Assembly: GCA_905233345.1 (NCBI GenBank)
Contig: CAJODQ010000031.1
Coordinates: forward strand, 1-45,692
DNA from: an uncultured Bacteroidales bacterium
GTDB taxonomy: Bacteria; Bacteroidota; Bacteroidia; Bacteroidales; UBA932
Reading direction: 5' to 3'
DNA length: 45,692 bases
A program made the position numbers and the translations under genes. Position 1 is the first letter of the stretch, and each line of letters begins with the position of its first letter. Below, piece by piece: positions 1 through 45,692 of the stretch. The notes under the pieces were generated by a model. That model saw only the letters and a list, made by a program, of their open reading frames with translations, made no database searches and was not told where the DNA came from.

Positions 1-1
1 C

Positions 2-847
2 TGGTCAAAGTACAACGGTTTCGTCATCGTTGACGGTGCATGGAAGTATGACGCCGCCCTTGACTCGGTTACCTTTATTCCGGGCAAGCAGCAGAAGCGA
101 GACAATGTACAGGATTCTGTACAAAAAAAGCTGAGCACCGCTGAACAGAACGACTACCAATGGCGCGCGGTGCATTATACGGGCGGCAGCATCGACATGT
201 ACAACATCCATATTTCCGTGCTTCCGGCCGATTTCAAGTTCGTCATCGGCGATCCGCGCGTCTCGGAAATTGACAATCTGGGCTATCATTTCTATCCGGG
301 GACGAACGACAAGCATCTGACCCAGCGGCTCGACGATTTCTCCTATGCGCCTGCCATGTACGGCGCTGGAAGCCGGAAGCTCGTGTACTATTACCCGACG
401 GAAGCGTCCGAACGGACCCGGAATATGCTGGCGCCCAGTTACCGCGTCTGTTCCAAGTTCGGCGGCGTCGAGTTTGGCAAGGTTACCCTCGAATATGCCC
501 GCTATCGCTGTGCCGCGTACCAGGAAGACGGTTTCCCGGCCGGCCGCTGGCGGGTCCCGACCCAGGCCGAAGTGAGCTTTATCGCCCAGCTGTCGGCCAA
601 TGGCACTTTCGATGTTCTCTTCAATCTTAACCAGATCTATTGGTCGGCCAATAGTGCCGTTCAGGTTAAAGAGAATGGAGTCGTTACAGCGGTACCAGAC
701 GGAAAGGCCTTGCTCCGCTGTGTCTACGACACTTGGTATTGGGGTGAAGACCAGAGTGAGTATGAAGCTTGGCGCAAGAGGTACGATCCAGTTGTTCCTG
801 GAGAGTTCCCGCATGATGTTTTTGTTTGGGGAGATCGTCCGCGATGA
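2..847 (+). CDS. C-terminal part of a fimbrial-type surface protein (5' end outside window)
   Basis: The frame is open from the first base, so the gene begins upstream of the window. About 281 residues are visible. The C-terminal 130 residues resemble the Fib_succ_major/sulfatase-modifying-like fold found at the end of many Bacteroidales surface proteins: a W-R-V-P-T-x-A-E motif, then Y-W-S-A-N, and an almost terminal L-R-C-V-Y-D-T-W-Y-W-G. That ending is common in proteins of Bacteroidales fimbrial (Mfa/Fim) clusters. The stop codon TGA (845-847) overlaps the ATG of the next gene (844), so the two are probably translated together as parts of one surface structure. The family is inferred from motifs only; the signal peptide and N-terminal domains cannot be seen. 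Confidence 0.7.
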   Translation, partial: WSKYNGFVIVDGAWKYDAALDSVTFIPGKQQKRDNVQDSVQKKLSTAEQNDYQWRAVHYTGGSIDMYNIHISVLPADFKFVIGDPRVSEIDNLGYHFYPGTNDKHLTQRLDDFSYAPAMYGAGSRKLVYYYPTEASERTRNMLAPSYRVCSKFGGVEFGKVTLEYARYRCAAYQEDGFPAGRWRVPTQAEVSFIAQLSANGTFDVLFNLNQIYWSANSAVQVKENGVVTAVPDGKALLRCVYDTWYWGEDQSEYEAWRKRYDPVVPGEFPHDVFVWGDRPR

Positions 848-3800
848 TGAAGATGATGAAAAAGATAGGATATTGGCTGTTGCTGCTCTTGCTTGTGTTG
901 AGCTGTGTTCCAGAGCTTCCGGTACAGCCGGTTCCGGTCGATGAGGTCTATCCGGAAGGGGCCAAGGCGACGGTTCACTTCTCCGTATCAGGCGGCTGCT
1001 TGATGCCGGCCACCAAGGCATTGGGAGAAAAGCCGGAGTTGGATTCCTTGTACCTGGCCGTGTTCGGTAGTTCGGGTTATCTGAAGGAATATGTGAAGGC
1101 AACGATAGAGCGCAAGCCTACCTATGTCGGCGCCGACACAATCATGGAATTCAGTGCCACGCTGACGCTCTCCGACAAGGAACGCAGCGTCCATTTCATC
1201 GGCAACGGTCCTTCGACCCTGGACTTCGGCTATGACACGGAGATCCTTCCCCAGTTGCTGTCCGCCGGCGGCGGGCAGGCGTTCTGGCAGATGAAGAAAA
1301 ATGTCCTCATCGAGGGCGACAAGCAGCAGGACGGTTCCTATCGGCCGACAGACGCGACCAATGCGCAGTTTGCCAATATTCCCTTGATTCGGAATTTTTC
1401 GAAGATCGTGCTGGAGAATCAGGAGGGTTCCAATTTCACGCCCGACTCTTTCGCTGTCTTCAGCGTTCCGGCCAAGGGTTCCGTGGTGCCCTTCCATGAC
1501 GGCAAGTTTGTCGAGAATTATCAGGATTTCGGCTTTTCTGAGTTGATCGCACAGTATCCGGGGAACCTGCCGGACTCCACGGATTTCATGTGGGATGCAG
1601 GTGGTTGGGATACCCTCCGCGTGGAGAAAGACCAGGCCGTCTATCTGTATGAGCGGCCCGCTCCGGCCGTGCAGTCCACGCAGTTCCCGCCTACGTATGT
1701 GATTGTTCACGGTGTCTACTATAATCCTGATGACCAGAATGCGGAGCACAACAACAAGCCGTATTACTACAAGATAGACCTGATGCAGGATGGCGAGTAC
1801 TATCCGATTCTCCGCAATTTCAAATACAAGATCAGGATCAACAAGATTTTGTCCATCGGGCATACGACGGCACAGGCGGCGGCTGCCTCCGCCGGCAGCG
1901 CCGATGTGTCGGCCGACATCACGACCAGCCACCTCAGCGACATTTCCGACGGCGAGGCACGCCTGGTGGTCCAACCTTGGATGTCCCAGACTTTCAACAA
2001 GCGGCAGGTCAACAACAACCTGCTGCATGTCAAGTTCTTCAGCCATGCCTTGAGCGGCGATCCGGAGATGTCGTTCGATGCCGTCCAATGTGAGATACAG
2101 CATGTCGACGGGCAGGAGGATATCATTGAGAGCGCCAGCATCGGTTATCCCGTGCAGGCTTCCGGCACGGAGAAGGGCTGGCGTACGGTGACGTTTACGA
2201 CCGTAGAGCCCGGCGCCCCGGGCACGGCGCCCCGGACTCAGGCGCTCCGCATCAAAGGTACCTACAAGACCGCCAATAATGAAACACGGACGCTGTACCG
2301 CGACGTACTCATCACCCTGCAGCCGCTGCAGCAGTTCCAGTTGATTGTGGAGAGTCCTGACGACACGGGTACGGGAGTTCCCCGCGATACGGCACAGGCC
2401 GTCCAGTTGAAAATCGGGATTCCGACCGGTCTGGCGCAGTCGATGTTCCCGCTCAATCTCACCATCGAGCCGGAAGACATGTCCCTTACCCCCGATAACC
2501 AGGTCTCCAACAACAATCTTCCGGTGTCGGCCGGCACCTCGATCTCCGATCATGCCGATTATGCCGGCAAGCGGGCCTTCCAGTTTATCCTGACGCTGAC
2601 CTACGATGAATACCTGGCGCTGCCGCAGTCGCTGGACCTGGACGGAGAGCCTATCCGCACGGTGACGTGCCATTTCAAGACGACCCGCAAAGACAATGCG
2701 ACGACCATCTGGGTGGCCAACGATTACTTCAGCAAGGCCCGGGTCGCTTACGCGAACGAACCCGCAGCCCAGCGCCGTTTCTTCTATGTGGAGGCACGGA
2801 AAGACAACATCAACAAGGCTGTCGTCAAGTTGTCTTACAGTACGGGCAAAATTGAATACCAAAAGAACAGTGACGGTTGGTCAAGCTATACCTCGAATTC
2901 CGAGCTCCGGCTGAAGCCTGGCGACCGGGTATACTTCCGGGGCAATATCAAGGATTGGAGCGGTGCCGGCAAGTTTTTGGTTGAGGACGGCTATGTCAAT
3001 GTGGGCGGCAACATCGCGTCGTTGTTCCGGGACAATTTTACCGAGGATGATCTGCCCGCGGAGGATGGGGGGGCTGACCAGACGGGCTGGAAATTCCAAT
3101 CCTTCTTCGAGGAAGAGCCCTACCTGGTGGATGCGTCCCAGTTGATCCTTCCGATGAGCACAATGGTGAGCAGTGGCTACAAGTCGATGTTCAAGGGCTG
3201 CACAAGATTGACTGCCGCGCCAGCCCTGCCTGCGACCACGCTGGCGGACAATTGCTATCAGTCGATGTTCGAGAATTGCATTGCATTGACTTCGGCGCCG
3301 GCCCTGCCCGCGACCGCCCTGGCGACATATTGCTACGAGTCGATGTTCCGGGGCTGCACGGCGCTTCAAACCGCGCCGTCGCTGCGGGCTGAGACCTTGG
3401 TCTCGAATTGCTACAAGAATATGTTCAATAGCTGCTCCAGCTTGAACGAGATTACCATGACCGCTCGCGGCACGAATATAAGCTCATATTTGACTGGTTG
3501 GGTGACCGGCGTTGCCCCGACGGGCGATTTCTACGCTTATGTGAACTCGACCCTGGCTGTAGGCAATAACGGTATCCCTACGGGCTGGGTCAATCGGAAA
3601 GATTTCTATGTCGAGGCTGTTGAGGCTGGAACCGTGAAGTTTGATGGCACTGGCTTGGAGTACTCCAAGAATTGGGAAGATTGGACCAGCGAAGGCATTA
3701 ACTCGATTTCTGTGGCAGCAGGCGATATCGTGCGCTTCAGAGGCGTCCGTAGCGGCGGTACGATTTCTTCCACCGGGAACTTCAATGTGGCAGGCAATAT

Positions 3801-5307
3801 CTTAAGCCTGGCCGCAGAGGATTACACGTCCGTGACGACGGGCTCCTTCGTGGGCATCTTCAAGGACGCTGAGAAACTGGTTTCCGCCGCTGATCTGGTC
3901 CTTCCGACCACCCTGCAGGCCAACTGCTTCAAGGCAATGTTCTCCGGCTGTACGTCCCTGACGACGCCTCCGACCCTATCCGCCACGACCCTCGCCGCGA
4001 ACTGCTATGAGGCAATGTTCCAGAACTGCACATCCCTGACATCTTCTCCGACCCTTCCGGCCGAAACCCTGGTGGACAATTGCTATAAGCAGATGTTTTC
4101 GGGTTGTACGAAGTTGAATTATGTGGTCTTGTCCGCAACTGGAAATATTACAGCTAATAATTACACTGACAATTGGCTTGAGAATGTAGCCGGCAGCGGT
4201 TTCATGCTCAAATCCAGAGACCTGGTCCTGAGTATTGGCGACAACAGCGGTGTCCCTACCGGCTGGAACCCGGAGGCTCCGTTCTTCATTGAAGCCAAAG
4301 CGGCGACTTGTAAAGTAAAGATTAACAAAGTTGATGTGCGATATAACATAGACGGCTCCGGCTGGAATGATTACACCCAGAATGATGAAGTTTCTCTTTC
4401 TCAGGGACAGAAGATGTTTATACAGGCAACTATCAACGACTGGTCCGACAAACCCGTGACCGTCACAGGTAATTTCGCTATCGGCGGCTGCCTCGCTTCC
4501 CTGGTCAAGGGTAACTATACCACTACCGACGAGGCTATTGGTGCGACAGACTGGAAATTCACGGAGTTCATGTCTGGTAAGACGAATCTGGTGGACGCCT
4601 CTTACCTTGATTTGCCGATGCTGACGGTCGGGAATTACGGGTATAAAAACTTCTTCAACGGTTGTTCGAATCTTGTTACACCTCCCGCATCATTGCCTGC
4701 TACTAAGCTGGGGCAGGAAGCTTATAGTCAGATGTTTTATGGTTGCTCCAAGCTCGCGTCAATTCCTTCTTTCCCTTCAACTTCCGTGACCTGGAGCGGC
4801 AAGGATGTCTGTGTAAAGATGTTCTTCAGATGCAATGCTCTAACTACGCTTACCGGTCAGTTGTTCAGTGGTACAATGACCATGGGACAAGGGTGTTTTA
4901 TGGATATGTTCTCCGAATGCGCCAACCTTGCCACTGTTCCTAGTGACTATTTGCCGGCCACCACTTTGGCAGTAGACTGCTATCGAGGTATGTTCCAGTC
5001 GACAGCTCTTACCCGTGCACCGGATTTGTTGGTTGAGGATATTGCCGACTGCGGCAATTGCTATCGATACATGTTCTACAATTGTGCGAATCTGACGTAT
5101 ATTAAATGTTTGGCTAGAAACCCTTGGCCCACTCCCAATCCCGTTCCAAACACGAGCGCTCCTTATACGCAGAATTGGGTTCAAAAAGTTACTAAAAACG
5201 ACCAAAATCGCATTTTCGTACGGAACGATGAAATGATTACAGACTGGCCGACCTCCGATCACGGTATTCCTTCCGGTTGGACGGTAAAAAAAGCGAGTGA
5301 AGAGTAA
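844..5307 (+). CDS. Large surface lipoprotein adhesin: DUF4906-like region plus three BspA-like leucine-rich modules
   Basis: I start at ATG 844, which overlaps the upstream stop; upstream ATG 826 is in frame but lies inside the previous gene. The protein has 1487 residues. A lipoprotein signal (M-K-K start, leucine-rich core, L-V-L-S-C lipobox) predicts lipid anchoring and probable outer-membrane display. Residues about 60-600 look like the DUF4906-type region of Bacteroidales fimbrial tip proteins. From about residue 643 there are three modules (about 643-918, 919-1144, 1145-1487). Each opens with a F-Y/F-V/I-E-A beta-rich domain and continues with about 24-residue repeats of the type C-Y-x-x-M-F-x-x-C-x-x-L with P-A-T-T-L, a BspA-like leucine-rich pattern. 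Each ends near G-I/V-P-T/S-G-W. Likely role: attachment to host, partner cell or matrix. The ligand is unknown. Confidence 0.8.
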   Translation: MMKMMKKIGYWLLLLLLVLSCVPELPVQPVPVDEVYPEGAKATVHFSVSGGCLMPATKALGEKPELDSLYLAVFGSSGYLKEYVKATIERKPTYVGADTIMEFSATLTLSDKERSVHFIGNGPSTLDFGYDTEILPQLLSAGGGQAFWQMKKNVLIEGDKQQDGSYRPTDATNAQFANIPLIRNFSKIVLENQEGSNFTPDSFAVFSVPAKGSVVPFHDGKFVENYQDFGFSELIAQYPGNLPDSTDFMWDAGGWDTLRVEKDQAVYLYERPAPAVQSTQFPPTYVIVHGVYYNPDDQNAEHNNKPYYYKIDLMQDGEYYPILRNFKYKIRINKILSIGHTTAQAAAASAGSADVSADITTSHLSDISDGEARLVVQPWMSQTFNKRQVNNNLLHVKFFSHALSGDPEMSFDAVQCEIQHVDGQEDIIESASIGYPVQASGTEKGWRTVTFTTVEPGAPGTAPRTQALRIKGTYKTANNETRTLYRDVLITLQPLQQFQLIVESPDDTGTGVPRDTAQAVQLKIGIPTGLAQSMFPLNLTIEPEDMSLTPDNQVSNNNLPVSAGTSISDHADYAGKRAFQFILTLTYDEYLALPQSLDLDGEPIRTVTCHFKTTRKDNATTIWVANDYFSKARVAYANEPAAQRRFFYVEARKDNINKAVVKLSYSTGKIEYQKNSDGWSSYTSNSELRLKPGDRVYFRGNIKDWSGAGKFLVEDGYVNVGGNIASLFRDNFTEDDLPAEDGGADQTGWKFQSFFEEEPYLVDASQLILPMSTMVSSGYKSMFKGCTRLTAAPALPATTLADNCYQSMFENCIALTSAPALPATALATYCYESMFRGCTALQTAPSLRAETLVSNCYKNMFNSCSSLNEITMTARGTNISSYLTGWVTGVAPTGDFYAYVNSTLAVGNNGIPTGWVNRKDFYVEAVEAGTVKFDGTGLEYSKNWEDWTSEGINSISVAAGDIVRFRGVRSGGTISSTGNFNVAGNILSLAAEDYTSVTTGSFVGIFKDAEKLVSAADLVLPTTLQANCFKAMFSGCTSLTTPPTLSATTLAANCYEAMFQNCTSLTSSPTLPAETLVDNCYKQMFSGCTKLNYVVLSATGNITANNYTDNWLENVAGSGFMLKSRDLVLSIGDNSGVPTGWNPEAPFFIEAKAATCKVKINKVDVRYNIDGSGWNDYTQNDEVSLSQGQKMFIQATINDWSDKPVTVTGNFAIGGCLASLVKGNYTTTDEAIGATDWKFTEFMSGKTNLVDASYLDLPMLTVGNYGYKNFFNGCSNLVTPPASLPATKLGQEAYSQMFYGCSKLASIPSFPSTSVTWSGKDVCVKMFFRCNALTTLTGQLFSGTMTMGQGCFMDMFSECANLATVPSDYLPATTLAVDCYRGMFQSTALTRAPDLLVEDIADCGNCYRYMFYNCANLTYIKCLARNPWPTPNPVPNTSAPYTQNWVQKVTKNDQNRIFVRNDEMITDWPTSDHGIPSGWTVKKASEE

Positions 5308-5370
5308 TCCCTCATTCTCTTTAAAGCGTAAGTCGCTTTCGCCAATATAATTTGATTTCATTTTCCTTCC

Positions 5371-5406
5371 GCGACACAGACAGTTCATCCATCTTGTCTG
5401 TGTCGC
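5371..5406. repeat. Dispersed intergenic palindrome, copy A
   Basis: A perfect 11-bp inverted repeat: GCGACACAGAC at 5371-5381 and its complement at 5396-5406, with a 14-base loop. It is preceded by an AT-rich stretch containing ATTTCATTTTCC. The same arms, loop length and flank recur at 35661-35696, and a near copy lies at 37935-37974. It follows the adhesin gene but lacks the immediate U-run of an intrinsic terminator, so I call it a REP-like dispersed repeat. Confidence 0.85.
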
Positions 5407-5444
5407 CACTGGTTTTTTGCCCGAAACGGCCCAAAATGTTGACT

Positions 5445-5476
5445 GACACAGACGAAGCGGCGCCTTCATCTGTGTC
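5445..5476. repeat. Dispersed intergenic palindrome, copy B (variant)
   Basis: GACACAGACGAAG (5445-5457) pairs with 5464-5476 over 13 positions with one mismatch and a 6-base loop (CGGCGC). The outer arm is the same GACACAGA sequence as in copies A, C and D, but the inner arm and loop differ. It sits only 38 bases after copy A, so the two form a tandem pair between the adhesin gene and the candidate RNA gene. Confidence 0.75.
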
Positions 5477-5499
5477 GCGGAGGGTTTAGCGGCGCACTG

Positions 5500-5519
5500 G
5501 CGAAAAATTGCTTTTTCGC
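5500..5519 (+). terminator. Possible weak terminator or promoter-proximal hairpin
   Basis: GCGAAAAA (5500-5507) pairs with TTTTTCGC (5512-5519) across a TTGC loop and is followed by a G/T-rich stretch. It could end the adhesin transcript. It also abuts the candidate promoter of the downstream RNA gene, so it might instead act in regulation. Confidence 0.35.
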
Positions 5520-5520
5520 G

Positions 5521-5551
5521 TTTGGTTTTTTGAAAATAGTGTTTATATTTG
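5521..5551 (+). promoter_or_regulatory. Bacteroidota-type promoter of candidate ncRNA
   Basis: A -7 box TATATTTG at 5544-5551 matches the Bacteroidota consensus TAnnTTTG exactly. A TTTGG at 5521-5525 lies 18 bases upstream, where the -33 element is expected. No protein-coding start follows at a sensible distance; what follows is a stretch rich in hairpins that ends in a terminator. Confidence 0.65.
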
Positions 5552-5555
5552 TCGT

Positions 5556-5908
5556 GTAAATGTGGGTCAAGCGAGTTCTTGACCAATCGGTAAGAGAAAG
5601 AGCACTGGAACCTGAGGCGAAGGTGCTCTTTATTGATTAGTCGGGTAGGTACTTGAAGGGATCCTTTCTTTCGTTTTCATCTTACCGATATACATTTATT
5701 TATGGACGTTAAGATAACGATCTGCTTCTGCGTACTGGGTAGTACGTATGGCAACCCCGTATTCGTCCGCGCCTACTGGCGTAGGCGAAACGGCCGCAAG
5801 GAGTTCGTTCGATCTCATTGGCGACACCGCCGATGAGCTTGAGCGACTGAGATGACATGCTGCACGAAGCCCGGCTGGAGCCGTCTTTGTAAAAAGGCGG
5901 CTCTTTTT
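5556..5908 (+). ncRNA. Candidate structured non-coding RNA, about 350 nt, unassigned family
   Basis: This stretch runs from a consensus promoter to a clear terminator without a plausible ORF. It holds several strong helices: GGTCAAG/CTTGACC (5565-5584); an outer helix 5586-5595 with 5680-5689 (10 of 10 pairs) enclosing AAGAGCAC/GTGCTCTT (5598-5630); GCGTACT/AGTACGT with a GGGT loop (5730-5747); CGCCTAC/GTAGGCG with a TGGC loop (5770-5787); and a 10-bp helix 5814-5823 with 5828-5837. I found no tmRNA ends or tag ORF, no RNase P conserved core and no SRP motif. A lineage-specific regulator such as a 6S-like RNA is possible but unproven. The 5' end is estimated from the promoter. Confidence 0.6.
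5878..5908 (+). terminator. Intrinsic terminator of the candidate ncRNA
   Basis: GAGCCGTCTTT (5878-5888) pairs with 5893-5903 over 11 positions (one G-U) around a GTAA tetraloop and is followed by TTTTT. It is one of the best terminators in the window and sets the 3' end of the candidate RNA. Confidence 0.85.
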
Positions 5909-5952
5909 ATGAGATACTGGTTCTATTCCGGCCTGGCGGTCAGCCCGAGGCG

Positions 5953-6077
5953 TAGTTTTCTCCCGTCCAGAATGGGCGCGGGATAGAGAGGGTCCCGCGC
6001 CATTTCCGGCCGGGGAAAACTACTCGCACCTTTCGGAAATATGGGGTAGGTCTTGGCCAATCCATTCGACCTACCCC
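5953..6077. repeat. Block of long hairpins upstream of the guaB promoter
   Basis: Two large palindromes lie side by side. First, TAGTTTTCTCCCG (5953-5965) pairs with 6011-6022 (one bulge) and encloses a second helix, 5971-5983 with 5993-6004 (one bulged G). Then GGGGTAGGTC (6043-6052) pairs perfectly with 6068-6077 over 10 bp, with a loop that itself contains the palindrome TTGGCCAA. The block ends before the guaB -7 box, so it is not in the guaB leader. No coding potential is visible. It could be a small mobile element remnant or a second structured RNA. Confidence 0.55.
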
Positions 6078-6118
6078 AAAACAGGAAGGGACCTGTCCCA
6101 AGATGACGGAAAAATACG

Positions 6119-6126
6119 TATATTTG
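6119..6126 (+). promoter_or_regulatory. guaB promoter -7 box
   Basis: TATATTTG fits TAnnTTTG exactly. Transcription should start near 6130, giving a leader of roughly 20 bases before ATG 6153. Confidence 0.7.
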
Positions 6127-6152
6127 CCAAAATATACCTGTTTCTGCGCTTT

Positions 6153-7619
6153 ATGAACACCGACAAGATCATCATGGAGGGACTGACGTACGACGACGTG
6201 CTGCTCATTCCTGCCCGTAGCGAAGTCCTTCCCCGCGAAGTGGACATCCAGACCCGCTTTACCCGCGACATCGCGATCCAGGTGCCGATTGTCTCGGCCG
6301 CCATGGATACCGTGACCGACGCGAACCTGGCCATCGCCATCGCCCGCGAGGGCGGCATCGGCGTGATCCACAAGAACATGCCCATCGAAATGCAGATGGA
6401 GCACGTGCGCAAGGTGAAGCGCGCCGAAAACGGCATGATCTACGATCCGGTGACCATCGACGTCGATGCGACCGTGGGCGACGCCCTGCGGCTGATGGCG
6501 CAGAACCACATCGGCGGCATTCCGGTGGTCGACGGCGGCCGTCGCCTGATCGGCATCGTCACCAACCGTGACCTCCGCTTCCAGGACAATCCCGACACCC
6601 CGATCAAGACCGTGATGACCTGCGAGCGCCTGATTACCGTGGGCCCTTCGACCACGATCCCCGAAGCGACGGAAGTGCTGCGCAAGCACCGCATCGAGAA
6701 ACTCCCCGTGGTCGACGCCGACGGACGCCTCGCCGGCCTGATCACCTACCGCGACATCACAAAAATCAAAGATAACCCGAAGGCCAGCAAGGATAGCCTC
6801 GGCCGGCTCCGCGTTGCGGCCGCCGTGGGCGTAAACTCCCACAGCCTCGAAGACGTGGAGCGCCTGGTCAGCGTCCACACCGACGCCGTTGTCATCGATA
6901 CCGCGCACGGCCACTCCCTGGGCGTGCTCAAGACCATCAAGCGCATCCGCGAAGCCTTCCCCGACCTGCAGATCGTGGCCGGCAACATCGCTACCGGCGA
7001 AGCCGCCCTCGCCCTGAAGGACTGCGGCGTGGACGCCGTGAAAGTGGGCATCGGCCCCGGTTCCATCTGCACCACGCGCATCATCGCCGGCATCGGCGTG
7101 CCGCAGCTCACCGCCGTGATGAACACCTCGGCGGCCCTCAAGGGCAGCGGCATCCCCGTGATCGCCGACGGTGGCATCCGCTACTCCGGCGACATCGTCA
7201 AGGCCCTGGCGGCCGGCGCCAGCACCATCATGGCCGGCTCGCTCTTCGCCGGCGTGGAGGAAGCTCCCGGCGAGGCCATCATCCTCAACGGCCGCAAGTT
7301 CAAGTCCTACCGCGGCATGGGCTCGCTCGAAGCCATGCAGAAAGGCTCGAAGGACCGCTACTTCCAGGATATGGAAGAAGACATCAAGAAACTCGTGCCT
7401 GAGGGCATCGTGGCCCAGGTGCCGTACAAGGGAACCCTCGGCGAGGTCATCTACCAGCTGGTGGGCGGCCTGCGCGCCGGCATGGGCTACTGTGGCGCGA
7501 AAGACCTGGCCGCGCTGCGCGAAGCCAAGTTCGTAAAAATCACTGCCGCCGGCATGGTGGAGAGCCATCCGCACGACGTGACCATCACGCGTGAGGCGCC
7601 GAACTACTCCACGCGCTGA
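6153..7619 (+). CDS. guaB: Inosine-5'-monophosphate dehydrogenase
   Basis: Converts IMP to XMP with NAD+, the committed step of GMP synthesis, in the cytoplasm. The 488-residue length is normal for the bacterial enzyme. The N-terminus has the [10 protein letters not shown] motif. A CBS-domain pair occupies about residues 95-215. The catalytic loop G-P-G-S-I-C-T-T-R carries the active-site cysteine (Cys306). The flap motif G-M-G-S-L-E-A-M and the C-terminal Y-C-G-A motif are present. It has its own promoter (-7 box 6119-6126), and the SurA-like gene starts about 50 bases after its stop, so the next two genes may be transcribed with it. All key residues are intact. Confidence 0.97.
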
Positions 7620-7667
7620 GTTTTGGCGCGAGAGTTGCTCTATCGTTGACCCGTGAGAAAAAAGTTT

Positions 7668-9026
7668 ATGATGAAAAAGATACTTTGGGCCGTGACGGCC
7701 CTGATCCTGGCCCTGGCACCGGCCGCCGCCCAGCAATACGAAGGCGTGGTCGACAAGTCGGTGGCCCTGATCGGCAACGACATCATCATGCTCTCGGACA
7801 TCGAAGCCGAGGCCCAGATGATGCGTGCCCGCGGCCTGACGGTCGACAAGGCCGCCCGCTGCGAAATCTTCGAAAACTTCCTCGTCTCGAAACTCTTCCT
7901 GACCCAGGCCAAGTTAGACTCCCTGGTGGTCAACGACGCCCAGGTTTCGGCCAGCCTTGACCAGCGCGTCAATGAGATCATGTCGACACTGGGCGGCGAG
8001 CAGAAGACCGAGGAATATTTCGGCAAACCCCTGTACAAACTGCGCCAGGAGTGGCGGCAGACCCTGACCGACCAGTCGCTCATCCAGGAGATGCAGCGCA
8101 ACGTGGCTTCGAACACGCCGAAACTCACCCCGCGCGACATCAAACAATACTGCGAGGAGACCCCGGCGGAAGACCTGCCGATGGTCAGTACCAAATACCG
8201 CATCCGCCAGATCGGCATCTATCCCGACCGCGAAGCAGCGGAACTGGCCGTGAAGGAGCGCCTCGTGGGCCTGCGCGAGCGCATCGTCAACGGGGAGAAA
8301 TTCTCGACCCTGGCGCGCCTCTACTCGCAGGATCCCGGCAGTATGAACAAGGGCGGTGAGCTGGGCATGGCCTCGCGCGCCATCTTCTGGCCCGCTTTCT
8401 CCGACGCCGCCATGTCGCTCAAGGTGGGGCAGGTGTCGCAGGTGGTCGAGACCCCCGACGGTTTCCACATCATCCAGCTCATCGAGCGCGACGGAGACAT
8501 GTTCAACGCCCGCCACATCCTCATCAAGCCACAGTACACCTCGGAAGACCGGGAGCGCGCGTTCCACAAGCTCGACAGCATCCGCAACCTCGTGCTGGGT
8601 GACACCCTGAGCTTCTTCGACGCAGCCCGCAGCTTCTCCGAAGAGCGCCACAGCGCCACCAACGGTGGCCTGATGGCTGACGAATACACCGGTTCCTCGT
8701 ATTTCGAAAAGGACCAGCTCAAGCCCAACGACTACAACGTGTTGCGCAACATGAAGGAGGGTGACATCTCCGAGCCCTTCGAGTCGCTTGACAACGAAGG
8801 CCGTAACGGCAATACCATCTACAAGATCCTCTATCTGGAAAAGATCCTGCCCGCCCACGTGGCCAACTATCAGGAAGACTACGCCATCCTGATTGACGAG
8901 GTCAACAACAAGAACGCGATGAAGGCCATCGAAGACTTCATCGTCGAGAAACAGAAATCGACCTATATCGTCATCGATCCGCTCTTCCAGGGCTGCGATT
9001 TCCAACGCAAAGGCTGGGTCAAATAG
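7668..9026 (+). CDS. Periplasmic peptidyl-prolyl isomerase, SurA-like (two PpiC domains)
   Basis: Start taken at ATG 7668 because M-M-K-K then leads straight into a hydrophobic signal peptide ending A-P-A-A-A-Q; a GTG at 7653 is an alternative. About 452 residues. After an N-terminal chaperone region with S-D-I-E-A-E, two rotamase (PpiC) domains follow. The first is around residues 175-285, with G-G-E-L-G and F-x-D-A-A-M-S-L-x-V-G-Q-V-S; the second starts near R-H-I-L-I at about 285. The order matches SurA, which helps outer-membrane proteins fold in the periplasm. It lies directly before the OstA-like gene (3-base gap), which supports a role in outer-membrane biogenesis. Exact orthology to E. 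coli SurA is not claimed. Confidence 0.85.
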   Translation: MMKKILWAVTALILALAPAAAQQYEGVVDKSVALIGNDIIMLSDIEAEAQMMRARGLTVDKAARCEIFENFLVSKLFLTQAKLDSLVVNDAQVSASLDQRVNEIMSTLGGEQKTEEYFGKPLYKLRQEWRQTLTDQSLIQEMQRNVASNTPKLTPRDIKQYCEETPAEDLPMVSTKYRIRQIGIYPDREAAELAVKERLVGLRERIVNGEKFSTLARLYSQDPGSMNKGGELGMASRAIFWPAFSDAAMSLKVGQVSQVVETPDGFHIIQLIERDGDMFNARHILIKPQYTSEDRERAFHKLDSIRNLVLGDTLSFFDAARSFSEERHSATNGGLMADEYTGSSYFEKDQLKPNDYNVLRNMKEGDISEPFESLDNEGRNGNTIYKILYLEKILPAHVANYQEDYAILIDEVNNKNAMKAIEDFIVEKQKSTYIVIDPLFQGCDFQRKGWVK

Positions 9027-9029
9027 CGC

Positions 9030-11456
9030 ATGAAAGCGGGACGACCGATGCTGCTGGCTGTGCTGCTGCTCGTACTGGGCTGCAGCGCGCCGCTTTATGG
9101 GCAGAAGAAGTCGTCCCAGGACAGTGTGTTCCGCATGCTCGAGGCCGAGCGCGCCGAGCAGTATGAGCAGTACGGCATCCAGTACCGCCTGGTCAAGGGG
9201 CACGCCCGCTTCCTCCACAACGACACCTACCTGCTCTGCGACTCCGCATCGTGGAACGTCAACAGCCACTTCATCGAGGCGTTCGGCAACGTGCAGATCA
9301 TCCAGGACAAGACCATGCTCAAGAGCGACGAGATGCTCTACTGGATCGACGAGAGCCGGGCGCTCTTCCGCGGCACGCTGGTGGAACTTTTCGACAAGGA
9401 CGGCAACACCCTTCGCACCGAGCGCCTGACCTACAACACCAAGGACAGCGTGGCCGTGTTCGAATACGGCGGCGCGATGAAGGACAAGGACGGCAATGTG
9501 ATCGAGAGCCGCACGGGCACGTACGATGGCAAGGAGGGGCTCTTTACCTTCGACGACCAGGTGGAACTCTATATGGATTCCATCGAGATCAAGACCCACC
9601 AGCTGCGCTATTTCAACGACACGGAGCGCGCGCATTTCGGGTTCAATACCTACTTGTGGCGCGACGAGGGTTTCCTCCGCGCCGATGCCGGCTGGTATGA
9701 CCGGCCGTCGCAGGTGATCTATTTCACGAATCACGTGTTCATGTTCGATCCCAGCTACGACGCTTGGGCCGACGAACTGTACTACGACCAGCGGACGGGT
9801 GCGATCGACCTGCTGCGCAACGCCCAGGTGCTCGATTCGACCAACAAGAGCGTCTATCTGGGCGATCACATGCAATACCTGCCCGCCACGGACTCGCTCT
9901 CGCAGCGGGGCTGGCTGACGGGCGATCCGGCCATCATCTACTACGGTGAAAACGAGAACCATGTGGTCGACACGCTGTATGCGCGGGCCGACTCGTTCTA
10001 TGTGTACTCGGTGCCGCGCAACCAGATTCCTGAGTCGGAAGTGTCCGAAGCGCAGAAGCGGCTCGACGACATGCTTTTCGATGCGCTGTCGAAGAAGCGC
10101 AGGGAGGAAGGGGAGCAGCACGAAAAGGAGCGCATTCAGAAGATGCGTGAAGTGGGCAAGCTTCCGCCGGAATGGGTGGAAAAACAGCAGCAGGCGGAGC
10201 GCGATTCGCTGGCGCGATTGGATTCGCTGGCGAAACTTGAGATTCCGGGCTTGACCCGGAATCTCGACAGCACCGCTGTCGTCCCGCCGAAAGACACCAT
10301 TGTGGCGCCGCCGGACACGACGCCGATCCGCTACCTGCACGGATGGCACAACGTGCGGATGTACCGCAGCGATCTGCAGGGCGCGTGCGACTCCGTCGTC
10401 TTCTGCGAACTCGACTCCATTGCCCGGCTCTATGGCCGCCCCGTCCTCTGGAACGAAGTCAAGAACCAGCTCAGCGCCGAAGAGATGCAGCTTCTCATGA
10501 AGGGCGGCACTTTCGAGCGCGGCAGCATGGTCACCGATGCCTGGATCATCTCGCAGCAGGACAGCATCCACTTCAACCAGATCAAGAGCACCGAGATGCT
10601 GGGCTGGTTCCGCGACAACAAACTCTACCGCTTCGACGCGCTGGGCGGCGTGGCTGCCATCTTCTACCTGGTGGAAGACGAGGCCGTCACGACCATCAAT
10701 GTCAAGGAGGCCAAGTCGCTGACCGCCGCACTGAAAGACGGCACGGCGCAGCGGCTGCTCTACATGGAGGCCATCAAGAGCGACGCCTACCCAGTGAGCG
10801 AGCTCGAAATGTCGAAGCAGCGCCTCAAGGGCTTCGAGTGGCGGGGCGAAGAGCGCCCGGTCACGCGCAAGGACATCACGCAGCGCAAGGTCCGCACGTC
10901 GGAGCGCAAGCAGTACGAGAACCTCAGCAAGCCCCTCTACCGTGAGACGAACAAGTACTTTGACGGCTACATGTACGATCTCTTCGAGCAGATCAACGCC
11001 CGCAAGCGCGCGGAACTGGAGCGTCGGGAGCGCGAACGCGACTCGATCGCCCGGGTACAAGACTCGCTGCAAAGGGCCTTTGCGATGCTTGAGGAGGGGA
11101 TTCCGGATCAAGTCCGGAATGATGAAGATACCCTTGTTGTCAAGCCGTCGGCCGATTCAATCGCCGTCATTTCGGCGGACACTTCTACCGTCATGCCGGG
11201 CGCGACCCGGCATCTCCAGCCGGCCGACACCGTCGTTGAGGCGCCGAAGCCCGTCGTCGAGAACAAGCAGGAGCCGGTGATCGAACGTGAAACACCGGTC
11301 AGGACCGAAGATCTCTCCGTGGCCTCGCCGGAAACCGTCGTGCGCACCGATAAACTGACGCGCGCCGAGAAACGGGCTCTGCGCAAGGCCGAACGAAAAG
11401 CCCGTCGCGAGGCACGGCGTGCCGCCCGACTAAACAGAAAACCCTTCCAGTATTAG
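9030..11456 (+). CDS. OstA-like (LptA/LptD-type beta-jellyroll) envelope protein
   Basis: 808 residues. An N-terminal signal peptide, possibly a lipoprotein signal (L-V-L-G-C then S), is followed by the repeated beta-jellyroll pattern of the OstA/LptA family at about residues 40-300: A-F-G-N-V-Q-I, Y-W-I-D-E-S-R-A-L-F-R-G, L-T-Y-N-T. Members of this superfamily carry lipopolysaccharide across the periplasm, so a role in outer-membrane lipid transport or assembly is likely; the precise partner is unknown. The region about 330-430 and the C-terminal 150 residues are charged and low-complexity and hold three in-frame copies of a small palindrome (see repeats). The last 35 residues are very rich in K, R and A. 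An exact 80-base copy of its 3' end occurs inside the following susC. Confidence 0.8.
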   Translation: MKAGRPMLLAVLLLVLGCSAPLYGQKKSSQDSVFRMLEAERAEQYEQYGIQYRLVKGHARFLHNDTYLLCDSASWNVNSHFIEAFGNVQIIQDKTMLKSDEMLYWIDESRALFRGTLVELFDKDGNTLRTERLTYNTKDSVAVFEYGGAMKDKDGNVIESRTGTYDGKEGLFTFDDQVELYMDSIEIKTHQLRYFNDTERAHFGFNTYLWRDEGFLRADAGWYDRPSQVIYFTNHVFMFDPSYDAWADELYYDQRTGAIDLLRNAQVLDSTNKSVYLGDHMQYLPATDSLSQRGWLTGDPAIIYYGENENHVVDTLYARADSFYVYSVPRNQIPESEVSEAQKRLDDMLFDALSKKRREEGEQHEKERIQKMREVGKLPPEWVEKQQQAERDSLARLDSLAKLEIPGLTRNLDSTAVVPPKDTIVAPPDTTPIRYLHGWHNVRMYRSDLQGACDSVVFCELDSIARLYGRPVLWNEVKNQLSAEEMQLLMKGGTFERGSMVTDAWIISQQDSIHFNQIKSTEMLGWFRDNKLYRFDALGGVAAIFYLVEDEAVTTINVKEAKSLTAALKDGTAQRLLYMEAIKSDAYPVSELEMSKQRLKGFEWRGEERPVTRKDITQRKVRTSERKQYENLSKPLYRETNKYFDGYMYDLFEQINARKRAELERRERERDSIARVQDSLQRAFAMLEEGIPDQVRNDEDTLVVKPSADSIAVISADTSTVMPGATRHLQPADTVVEAPKPVVENKQEPVIERETPVRTEDLSVASPETVVRTDKLTRAEKRALRKAERKARREARRAARLNRKPFQY
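10241..10263. repeat. In-frame palindrome in OstA-like gene, copy 1
   Basis: GATTCCGGG (10241-10249) and CCCGGAATC (10255-10263) flank a 5-base loop. It encodes I-P-G-L-T-R-N-L within a charged linker. Same family as 11100-11120 and 11193-11213. Confidence 0.8.
11100..11120. repeat. In-frame palindrome in OstA-like gene, copy 2
   Basis: ATTCCGGA (11100-11107) and TCCGGAAT (11113-11120) flank the 5-base loop TCAAG. It encodes I-P-D-Q-V-R-N-D in the C-terminal linker. Confidence 0.8.
11193..11213. repeat. In-frame palindrome in OstA-like gene, copy 3
   Basis: ATGCCGGG (11193-11200) and CCCGGCAT (11206-11213) flank the 5-base loop CGCGA. It encodes M-P-G-A-T-R-H-L. Confidence 0.8.
11351..11430. 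repeat. 80-bp exact direct repeat, copy in OstA-like gene
   Basis: These 80 bases (starting TAAACTGACG, ending GCCGCCCGAC) code for the K/R/A-rich tail of the OstA-like protein. They are identical, base for base, to 12299-12378 inside the susC gene. The sequence right after this copy begins TAAAC, the same five bases that open the repeat. Confidence 0.95.
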
Positions 11457-11489
11457 CGGGAGCGACAAAAACAGTCACTCCCGCTTTTG
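11456..11489 (+). terminator. Intrinsic terminator after the OstA-like gene
   Basis: GCGGGAG at 11456-11462 pairs with CTCCCGC at 11478-11484 and is followed by TTTTG. The stem begins at the last base of the stop codon, so it ends the guaB-SurA-OstA transcript. Confidence 0.75.
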
Positions 11490-11573
11490 TGTTTATGCGG
11501 TTTTGAGTCGCACTTATGCTGGATTTCCGAATTTTTCCCCGTTTGAATGCTAGTTTTTAAGAAATTTTTTGTA

Positions 11574-11581
11574 TATATTTG
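11574..11581 (+). promoter_or_regulatory. susC/susD promoter -7 box
   Basis: TATATTTG matches TAnnTTTG. The leader to ATG 11647 is about 60 bases, long for this window, and AT-rich. No anti-sigma or ECF sigma gene lies nearby to suggest the regulator. Confidence 0.65.
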
Positions 11582-11646
11582 TATAACCGTATCAATTCGA
11601 GCCACTTGCACACCGATTATTTTTCTCCTTTTAAATAAAACTGCTT

Positions 11647-14600
11647 ATGAAGAAAGTTCTGATCATTGCGCTGATGGTGCTGTCATGCAGTACCCTCTTT
11701 GCGCAGACAAGGGTCACCGGACGGGTGACTTCTTCACAGGACGGTTCGCCCATTCCTTTCGCCAGTGTCGTGGTGAAAGGCACCATGACGGGCGTGGCCT
11801 CCAATGAGAACGGTGCGTATACGCTGGACAACGTGCCGTCCAATGCAGTACTGATCTTCTCTTCCATCGGTTTCAACGACCTGGAAGTGATGGTCAACGG
11901 GCGTAAAGTCATTGACGCCTCGCTTGCTCCCAATGCAGAAGCCTTGGAAGAAACCATTGTCGTGGCCTATGGTACGGCCAAGAAAGGCACCTACACCGGT
12001 GCCGCGTCCGTGGTGAAACAGGAATCCATCAAGGACGTGCCGGCCGTATCGTTTGAACAGGCCCTCAACGGCAAGGTGGCCGGTCTCCAGATGACATCGA
12101 CTTCCGGACAGGCCGGTTCCACCCAGAGCATCCGCATCCGCGGTATCGGCTCCATGAACGCTTCGAACGAACCCCTTTATGTCATCGACGGTGTCCCCGC
12201 CATCTCGGGTGATATCGGACAGATGAGCGACTACACCTACTCGACCAACAACGTGATGAGCACCCTCAACCCGGCCGATATCGAGTCGATCACCGTGCTA
12301 AACTGACGCGCGCCGAGAAACGGGCTCTGCGCAAGGCCGAACGAAAAGCCCGTCGCGAGGCACGGCGTGCCGCCCGACGGTCTCGTTCAAGTCTTCGGTA
12401 GGTATTTCACCCGACTGGGCTTATGTCAACTACGATCCCGCCACCACCGAGCAGAGCGTGCAGATGCTCTATGAGGTGTTCTGGGATTACAACTACTACT
12501 GGACCAGCTCCAACAAGGGTGATGCCGCCAAGTCTTCGGCCAACGCCATCTCCCGCATGAAAACCAAATTCAACAAGCACGGCTACGATTTCATCGCATC
12601 CGGTACGGGCCGCTACGATCCCGTGCAGGTGGTTGAATACGACAACTCCGGCCGCGGCGGCAAATACTTCGACTGGGAGAAAGCCTACTTCGGCACGGGA
12701 GTCTACCAGACCTACGACCTGAGTGTCAGCGGTGGCTCCGATGTGGCTTCCTATTATACTTCGGTGTCCTACACCAAAGACCAGGGCCGTGTGAAGATCA
12801 ACGCCTACGACCGTATCTCGGGCCGTGTGAACCTCGACCAGAAGGTGGGCAAACACGTGGAACTGGCTACCACCGTCAATATCGCCAGCACCGACCGTTC
12901 GGGTTACAACGATACCTGGAACAACGGTTCCAACCTCTTCATGCAGACCCGAAGCCTGCTGTGGGGCCTCTACTGGCCGACCGACTACAAGACCGGTGAA
13001 GACTGGACAGCCCGCTACGGCAGCTACGGCCAGAACAACCTGTACTACAACAATAAGTGGAGCAACGACTCGAAAACCCTCAAGACCTCAATCAACGAGG
13101 CCCTGACGGTCCATATCATCCCGGGCCTCGATGCCAAGACGATCTTCTCGTTCGACAACACCGACACGAAGGATGAGTATTACATCAGCGCCGAGCACTT
13201 CAATGCGCCGACGGTGGATGGCAAGGCCGTTGCCCGTTCCATTTCGATGGATACGGAAGTCCGCAAGATCGTGTCCTCCACGACGGTTAGTTACAACAAG
13301 ACCTTCGGCGCCCACACCCTCGGCCTGCTGGCCGGTTTCGAGGCGGAGCGCAACAATACGCGCTTCAGCCGTGCGGAAGGCAAGAACCTTTCGACATCGG
13401 CTCTCCACACTGTGGCAACGGCCGGTGTCCTCGACGCGAATGCTTACAGCTGGGGCAACTCCATGATGTCCATCCTTTCCCGCGCCGAATACAACTATGA
13501 CAACCGCTACTACCTGTCCGGTTCGTTCCGTCGTGACGGTTCGTCCCGCCTGAGCCCGCTGACCCGCTGGGGTAACTTCTGGTCGGTGGCCGGATCGTGG
13601 CGTATCAGCAACGAGTCCTTCATGCAGAACCAGGATGTGATCAGCAACCTCCGTCTGCGTGCTTCCTATGGTGTCAACGGTACCCTGCCGAGCAGCAACT
13701 ACGGCTGGCGCGCCCTGGCAGCCTACGGCTACAACTACAACGCTGCTCCGGGCGGCATCCTGAGCAACGTGGCCTCCGACGATCTCCGCTGGGAGAAGAG
13801 CTACACCTACAACCTGGCTCTCGAGTTCGGCCTCTTCGACAACCGCCTCAACGGTAGCGTCGAATACTTCAACCGCGACTCCAAAGACCTGCTCATGAAT
13901 GTGCCGATCTCGCGCGTGACGGGCTTCAGCTCCACGCTCCGCAACATCGGCGAGGTCAACAACCACGGCTTCGAGGTGGAACTCTCCGGCGATATCATCC
14001 GCAACAGCAACTTCCGGTGGACCATGGGTATCAACGGGGCATTCACCCGCTCGAAAGTCACCCGGCTTTATCGTGAGGAAGGGAAAAGTGTCGGCCAGGA
14101 TATCATCTGGTACGACCCGACGGGCGGTGACGGCCTCTGCCAGTTCATCTACCGTGAAGGTCAGTCGATGCTGGCTGTCTACGGTTTCGAATGGGCTGGT
14201 GTCGAGAAATCGAGTGGTCTGAACATCTGGTACTCGAACAACGAAAACTACGACTTCAAGGATGAGAATGGCCGCAACATCGTGTACGACTATGGCGACG
14301 CCGACGAGGTGATCCTTGCCGACCTGGTTCCGATCGTGCACGGCGGTATCACGACCGACCTCAGCTGGAAGGGCCTGACCCTCGGCCTGAACTTCAACTA
14401 CAAGATCGGCAAGATGTATGACGGCGCTGAACAGAACACCACCGATGACGGTTACTTCTGGGAGCGCATCCGTTCGCGCAACATGTGGGAGAACCGCTGG
14501 ACCGATGCCAATCCGAACGGCACGCTGCCGCGCATCATCGGTAACGACTCCGAGGACTTCGAGCAGTACAGCTCGCGCCACATCCACAATGGCAGCTTCA

Positions 14601-14815
14601 TCCGCCTCAAGACGGTTACGCTGAGCTACAACCTGCCGAAGAGCCTCATCGGCAAGATCGGCCTGCAGGGTACGCGTGTGTACTTCTCCGGCCAGAACCT
14701 GCTGACTTTCGCCGCCTGGAAGTATTGCGATCCGGAAGTGAATGCGTATGGTACCCAGGGTTGGGGAACCCCGATCGCCAGAACCTACACGTTCGGTCTT
14801 GAATTCTCCTTCTAA
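11647..14815 (+). pseudogene. SusC/RagA-type TonB-dependent outer-membrane transporter, broken by an 80-bp insert
   Basis: SusC proteins import glycans or peptides across the outer membrane together with a SusD lipoprotein. The 5' piece (11647-12306) has a signal peptide ending F-A-Q, a carboxypeptidase-regulatory-like domain (V-T-G-R-V-T) and the start of the TonB plug (G-K-V-A-G-L-Q, Y-V-I-D-G-V-P). It reads up to I-E-S-I-T-V-L, then hits TGA at 12304-12306. The 3' piece (from about 12380, another frame) resumes at V-S-F-K-S-S-V-G-I and runs through the beta-barrel to a terminal F-S-F. The roughly 30 residues normally between (K-D-A-S-A..Y-G-S-R-A-A-N-G region, the most conserved part of the family) are missing and replaced by 80 bases of the OstA-like gene. 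Either a true lesion or an assembly error. Both ends are otherwise intact. Confidence 0.9.
12299..12378. repeat. 80-bp exact direct repeat, copy inside susC
   Basis: Identical to 11351-11430 at all 80 positions. The junctions lie between GTGC and TAAAC on the left and between CCCGAC and GGTCTCG on the right. It introduces the TGA that ends the 5' susC piece and shifts the frame. Confidence 0.95.
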
Positions 14816-14826
14816 TCTAATACGAA

Positions 14827-16290
14827 ATGACCATGAAAAAGATATCCATTGTTCTGACAGCAATCGCACTGGTACTTTCTTCCTGTGCTGATTTCCTGGA
14901 CGTGAAGCCGACCAACCAGGCTGCTGCCTCGTTGTCGATCATGAATGAATCGGATGCAAAGGTGATGTTGAATGGCCTCTACTCCGCGTTGACCACGTCG
15001 AGTTTCTATGGCCGCAACTTCATTCTCTATGGCGACGCCAAGAGCGGCGACCTGACGGTCCAGTCGAACGGCCGTGGTTATGACTACATGTTTGCCTACA
15101 ACCACAGCGTGTCCGGCTATTCGATGTCCGGTTTCTGGACCTCGGGCTACAACATCATCATGCTCTGCAACAATATCATCGAGAACATCGACCGCCTCAA
15201 GGAAGAGGGGACGACGGGCCTCGACGAATACCGTGCCCAGGCGCTCACCATCCGCGCCATGGTCCACTACGACATGTGCCGGCTCTATGGCAAGTGCTAC
15301 AACGACGACAAGAGTTCCTATGGTATTCCCATCGCCGACAAGACGGTGCCTGCCGGTGCCCAGTTGCTCCGCAACTCCGTTGAGGAGGTCTACAGTGTCG
15401 TGATCCGCGACCTCGACGATGCCGCCACTTCTCTTTCCAAGAAGAAAAACAACGGCTTCGTGAACTACTATGCGAACCGTGCCCTCAAGGCCCGCGCCCT
15501 GATGGACATGGAGAACTATTCCGGTGCGCTTTCGCTGGCGGAAGAAATCATCAACAGCGGCGTCTACAAGCTGTATACGAACAAAGAGTGGGCGGCCTCC
15601 TGGTCTTCCCAGTTCGGCTCCGAATCCATCTTCGAACTTGGCATGTACGTGAACGAAGGTGACCTCGGCAACACGGGCTGCCTCGGCGCACAGTACATCC
15701 TGGGTGGCGGCAACGGCCGCAACAACCAGATCTTCATGGCCAGCAAGGCCTTCCTGGAACTGCTGGGTGAAGATCCGGACGATGTCCGCTGGGAGATCAT
15801 GGGCCAGGACCAGGTGGGCGAGAGCGAAGGCTACCTCCGTCCGGGTTCCTGCTACAAATATTATGGCAGCAAGGACATGAAGGGCGATGGCAAGGCTTCG
15901 TCGTCGGCTGTGAACATCAAGCTGATCCGTCTCTCCGAGATTTATCTGATCGCAGCCGAGGCTGCTGCCCGCACCAGCAACGCGTCCAAGGCCTCTTCCT
16001 ACTATGCCGAGATTCACAAACGTTCTCCGAATCTTCCGGTGCCCAATGGGATTACGGCCGCTATGGTACTGAACGAGAAGAACAAGGAACTCTTCGGAGA
16101 AGGTCTCCGTTTCTGGGATCTGATCCGTACCAACGCTACCATCGTCATGGATGACACCACGCCGGACGTGAAGGTGACGACGCGCGAGACCTCCTTTACC
16201 CGTTCCTTCTACAAATGCATCCTTCCCATCTACAACGGTGAGATGAATGCCAATCCGGGCATCCGTGCCCAGCAGAATCCGGGCTATTGA
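14827..16290 (+). CDS. SusD/RagB family outer-membrane lipoprotein
   Basis: 487 residues, normal for the family. The start ATG 14827 (M-T-M-K-K) or 14833 gives a lipoprotein signal with the lipobox L-S-S-C near residue 20, so the protein is probably anchored on the cell surface. The family signature F-L-D-V-K-P follows at once. The SusD helical (TPR-like) fold is supported by A-R-A-L-M-D-M and by the C-terminal motifs E-I-Y-L-I-A-A-E-A-A and G-L-R-F-W-D-L-I-R, with a C-terminal P-G-Y. It would act as the substrate-capturing lid of the SusC gene 11 bases upstream. No glycoside hydrolase or peptidase lies nearby, so the substrate cannot be predicted. Confidence 0.95.
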   Translation: MTMKKISIVLTAIALVLSSCADFLDVKPTNQAAASLSIMNESDAKVMLNGLYSALTTSSFYGRNFILYGDAKSGDLTVQSNGRGYDYMFAYNHSVSGYSMSGFWTSGYNIIMLCNNIIENIDRLKEEGTTGLDEYRAQALTIRAMVHYDMCRLYGKCYNDDKSSYGIPIADKTVPAGAQLLRNSVEEVYSVVIRDLDDAATSLSKKKNNGFVNYYANRALKARALMDMENYSGALSLAEEIINSGVYKLYTNKEWAASWSSQFGSESIFELGMYVNEGDLGNTGCLGAQYILGGGNGRNNQIFMASKAFLELLGEDPDDVRWEIMGQDQVGESEGYLRPGSCYKYYGSKDMKGDGKASSSAVNIKLIRLSEIYLIAAEAAARTSNASKASSYYAEIHKRSPNLPVPNGITAAMVLNEKNKELFGEGLRFWDLIRTNATIVMDDTTPDVKVTTRETSFTRSFYKCILPIYNGEMNANPGIRAQQNPGY

Positions 16291-16311
16291 TAAGCGTATT
16301 CCCTCATTTTA

Positions 16312-16342
16312 CGGCCGCCCGAAAAAGGGCGGCCGTTTTTTT
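16312..16342 (+). terminator. Intrinsic terminator after susD
   Basis: CGGCCGCCC (16312-16320) pairs perfectly with GGGCGGCCG (16327-16335) and is followed by seven T. Strong and unidirectional. Confidence 0.92.
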
Positions 16343-16352
16343 GTGAAAAAGA

Positions 16353-16384
16353 TTTGGATAATCATCTTTTGGTGATTATCTTTG
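16353..16384 (+). promoter_or_regulatory. Promoter with inverted repeat in the spacer (candidate operator)
   Basis: -33 TTTGG at 16353-16357 and -7 TATCTTTG at 16377-16384 are 19 bases apart, a good Bacteroidota promoter. GATAATCA (16357-16364) and TGATTATC (16373-16380) form a perfect 8-bp inverted repeat that runs from the -33 edge into the -7 box. A protein bound there would block transcription of the three-gene operon starting at 16409. Confidence 0.6.
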
Positions 16385-16408
16385 ACGAGAATAAAAAGGT
16401 TTTGTGTG

Positions 16409-16543
16409 ATGGAATTGACCGAAAAAGAAAAAGACCTTATCGAGGCGATCAGGAATTATCGGAGTGCATATCCGAATGGGGAACGGAATTTTGAAATTTA
16501 CATCATGGATTTGGTGTATGAATTAATGGAGGAAAGAATATGA
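16409..16543 (+). CDS. Small hypothetical protein, 44 residues
   Basis: ATG 16409 lies about 24 bases after a consensus -7 box, and the TGA at 16541-16543 overlaps the ATG (16540) of the DUF5053 gene, so it is well placed as the first gene of a coupled operon. The product (starting M-E-L-T-E-K-E-K-D-L-I-E) is acidic, predicted mostly helical, and has no signal peptide or cysteine. I do not recognise the family. Its AT-rich composition stands out from the GC-rich surroundings and is shared with the next gene. This hints at later acquisition of the pair. Confidence 0.65.
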   Translation: MELTEKEKDLIEAIRNYRSAYPNGERNFEIYIMDLVYELMEERI

Positions 16544-16779
16544 TTGAAGTACAGGTTGGAACAAGTGTCAAACAGACATTGATGGATGTGTATGAAGAGA
16601 TCAACTGGGCGTATCTGGCGAAGAATTATTTCGGAAAGACGCGCAGTTGGATCTATCATAAATTTTCCGGAATGAACAACGGCGTCCCGGATGACTTCAG
16701 TGACATGGATAAAGAACAATTAAAATATGCATTGTACGACATTTCGCGTCGCATCAATGCGGCAGCAGACAGATTATGA
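16540..16779 (+). CDS. DUF5053 domain-containing protein, 79 residues
   Basis: The motif A-K-N-Y-F-G-K-T-R-S-W-I-Y followed by N-N-G-V-P-D-D-F-S and Y-A-L-Y-D-I-S-R-R-I fits the small Bacteroidales family DUF5053, whose function is not known. The A-K-x-Y-F-G-K-x-R-x-W pattern resembles a short helix-turn-helix-like segment, so DNA binding is possible but only inferred. The gene overlaps both neighbours by ATGA (16540-16543 and 16776-16779), so its translation is coupled to the small protein before it and the hydrolase after it. Its codon use is AT-rich, unlike the hydrolase. Confidence 0.8.
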   Translation: MIEVQVGTSVKQTLMDVYEEINWAYLAKNYFGKTRSWIYHKFSGMNNGVPDDFSDMDKEQLKYALYDISRRINAAADRL

Positions 16780-17417
16780 AGACTTTTTCTACGCCCATGG
16801 GCGAGCTCCGGGTCGAGGTATTCGGACACGCCTCCGTCCGTTTTACCATCAACGGTAAGACCATTTATGTCGACCCGTACGGCGAGGTGCACGATTATGA
16901 GGGTGACACGCCGGCCGATCTGATCCTGGTGACGCACAACCACTATGACCACTACGATCCGAAGGCCTACAAGGAGATCGAGACGCCGCTGACCACCTAT
17001 GTCGTGAGCCAGAACGTCGGCCATGTGGACGGCCGCTACACGGTGCTGGCCAACGATGAGATCTGCGCCTGGAAAGGTATCAGCATCTGCGCCGTTGAGG
17101 CCTACAACGTGAACCGCCGCAACCCGCAGGGCGATCTCTTCCATCCACGTGGCGTGGGCAACGGCTACGTGCTCGACTTCGAGGGTTTCAAGGTCTATCT
17201 GGCTGGTGACACCGAGCCGATCCCCGAGATGCAGGACCTGCCGAAAATCGACCTGGCCTTCCTGCCGAAGAACCTCCCGTACACGATGACCGACGAGGAA
17301 TTCGTCAAGGCCGCCAACCTCATCAAGCCGAAATACCTCTACTGCTATCACTATTTCGAGATCGACGTCCCGAAACTGAAAAAGGAGCTCGATCCTGCGA
17401 TCGAACTGCTGAACTAG
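16776..17417 (+). CDS. MBL-fold metal-dependent hydrolase
   Basis: 213 residues, cytoplasmic (no signal peptide). The metal-binding signature H-x-H-x-D-H is intact as His54-Asn-His56-Tyr-Asp58-His59. Further metal ligands are plausible in G-D-T-E (about 148-151) and C-Y-H-Y-F (about 190). It resembles the small UPF0173/UlaG-like branch of the metallo-beta-lactamase superfamily, which hydrolyses phosphodiester, lactone or similar bonds; the substrate cannot be told. The start ATG 16776 overlaps the stop of the DUF5053 gene. GC-rich codon use matches the chromosome, so the two small upstream genes may have been added in front of it. Confidence 0.88.
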   Translation: MKTFSTPMGELRVEVFGHASVRFTINGKTIYVDPYGEVHDYEGDTPADLILVTHNHYDHYDPKAYKEIETPLTTYVVSQNVGHVDGRYTVLANDEICAWKGISICAVEAYNVNRRNPQGDLFHPRGVGNGYVLDFEGFKVYLAGDTEPIPEMQDLPKIDLAFLPKNLPYTMTDEEFVKAANLIKPKYLYCYHYFEIDVPKLKKELDPAIELLN

Positions 17418-17448
17418 AACGAAAGGGCGCTGCAAGGCGCCCTTCGTT
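17418..17448. terminator. Bidirectional terminator between convergent genes
   Basis: AACGAAAGGGCGC (17418-17430) pairs with GCGCCCTTCGTT (17437-17448) over 12 pairs with one bulged A. It lies between the hydrolase (plus) and the RND-type adaptor (minus) and overlaps the adaptor stop codon. U-runs are poor, so efficiency is uncertain. Confidence 0.55.
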
Positions 17449-18286
17449 ATTGCAAGGTGACGATGGCCGTCATGCCGGGCATCATGTGCGGGTGCGGGGA
17501 GAGGGTCGCTTCGAGATGGACCATGCCGTTCTTTTCGACGACAGGGCTGATGGCCGAGATGACAGCCGGATGCATTTCATCCGGCCAGGCCACGGAGATC
17601 ACCTGGATCTTCGTGCCGGGCTGGAATTTGTGCAGCTCGTTTTCCAACACGTCGAAGCAGACCTTCAGGTGCTCGGTGTCCACGATGTAGAAGAGCGCGA
17701 CGCCGGGCGTGGCGGCACTGTAGAGCGTGGCGTCGATGCGGCTTACGGCGCCCGTCATAGGTGCCGTGATCGTACAGTAAGTGAGTTCGTGTTCCAGCTG
17801 CTTCAGTGCGGCTTCAGCGGTGTTGCAACCGCTCCGGATGCGGGCCTGCCGCTTGATCTCTTCGGGCGCCTGGTCGATTTCACCCCGCTTGTATCCCTGT
17901 CCCATCAGGATTGCCTGATACTGGTATTCGGCCTGTTCCAGTTCCGCTTTTCCACGGACGATCTGGTCTTCCAGGGCGGTCCGGCTGAGCCGGGCCACGA
18001 CTTCCCCTTTCCGTACCCGCTGACCCAGGACGATGTCGAACCCAACGATCTGCTCGTTGATGCGGCTGTAGACGGGTACTTCCGTCATGGCCTGGATGCT
18101 TCCTTTGCTGGAAAAGCCTTCGGCGGCGATGGTCCGTTGCAGGTTCTGGTTCTGCACGGGAGAGACCTCTGCGGCGGCCTGCTGTTCCGTCGGGGAAAAG
18201 GCCTTCGGTTCTTCCTGCACGGAGCCCGAGGGGCGGCAGGCTGTCATGGCGATAAGCAGGGCGATGAGGGTAAGCGGCCTATTCAT
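17447..18286 (-). CDS. Periplasmic adaptor lipoprotein (HlyD/RND membrane-fusion family)
   Basis: 279 residues. The N-terminus is a lipoprotein signal (L-I-A-M-T-A-C, Cys17). A lipoyl-like half motif (Q-A-M-T-E-V-P-V-Y, V-G-F-D-I-V-L-G-Q-R-V-R-K-G), a helical hairpin (E-L-E-Q-A-E-Y-Q) and the second half (T-Y-C-T-I-T-A-P-M-T-G-A-V-S-R-I) are followed by a beta-barrel domain. Such adaptors bridge an inner-membrane pump and TolC. It is the last gene of the five-gene operon and overlaps the tolC-like gene by 8 bases. Its presence beside a second, membrane-anchored HlyD protein is unusual; it may be the direct partner of TolC. Confidence 0.85.
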   Translation of the reverse strand: MNRPLTLIALLIAMTACRPSGSVQEEPKAFSPTEQQAAAEVSPVQNQNLQRTIAAEGFSSKGSIQAMTEVPVYSRINEQIVGFDIVLGQRVRKGEVVARLSRTALEDQIVRGKAELEQAEYQYQAILMGQGYKRGEIDQAPEEIKRQARIRSGCNTAEAALKQLEHELTYCTITAPMTGAVSRIDATLYSAATPGVALFYIVDTEHLKVCFDVLENELHKFQPGTKIQVISVAWPDEMHPAVISAISPVVEKNGMVHLEATLSPHPHMMPGMTAIVTLQ

Positions 18287-19697
18287 GCTGTGTCAGTGTT
18301 AAGAGATGATAATAGGTGGTCCAGTAGGCGGCCAGCGCCGTCAGGTGCTGGTTGTAGGCGTTGTCACGCCGGCTCTGCGCCAGCGAGTAGGTGTTGATGT
18401 CGCACAGGCCGTTCGCATAGTTGTCGGCCGTGAGCTGGAACACCTCGTCAGCCATCGTGACGGCCTCGGCGGTGTGTTGAAGCATCTGCTGATGGGATCG
18501 CAGGTTCTCCATCGTGGTGCGAACTTCCTCGTCGAGCGCGCGTTCTTCTTCCTTGAGTGCCTGCTCCTCGCGGGCCTTCCAGGCTTGGGCGGCGGCATAG
18601 CCTTTCTTGCCAGCCCCATGGTCGAGAATCGGCACGCTGACGGTAACGGCGCCGAGCATGTAGAACTGCGGCCACCTGTAGGCTTCGGCGAAGGTGCCAC
18701 CCATCTGCTGCATGCCGACGTTGAGGTCTACGCCGACCTTCACGCCCGCTTCGCGCCGGGCTTTCTCCTGCTGATGGCGGGCCTCGGTGAGGGCCGCTTG
18801 CCGGTGCTGCAAGGCGGGATAGTTGGCTCTGGCGAGTTGCAGCGCTTCCTCGTCGGTCATGTCGAGCGGCCGGGTTTCGCGCGGGACTGTCAGCCGTCTG
18901 CCGAGCAGCGGACTGTGCGCATCGACGCGGAGATAGGCCATCAGCGATTCCCGGGCCAGTTCTTCTTCGTTGCGGGCTTTCAACAGGGCATTGGCGGCGT
19001 TGAGCCGCTGCAGTTCGAGCGAGCGCAACTCAGCCAGCGTAACCATGGCAATGCTGGCTTTTTCCCGCGCGATGGCATACAGGGTATCAGCCGTCTCCTT
19101 GCTGCGCTCGAGCATGTCGCACATCCCCTCGGCGCAGACCAGGCGGAAGAAGCGGCGGGTAGCTTCTTCAGCGATAAGATGCAGCTGGTAGTCGTGTTCC
19201 TTGCGGGCAGCCTCCAGCTGCTGGTCTTCCACGACCTTCTCCCAGCGGTACGCATTGTAGCCCAGCAAGGGTTGCTGGTAGCCGAAGATCAGGGGCGCCG
19301 CCACAAAGTCGCGGGGACGCTCGAACAGGTCTTTGCCGAGATATTCCGTCCAGATGGCCTGGCTTCCCACATACGCCTCACCGCCCAGCCCCAGAATCTT
19401 CTGGGTGAGTTTGAGCTGCGCGGCGGTGGAGATGCGGTCAAAGTTGCGGATGTACACGTAGTAGCGGGACAGGTCGTTGACGAAGCGCAGGTAGTTTGGC
19501 GTGACATCCAGCGTCAGCTGGGGTTTGCGCAGCGCCTCGAAACGGGCGTGCCGTTGCTGGTAGTATTCGTATTCATACTGGCTCTGGAAGGCAGTGACCG
19601 CACTGTCCTGTGCCAGACGGATCACCTCTTCCAGGCTCTGTGCCGGACAGAGAAGCGGCCATCCGCAGAGAAGAATCAAGACAAGCCACTTTTTCAT
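18279..19697 (-). CDS. TolC-family outer-membrane efflux protein
   Basis: 472 residues with a cleavable signal peptide (M-K-K-W..L-L-C-P-A-Q). Two long helical repeats typical of TolC are visible: A-R-x-x-Y-P-A-L-x-x-x-Q in the second half, with G-G-T-F-A-E-A-Y-R-W-P-Q and the N-terminal L-E-E-V-I-R-L-A-Q-D-S. TolC trimers form the outer-membrane channel for type I secretion and drug efflux. The start ATG (19697) overlaps the stop of the upstream ABC gene by 4 bases, so translation is probably coupled. Confidence 0.9.
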   Translation of the reverse strand: MKKWLVLILLCGWPLLCPAQSLEEVIRLAQDSAVTAFQSQYEYEYYQQRHARFEALRKPQLTLDVTPNYLRFVNDLSRYYVYIRNFDRISTAAQLKLTQKILGLGGEAYVGSQAIWTEYLGKDLFERPRDFVAAPLIFGYQQPLLGYNAYRWEKVVEDQQLEAARKEHDYQLHLIAEEATRRFFRLVCAEGMCDMLERSKETADTLYAIAREKASIAMVTLAELRSLELQRLNAANALLKARNEEELARESLMAYLRVDAHSPLLGRRLTVPRETRPLDMTDEEALQLARANYPALQHRQAALTEARHQQEKARREAGVKVGVDLNVGMQQMGGTFAEAYRWPQFYMLGAVTVSVPILDHGAGKKGYAAAQAWKAREEQALKEEERALDEEVRTTMENLRSHQQMLQHTAEAVTMADEVFQLTADNYANGLCDINTYSLAQSRRDNAYNQHLTALAAYWTTYYHLLTLTQHE

Positions 19698-21799
19698 ACG
19701 ATCTGCCGTTTGATGATTTCACTGAAAAGGCCGCCTTTGGCCAGCAGTTCGTCGTAGCTGCCGTCCTCGACGACGCGGCCTCCGTTGAGAACGATGATGC
19801 GGTTGCATTCCCGGATGGTGCTCATCCGGTGTGCAATGGTGATACGCGTGCAGTGCATTCGGACCAGGCTCTCGGCAATATTGTGCTGGCTGATGTTGTC
19901 GAGCGCCGACGTAGCCTCGTCCAGGAACATGATCCGCGGCTTGCGGATGAGCGCACGTGCAATCAGGATGCGTTGCCGCTGGCCGCCGGAGACGCCCTGC
20001 CCGTCGGCGGAAATGGGCGTATCCAGCCCCAGAGGCATGTCCCGGATGTCTTTTTCGAGCGATGCACCCCGGACCGCTTCCCAGACGGCATCGTCATTTT
20101 GCCAGACATTGCCGAAAAGGATGTTGTCGCGGATGGTGCCTTCCACAAGCTGGCCGTCCTGCAGGCAGATGCTGACACAATACTGGCGCAGGCTCGGCTT
20201 GGAGATATCTTCCAGATTGTACTCATCGTAGAAGATGGAACCGCTCTCGGCCTGCTCAAAACCCAGCATCAGGCGTATGAGCGTCGACTTTCCGCAGCCG
20301 GAAGGGCCTACGAGGGCGACATAATCACCGGGGTTGATGTGCAGATCGAGACCGTCAAAAATATAGGGCATGTCTTCAGCATACCGGAACTTGAGACCGC
20401 TGATGTCGATCTTGCCGCTCACGTTCCTGAGGAGGATGTTGCCGGATTGTGCCTCGGACTCAGCCTGCAGGATGGGTTCGCAAAGCTTGAGCTCAGGGCC
20501 CAGCAAGGCCACATCCTTGGTAATCAGCTCAAACTTGGCAATGGCCTCCGTCGCGAGAGCCAGGACGCTGCAGTAGGCGATATAGTCGGAGAGCCCCAGG
20601 CCATAGTGCCAGGCGGCCAGCATCGTCACGAGCAGCGGCAGCAGGCGGGCATTGTAACTCAGGGAACTGCCGACATTGAACATGGCCGGATACCGGCTGC
20701 CGAAAGGCTCGGAAGGTTCGTAAGCCACCGCCCAGTGCCGGAAGGCGCGGATTTCCGCCCCGTTGGTCCGTATCTTCTGTGCGCCGGACACCAGGTTGTA
20801 GATGACACCGGTCAGTTTGGCGGCACTGGCATTGGCACTGTCCTGTACCTGCTTCCTGAAATAGTAGACGCAGTAGATGGCCAGCAGGTAAACGATCATC
20901 ACGAGAATGCCCGTCCACAGCAAGGGACCGCCGTAGGTAAAGAACTGGATGAACATCACGGCTGTAAACAGCAGCGAAAGGATGGTGGAGAGCATGTCCT
21001 CGGTCAGTTTCGTAAACAGGCGCACCACCGACAGGACACGGCTCGAAAGGTCGCCGGGCGCATATTGCTTGAAAAACGAGGAAGGCAGCATCAGCAGCCG
21101 GGTCATCAACGGCGTCTGCATGGCATATTCGATCTTGTCTTTCATCCGTACCACCAGGAAATTGCGCGACAGCTGCACCATGACCAGCCCGACGGCCGCA
21201 CTGAAGAGCAGCACTGCGATCGGGGTGAGCTGGGCGGCGTCACCCGAAGGGATGACTTCGCCAAAGAGCATCTTGCAGATATACGGCGTCACCATCGTCA
21301 GCAGCACGACGCCCAGGCAGGCCAGGAAAGCATAGAGGTAATCGAGGAAAGACAGTTGCCGCAATGCAGATTTCAGGAAAGCCATGACGGACAGTTCGCC
21401 GCCGGGCAGCGGATAACAGAGCGTGAAAGCGTCCTTCTTGAGGCAACCGCTGTCTTTCCGGACAGAACAGTGCCGGCCCGTGACGGGATGGACAAAGGTA
21501 TAGTCCGCGAAACGCGGCGTAAGGATGACCGGGGCGTCTTCCTCTTCCGTAAAAGCCAGCATCTTTCCCGAGCAGCGCGACCACCAGTCCCCCTCGAGCC
21601 TGACCTGCCGGAAGAAGATCTGGTTCCGGTAGAACACCTCTTCCAGCTGGTGGAGGTCTTTCGGAATCTCTTTCTTCCGGGTCAGCTGCTTCCATATCTT
21701 CCGGTCGATCATTCCCCGGAAGAGGTCGGAGGCCTCGTTCAGGGCCTTCTGGTCGCCTTCAATACGCTGGACCAATTGCTCGAAAAACAGATTGTCCAT
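19694..21799 (-). CDS. ABC transporter ATPase/permease with N-terminal extension (NHLP/NHLM exporter-like, second subunit)
   Basis: 701 residues. A roughly 200-residue N-terminal extension (contains W-W-S-R-C-S-G and R-H-C-S-V-R-K-D-S-G) precedes a six-helix exporter domain (about 200-470). The C-terminal ATPase has Walker A G-P-S-G-C-G-K-S-T, the signature V-S-G-G-Q-R-Q-R, Walker B I-M-F-L-D-E-A-T-S-A-L-D and the H-loop I-A-H-R-M-S. An extended N-terminus and partnering with a second ABC half-transporter and an HlyD protein fit the NHLP bacteriocin-export permease/ATPase type. There is no C39 leader peptidase. It lies 3 bases after the other ABC gene. Family assignment is from architecture, not a search. 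Confidence 0.85.
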   Translation of the reverse strand: MDNLFFEQLVQRIEGDQKALNEASDLFRGMIDRKIWKQLTRKKEIPKDLHQLEEVFYRNQIFFRQVRLEGDWWSRCSGKMLAFTEEEDAPVILTPRFADYTFVHPVTGRHCSVRKDSGCLKKDAFTLCYPLPGGELSVMAFLKSALRQLSFLDYLYAFLACLGVVLLTMVTPYICKMLFGEVIPSGDAAQLTPIAVLLFSAAVGLVMVQLSRNFLVVRMKDKIEYAMQTPLMTRLLMLPSSFFKQYAPGDLSSRVLSVVRLFTKLTEDMLSTILSLLFTAVMFIQFFTYGGPLLWTGILVMIVYLLAIYCVYYFRKQVQDSANASAAKLTGVIYNLVSGAQKIRTNGAEIRAFRHWAVAYEPSEPFGSRYPAMFNVGSSLSYNARLLPLLVTMLAAWHYGLGLSDYIAYCSVLALATEAIAKFELITKDVALLGPELKLCEPILQAESEAQSGNILLRNVSGKIDISGLKFRYAEDMPYIFDGLDLHINPGDYVALVGPSGCGKSTLIRLMLGFEQAESGSIFYDEYNLEDISKPSLRQYCVSICLQDGQLVEGTIRDNILFGNVWQNDDAVWEAVRGASLEKDIRDMPLGLDTPISADGQGVSGGQRQRILIARALIRKPRIMFLDEATSALDNISQHNIAESLVRMHCTRITIAHRMSTIRECNRIIVLNGGRVVEDGSYDELLAKGGLFSEIIKRQIV

Positions 21800-21802
21800 A
21801 GC

Positions 21803-23554
21803 TCAGGCGTATTTCATCAGTTCGTGGTAGAGTCCTTCCTGGTGCAACAGTTCCTCGTGCGTGCCCTGTTGCAGGACATGTCCGTGTTCCATCACATAGA
21901 TGCAGTCGCAGTCACGGATGGTACTCAGGCGGTGGGCGATCAGGATGGTGGTGATGCCCAGGCTTCCGATATGCTGCATGACCAGCTGTTCGGTCTTGGA
22001 GTCGAGGGCGGAGGTTCCTTCATCCATGATCAGGATGGTGGGATCCTTGGCCAGGGCGGTGGCGATTTCGATGCGCTGCCGCTGTCCGCCGCTGAAGTTC
22101 TTGCCGTTTTCGGTCAGCAGGGTCTGATAGGCACCGGGACGGTTGGCGATGTCCTGATGGATCTGGGCATCGTTGGCGGCCAGCACCATCGAAAAATCTT
22201 CGATGGAATCGTCCCACATCTTGATATTATCGGCGATGGTGCCTTCAAAAAGGGTGATGTCCTGGTTGACGACCGAAAGGGAATTGTTTTTGACAGCCCG
22301 GTTGAGCTGCTGTACGGGGATTCCGTCGAGGAGAACCTCTCCTTCCCAGGGTTCATAGAGACCGGAGATGAGTTTGGCGATGGTACTCTTGCCGCAACCG
22401 GAAAAACCGACGAAAGCGACTTTTTCGCTCGGACGGATTTTCATCGAAAAGTTCTTGAGAATCGGAGGCAGGCTGCGGTCATAACCGAAGGTGACATTGC
22501 GCAGTTCCACTTCTCCCCGGAGTTTGGGGCGTTCCGGCAGATCGTTGATGGCGGGGATTTTCAGGCGATGGTCCCCGCAGGCCGCCTCCACCTCTTCCAG
22601 TCGCTCCATGGCGGCCTGGGAGCGGTAGACTTCCTGGGTTGCATTCACCGCCGAATTGATGGGGAAGGTGATGCTGGTTGCCAGGGCCTGTGAAGCCAGC
22701 AGCATACCGGGCGTCAGCTCACCCTGCAGGATATACCAGGCGCCGAGGCAGAGGATCAAGGCGTTGCACAGGTTCAGGACCAGCAGGGGAAGGGAGCCGA
22801 TGCCCATCGTCGTAATCGCCGTGCGCACGCGCGCGTTGAGCGCGGTCACATAGGTCTTCTCCCATCCGGCATAGAAGATATGTTCTCCTCCCATCGACTT
22901 GATCGTCTCGATATTCTTGAGGCCCGTCATCGTCATGCCCTGCAGACGGGCATCTGTCACCTCCGAACTCCGGGCTTTCTTCTTGATGCTGCGCGACGTC
23001 GTCCGCATCACGATCACCAGCAGCACCATCGAGAAGATCACCACGAGTCCCAGTTTCCAGCTGTAGAGCATCAGCAGCCAGGCACAGATGACCGGACGAA
23101 TAACCAGGACGAGCGCGTAGGAGAAACGGTCCATCGTCGTCACCACGTTCTTGATGCTGGAGTAGCGCGCAACCAGTTCTCCGGAAGAAAAACGGTCAAT
23201 GGCGCTCATGGGCAACTGCAGCAGGCTCAGGATATAGCGGGAAGAAGCGCTGACGCCCAGTTTGGCGAGCTCCCTCCTGCGAAGGGGATTCAGCAGCAGC
23301 CAGATCATCACCTCCAGGACGAAAAGCAGGATATAGACGGCCATCAACGGCCCGAACCACTCCGGATTCTTGTGTGTGATGATATTGTCGGTAAATATCT
23401 GCTGGAAGAAAGGCGGAAGAAGATAGGAAGCCATATCCCCGACCAGGAGCAGGACGGTCACGACGAACAAGCCCTGGCAGCCGCGGTTGAAGCGGCGGAT
23501 GAGCGTCAGCGTCGACATCGAGTCCGGACGGGAATCATTTCGCCCCGTTTTCAT
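21803..23554 (-). CDS. ABC transporter ATPase/permease (peptide exporter-like, first subunit, no C39 peptidase)
   Basis: 583 residues: six transmembrane helices (about 25-300) and a complete ATPase: Walker A G-F-S-G-C-G-K-S-T, signature F-S-G-G-Q-R-Q-R, Walker B I-L-I-M-D-E-G-T-S-A-L-D, H-loop I-A-H-R-L-S. It resembles the peptide-exporting ABC subunit of NHLM/NHLP-type systems, but the N-terminal cysteine peptidase that usually trims a double-glycine leader is missing: the protein begins just before the first transmembrane helix. Its start overlaps the HlyD gene by 4 bases (ATGA). It probably forms a heterodimer with the 701-residue subunit. Confidence 0.85.
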   Translation of the reverse strand: MKTGRNDSRPDSMSTLTLIRRFNRGCQGLFVVTVLLLVGDMASYLLPPFFQQIFTDNIITHKNPEWFGPLMAVYILLFVLEVMIWLLLNPLRRRELAKLGVSASSRYILSLLQLPMSAIDRFSSGELVARYSSIKNVVTTMDRFSYALVLVIRPVICAWLLMLYSWKLGLVVIFSMVLLVIVMRTTSRSIKKKARSSEVTDARLQGMTMTGLKNIETIKSMGGEHIFYAGWEKTYVTALNARVRTAITTMGIGSLPLLVLNLCNALILCLGAWYILQGELTPGMLLASQALATSITFPINSAVNATQEVYRSQAAMERLEEVEAACGDHRLKIPAINDLPERPKLRGEVELRNVTFGYDRSLPPILKNFSMKIRPSEKVAFVGFSGCGKSTIAKLISGLYEPWEGEVLLDGIPVQQLNRAVKNNSLSVVNQDITLFEGTIADNIKMWDDSIEDFSMVLAANDAQIHQDIANRPGAYQTLLTENGKNFSGGQRQRIEIATALAKDPTILIMDEGTSALDSKTEQLVMQHIGSLGITTILIAHRLSTIRDCDCIYVMEHGHVLQQGTHEELLHQEGLYHELMKYA

Positions 23555-24417
23555 TCAGTGCGGAGTTTTGCGGACCGGAACACTGTCCTGGCCGATTCAA
23601 ACAGATATTGGAACATGCTGCGGCGCCTCGTCTCGGTCAGCACCGAGCAGTAGGTGCCGACGTCCATGCTGATGTCTTCGGGCTCGCCGAACGACCAGTC
23701 GTATTTCGAATCGTCTTCCGGATTGGGAAGCATCTCCACATTGACACGGTACATCATCTCTCCCGATTCGAGCAGGCGGCGGGTCAGTTCATCGCTTTTG
23801 AGCGTCTGGCGCACCTCTTCCGCAGCTACGGGATAGCGGTCGATGCGCGTGACGTGGCCCCTGACATAGCCGATCTCATCGCGCTTCTCATTTTCCGGCC
23901 AGATCTGAGCACTCATTCCGACACGCAAGTCGCGCTGGCCGGCATTGTCGATATAAGCGATGAGCATCGCGCGCTGCGTCTGCGGCCCGTTGCCGTCGAT
24001 GACGCTGATGATGGGCTCGAATGCCTCGAATGGCTCATTGTCCACCTTTGTATAGATGACGGTGCCGTCGACGGTGCTCGTCAGGATGCTGTAGCTTTCA
24101 TCCATTGAGATGAGCGCCACCGACTGTCCCGGAATCACGTGGTCTCCATTGTGTACGAAGACGGTACGCACCATTCCCTTGTTGGGCAGCGAGACATCGG
24201 CGGTTCCCTGCGACGGAAAGACCACGCCGCTGTAGTACACCTTGTCAGAAACGGTGCCCAGGAAGCCCCATACGAAAACGGCACCGATCAGCAGCAGCGC
24301 CGTCAGGGCCAGCAGATAGGTTGGCAGCGCCGTCACCTTCAGCACGCTCCCGATCTCCTCGGGCGACTGGAGGTTTTGCTGCCGGCTATCGTTAGAGAAT
24401 GGATTCGAATCACTCAT
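23551..24417 (-). CDS. HlyD-type membrane-fusion protein of peptide exporter (NHLP secretion-protein-like)
   Basis: 288 residues with one N-terminal transmembrane helix (about residues 34-55) and a short cytoplasmic head, then a lipoyl-like region (V-F-V-H-N-G-D-H-V-I-P-G-Q) and a beta-barrel part. It is short for HlyD and lacks a long coiled coil, as in the secretion proteins of NHLP-type bacteriocin systems. It heads the operon. A -7-like box TAACTTTA ends only six bases before the ATG, so the mRNA may be leaderless. No precursor peptide or modifying enzyme is found in the operon. Confidence 0.82.
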   Translation of the reverse strand: MSDSNPFSNDSRQQNLQSPEEIGSVLKVTALPTYLLALTALLLIGAVFVWGFLGTVSDKVYYSGVVFPSQGTADVSLPNKGMVRTVFVHNGDHVIPGQSVALISMDESYSILTSTVDGTVIYTKVDNEPFEAFEPIISVIDGNGPQTQRAMLIAYIDNAGQRDLRVGMSAQIWPENEKRDEIGYVRGHVTRIDRYPVAAEEVRQTLKSDELTRRLLESGEMMYRVNVEMLPNPEDDSKYDWSFGEPEDISMDVGTYCSVLTETRRRSMFQYLFESARTVFRSAKLRTE

Positions 24418-24423
24418 AATTTG

Positions 24424-24458
24424 TAAAGTTACGAAAAAATCTTGAAACCCGTTTACAA
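24424..24458 (-). promoter_or_regulatory. Candidate promoter of the export operon
   Basis: On the minus strand, TTTG (24458-24455) and TAACTTTA (24431-24424) stand about 23 bases apart. The -7 box differs from TAnnTTTG at its last base. The box ends six bases before the ATG of the HlyD gene. Confidence 0.4.
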
Positions 24459-24506
24459 ACGCGCTGAAAGCGCGATTTATAAAAGGAGGCTGCTATGCTG
24501 CCGACG

Positions 24507-24569
24507 TTCCGCACGGGGGTACGCAAAAAGCCTGGCTTGTAAGCCAGGCTCGCGTACCCCCGTGCGGAA
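24507..24569. repeat. Inverted copy of the tRNA-Arg 3' end flanking its terminator
   Basis: 24507-24524 is the exact reverse complement of 24552-24569 (18 of 18). The right arm holds the last 15 bases of tRNA-Arg (T-stem 3' strand, acceptor 3' strand, discriminator) plus 3 trailer bases. The left arm lies beyond the terminator. The 27 bases between the arms are the terminator hairpin. The same layout occurs at tRNA-His (35835-35900). Confidence 0.9.
24525..24550 (-). terminator. Intrinsic terminator of tRNA-Arg
   Basis: AGCCTGGCTT (24529-24538) pairs perfectly with 24541-24550 across a 2-base gap. On the minus strand it is followed by a short T-run (24528-24525). The short U-tract suggests moderate strength. 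Confidence 0.75.
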
Positions 24570-24626
24570 TCGAACCGCAACCGTCAGAACCGGAATCTGA
24601 AATTCTATCCATTAAACTACGGAGGC
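24555..24626 (-). tRNA. tRNA-Arg (anticodon CCG)
   Basis: 72 nt, CCA not encoded. Acceptor GCCTCCG pairs with CGGGGGT (two G-U pairs). The D-arm has AGTTTAATGGATAGAAT, typical of tRNA-Arg. The anticodon arm TCAGA-TTCCGGT-TCTGA gives anticodon CCG, reading CGG. The T-arm TGCGG-TTCGATT-CCGCA is intact. The 3' end is followed by a terminator and an inverted copy of itself. Confidence 0.95.
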
Positions 24627-24650
24627 CCGTTTGTGCCTGCAAAGATATTG

Positions 24651-24683
24651 TTTTGTTTTTCTTTGAGATTTTCGTTATATTTG
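24651..24683 (+). promoter_or_regulatory. Promoter of the carboxyltransferase gene
   Basis: -33 TTTTG at 24651-24655 and -7 TATATTTG at 24676-24683, 20 bases apart. This is a textbook Bacteroidota promoter with a leader of about 45 bases. Confidence 0.75.
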
Positions 24684-24731
24684 CCAAATGTTTTGAGGAA
24701 AAACGCAAACTAAACTTACATATCCCAACAA

Positions 24732-26501
24732 ATGGCTCGTGAAATAAAATTTTCGCTCGTTTATCGAGACATGTGGCAGTCGTCCGGCAAATACACCGCC
24801 CGCGTCGACCAGCTCCAGGAAATAGCTCCGGTAATCATCGACATGGGTTGCTTCGACCGTGTGGAAACGAACGGTGGTGCGTTCGAACAGGTCCAGCTCC
24901 TCTATGGCCAGAATCCGGCCTTTACGGAACCCCTCCACAAGGCCGGCATCCAGACCCACATGCTCGACCGCGGCCTGAACGCCCTCCGCATGTATCCCTG
25001 CCCGGTTGACGTGCGCAAGCTTATGTACAAGGTCAAGCACGCCCAGGGTGTCGACATCACCCGTATCTTCGACGGTCTGAACGATGCCAACAACATCATC
25101 CCCTCCATCAAGTATGCGATCGAAGGCGGCATGATTCCGCAGGCATCCCTCTGCATCACCTACTCCCCGATCCATACCGTGGAGTACTACACCAAGCTGG
25201 CCGAGAAGCTCATCGAAGCCGGCGCGCAGGAGATCTGCCTCAAGGACATGGCCGGTATCGGCCGTCCCTGGTCGATCGGCCAGATCATCGCGGGTATCAA
25301 GAAGAATCACCCCAATATCGTGATCCAGTACCACGGCCACTCCGGCCCCGGTTTCTCCGTGGCTTCGATGCTGGAAGCCGCCAAGGCCGGCGTCGACGTG
25401 CTCGACGTGGCCATGGAGCCGCTGTCCTGGGGTAAGATCCATCCCGACGTGATCACCATCCGCGCCATGCTCAAGGATGCCGGATTCCAGGTGAAGGACA
25501 TCAACATGAAAGCCTACATGGAAGCCCGCGCCCTCACGCAGAAGTTCATCGACGACTTCCTGGGCTACTTCATCGAGCCGACCAACCATCACCTCACCTC
25601 CCTGCTGGTGGGCTGCGGCCTCCCGGGCGGCATGATGGGTTCCATGATGGCCGACCTCAAGGGCGTCCATCCCGCCGTGAACATGTATCTCCGCAACAAC
25701 GGCAAGCCCGAAGTCTCGCTCGACGATCTCGTGGTCAAGCTGTTCGAAGAAGTCGAATTCGTGTGGCCGAAGGTGGGTTATCCGCCGTTGGTGACCCCGT
25801 TCAGCCAGTATGTGAAGAACATCGCGCTGATGAACATCATGGCCGAGGCGCAGGGCAAGCCGCGCTACAGCCTCCTGACCGACAAGAGCATCTGGGGCAT
25901 GATTCTCGGCAAGAGCGGCAAGCTGCCGGGCCCCGTGGCTCCGGAGATCAAGGAACTCGCCGAAAAGCAGGGCTTCGAATTCTTCGAAGGCGACGTCCAG
26001 GCGCTCTATCCGGACGATATGGACGAATACCGCAAGGAGATGAAGGAGAATGGCTGGGAGTTCGGTCCCGACGACGAAGAACTCTTCGAGCTGGCCATGC
26101 ACCCGACGCAGTACCGCGACTACAAGAGCGGCGCCGCCGAGAAACGCTTCAAGACCGACCTGGAGGCCGCCCGTGCCAAGGCCGGCGCCCCGATCGTGGT
26201 CGAGCGTCCGGTGGTGGAACGTCCCGCCTTCGACATCGAGAAATACACCGAGGAGCATCCGAATGCCCAGCCGATCCAGACCCCCGCGGCCGGCGTCCTC
26301 ACCTGGACCGTCGATCCCGCCGGCGAGTCGGTACCCCCGGCCATCGGCACGAAGATCGAGGAAGGCAAGCCCGCCTGCTGGGTCCAGGCCTACTACGGCG
26401 TGGAGGAATGCAAGGCGCTCAAGAGCGGCCGCATCGTCTCGATCAACGCCAAGCAGGGCGAAAAGGTCGTCAAGGGCCAGATCGTCGGATTTATCGAGTA
26501 A
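24732..26501 (+). CDS. Pyruvate carboxylase subunit B / oxaloacetate decarboxylase alpha-type carboxyltransferase
   Basis: 589 residues, cytoplasmic. The N-terminal TIM-barrel carboxyltransferase domain is clear: L-V-Y-R-D-M-W-Q-S-S near the start (metal-binding Asp), V-E-T-N-G-G-A, C-L-K-D-M-A-G (lysine of the active site) and Y-H-G-H-S-G-P-G (metal-binding histidines). A PYC-OADA helical domain follows to about 500. The C-terminal about 75 residues have a biotinyl/lipoyl-like fold (T-P-A-A-G-V-L, Q-G-E-K-V-V-K-G-Q-I-V-G-F-I-E) but lack the A-M-K-M biotinylation motif; V-Q-A-Y-Y-G-V-E-E-C-K stands near its place. It may therefore use a separate biotin carrier, none of which is seen here. Role: interconversion of pyruvate and oxaloacetate. 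Confidence 0.88.
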   Translation: MAREIKFSLVYRDMWQSSGKYTARVDQLQEIAPVIIDMGCFDRVETNGGAFEQVQLLYGQNPAFTEPLHKAGIQTHMLDRGLNALRMYPCPVDVRKLMYKVKHAQGVDITRIFDGLNDANNIIPSIKYAIEGGMIPQASLCITYSPIHTVEYYTKLAEKLIEAGAQEICLKDMAGIGRPWSIGQIIAGIKKNHPNIVIQYHGHSGPGFSVASMLEAAKAGVDVLDVAMEPLSWGKIHPDVITIRAMLKDAGFQVKDINMKAYMEARALTQKFIDDFLGYFIEPTNHHLTSLLVGCGLPGGMMGSMMADLKGVHPAVNMYLRNNGKPEVSLDDLVVKLFEEVEFVWPKVGYPPLVTPFSQYVKNIALMNIMAEAQGKPRYSLLTDKSIWGMILGKSGKLPGPVAPEIKELAEKQGFEFFEGDVQALYPDDMDEYRKEMKENGWEFGPDDEELFELAMHPTQYRDYKSGAAEKRFKTDLEAARAKAGAPIVVERPVVERPAFDIEKYTEEHPNAQPIQTPAAGVLTWTVDPAGESVPPAIGTKIEEGKPACWVQAYYGVEECKALKSGRIVSINAKQGEKVVKGQIVGFIE

Positions 26502-26530
26502 AGCGTGTTTCGCCAAACTGCCGCAAAACC

Positions 26531-26565
26531 ATCGGCCTCACAGCAAATGTGAGGCCGATTTCTTT
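26531..26565 (+). terminator. Intrinsic terminator after the carboxyltransferase gene
   Basis: ATCGGCCTCAC (26531-26541) pairs perfectly with 26549-26559 (11 bp), then TTCTTTG. Good stem, moderate U-tract. Confidence 0.8.
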
Positions 26566-26655
26566 GCGCCAAGGGCCGATTTCGGGGGTTGCCGCAATTT
26601 GACCCCGGCGAAGAGCCGCCAGAAAGAGGTATGACTTGCGCCAGTTTGACGGTTA

Positions 26656-26684
26656 TTGGATATAAAAGGTTTTTTATATCTTTG
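26656..26684 (+). promoter_or_regulatory. fabD promoter
   Basis: -7 TATCTTTG at 26677-26684 matches TAnnTTTG. TTGG at 26656-26659 lies 17 bases upstream as a possible -33 element. The leader to ATG 26720 is about 32 bases. Confidence 0.65.
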
Positions 26685-26719
26685 CGGCCGCATTTAAATT
26701 AGGTATAAAAGGCAATTGT

Positions 26720-27604
26720 ATGAAAACAGCATATGTGTTTCCGGGACAAGGTTCCCAGTTCGTTGGCATGGGGCAGGAGCTCTATGTGCGTGACCCGCAG
26801 GCCCGCGACCTGTTCGACGCCGCCGACAGCATCCTGGGCTTCGGCCTGCGTGAGATCATGTTCAGCGGCAGCGACGAAGACCTCAAGGCCACGAAAGTGA
26901 CGCAGCCCGCCATCTTCCTGCATTCCGTGGCCCTCGCCCTGACATCCGATATCCATCCCGACATGGTCGCCGGCCACTCGCTCGGCGAATTCTCCGCCCT
27001 CGTAGCTGCCGGCGCCCTCTCCTTCGAGGAGGGCATCCGTCTGGTTTCCGTCCGTGCCCACGCCATGCAGCGCTGCTGTGAGGCCGTCCCCGGTACGATG
27101 GCCGCTATCGTCGGCGGCACGACCGAGGCCGCACTGGTCGAGGAAGTGTGCCGCGAGACCCCCGGCACCGTGGTGGCCGCGAACTACAACAGCGCGGCGC
27201 AGATCGTGATCTCGGGTGAAGCCGAAGCCGTGGCCGCTGCCTGCGCAGTGCTCAAGGAACGCGGCGTGAAGCGCGCCCTGCCGCTCCAGGTGGGTGGTGC
27301 TTTCCACTCGCCGCTCATGGAGCCGGCCCGCCAGGAACTGGCTGAGGCCATCGAGAAGGCTGCCTTCCAGACCCCGCGCTGCCCCATCTACCAGAATGTG
27401 GACGCGCGCCCGCACACCGATCCCGACGAGATTCGCCGCAATCTCCTGATGCAGCTCACCTCGCCGGTGCGCTGGACCCAGACCATGGAGAATATGCTGG
27501 CCGACGGCGCCGGCGCCTTCATCGAAGTGGGCCCCGGAACCGTCCTGCAGGGCCTGGCCAGAAAAATCGCCCCCGAGGGAACTGAAATCGGAGGAATGGC
27601 ATAA
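26720..27604 (+). CDS. fabD: Malonyl-CoA:ACP transacylase
   Basis: Transfers malonyl groups from CoA to acyl carrier protein for fatty-acid chain extension, in the cytoplasm. 294 residues, near the usual 300. The motif F-P-G-Q-G-S-Q near the N-terminus, the nucleophile elbow G-H-S-L-G-E-F-S (Ser87), the active-site histidine region G-G-A-F-H-S-P-L and the C-terminal G-P-G-T-V-L-Q-G are all intact. It stands alone rather than in a fab cluster, between its own promoter and that of nifJ. Confidence 0.96.
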   Translation: MKTAYVFPGQGSQFVGMGQELYVRDPQARDLFDAADSILGFGLREIMFSGSDEDLKATKVTQPAIFLHSVALALTSDIHPDMVAGHSLGEFSALVAAGALSFEEGIRLVSVRAHAMQRCCEAVPGTMAAIVGGTTEAALVEEVCRETPGTVVAANYNSAAQIVISGEAEAVAAACAVLKERGVKRALPLQVGGAFHSPLMEPARQELAEAIEKAAFQTPRCPIYQNVDARPHTDPDEIRRNLLMQLTSPVRWTQTMENMLADGAGAFIEVGPGTVLQGLARKIAPEGTEIGGMA

Positions 27605-27611
27605 TTTTTTG

Positions 27612-27619
27612 TATATTTG
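27612..27619 (+). promoter_or_regulatory. nifJ promoter -7 box
   Basis: TATATTTG, perfect TAnnTTTG, starts eight bases after the fabD stop. It lets nifJ be transcribed separately; the leader to ATG 27656 is about 33 bases. Confidence 0.7.
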
Positions 27620-27655
27620 TAAGTTAGAAACATTTTTAATCCGAAATATAGTCGT

Positions 27656-30600
27656 ATGGCAAAAGAAAAAAAGTTCATCACTTGTGATGGCAATTTTGCC
27701 GCGGCTCACGTGGCATATCTGTTCAGTGAGCATGCGGCCATCTATCCTATCACCCCGTCTTCCACCATGGCCGAACTCGTCGACGAGTGGGCTGCTTTCG
27801 GCAAGAAGAACATGTTCGGGGAAGTCGTCAAAGTTACTGAAATGCAGAGCGAAGGCGGTGCTGCCGGTGCCGTCCACGGTTCCCTGCAGGCAGGCAGCCT
27901 GACCACCACTTTCACGGCGTCGCAGGGCCTCCTCCTGATGATCCCCAATATGTACAAGATCGCCGGTGAGTTGCTCCCGACCGTGTTCCACGTGTCGGCC
28001 CGTACGCTCGCCGCCCAGTCCCTCTCCATCTTTGGTGACCACCAGGATGTGATGAGCGTGCGCCAGACCGGTTTCGCCATGCTGGCCTCCGCCAGTGTGC
28101 AGGAAGCCATGGACCTGGCCGCTGTGGCCCACCTGGCCACCATCAAGTCGAGCGTGCCGTTCGTCCACTTCTTCGACGGATTCCGCACCTCGCACGAGAT
28201 CCAGAAGATTGAAATGCTGGAAGCCGAAGACCTCCGTCCGCTCGTGAGCGACAAGGCCCTCGCCCAGTTCCGCGCCAAGGCGCTCAACCCCAACAAGCCC
28301 GTCACCCGCGGTACCAACCAGAACCCCGACGTGTTCTTCCAGGCCCGCGAGGCATCGAACCCGTACTACGACGCCGTTCCCGACATCGTGGCCCGCTACA
28401 TGGGTGAGATCAGCGAACTGACCGGTCGCCACTACCTGCCATTCGACTACTATGGCGCACCGGATGCTGAAAACGTGATCGTGGCCATGGGTTCCGTGAC
28501 CGAGACCATCAAGGAGACCATCGACTATCTGGCCGAGACCCGCGGCGAGAAACTGGGTCTGGTCACTGTCCGTCTCTATCGCCCGTTCTCCGCGAAATAT
28601 TTCCTCCGCGTCCTCCCGAAGAGCGTCAAGCGCATCGCTGTGCTCGACCGCACCAAGGAACCCGGCGCGCTGGGCGAACCCCTCTACCTCGATATCAAGA
28701 GCGTGATCGCCGACATGGGCGAAAACGCCCCGATGCTCGTCGGCGGCCGCTATGGCCTGTCCTCCAAGGACACCAGCCCGGCCCAGATCATCGCCGTGTT
28801 CGACAACTTCAAGCTCCGCGAACCCAAGAACGGCTTCACCATCGGCATTGTCGACGACGTGACCTTCAAGTCGCTGCCGCTCAAGGAGGAAGTCTCCATC
28901 GTGAAGAAAGGCACCTATGAGTGCAAGTTCTTCGGCCTGGGTTCCGATGGTACGGTGGGTGCCAACAAGAACACCATCAAGATCATCGGCGACCACACCC
29001 CGAAATATTGCCAGGGCTACTTCGACTACGACTCCAAGAAGTCCGGTGGTTACACCTGCTCGCACCTGCGTTTCGGCGACCAGCCGATCCACGCTCCGTA
29101 CCTCGTGTCGACGCCCGACTTCGTGGCTTGCCACGTGCCTTCGTACCTCTACAAGTACGACGTGCTCAAGGGCATCAAGGAAGGCGGCTCGCTGCTGCTC
29201 AACAGCCTCTGGGATACCGAAGAGACCTTCAAGCGCATCCCCGACTTCGTGAAGAAGACCATCGTCGACAAGCACATCAAGCTCTATCTGATCAACGCCA
29301 CCAAGATTGCGGCGGAGATCGGTCTGGGTGGCCGCACCAACACCATCCTCCAGAGCGCCTTCTTCAAGATCACGGGCATCATCCCGTACGAAGAGGCTGT
29401 GGCCTATATGAAGAAAGCCATCGACAAGTCTTACGGCAAGAAGGGTGAGAACGTGGTGAAGATGAACTACGCAGCCGTGGATCGCGGCGGCGACTACGTG
29501 GAAGTCGAGATTCCGGAATCCTGGAAGAACGCCACGGGCCGCTTCGTCAACGCCAACTACAAGCGCCTGGCGCCGGAATTCATCCGCAACGTGGCCGACG
29601 TGGTGGCTGCCCAGAATGGCAACGACCTGCCCGTCAGCACCTTTGCCGGTGAGATGGTCGACGGTACGATTCCCGCCGGCACCGCCGCTTACGAGAAGCG
29701 CGGCATCGGTGTGGAGGTTCCTGAGTGGAATCCCGCCAACTGCATCCAGTGCAACCAGTGCGCCTTCGTCTGCCCGCACGCTGCCATCCGCCCGTTCCTG
29801 ATGACGGCCGCCGAAGGCGAGAAGGCTCCGAAGGAGATCAAACGCAAACCGGGCATCGCCCAGTTCAAGGAATATACCTTCACGATGCAGGTTTCTCCGT
29901 TCGACTGCACGGGTTGCGGCAACTGCGCCGACGTGTGCCCTGCCAAGGAGAAGGCCCTCGTGATGAAGAGCTTCGACAGCCAGAACGCCGAGCAGGCCAA
30001 CTTCGATTACCTGCACGCCAACGTGGGTTACAAGGACAATGTGGCTCCGAAGGAGCAGAATGTGAAGAACTCCCAGTTCGCCCAGCCGCTCTTCGAGTTC
30101 TCGGGTGCCTGCGCCGGTTGCGGTGAGACGCCGTACATCAAGGCCATCACCCAGCTCTTCGGCGACCGCATGATGATCGCCAACGCGACGGGCTGCTCGT
30201 CCATCTACAGCGCCGCGTTCCCGTCCTCGCCGTTCTGCAAGAACGCTGAAGGTCACGGTCCGGCCTGGCAGAACTCCCTCTTCGAAGACAACGCTGAGTT
30301 CGGCCTGGGTATGCACCTGGGTTCCGACCGCGTCCGCGAGACCGTCGCGCGCCTGATGCGCGAAGGCATGGAGTGCAACTGCTGCACTTCCGAGATCAAG
30401 GCGCTCTTCGAGCAGTGGCTTGCCAACCGCAACGACGCTGCGGCGACGCGCGCGATCTGCGACAAGCTCGTTCCGCTGATGAAGGAATGTGGCTGCGACA
30501 TCTGCAAGCAGCTGCTTGAGCTCCAGAACTTCATCCCGGCCCGCAGCCAGTGGGTCTTCGGTGGTGACGGCTGGGCTTACGACATCGGTTACGGCGGACT

Positions 30601-31198
30601 CGACCATGTGCTGGCTTCCGGCGAGAACGTGAACGTGCTCGTGCTCGACACCGAGGTGTATTCCAACACGGGCGGCCAGTCGTCGAAGTCGACGCCGGCC
30701 GGTGCCGTGGCGAAGTTCGCCACCAGCGGCAAGAAGATCCGCAAGAAGGATCTCGGCATGATGGCCATCAGCTATGGCTACGTCTATGTGGCCCAGGTGG
30801 CCATGGGTGCTTCCCAGGCGCAGTTCCTCAATGCCATCAAAGAGGCTGAGGCTTACGACGGCCCGTCGCTGATCATCGCCTACGCGCCTTGTATCAACCA
30901 CGGTCTGAAGGCCGGCATGGGTCACAGCCAGATGGAGGAGAAGCGTGCCGTCGAGTGCGGTTACTGGCACCTCTATCGCTACAACCCGGCCCTCGAAGCC
31001 GAAGGCAAGAATCCGTTCACGCTCGACAGCAAGGCCGATCCCGACTGGACCAAGTTCCAGGATTTCCTCAAGGGTGAGGTCCGCTACGCGTCGCTGATGA
31101 AGTCGTTCCCCGAGAACGCCGCCGAACTCTTCGCCAAGACCGAAGAATTCGCCAAATGGCGTCTCTCGACCTACAAGCGTCTGGCAGGCGTGGAGTAG
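27656..31198 (+). CDS. nifJ: Pyruvate:ferredoxin (flavodoxin) oxidoreductase
   Basis: Oxidises pyruvate and CoA to acetyl-CoA and CO2, passing electrons to ferredoxin or flavodoxin; central to anaerobic metabolism. The 1180-residue single chain has the usual order: pyrimidine-binding domain I (about 1-250), domain II (about 250-415), gamma domain (about 420-620), a two-cluster ferredoxin domain and the TPP-binding domain. Two 4Fe-4S motifs are intact: Cys696-x2-Cys699-x2-Cys702-x3-Cys706 and Cys751-x2-Cys754-x2-Cys757-x3-Cys761. The proximal cluster cysteines (C-A-G-C-G-E-T-P-Y) and the TPP-binding G-D-G-W region are present. It makes an anaerobic lifestyle very likely and supplies the acetyl-CoA used with fabD next door. 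Confidence 0.97.
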   Translation: MAKEKKFITCDGNFAAAHVAYLFSEHAAIYPITPSSTMAELVDEWAAFGKKNMFGEVVKVTEMQSEGGAAGAVHGSLQAGSLTTTFTASQGLLLMIPNMYKIAGELLPTVFHVSARTLAAQSLSIFGDHQDVMSVRQTGFAMLASASVQEAMDLAAVAHLATIKSSVPFVHFFDGFRTSHEIQKIEMLEAEDLRPLVSDKALAQFRAKALNPNKPVTRGTNQNPDVFFQAREASNPYYDAVPDIVARYMGEISELTGRHYLPFDYYGAPDAENVIVAMGSVTETIKETIDYLAETRGEKLGLVTVRLYRPFSAKYFLRVLPKSVKRIAVLDRTKEPGALGEPLYLDIKSVIADMGENAPMLVGGRYGLSSKDTSPAQIIAVFDNFKLREPKNGFTIGIVDDVTFKSLPLKEEVSIVKKGTYECKFFGLGSDGTVGANKNTIKIIGDHTPKYCQGYFDYDSKKSGGYTCSHLRFGDQPIHAPYLVSTPDFVACHVPSYLYKYDVLKGIKEGGSLLLNSLWDTEETFKRIPDFVKKTIVDKHIKLYLINATKIAAEIGLGGRTNTILQSAFFKITGIIPYEEAVAYMKKAIDKSYGKKGENVVKMNYAAVDRGGDYVEVEIPESWKNATGRFVNANYKRLAPEFIRNVADVVAAQNGNDLPVSTFAGEMVDGTIPAGTAAYEKRGIGVEVPEWNPANCIQCNQCAFVCPHAAIRPFLMTAAEGEKAPKEIKRKPGIAQFKEYTFTMQVSPFDCTGCGNCADVCPAKEKALVMKSFDSQNAEQANFDYLHANVGYKDNVAPKEQNVKNSQFAQPLFEFSGACAGCGETPYIKAITQLFGDRMMIANATGCSSIYSAAFPSSPFCKNAEGHGPAWQNSLFEDNAEFGLGMHLGSDRVRETVARLMREGMECNCCTSEIKALFEQWLANRNDAAATRAICDKLVPLMKECGCDICKQLLELQNFIPARSQWVFGGDGWAYDIGYGGLDHVLASGENVNVLVLDTEVYSNTGGQSSKSTPAGAVAKFATSGKKIRKKDLGMMAISYGYVYVAQVAMGASQAQFLNAIKEAEAYDGPSLIIAYAPCINHGLKAGMGHSQMEEKRAVECGYWHLYRYNPALEAEGKNPFTLDSKADPDWTKFQDFLKGEVRYASLMKSFPENAAELFAKTEEFAKWRLSTYKRLAGVE

Positions 31199-31230
31199 GT
31201 TTCGTCGAAGGAATCCACCGTTTCGTCTAA

Positions 31231-31265
31231 ATCCCGGACAGGCACTGCTTGCCCGGGATAATTTT
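31231..31265 (+). terminator. Terminator after nifJ, overlapping the next promoter
   Basis: ATCCCGG (31231-31237) pairs with CCGGGAT (31253-31259) around a loop that itself can form GGCA/TGCC. A T-run (31262-31265) follows. The last bases of the stem and the T-run are also the -7 box of the next gene. Confidence 0.65.
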
Positions 31266-31266
31266 G
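31259..31266 (+). promoter_or_regulatory. Promoter -7 box of the receptor gene, nested in the nifJ terminator
   Basis: TAATTTTG fits TAnnTTTG. It ends 22 bases before ATG 31289. Confidence 0.55.
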
Positions 31267-31288
31267 TACCCGAGAAAAACAAAGAAAG

Positions 31289-33760
31289 ATGAAAACGCGT
31301 GTGATGATCCTTGTGTCGGTCCTGCTGCTGAGCAGCATGCCGGCTTTTGCACAGAAAACCATCGTTACCGGCCGGGTGCTGGATTCCCTGACTCGCGAAG
31401 GCGAGCCGGGTGCCGTCCTGCAGTTCTTCCAGGCGCAGGATCTGGAAAAGCCGGTGGCTTATACGACGGCCGATGAGGAAGGCCGTTTCATGCAGCGGCT
31501 GGACGGCTCCGGTGCCTATGAACTGCTGTTCAGCGGTATCGGCCGTCTGCCGGTCCGGCGCAATTTCGTCATTCCCGGTCAGCAGGACACGCTTGACCTG
31601 GGCGAGATTCTCATTCGGGACGACGTGGAGACGCTTTCGGCCGGTGTCGTGACGGCCCAGCGGACGCTGGTGAAAATGGAGGTCGACAAGATGACCTACG
31701 ACGTATCCGGCGACGTGGACGCAAAGACCTCGACCGTGCTCGACATGCTCCGCAAGGTGCCGATGGTGTCGGTGGACGGCCAGGACAATATCACCGTCAA
31801 CGGGAGCAGCAGCTTCCAGGTCTATGTGGACGGCAAGCCCAACCAGATGCTGTCGCAGAACGCCTCCACCATCTTTAAAGTCATGCCGGCCAGTACGGTC
31901 AAGAACATCGAAGTCGTTACCAATCCGGGCGTGAAATACGACGCGGAAGGCGTGGGCGGCGTGCTCAACATCACCACCAACCGCGAGGCAACGGGCGGTT
32001 CTTCCGTCGCCGACGGCTTTTACGGCACGGTGATGGGGATTGGTTCTACGCGCGGCGGCGGCGGCGGCGTGACGGCCAGCATGCAAAAAGGAAAGTTCGC
32101 AATGAGCCTCAGCGCCAATGGCATGTACAACTCGATCCGTGGCACCGAGACCGACCTGGTGCGCGTCCAGGACAATGGCTTCTCCACGTCCACACATACG
32201 GCTACCGGCATGAAAATGCCCATGGCGATGGTCAACGGCAGCGCCAGCTACGAGATCGACAGCCTGAACCTCGTTTCGGCCACCCTCGGCTTCATGTCGT
32301 TCGGCATGAAGAACGACAACGGTTTCACCAATACGATCCTGGTCTCTCCGGAAGCCGGCACCTACAGCTATTCGGGCACGCTTTCCACGACCAACAACCG
32401 GAACAACATTTCGGTCGGTGCCGACTACCAGCACCTCTGGACCGGTGTGCCGGGCCGCAGCTTCGTGTTGAGCTACCAGTACAACGGCGCTCCTTCCGTC
32501 AACAACAGCACGACGCTCATGGATGCCACTTCCTTTGCCGGCTTCGATTTTACCGACCGCAAGAGCGACGGCCGCACCGGCTCGAACGACCACACCGTGC
32601 AGGCCGACTTCACCACGCCGCTGGGCAGCAAGCACAGCCTCTCTACCGGCGCCAAATACCTGGACCGGCACAATTCCTCCGACCAGACCGACTACCTGCG
32701 GGAAGGCGGCACCTGGCACGAGAACCCCGCCAGCAGCCTCAAGTATGATTTCTACAACCGCATCGCGGCTGCCTATGCGGAGCTGACCGGCAACTACGGC
32801 GCGTTCAGCCTGAAAGCGGGCGTGCGCTATGAATACACCTTTCAGAGCTACAAGTCCTCGAAGGAGAGCGGCACTTTCCGCGTCAACTACGGCAACCTCG
32901 TGCCCAGCGCAAGTCTGCAGTGGACACTGAGCCCCATGCAGAACATCGGCCTGAGCTACAACATGCGCATCAGCCGCCCCGGCATCTCCTACCTGAACCC
33001 GTACGTCGACACCTCCGATCCGACCGCCCGGACCTATGGAAATCCCGACCTGGAAGCGGAACGCGGACACAATGTCTCGCTGGTGTACAACTTCTATTCG
33101 CCCAAGGCGATGGTCAATGCCACCCTGCGCTACACCTACGCCGGCAACGGCATCTCGGCATACAGTTTCTATGATCCCGACAACGTGATGAACACGACCT
33201 ACGGCAACATCGTCCAGAACCAGAACCTCGGCCTGAACATGTTCCTGATGCTGACCCCGACCTCCAAGACCCGCATCATGCTCAACGGCGGATTCGGCTA
33301 CAGCGACCTGCGCAGCGCCCAGCTGGGTCAGCAGAACGCTGGCTGGAACTACAACGCACTGCTGGGTGTGCAGCAGACGCTGCCCTGGGACCTGCGCCTG
33401 AGCGCCAATTTCATTACGTCCGGAAAACAGATCACGCTGCAGGGATGGTCGACCGGCATGTCGATCGGGATGCTGGGCTTGACCAAGACCTTCCTCGACG
33501 ACCGCCTGAGCCTTTCTGTCAATGGCCTGGTGCCACTGGCCAAGGGCTTCAAGATGACGATGAACTCGCATACGGCCGGCAGCGGCTTCATTTCCGACAC
33601 GATTACGCGCATTCCGATGAGCGCCATTACCTTCCAGATCAGCTGGAGCTTCGGCAAGCAGGGCAATTATTCCGCCAAGCGCGCCCGCCGTTCCATCGAG
33701 AACGAAAGCCAGCTCAACACTTCCACTACCGCCGAGTCGATGGGTTCGGTAATCCTCTAA
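31289..33760 (+). CDS. Outer-membrane beta-barrel receptor (TonB-dependent receptor-like)
   Basis: 823 residues. A signal peptide ending M-P-A-F-A-Q is followed by a carboxypeptidase-regulatory-like domain (V-T-G-R-V-L-D, about 25-110), a plug-like region (S-T-V-L-D-M-L-R-K-V-P-M-V, V-Y-V-D-G-K-P-N, I-E-V-V-T-N-P-G-V-K-Y-D, about 140-240) and a long beta-barrel rich in aromatic and glycine residues. This matches the Bacteroidales outer-membrane receptor family (OMP_b-brl_3 type). Such proteins import ligands or act as surface sensors; the ligand is unknown. A terminator separates it from the LytS/LytTR genes downstream, so a functional link to them is possible but not shown. The protein ends G-S-V-I-L, without the usual terminal aromatic residue. 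Confidence 0.88.
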   Translation: MKTRVMILVSVLLLSSMPAFAQKTIVTGRVLDSLTREGEPGAVLQFFQAQDLEKPVAYTTADEEGRFMQRLDGSGAYELLFSGIGRLPVRRNFVIPGQQDTLDLGEILIRDDVETLSAGVVTAQRTLVKMEVDKMTYDVSGDVDAKTSTVLDMLRKVPMVSVDGQDNITVNGSSSFQVYVDGKPNQMLSQNASTIFKVMPASTVKNIEVVTNPGVKYDAEGVGGVLNITTNREATGGSSVADGFYGTVMGIGSTRGGGGGVTASMQKGKFAMSLSANGMYNSIRGTETDLVRVQDNGFSTSTHTATGMKMPMAMVNGSASYEIDSLNLVSATLGFMSFGMKNDNGFTNTILVSPEAGTYSYSGTLSTTNNRNNISVGADYQHLWTGVPGRSFVLSYQYNGAPSVNNSTTLMDATSFAGFDFTDRKSDGRTGSNDHTVQADFTTPLGSKHSLSTGAKYLDRHNSSDQTDYLREGGTWHENPASSLKYDFYNRIAAAYAELTGNYGAFSLKAGVRYEYTFQSYKSSKESGTFRVNYGNLVPSASLQWTLSPMQNIGLSYNMRISRPGISYLNPYVDTSDPTARTYGNPDLEAERGHNVSLVYNFYSPKAMVNATLRYTYAGNGISAYSFYDPDNVMNTTYGNIVQNQNLGLNMFLMLTPTSKTRIMLNGGFGYSDLRSAQLGQQNAGWNYNALLGVQQTLPWDLRLSANFITSGKQITLQGWSTGMSIGMLGLTKTFLDDRLSLSVNGLVPLAKGFKMTMNSHTAGSGFISDTITRIPMSAITFQISWSFGKQGNYSAKRARRSIENESQLNTSTTAESMGSVIL

Positions 33761-33771
33761 CAGATTCTTCG

Positions 33772-33801
33772 GATGCCCGGTTCCGGCCGGGCATCTTTTT
33801 T
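33772..33801 (+). terminator. Intrinsic terminator after the receptor gene
   Basis: GATGCCCGG (33772-33780) pairs perfectly with 33787-33795 and is followed by TTTTTT. Strong. Confidence 0.92.
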
Positions 33802-33803
33802 AC

Positions 33804-33811
33804 TATCTTTG
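33804..33811 (+). promoter_or_regulatory. Promoter -7 box of the LytS/LytTR operon
   Basis: TATCTTTG, perfect TAnnTTTG, ends only four bases before ATG 33816. The predicted start site falls on or next to the A of the ATG. Confidence 0.65.
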
Positions 33812-33815
33812 CAAT

Positions 33816-34868
33816 ATGGCCGTGCGCAACAAAAAGAACTATATCATCGACCTCGCCCAGTTGATCGCCTGGGTGGGGTTGCTGTTTTCACCAGCGCTGG
33901 TTGACCTGACGGTTACGGGCAAACTGCACTCTTTCGTCATCGTCTTCAAGGGAACCGCGTTTTTCGTGCTCCCGCTCTTCACCCTCTACGCCCTGAATTA
34001 TTATTACCTGGTTCCTTATTTTCTCCACAGGAAAGGGAAGGCCTGGTGGTTCTTTCTCATCAATGCCGTGATTCTCCTGGCCTGGAACCTGGTTCGTTTC
34101 ACCCGTCCCGTGAATTTTCCCCAGGAGGTCATCGACCAGTTCGGGCAGCATATCTGGGCCATGTACGTAGGCTCTATCCTTGCAGCGGTTTTCATGCAGG
34201 CGCTGGTCATTGCCATCGCCGTCGGCATCCGGCACATCATGCGCAGCAACGAGCAGAAGATGGATGCGGAGGAGCAGCAGCGCAAAAACACCGAGGCGGA
34301 GTTGGTCTGGCTCAAGAACCAGCTCAACCCGCATTTCCTCTTCAACACGCTCAACAACATCTCTTCGCTCACGCAGATCGACCCGGACCAGGCCCAGGAG
34401 CGCATCGGCCAGCTCAGCGACGCGCTTCGCTATGCGCTCTACGACAGCGAGGCGGGGAAAGTGCCGCTGGCGGGCGAAGTGGCCTTTATGGAGAATTACA
34501 TCGACCTGATGGCACTGCGCTGCAACGAGAAGACGCAGGTGCAGCGCTCGTTCGTGCTGCCCGATCATGAGGTGATGATTGCGCCGCTGCTTTTCATTTC
34601 GCTGATTGAGAATGCTTTCAAGCACGGGGTCAGCGCCCGCGTCGAGACGGTGGTGAAGATCGATCTCCATCCGGAAGGCGCCGATTTATGCTTTGTGTGC
34701 GAAAACTCGTTGTTGGAGAAGACGGCGGAGGACCGCAGCGGTTCGGGCATCGGCCTGGCCAATCTCAAACGCCGGCTGGAACTCATCTATCCCGGGAACT
34801 ATACGTATGAACAGCAGGCTTCCGGCGGAGTGTACCGGGCCGAAGTCCGCATTAATAATTTGTTGTAA
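33816..34868 (+). CDS. Sensor histidine kinase, LytS/YehU type (His_kinase family)
   Basis: 350 residues. Four predicted transmembrane helices (about residues 10-30, 45-65, 75-95, 115-140) anchor it in the inner membrane without a large sensor domain. The kinase core has L-N-P-H-F-L-F-N-T-L-N-N-I with phospho-accepting His173, and the ATP-binding N-box S-L-I-E-N-A-F-K-H-G and G-S-G-I-G-L-A-N-L. It should phosphorylate the LytTR regulator whose ATG overlaps its stop (TAATG at 34866-34870). The promoter lies so close that translation is probably leaderless. The stimulus is unknown; it may sense the membrane or a peptide. Confidence 0.92.
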   Translation: MAVRNKKNYIIDLAQLIAWVGLLFSPALVDLTVTGKLHSFVIVFKGTAFFVLPLFTLYALNYYYLVPYFLHRKGKAWWFFLINAVILLAWNLVRFTRPVNFPQEVIDQFGQHIWAMYVGSILAAVFMQALVIAIAVGIRHIMRSNEQKMDAEEQQRKNTEAELVWLKNQLNPHFLFNTLNNISSLTQIDPDQAQERIGQLSDALRYALYDSEAGKVPLAGEVAFMENYIDLMALRCNEKTQVQRSFVLPDHEVMIAPLLFISLIENAFKHGVSARVETVVKIDLHPEGADLCFVCENSLLEKTAEDRSGSGIGLANLKRRLELIYPGNYTYEQQASGGVYRAEVRINNLL

Positions 34869-35623
34869 TGGAGCCGCTGCGTTGTGTCATTGTCGACGAC
34901 GAGCCGCTGGCCGTCAAGATGCTGGAGAACTTTGTGGCCCGGACGCCCGCTCTTACGCTGGCCGCTTCCTTCACCGATCCGGTTGAGGCAATCTCCCGGC
35001 TGGCTGAATTGCAGCCCCATCTGTTGTTTCTCGATATCCAGATGCCCGATCTCGACGGACTCTCGCTCTCGCGCATGGTTCCTGCGCAGACGCGCATCAT
35101 CTTTACGACCGCATTCAAGCAATACGCTTTCGAGAGTTATGAGGTCTCGGCGCTTGATTTCCTGCTCAAGCCCATTCGCTACCAGAAATTCCTGGAGGCC
35201 GTCGGCAAGGCGCAGCAGTGGTTCTCGCTGATGGAAGGGCAGCAGGCGACAGCTACGACGGCGGCGACGGTGGCTGCCGGGTCCTCTCCCGATCGTCAAT
35301 CTTTCTTCGTGAAGGTCGACGGGAAGATGCGGAAAGTCGACATCGCGGATATCCGCTACGTGGAAGGAATGAAAGACTATGTGCTGCTGCACCTGGCTTC
35401 GGAGCCGCAGGCGCTCGTGACCCACAATACGATGAAATCGATGGAAGACCAGCTGCCGGCTGACCGTTTCATGCGGGTCCACCGTTCCTTCATCGTCGCT
35501 CTCGACAAGATCGATTCCGTCACCCGCGACGGTGACATCCTCATCGCCGGCCGCCTCATCCCCGTCACTGACACCTACCGCCCCGCCTTCGACGCCTACC
35601 TCCAAAAACACAGCCTGCGATAA
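34868..35623 (+). CDS. LytTR-family response regulator
   Basis: 251 residues. The receiver domain (1-120) has the acidic pair D-D-E at the start, the phospho-acceptor Asp56 in F-L-D-I-Q-M-P-D and the conserved K in L-L-K-P-I. After a T/A-rich linker (about 121-145), a LytTR DNA-binding domain follows (F-V-K-V-D-G-K-M, I-R-Y-V-E-G-M-K-D-Y, F-M-R-V-H-R-S-F-I-V). Typical LytTR regulators bind pairs of imperfect 9-bp repeats near promoters. Translationally coupled to the upstream kinase. The target genes are not evident; the receptor just upstream is one candidate. Confidence 0.95.
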   Translation: MEPLRCVIVDDEPLAVKMLENFVARTPALTLAASFTDPVEAISRLAELQPHLLFLDIQMPDLDGLSLSRMVPAQTRIIFTTAFKQYAFESYEVSALDFLLKPIRYQKFLEAVGKAQQWFSLMEGQQATATTAATVAAGSSPDRQSFFVKVDGKMRKVDIADIRYVEGMKDYVLLHLASEPQALVTHNTMKSMEDQLPADRFMRVHRSFIVALDKIDSVTRDGDILIAGRLIPVTDTYRPAFDAYLQKHSLR

Positions 35624-35660
35624 TCGACAGGCTGATTCATAATATTTTCATTTCTTTTAC

Positions 35661-35696
35661 GCGACACAGACAGTTGTGCCGTCTCGTCTGTGTCGC
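35661..35696. repeat. Dispersed intergenic palindrome, copy C
   Basis: Perfect 11-bp inverted repeat GCGACACAGAC (35661-35671) and complement (35686-35696) with a 14-base loop, the same geometry and arms as copy A. It lies 38 bases after the LytTR gene and is preceded by an ATTTCTTTT stretch as in A. The rest of this 405-base gap holds further small hairpins (CGCGCG pair near 35780; CCGGGG/CCCCGG near 35797-35813; GGCGGC/GCCGCC near 35818-35833), the tRNA-His terminator and the tRNA. The segment CGAACGCGCGAGG near 35777-35790 recurs beside copy D. Confidence 0.85.
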
Positions 35697-35834
35697 TCGG
35701 AGGGGGGCGCTGCAGTCTACGGTTAACATCTGTTCCCCCGGTTTTGACGTTGATCCCGCAAAAGCGAAGCGTCGCGCGAACGCGCGAGGTGTCCGGGGAT
35801 GTGCCCCGGTAAACATAGGCGGCTTCAGCCGCCA

Positions 35835-35900
35835 AGTCCCATCATCCACCCACAAAAAAAAGCTCCTCGATCGAGGAGCTTTGGGGTGGATGATGGGACT
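35835..35900. repeat. Inverted copy of the tRNA-His 3' end flanking its terminator
   Basis: 35835-35851 is the exact reverse complement of 35884-35900 (17 of 17). The right arm covers the tRNA-His 3' end (T-stem 3' strand, acceptor, discriminator and one base of CCA). The left arm lies beyond the terminator. Same layout as at tRNA-Arg. Confidence 0.9.
35854..35880 (-). terminator. Intrinsic terminator of tRNA-His
   Basis: A 20-base perfect palindrome (AGCTCCTCGA and its complement, 35861-35880) followed on the minus strand by a run of seven T (35860-35854). Strong. Confidence 0.92.
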
Positions 35901-35957
35901 CGAACCCACGACACTCGGAACCACAATCCGATGCTCTACCAGCTGAACTACATCCAC
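35882..35957 (-). tRNA. tRNA-His (anticodon GTG)
   Basis: Acceptor GTGGATG pairs with CATCCAC, with discriminator C and an encoded CCA (35882-35884). The base before the 5' end is G (35958), the extra G-1 expected for tRNA-His. Anticodon arm TCGGA-TTGTGGT-TCCGA gives anticodon GTG. The T-arm has GGTTCGAGTCC. Followed by a strong terminator and an inverted copy of its own 3' end. Confidence 0.96.
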
Positions 35958-36028
35958 CATCAATGGGACTGCAAAGGTAGTATTTTTTCGATGAAATATC
36001 CAAATAAAAAATAATTGCAGTTCGACAA

Positions 36029-37864
36029 TTAAAATTTCCAGCTGAAGCCGAGGAGGATGAGGCGGCGATTGTGGAGGGTTTTCTCCGTCCACGCTTCCTT
36101 CTGGTTTTCAGAAATATATTCCGCCTCGACAGGCATGTCAAGCAGATCGCGTCCCTCCAGGGAAATGATGAAGTGCTTGAATTCTTTCTGCGCCTTGGTG
36201 TTCAGCACGCAGTATTGCTTAAACAAGGCGAAAAAGGTGGCCACGGCGCTCTGGTACTTGATGTTGGTCGAAAGGGTCCAGCCTTTCGGCAGGTGGCCCG
36301 TGACGTCAGCTGTCAGGCGCCAGTCGTTCGATTTCTTGACTTTGTCGTTGTCGCGCCAGGTCCGGATGGTGTGGTTGTATTCCACGCCCAGATTGGCTGT
36401 GATCATCTTTCCGCGCCAGCCCACCTTCGGTGAGATATTAAAGGTACGGCTGTCGGCGCCGTTCAACCAGGTAAAGACCTTGTAACTCCGGTTGTCGATC
36501 TCCTCCTTGAACCAGGTCTGCTCGATCTCGTCGAGGCGCCGCAGATAGGAGAACGAACTGCTTGCGACGAAGCGCTTGTAGGTGAAGTCATAACTCAGCT
36601 TGTTCGTTCGCGTGCGGGTGGAACGGAGCGACTCGGATCCCCGGTACAGCTGTTCGATGTATCCGCCGCTGCGGTCGAACCAGCAGACTTGCAGATAGGT
36701 CGGATGTTTGAGGGTGATTTCGTTGGAGAGCGTGAGATGATGACGCGGATTGATTTTCCATTCGATGCGACCGTTCCCCACAGGATGGGGATCCTGCCAT
36801 TTAAACTGTTGGGTATGGGTCGAATCCGTCAGCCTGCGTGCATAGAGCGACAGCGCATAGTCGACATGGACGCGGAACTTCTTCCAGGAGAGGTCAGCCA
36901 CCAGATAGGGCTGAAAATCGAGGGAGGCGAAATGGAACCACTCCCGGATCTGCGTGGAGTCGCGCCATACGAGTTCTTCGGCGGTCGTCTTTTCCACGTC
37001 CAGGGTAGCGCCGCTGTTGTCATGCAGGGACTTGATGCCCGTAAATCGCAGGCCGGGGTTGACCATCAGCCGCGCTGGACGACCTCTCAGCAGGGAATCG
37101 CGATAATGGAGGATTCCTTTGAAGGTGGAGATCCGCGCGTGCGGCGTGATCTTGTAGCAGGTGAGCCATACTTCCTCTTCCTCGCCTTCGCCAGGCTGCG
37201 TGCCTAATGTCGTATACACGGTCTCCTGCTTCTTGTCATTCATGTCGAACGAAAACTCGCTGGTCAGGATGCGACGGGGAAGTCCCAGTTCATGGGTGGT
37301 ACGAAAGCCGGTGGCGGCGGTATGCTCCCAGGTGACGGGGGCCTCCTGTGACAAGCTCTCTTTCAACGATTTCCAACCGGCCCTGTAGGTCAGGTTTTCG
37401 CTCGTATGATATTTCAGGTTGTATTTGGCCCAGAACGAAATGTGGTGTCCCGGAGCAGGCCGCCACATGATATCCGAACGATACTGCGCACTGACGGGCA
37501 GTTCCTCATTCATCTTCACGATGGCGTTCATGTCTATTCTGTCGAGAATATCGTCCGAATGGGCTTTGTCATCGATTGCAGAAACAGTGATATGGTAGTT
37601 GTCAGTCGACTTGTTCTCCACTTTTCCCTCCAGCAGGGAAGTCCACTGGAAGTTGGGGGCGTTGTAATTGACCCGCAGGGTGCTCTGCCCCAGCTCGTGT
37701 AGAATGAACTTCGGTAATCCTTCCTCTTCGAAGAGTTCTCCCCGCAAGCTTTTCACGGCACCGAACCCGCCCGTCACATTGACACTCCCCGACCACTACG
37801 CCCGCAGGACGGGCGTAGAGAGCAGCGTCAGCAGCAAAACGAGGGACAGGCGGAAGTATCTCAT
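36029..37864 (-). pseudogene. Outer-membrane beta-barrel protein with in-frame amber stop after the signal peptide
   Basis: From ATG 37864 the frame encodes a clean signal peptide of 22 residues (M-R-Y-F-R-L-S-L-V..P-V-L-R-A), then TAG (37796-37798), then continues in the same frame for 582+ residues to a C-terminal L-G-F-S-W-K-F. The residues after the stop, W-S-G-S-V-N-V-T-G-G-F-G, look like a mature N-terminus; a CAG-to-TAG change would explain the stop (A-Q-W cleavage context). The body is rich in amphipathic beta strands and ends in F, as outer-membrane barrels do; I see no TonB plug. The first internal start (GTG 37777) would give a protein without a signal. The function is unknown. A perfect promoter box precedes it. 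Confidence 0.82.
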
Positions 37865-37870
37865 ATTTTA

Positions 37871-37878
37871 CAAAGTTA
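37871..37878 (-). promoter_or_regulatory. Promoter -7 box of the barrel gene
   Basis: TAACTTTG on the minus strand matches TAnnTTTG and ends six bases before ATG 37864. It supports 37864 as the true start and another leaderless or near-leaderless mRNA. Confidence 0.65.
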
Positions 37879-37934
37879 AGAAAAAAGTGACGAAATGTGA
37901 AGCCGGCTGTCAGAATGATAATCTCATTTCCTCT

Positions 37935-37974
37935 GCGCGAAACAGACGGTTGATCTGTCTCGTCTGTGTCGCGC
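37935..37974. repeat. Dispersed intergenic palindrome, copy D
   Basis: GCGCGAAACAGACG (37935-37948) pairs with 37961-37974 over 14 positions with one mismatch and a 12-base loop. The same GACACAGAC-type arm and a preceding ATTTCCTC stretch link it to copies A and C. It lies between the pbpC stop and the promoter of the barrel gene. CGAACGCGCGAGG at about 37990-38002 is shared with the flank of copy C. Confidence 0.8.
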
Positions 37975-38013
37975 AAAGGGGGACGCCGCTCGAACGCGCG
38001 AGGAGCCCGGAGA

Positions 38014-40290
38014 TTACATCGCGGTGAAGCGGACGGCGGCGGAATGGCCGTTCGCATCGAGGACGGTCAGGACGTGGGGACCGGGGGCGGGGACGACTTT
38101 GAGCTTGTGTTCGCCGTGGGCGGTCTCGCCCAGATAGTCGCCGTCGAGGTGCCAGTAAAGCGTGGCCTGCGGATCGCTGTGCGCCGCCGAAAATACCACG
38201 CCCTGGCTGCGTGCGTCGAGCGCCACAGGCGCGGCCACCGTCATGCCATCCTGCGGATAGATGATCTCCACTGCGCCGGACGAACGGAAGCCCGCATAGT
38301 CCGGATGGAAAGGCGGCAGCGGACGATAGTCACTGTGTGTCCGCATGTAGTACCACTCCTGCGCCGGGGGCAGCACGAAACGGGATACATGCTGGATATC
38401 GGCCACTGGCCAGCAGTCGCTGTTGACCTGCCAGCGCTCGTCGGGACTCAGATGTACCAGCCGGTGGTAGCGGCAGGGATCCGGACGCTGCGGCGCCCGC
38501 GGTGCCCATTCCGGAACCACCCCGTCGACTTCGCAAAGGTCTGTCGCCGGATGTCCGCTCAGACGGCAGCAGACCACCTCCTCCAGCTCGTCGGAAGGCC
38601 GCTCGAACCAGCGCGTGGACGGCAACAGGCTGAACAGGTCGAAGAGCACGGGCGCCGCGTAGCCCACGCCCGTGAGCAGCGGCCGTCCTTCGCCATTGCA
38701 GTTGCCCACCCAGACGGCCACGACATAGTCGGGCGTCGCGCCCACGGCCCAGGCATCGCGGTTGCCGTAGCTCGTGCCCGTTTTCCAGGCCACCGTCCGG
38801 CTCGAGTGGAAACTGTGCCAGTCGCCTTCCTCCTCCGGCCGGCTCACCTCCGTCAGCACGTCGAAAGTGCACCAGACAGCGCCCCGCGAGAGCGGCGAAC
38901 GGCTTTCTTCGCCGTTGAGGCGGCGTGCCATGCCCGCGTAGGCGTGGGCCAGGTCGCCGAGCTTGATCTCCGCACCACCCAGGATGAGCGAAAGCCCGTA
39001 GGTGTCGGCTCCGCGTGTGATGGTGGTGAATCCTGCGCGCTGCAGCAGATCGATGAACTTTTCCACCCCGTATTCGTAAAGCATCCGCACCGACGGCACG
39101 TTGAGCGAGCGGCGGATCACGTCGCGCGCCGGCACCGCCCCGTCGAACGTGTGGTTGAAGTTGTTGGGCGTGAAGTCTTTGTAGTGGAAAGGAATGTCGG
39201 AGATGAGCATCCCGGGCAGGATCTGCCCCTCGTCGAGCATGGCGCCGTAGAGCAGGGGCTTGAGCGTGCTGCCGCTGCTGCGGGGCGCCTGCACCACGTC
39301 GACGTTGTCGCCATGGGCGCGCGATGCGTGCCCGGCGTTACCTATATATACAACGGGCTCGCCTGTGTGGACATCCAGAACCACGGCCGCCAGGTTGTGC
39401 ACTTCGTTGGTGGCGAAGACTTCATGGTGACGCCGTACGATGGCCTCGGCGCGCTGCTGCAATGCGTAGTCGATCTGGCTCCGGTACAGGCGGTCGCCTT
39501 GCTGCTTGCGCAGGGTCTCAAGATAGTGGTAAGCGATTTCAGGCAGGGGATGCGGCTTGTCGGGCAGTGGCTCGTCCTTGGCCAGTTCGCAGGCCAGCGC
39601 ATCGAGCTCGCCGGCTGCACAGAGCTTGTCGAGCAGAAAGTTGCGCTTGGCCAGCAGCGCGTCGCGGCGGCTGCCCGGGTGGATGAGGGCCGGGGCGTTG
39701 GGGAGCACGGCCAGGGTGGCGCTCTCCGCCCAGGAGAGTTCATCGGCGGGTCGGCCGAAATAGCGCCAGGCCGCCGCTTCAATACCCACCACGTTGCCAC
39801 CGAAGGGCGCATGGGCCGCGTAGAGTGCAAGGATCTCGTCTTTGCTCAGATAGGCCTCGAGCCGCAGTGCGAGCAGGGCCTCCCACACTTTTTCGCGCAG
39901 GGTCCGGGGCTGGTCGCCCCGGCTCAGGCGGATGGTCTGCATGGTGAGGGTGCTGGCGCCGCTGCGGACCTCGCCGCTGCGGGCGTTGAGGCGCAGGGCA
40001 CGGGCCACGGCCAGCGGATCGATGCCGGGATGGCGGTAGAAACGCTTGTCTTCGAACGCGACGATGGCCTTGGCAAATTTCTCAGGCACGGTGTCGGCGG
40101 CAGGGAAGCGCCACTGCCCGTCGGCGGCGATGCGGGCACCCAGCAGGTGTCCGTCGCTGCTCTCCAGCACCGCGCAGACCGGATCGTCGAAAAGCCGGCC
40201 CGGACGCAGCGCCAGTGCCACGAGTGTCAGCACTGCCACGATCCCGGCCAACAGCAGCAGATTCTTTTTATTCTTGCGAAGCCAATCCAA
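38014..40290 (-). CDS. pbpC: Penicillin-binding protein 1C (bifunctional glycosyltransferase/transpeptidase)
   Basis: 758 residues from TTG 40290 (W-L-R-K-N-K-K-N then a membrane helix). No ATG lies near; an AGGG sits about 10 bases before this TTG, and the frame further upstream runs back into the divergent gene, so a TTG start is the best choice. GT51 transglycosylase domain: E-D-K-R-F-Y-R-H-P-G with catalytic Glu80, then Q-T-I-R-L-S-R. Transpeptidase: S-T-L-K (Ser341, Lys344), S-L-N and K-T-G-T (Lys503). A C-terminal BiPBP_C beta domain ends the protein. PBP1C commonly pairs with a bacterial alpha-2-macroglobulin, which is the divergent neighbour here. Role: peptidoglycan synthesis in the periplasm. 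Confidence 0.92.
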   Translation of the reverse strand: MDWLRKNKKNLLLLAGIVAVLTLVALALRPGRLFDDPVCAVLESSDGHLLGARIAADGQWRFPAADTVPEKFAKAIVAFEDKRFYRHPGIDPLAVARALRLNARSGEVRSGASTLTMQTIRLSRGDQPRTLREKVWEALLALRLEAYLSKDEILALYAAHAPFGGNVVGIEAAAWRYFGRPADELSWAESATLAVLPNAPALIHPGSRRDALLAKRNFLLDKLCAAGELDALACELAKDEPLPDKPHPLPEIAYHYLETLRKQQGDRLYRSQIDYALQQRAEAIVRRHHEVFATNEVHNLAAVVLDVHTGEPVVYIGNAGHASRAHGDNVDVVQAPRSSGSTLKPLLYGAMLDEGQILPGMLISDIPFHYKDFTPNNFNHTFDGAVPARDVIRRSLNVPSVRMLYEYGVEKFIDLLQRAGFTTITRGADTYGLSLILGGAEIKLGDLAHAYAGMARRLNGEESRSPLSRGAVWCTFDVLTEVSRPEEEGDWHSFHSSRTVAWKTGTSYGNRDAWAVGATPDYVVAVWVGNCNGEGRPLLTGVGYAAPVLFDLFSLLPSTRWFERPSDELEEVVCCRLSGHPATDLCEVDGVVPEWAPRAPQRPDPCRYHRLVHLSPDERWQVNSDCWPVADIQHVSRFVLPPAQEWYYMRTHSDYRPLPPFHPDYAGFRSSGAVEIIYPQDGMTVAAPVALDARSQGVVFSAAHSDPQATLYWHLDGDYLGETAHGEHKLKVVPAPGPHVLTVLDANGHSAAVRFTAM

Positions 40291-40302
40291 ACAATTATTC
40301 CC

Positions 40303-40328
40303 TATCTTTGCATGAAAGAGCAAAATTA
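40303..40328. promoter_or_regulatory. Face-to-face promoters of pbpC and the alpha-2-macroglobulin gene
   Basis: Plus strand: TATCTTTG at 40303-40310, serving the alpha-2-macroglobulin gene (ATG 40351). Minus strand: TAATTTTG at 40328-40321, serving pbpC (TTG 40290). Predicted start sites fall near 40315 on both strands, so the two polymerases would face each other and the mRNA 5' ends would overlap or touch. Confidence 0.55.
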
Positions 40329-40350
40329 GGCAAAAATTCACTTGAACGAT

Positions 40351-43300
40351 ATGAAAAAGATCACCTTTGCCATGATCCTGGTGCTCGCCCTCTTCGGCCT
40401 CTGCGCATGCGGCGGCGGAAACGGCAGTGCCCCTGAGAGCGTAGCCGACTACTCCCGGGAAATCCGGGTGGACGACCCGCTGACTGTACGTCTCTTCGAC
40501 TCTTTCAGCCTGAAAGACAACGACCTGACGGTGGCTGCGGCCAAGAAGGCCATCTCTGTGTCTCCGAAAATCGATTTCGATGTCCAGATCGTCGATCCGC
40601 AGACGCTCTGCATCGTGCCGAATCAGCCCCTCGAGTTCAACACCGAGTATAAGGTGACGGCCGACTTCGGCGCCATCGCCGGCAATTCGCAAGGCAAGAA
40701 GACCTACACGGTCAAGACCCTCGCCCCGGTGCTGCTGTTCGACTACAGCAAGTTGACCGGCTACCCGGGCGTCGACGACCGCTATCATATCGACCTCGTC
40801 GTGACCTCGCCCGAGGTGCTCGACGACAAATACCTGGAGAGCGGCTTCTCCGTGAAAGGTGCCGATGCCCAAGTGACCTGGGTGCATGCCGAAGACGGCC
40901 ACACCCACACCGTGACGGTGGGCAACATCCCGGCCGGGGATAAGAAAAACATGGTGGAACTGGTCCACAACTGGCCCCGCTACGCCGCAGAAGGCTCCCG
41001 TCGCTACGAAGTGCCCGTCAAGGGACAGTTCAACGTAGTGGATTGCGAGATCAAGACCGATCCCTACAGCTTCGAAGTTGCCTTTTCCGCAGCCCTCGAT
41101 CCCAAACAGGATTTCAAGAGCCTGGTGTCGATGCCGGGTGCCGGGCGCCTCTCCTTCATCGTCAACGAAAATGTGCTGAAGATCTCTCCGGCCGTGAAGG
41201 CGGAAGACAAGCAGTTCATCTCCATCAGCAAAGCTATCCGCAGCGCCAAGGGCCAGAAACTCGAAGCGGACTTCGACCGCTGGTTTGCGGTACCCTCCGG
41301 CGAGCCCATGGTCAAGTTCCTGTCGCGCGGTTCCGTGCTCCCTTCCTCGGGCGGCATGAACCTCCCTTTCCAGGCCATCAACTATGCGAAGCTGCGTGTG
41401 CGCGTGAAACGCATCTATGAAAACAATGTGCTGCAGTTCCTCCAGGAGAACCGTCTCGGCGAGACCTACTGCTACACGGGCAACGTGGCCCGCGTGGTGC
41501 TCGACACCACCCTTACGCTGGGCGAGACCAATTCCGCGAAACTGCGCAACCTTAATACCTACGGCCTGAACGTGGCCGACCTGGTGAACGTCCAGCGCGG
41601 TGCCATCTACCGCATCGAGATCCGCGGCGTCGAGCCGCTGGCTGAGTTCCAGGACGACCATTATGAGAGCGACTATTACTTCGGCAGTTACAGCGACTAC
41701 GAGAACCGCGTGCGCAACCTGCTGGTCTCCGACCTCTCGGTCATTGCCAAGGGATCCGAGAAAGGGGAGTACACGGTGTTCGTGACCGACATCATCTCGG
41801 CCCAGCCCGTGAGCGGCGCCAAAGTGACACTCTACAACTCCGTGAACCAGGCGATCGCCGAAGGAACCACCGGTTCCGGCGGCCGCTTCTCCTGCACGGT
41901 GAAAGACGACGAGGCCCGCACGGCTGTCATCAGCAAGGGCGAAGACAAGAGCTACCTCTCCATGAGCAGCGGCGCAGCCATCTCGATGAGCAGCTTCGAG
42001 GTGGACGGCAACGCGTCGCGCCAGGGCCAGAAAGGCTTCATCTTCGGCGAGCGCGGCGTCTGGCGTCCGGGCGAAGACATCCACCTGACCTTCATCTCCA
42101 TGCTTGACGACGGTGTCCTGCCCGCCGGGCACCCGGTAACGGCCACCCTGAGCAACCCGCAGGGCCAGGTCATCGCCACGCAAGTCAACAACAACGGTTT
42201 CGACGGCATGTACGCCTTCTGCTTCACCACCTCGCCCGACGCCCCGACCGGCAACTGGGAAGTGGCGGTGACGGCCGGTGGCCAGACCTGGTACAAGACC
42301 GTGAAGATCGAGACGGTCAAGCCCAACAACATCGTCATCGACCTGCAGCTCAACGACAAGCCGGCGGTTCCGGCCAGCAACATCCAGGGCGACATCTTCG
42401 CCCGCTGGCTGGTGGGCAATCCTGCCAAGGACCTGGAAACCCGGGTCGAGATGAGCCTGACCCGTGGCCGTACCGCTTTCGACAAATACAAGAACTACGT
42501 GTTCGAAGACCGTTCGCGCAGCTTCTACTCCCAGGAGTATGACCTGTTCAAGGGCAAGACCGACGCCAACGGCCATGTGACGTTCCGCGTCGCCGCCGCC
42601 GTTTCGAGCAACGAAGTGCCCGGCATGCTGACGGCCCAGTTCACGACCCGCGTCTTCGAGAAGAGCGGTGATTTCAGTGTGGACCGTTATACCACGACCC
42701 TCTCGCCGTACAACACCTACATTGGCCTGAACGTGCCGACACAGGAGAGCGAATGGGGCGAGGACTTCCTCGACAAGTCCCGCAGCCAGACCTTCAAGCT
42801 GGTCGCCGTGGACTACAAAGGCAACCCGGTGCAGCAGAGCATGAAGGTGAACGTGGAAGTCTACAAGATGGGCTGGAGCTGGTGGTGGAGTTCCTCCGAC
42901 GGCCTGGCCTCCTATGCGAAAGATTCTTACAATGCGCCGTACAAGGAAATGAGCGTGACCCTGACGGGCGGTTCCGGCGAGTTCCAGATGGACTTCTCGA
43001 AAGAGGAGAGCGGCTTCTGGTTCTTCCGCGTCGTCGACCCGAAGGGCGGACATGCCACCTCTTCCGTGGTGATGGTGCGTGAATCCTATGAGACGGCCGG
43101 CGAAGGCAGCTCCGACGCCGCCATCCGCCTGCCGATGAGCCTCAATAAAGACAAATTCATTGTGGGTGAGACGGCCCAGCTGGTGATTCCTTCGACGAGC
43201 GGCGCCCGTGCCCTGGTCTCCATTGAGAAGGGCGAGCGCGTGCTCAAGTCGTTCTGGGTCGACTGCAAGGGCGAAAAGACCGAGATTGCGATCCCGATCG

Positions 43301-45692
43301 AGGCTGGCATGGCTCCGAACGTCTATGCGACCGTGACCCTCATCCAGCCGTACAATAATGCTGAAAACGATGCGCCGATCCGCCTCTTCGGCGTGCAGCG
43401 CATCCTTGTGGAAGAAGCTTCCACACACCTGCATCCGGTGATCGACATCCCCGCTGAGGTGCAGCCCGAGAAAGAAGTCAGCTTCACGGTGAAGGAGCAG
43501 GACGGCCGTCCGATGAGCTACGTGGTGGCCCTGGTCGACGAAGGTCTGCTGAGCCTCACGCGCTACAAGACGCCCGATCCGTGGAAGTCGTTCTATGCCG
43601 TTGAGGCCCTGGGTGTCCGTACCTGGGATCTCTACGACCTGATCATCGGTGCCTATGGCGCCCGCATGGAGCAACTCTTCGCCATCGGTGGTGACGGTGA
43701 AGGCGAGGCGGCTGTGACGCCCAACAGCAAGGCTGACCGCTTCAAACCCGTTTCGATCTTCCTCGGTCCTTTCACGCTGAAAGCCAAGGGTTCCGACAAG
43801 CATACGGTGAAACTTCCGCAGTACATTGGCCAGCTCCGCGCCATGGTCATTGCCACCGACGGCAAGAACATGGGCGCTGCCGAGAAGGGTGTGATGGTCA
43901 CCAAGCCGGTGATGGTCAAGGCCACGCTGCCGCGCGTGCTCGGCACGGAAGAGCAGGTGGGCTTGCCCGTGACGGTCTTCGCCAACAAGAACGGCGTGGG
44001 CCAGGTGACGGTGGAGATCAAGGCTGAAGGCGCCCTCGAGGTGGCTGGCAGCAACACGGCGACGGTGAGCCTGCCGAATGCGGGTGAGAAGCTGGTGTAC
44101 TTCACGCTGAAGGCTTCCGACGTCCCGGGCATCGGCAAGATCAAGACCGTGGCCAAGGCTTCAGGCGACAGCTCGACCGAAGAACTGGAGATTGACGTGC
44201 GTGACCCGAACCCGCGCAGCACCAATTCCATGGTGCAGCTGGTGGAGGGTGGCAAGAGCGTCTCCGTGCCTTTCGCGCTGGTGGGCCGTCCCGGCACCAA
44301 CGAGGTCAATGTGGAGGCATCCACCATTCCGCCGATCGACCTGGACTACCGTCTCGGCTACCTGATGGGTTACCCGCACGGCTGCCTGGAGCAGACCACG
44401 TCGGGTGCGTTCCCGCAGCTCTATCTGGGCGACCTGGTCGAGCTTGACCGCGAGCAGCAGACCCGCACGGGCGAGAACGTGAAAGCGTCCATCAACCGCC
44501 TGAGCTCTTTCGCCATCCCGTCGGGCGGCATGACCACCTGGCCGGGCACCTCTTCCTACCTGGGCGCCAATGTGTGGGCGACGATCTATGCCACCCACTT
44601 CATGCTGGAGGCCCAGAAGGCAGGCTACTCGGTGCCGGCTTCGCTGAAGAAATCGAACCTCTCTTATATGAAGACCGTGGCTTCGGGCAAGAGCTACAGT
44701 GCCGATAGCCGCGCCTACGCGCTCTATGTGCTGGCGCTGGCCGGATCGCCCGACCGCAGCGACATGAACCGCCTGCGCGAAGATGTGGTGAAGTTGCCTG
44801 AAGCGGCCAAGATGCTGCTGGCGGGCGCTTATGTGCTCGACGGCAAGAAAGACGTGGCCCGCAACATCCTGCAGAACACCAAGACGGGTACGGAGCGTTA
44901 CAGCCGCTTCTCCGACAACTACGACAGCGAAGAGCGCCTGCAGGCCATCGCCGCAATGGTTTACAACGCGGTTGGCGACAAGGCGGCAGCCTTCCAGTGT
45001 GTGGAACGTCTCTCCAACTGGCTCAACAAGCGCGACTACTACATGAGCACGCAGAGTACGGCCTGGGCGCTGAACGCCGTAGCCGACTACATGAAGGTCA
45101 ATGCCGTGGACGGCCTGGACGTGACGGTGAAGGCCGGTCGCAGCAGTTCCACGCTCAAGACCTCCAAGGCCATCAAGGAAGGTTCGCTCGATCCGGGCAC
45201 CGGCACGTCGCTCGATCTCGATATAACGAACAACTCCAAGGCTCCGGTCTACCTGGTGGTCAGTTCCACCGGCATTCCGGAGAAGGGGGAGGAAATGGCG
45301 CGCGCCGACGGCCTGCGGCTTGTGGTGACCTACACGCTGCCCGACGGCACGGCGATCGATCCGTCGAGCGTCGAGCAGGGCACGGACTTCGTGGTCAACG
45401 CCTATGTGACGAACACGAGTGCGACGACCGACTACACGAACCTGGCACTGACGCAGATTTTCCCGTCCGGCTGGGAAATCCATGTCGACCGCATCGACGG
45501 CTTTTACCAGGATTTCCGCGACGACCGCGTGTACTCGTACCTCTACTTGGGCCGCAACTCCACCTCGGTGGTGAAGACCCGTGTCACGGCCACCTACAAG
45601 GGCCGCTTCTACCGTCCCGCCACGATTTGCGAGGCCATGTACGACAACACCGTCGGCGCCTCGGTTCCGGGTGGATGGTGCACGGTGAAATA
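40351..45692 (+). CDS. Bacterial alpha-2-macroglobulin-like lipoprotein (last stop-codon base outside window)
   Basis: About 1780 residues; the frame ends with TA at 45691-45692, almost surely a stop codon missing its last base, since the terminal V-P-G-G-W-C-T-V-K is a usual family end. The N-terminus is a lipoprotein signal (lipobox L-C-A-C, Cys20). Repeated beta-sandwich (MG) domains fill residues about 35-1270, with a bait-like region near 1105-1130. The thioester motif is intact: Gly-Cys1345-Leu-Glu-Gln1348. The helical thioester domain and a terminal receptor-binding-like domain follow. Such proteins trap proteases that breach the outer membrane and work with PBP1C, encoded divergently here. 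It is likely a periplasmic or outer-membrane-anchored defence protein. Confidence 0.94.
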   Translation, partial: MKKITFAMILVLALFGLCACGGGNGSAPESVADYSREIRVDDPLTVRLFDSFSLKDNDLTVAAAKKAISVSPKIDFDVQIVDPQTLCIVPNQPLEFNTEYKVTADFGAIAGNSQGKKTYTVKTLAPVLLFDYSKLTGYPGVDDRYHIDLVVTSPEVLDDKYLESGFSVKGADAQVTWVHAEDGHTHTVTVGNIPAGDKKNMVELVHNWPRYAAEGSRRYEVPVKGQFNVVDCEIKTDPYSFEVAFSAALDPKQDFKSLVSMPGAGRLSFIVNENVLKISPAVKAEDKQFISISKAIRSAKGQKLEADFDRWFAVPSGEPMVKFLSRGSVLPSSGGMNLPFQAINYAKLRVRVKRIYENNVLQFLQENRLGETYCYTGNVARVVLDTTLTLGETNSAKLRNLNTYGLNVADLVNVQRGAIYRIEIRGVEPLAEFQDDHYESDYYFGSYSDYENRVRNLLVSDLSVIAKGSEKGEYTVFVTDIISAQPVSGAKVTLYNSVNQAIAEGTTGSGGRFSCTVKDDEARTAVISKGEDKSYLSMSSGAAISMSSFEVDGNASRQGQKGFIFGERGVWRPGEDIHLTFISMLDDGVLPAGHPVTATLSNPQGQVIATQVNNNGFDGMYAFCFTTSPDAPTGNWEVAVTAGGQTWYKTVKIETVKPNNIVIDLQLNDKPAVPASNIQGDIFARWLVGNPAKDLETRVEMSLTRGRTAFDKYKNYVFEDRSRSFYSQEYDLFKGKTDANGHVTFRVAAAVSSNEVPGMLTAQFTTRVFEKSGDFSVDRYTTTLSPYNTYIGLNVPTQESEWGEDFLDKSRSQTFKLVAVDYKGNPVQQSMKVNVEVYKMGWSWWWSSSDGLASYAKDSYNAPYKEMSVTLTGGSGEFQMDFSKEESGFWFFRVVDPKGGHATSSVVMVRESYETAGEGSSDAAIRLPMSLNKDKFIVGETAQLVIPSTSGARALVSIEKGERVLKSFWVDCKGEKTEIAIPIEAGMAPNVYATVTLIQPYNNAENDAPIRLFGVQRILVEEASTHLHPVIDIPAEVQPEKEVSFTVKEQDGRPMSYVVALVDEGLLSLTRYKTPDPWKSFYAVEALGVRTWDLYDLIIGAYGARMEQLFAIGGDGEGEAAVTPNSKADRFKPVSIFLGPFTLKAKGSDKHTVKLPQYIGQLRAMVIATDGKNMGAAEKGVMVTKPVMVKATLPRVLGTEEQVGLPVTVFANKNGVGQVTVEIKAEGALEVAGSNTATVSLPNAGEKLVYFTLKASDVPGIGKIKTVAKASGDSSTEELEIDVRDPNPRSTNSMVQLVEGGKSVSVPFALVGRPGTNEVNVEASTIPPIDLDYRLGYLMGYPHGCLEQTTSGAFPQLYLGDLVELDREQQTRTGENVKASINRLSSFAIPSGGMTTWPGTSSYLGANVWATIYATHFMLEAQKAGYSVPASLKKSNLSYMKTVASGKSYSADSRAYALYVLALAGSPDRSDMNRLREDVVKLPEAAKMLLAGAYVLDGKKDVARNILQNTKTGTERYSRFSDNYDSEERLQAIAAMVYNAVGDKAAAFQCVERLSNWLNKRDYYMSTQSTAWALNAVADYMKVNAVDGLDVTVKAGRSSSTLKTSKAIKEGSLDPGTGTSLDLDITNNSKAPVYLVVSSTGIPEKGEEMARADGLRLVVTYTLPDGTAIDPSSVEQGTDFVVNAYVTNTSATTDYTNLALTQIFPSGWEIHVDRIDGFYQDFRDDRVYSYLYLGRNSTSVVKTRVTATYKGRFYRPATICEAMYDNTVGASVPGGWCTVK

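Follow-up and report, generated by a model that had tools for sequence, protein, structure and literature searches.

Recurrent inverted copies of tRNA and tmRNA 3' ends behind terminators in one Bacteroidales genus, most likely a mutational footprint

Why should the 3' end of a tRNA gene reappear, inverted, on the far side of its own terminator? The question is raised by the gene of tRNA-Arg (anticodon CCG; 24554-24626, minus strand; ARAGORN, RF00005) within a contig of 45,692 nt (hereafter the window, i.e., the whole stretch of DNA that was analysed). Read along the minus strand, the tRNA (24626-24554) is followed by a hairpin (24549-24530), a T-run on the tRNA strand (24529-24525) and an inverted copy of the tRNA tail (24524-24507). 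The tRNA-side arm (24552-24569) and the copy (24507-24524) are exact reverse complements over 18 bases, as had been claimed, and the 27-base spacer between them (24525-24551) is the terminator-like segment. Of the arm, 16/18 bases correspond to tRNA positions 59-74; the innermost two (GC) are located just beyond the tRNA end given by ARAGORN. Judged by its bases, the stem-loop at 24530-24549 with its T-run has the shape of a normal intrinsic terminator. The first gene of an export operon, which encodes an outer membrane efflux protein, two ABC transporters and a 288-aa protein without Pfam match, begins about 90 bases past the inverted copy.

An identical layout, likewise noted before, is observed for tRNA-His (anticodon GTG; 35882-35957, minus strand; ARAGORN). 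Here, the tRNA-side arm (35884-35900) is separated from the inverted copy (35835-35851) by a terminator segment (35854-35879; hairpin 35862-35879, T-run on the tRNA strand 35854-35861), all on the minus strand, and the arms agree in 17/17 positions. In both cases, the long T-run is one-sided. We searched the window for inverted repeats using 12-base exact seeds (low-complexity seeds skipped) and arms at most 90 bases apart. Among the five repeats found, those of Arg and His are the two longest. With all bases equally frequent, about 1.5e-9 exact 18-base matches would be expected per 100 positions.

We therefore ask how far the arrangement extends within the source genome, a 2.32 Mb draft of 89% completeness with 43 tRNAs (RF00005). 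When the end of each tRNA plus six bases is compared with the 150 bases downstream, an exact inverted match of 10 bases or more is obtained for 10/43 tRNAs, in some cases with parts of the A- or T-tract included; the largest upstream value is 9. The respective lengths are 18 for Arg-CCG, 17 for Lys-CTT, His and Ser-TGA, 13 for Val-CAC and Ala-CGC, 12 for Leu-TAA, 11 for Glu-CTC and Leu-CAG, and 10 for Gly-GCC. A stricter local score is based on the last 25 tRNA bases, includes the tmRNA and excludes 6/44 loci with a second tRNA within 110 bases. A score of at least 10 is reached by 8/38 usable tRNA/tmRNA genes, i.e., 30/38 are below the threshold. With regard to the same 38 loci, it is reached by no direct-orientation copy within 110 bases and nowhere in the upstream control. 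If the 3' ends of other tRNAs are used instead, 2/295 comparisons attain the score reached by 8/38 own comparisons, which bears out the earlier judgement that chance is very unlikely. This control is uninformative inside sets of a single tRNA type (e.g., 16/144 for the Ala set), because the tRNAs are near-identical there. That is, the phenomenon is wider than first claimed for Arg and His.

We also compared terminator-like hairpins next to tRNA genes with other such hairpins, covering the window, about 400 kb of the source genome and the tRNA loci. Complementarity that continues beyond the tracts (score of at least 6) is observed for 7/22 tRNA-adjacent hairpins and 0/49 others (Fisher P 1e-4); the 49 probably include hairpins that occur by chance within genes. 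Measured from the stem base, such that the tracts are counted, the respective values are 14/22 and 5/49. A property of terminators in general is thus not seen in the source genome.

Next, we consider the clade. Three near-complete genomes of other Bacteroidales families (G053, G056, G059) served as controls; from the 129 matches listed for them, we collected 125 loci, 104 of which are usable. Among the 104 usable tRNA loci, one reaches the score, at a site unconnected to its terminator, and direct copies reach it at 6/104. Exact tails of at least 6 bases are found behind 7/23 tRNA terminators of the source genome compared to 0/47 in these three genomes, where terminator-like hairpins are not much rarer (47/104 vs. 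22/38 in the source genome). Together, the other-tRNA, upstream and other-family controls rule out an origin by chance.

For a broader survey, we built a covariance model of the arrangement tRNA tail - terminator - inverted tail from artificial probes (named R1). An alternative structure model from natural examples was discarded, since four of its 12 rows were, by eye, misaligned by MAFFT. R1 scores long palindromes, such that the tail in a matching locus may be only a few bases long. It matches 28/37 genomes of the genus compared to 4/24 of other families. Together with the 8/38 genes of the source genome, this speaks against the possibility, raised with the original prediction, that only two tRNAs show the arrangement and relatives lack it. 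Within the source genome, the strongest R1 match is the tmRNA 3' end (L179). We inspected 76 R1 loci, three of them from other families; one further listed place, in G042, is outside this set. ARAGORN puts a tRNA or tmRNA at 64/76. Among the 12 loci without such a call, we recognise by eye the end of a tRNA or tmRNA at the edge of a contig in three (L182, L239, L253) and a partial tail in three more (L187, L196, L251); the other six are something else. At least one locus at a tRNA/tmRNA end is found in 25/28 matched genomes of the genus (for G003 a partial tail only), and none in the matched genomes G001, G007 and G025. Of the three loci from other families, only L198 is next to a tRNA, and its tail measures, by eye, about 3 bases.

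Inverted tails are thus enriched in one Bacteroidales genus, where they recur at tRNA/tmRNA terminators. Generality across Bacteroidales is supported neither by the other-family genomes nor by a class-wide R1 scan, which matched 27/394 other genomes and was insensitive because only 14 candidates per genome were scored. A tRNA is nearby at 4 of the 27 loci read, and only L204 (tRNA-Leu) has, by eye, a real inverted tail. Among named Bacteroidales contigs, which may or may not belong to the genus, 3/52 tRNAs reach the score, all of them tRNA-His (L124, L129, L142). A further group of genomes has a nested hairpin repeat of a different kind behind tRNA-Ala(TGC) (L364, L365, L367) and tmRNA (L330); within this repeat, the T-stem and acceptor strand of the neighbouring gene recur in direct orientation with a partial match.

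To describe the copies themselves, we started from 287 distinct tRNA/tmRNA loci, 44 of which score at least 9, and kept the 30 that score at least 10, include the acceptor and are found within 75 bases. In 18/30 of these selected loci, the complement of C74 is the first base of the copy, i.e., the palindrome then continues unbroken from the tRNA. The end of the copy falls on positions 57-59 in 18 loci and on positions 61-65 in 9, and 3 copies extend beyond 57, while none ends at 52-56. After merging obvious relatives by hand, 13/25 roughly independent cases end at 57-59, i.e., in the T-loop (P 4e-6 against a uniform distribution over 43-65). R1 prefers arms of about 14 bases, which leaves shorter tails underrepresented in this set but does not select against longer ones. 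Long tails span just the 3' strands of acceptor and T-stem. Among 124 terminators of the genus, a set that includes loci chosen by R1, exact tails of at least 4 bases are found for 68 and of at least 6 bases for 51, compared to 15% and 6% of other-tRNA comparisons.

Orthologous sets, which comprise the usable loci returned per query (at most 30, such that not every genome is represented), reveal how the copies vary between species. A score of at least 10 is reached by 4/29 loci for Arg(CCG), 2/26 for Pro(CGG), both from the pair G013/G031, 4/26 for tmRNA and 8/27 for Ala(TGC). Exact tails of at least 6 bases behind terminators are observed for 3/15 (Arg), 13/16 (tmRNA), 10/21 (Ala) and 0/13 (Pro); these counts omit loci whose hairpin is not recognised by the finder (L269 among them), and the Pro value reflects that it misses the G013 hairpin. 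Short tails are commoner than long ones. Copies are common to the genome pairs G033/G036, G013/G031, G005/G014 and G034/G032, whose flanks can be aligned. Elsewhere, the copy is short, mismatched (two substitutions in G033/G036) or bulged. Long copies are thus patchy between species and often decayed. At one base, the copy of G023 agrees with the tRNA variant of G008/G024 but differs from the tRNA now beside it, which is what a relic would show.

Tandem arrays of two or three units are located behind Ala-TGC (G036, G014, G017 and G008 among them) and tmRNA (G015, G028 and G036 among them). In several such loci, the distal unit is without A-tract or without part of the terminator's left arm and is therefore taken as the older one. 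The long tmRNA tail behaves differently from the patchy long tails: 13 of its bases agree across seven genomes, three of which have the tail in a displaced unit, and 14 bases agree across six of the seven; L299 has a change in its tail that corresponds to one in its tmRNA. The patchiness of long tails is unlike selection, while the constancy of the tmRNA tail might reflect it.

Taken together, we consider a clade-enriched, recurrent mirroring of tRNA/tmRNA tails that constitutes a mutational footprint the most likely reading. As its best explanation, which we judge to have an even chance of being correct, we propose recurrent hairpin-primed template switching at tRNA/tmRNA terminators that leaves decaying relics. 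In such an event, the growing strand, with the terminator already copied, would pair its A-tract with the T-tract. The newly synthesised tRNA end, or else its complement, would then serve some polymerase as template for about 5-18 bases, before the strand returns to its own template or joins other sequence. As a result, the U-tract would be followed immediately by the tRNA tail in reverse complement. Repeated events in the genus, sometimes several per gene, would produce tandem units, each made up of a terminator remnant, an inverted tail and a repeat, and the copies, probably without function, would decay later. Located immediately downstream of a tRNA gene, a terminator whose A- and T-tracts pair would be a ready primer. 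tRNA genes are expected to be heavily transcribed, which may promote the switch. The available text of the respective studies reports that template switching can make and maintain hairpins, creating RNA stems in one step (PMC8794818), that in E. coli the polymerase uses the nascent strand as template such that quasipalindromes become more perfect (PMC7202029), and that such events were seen only under high transcription in yeast reversion assays (PMC3820800).

Template switching, which the original prediction listed among its readings, fits the data best, albeit as a recurrent process rather than as the single event first envisaged. A reverse-complement copy contiguous with a hairpin capable of priming, which characterises quasipalindrome mutation, is what we observe, and the explanation accounts for origin, continuity, patchiness and decay. 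Alone, it does not account for the restriction to tRNA/tmRNA genes, the restriction to the genus or the stop in the T-loop. That is, a random return point does not predict the endpoint cluster, and an effect on hairpins generally, which template switching predicts without being strictly defined by it, is not seen among the 49 non-tRNA hairpins. Furthermore, the tmRNA tail is more constant than relics need be. No ancestor-descendant pair with alignable flanks catches a single switch; for tRNA-Pro, G013 and G031 differ in both arms at the junction, and there is no close outgroup with alignable flanks.

Exonuclease VII limits such mutations. Its loss is rejected as cause, since xseA is present in 56/61 genomes and missing in 3/37 of the genus and 2/24 others. 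As a separate observation, the large subunit (TIGR00237) gives two-block matches with a gap near profile position 295-305 in many genomes of the genus, unlike in most other families.

The T-loop is a modified and folded part of the RNA, and either this fold or its role as an integrase subsite could set the endpoint. A process specific to tRNA/tmRNA genes might write reverse-complement tails behind the gene and thereby renew terminators. Here, a polymerase or reverse transcriptase would copy the terminated pre-tRNA, with the U-tract paired to the A-tract, and halt in the structured or modified T-loop; alternatively, copying would start from an integrase cut at this position. We regard such a process as possible, though on the whole unlikely.

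Selection for the copies has to be weighed as well. In a read-through transcript, the inverted tail would pair with the 3' strands of acceptor and T-stem, pull the tRNA apart and thus block its maturation or feed it to an RNase, while terminated transcripts would be spared. Long tails cover just these two strands. For 11 loci selected for carrying a copy, the predicted read-through RNAs gain 8.2 to 33.7 kcal/mol in stability over separate folding of the tRNA and the downstream part. In the predicted folds, 8-18 of the last 18 tRNA bases pair downstream in the read-through RNA compared to 0-1 in the terminated RNA. The tmRNA data are in line with this: tails of at least 6 bases behind 13/16 terminators, 13 bases unchanged in seven genomes and the matching change in L299. 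The predicted gain of 8 to 34 kcal/mol makes the sequestering hairpin that had been suggested earlier energetically strong, but signs of selection on it are few. A copy above threshold is absent from 30/38 tRNA/tmRNA genes of the source genome, orthologues differ in its presence, and mismatches, bulges and displaced units retain the distal part yet break the hairpin. Furthermore, the neighbouring downstream genes are co-directional at Arg but convergent at His and at the tRNA-Arg of G032, and we know of no benefit of discarding read-through tRNA. Given these folding models, we consider a trap for read-through transcripts conceivable but doubtful.

The endpoint cluster at 57-59 also brings tyrosine recombinases into play, which cut in the T-loop of tRNA/tmRNA genes; copying or joining from the cut end would leave a fragment from the T-loop to the 3' end. 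According to the available text of PMC4383910, integrases classically target tRNA and tmRNA genes, with the T-loop among three subsites of crossover. Tandem and displaced units exist, as do direct tail fragments without tRNA bodies that resemble attachment-site remnants (L187, L196, L251). Still, integrase-displaced fragments have direct orientation, and inverted ones are rejected and used as a false-positive measure in the same text (PMC4383910). Here, the copies are inverted, and direct ones score at least 10 in 0/38 source loci. An integrase is expected in or beside the element, but no integrase Pfam match is found among the proteins scanned, i.e., 9 open frames from eight copy-bearing loci (3/9 match nothing) and 9 window proteins near tRNAs. 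Nor does integration account for a palindrome that runs on through the terminator. Traces of integrases are thus quite improbable as the source. We note that L187, L196 (about 1440-1560) and L251 (about 380-460) carry 3' tails of tRNA-Asp and tRNA-Leu(TAA) with terminator and inverted tail but no tRNA body; L196 and L251 have common sequence before the tail, as expected for the far attachment site of an integrated element.

A repeat consisting of a short GC hairpin, a T-run and TAC(C/T)GGGG...CCCC...CCCC is dispersed in the clade. It is found in the window (35760-35833), in L030, L025, L161 and L167 and in several loci of the genus, both behind tRNAs and immediately after stop codons of protein genes. 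Another hairpin, GCGACACAGAC...GTCTGTGTCGC, is located at 5371-5406 and 35660-35697 of the window and also in L279 of a relative. If the former repeat inserted behind tRNA genes, it might bring or provoke the inverted tail. In 19/68 loci with tails of at least 4 bases, GTCGG or GTCGC follows the tail within 10 bases; at Ala(TGC), an insert of this type is flanked by a 30-base direct repeat in G014, and in G036 the tail together with the repeat recurs as a 131-base tandem repeat. However, the tail matches its own tRNA, and the repeat therefore cannot carry it. Among seven matches of the repeat's core in the source-genome pieces searched, three are away from tRNAs; two of these three directly follow stop codons and have, by eye, no tail. 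The core is also absent, by eye, from the Arg and tmRNA copies of the source genome. Insertion of this repeat is thus a poor candidate.

It was also proposed that recombination between the repeats inverts the terminator and thereby switches read-through into the export operon. Inverted repeats do flank the terminator, and the one-sided T-run at Arg and His is where an inversion would matter. As a general account, the proposal fails: by eye, A- and T-tracts are of about equal length at Lys, Leu, Val, Gly and tmRNA of the source genome, such that inversion would be nearly silent there, the operon starts about 90 bases past the copy, and the neighbour of His is convergent, which leaves this proposal with very little plausibility. 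Least credible is an artefact of assembly or amplification: the genomes of the genus are indeed drafts of about 10 to 400 contigs, but separate genomes (G033/G036, G005/G014, G034/G032) agree in their copies, and others carry them in decayed form.

If recurrent template switching holds, the clade constitutes a natural record of this process at heavily transcribed genes. It would provide many independent events with a fixed source, the tRNA, such that length, start, end and decay of the copies are measurable, and it would show a one-step origin of intrinsic terminators with near-perfect stems. The endpoint in the T-loop and the restriction to tRNA/tmRNA genes are specific, testable puzzles. If the copies are functional instead, they would represent a quality check on tRNA transcripts, for which we found no description in our literature search.

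Finally, we relate the arrangement to known systems. Our search, chiefly of open-access text, returned no description of inverted tRNA tails behind terminators. Closest is quasipalindrome mutation as covered by the available text of PMC7202029, PMC8794818 and PMC3820800. Common to both are the reverse-complement copy adjacent to a hairpin, more perfect arms, long stems gained in one step and the link to heavy transcription. In contrast, the copies studied here are enriched at the tRNA/tmRNA terminators of one genus and spread over many genes; long ones of 16-18 bases end in the T-loop, tandem units occur, and the process is read from sequence alone. Islander attachment fragments, as far as described in the available text of PMC4383910, are likewise 3' fragments of tRNA/tmRNA genes with a boundary in the T-loop and tandem displacement. 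Here, in contrast, the fragments are inverted, accompanied by no integrase among the scanned frames and fused with the terminator into one palindrome. Bidirectional intrinsic terminators share the symmetrical order of A-tract, GC stem and T-tract, while the complementarity observed here runs on into the gene, which termination does not need.
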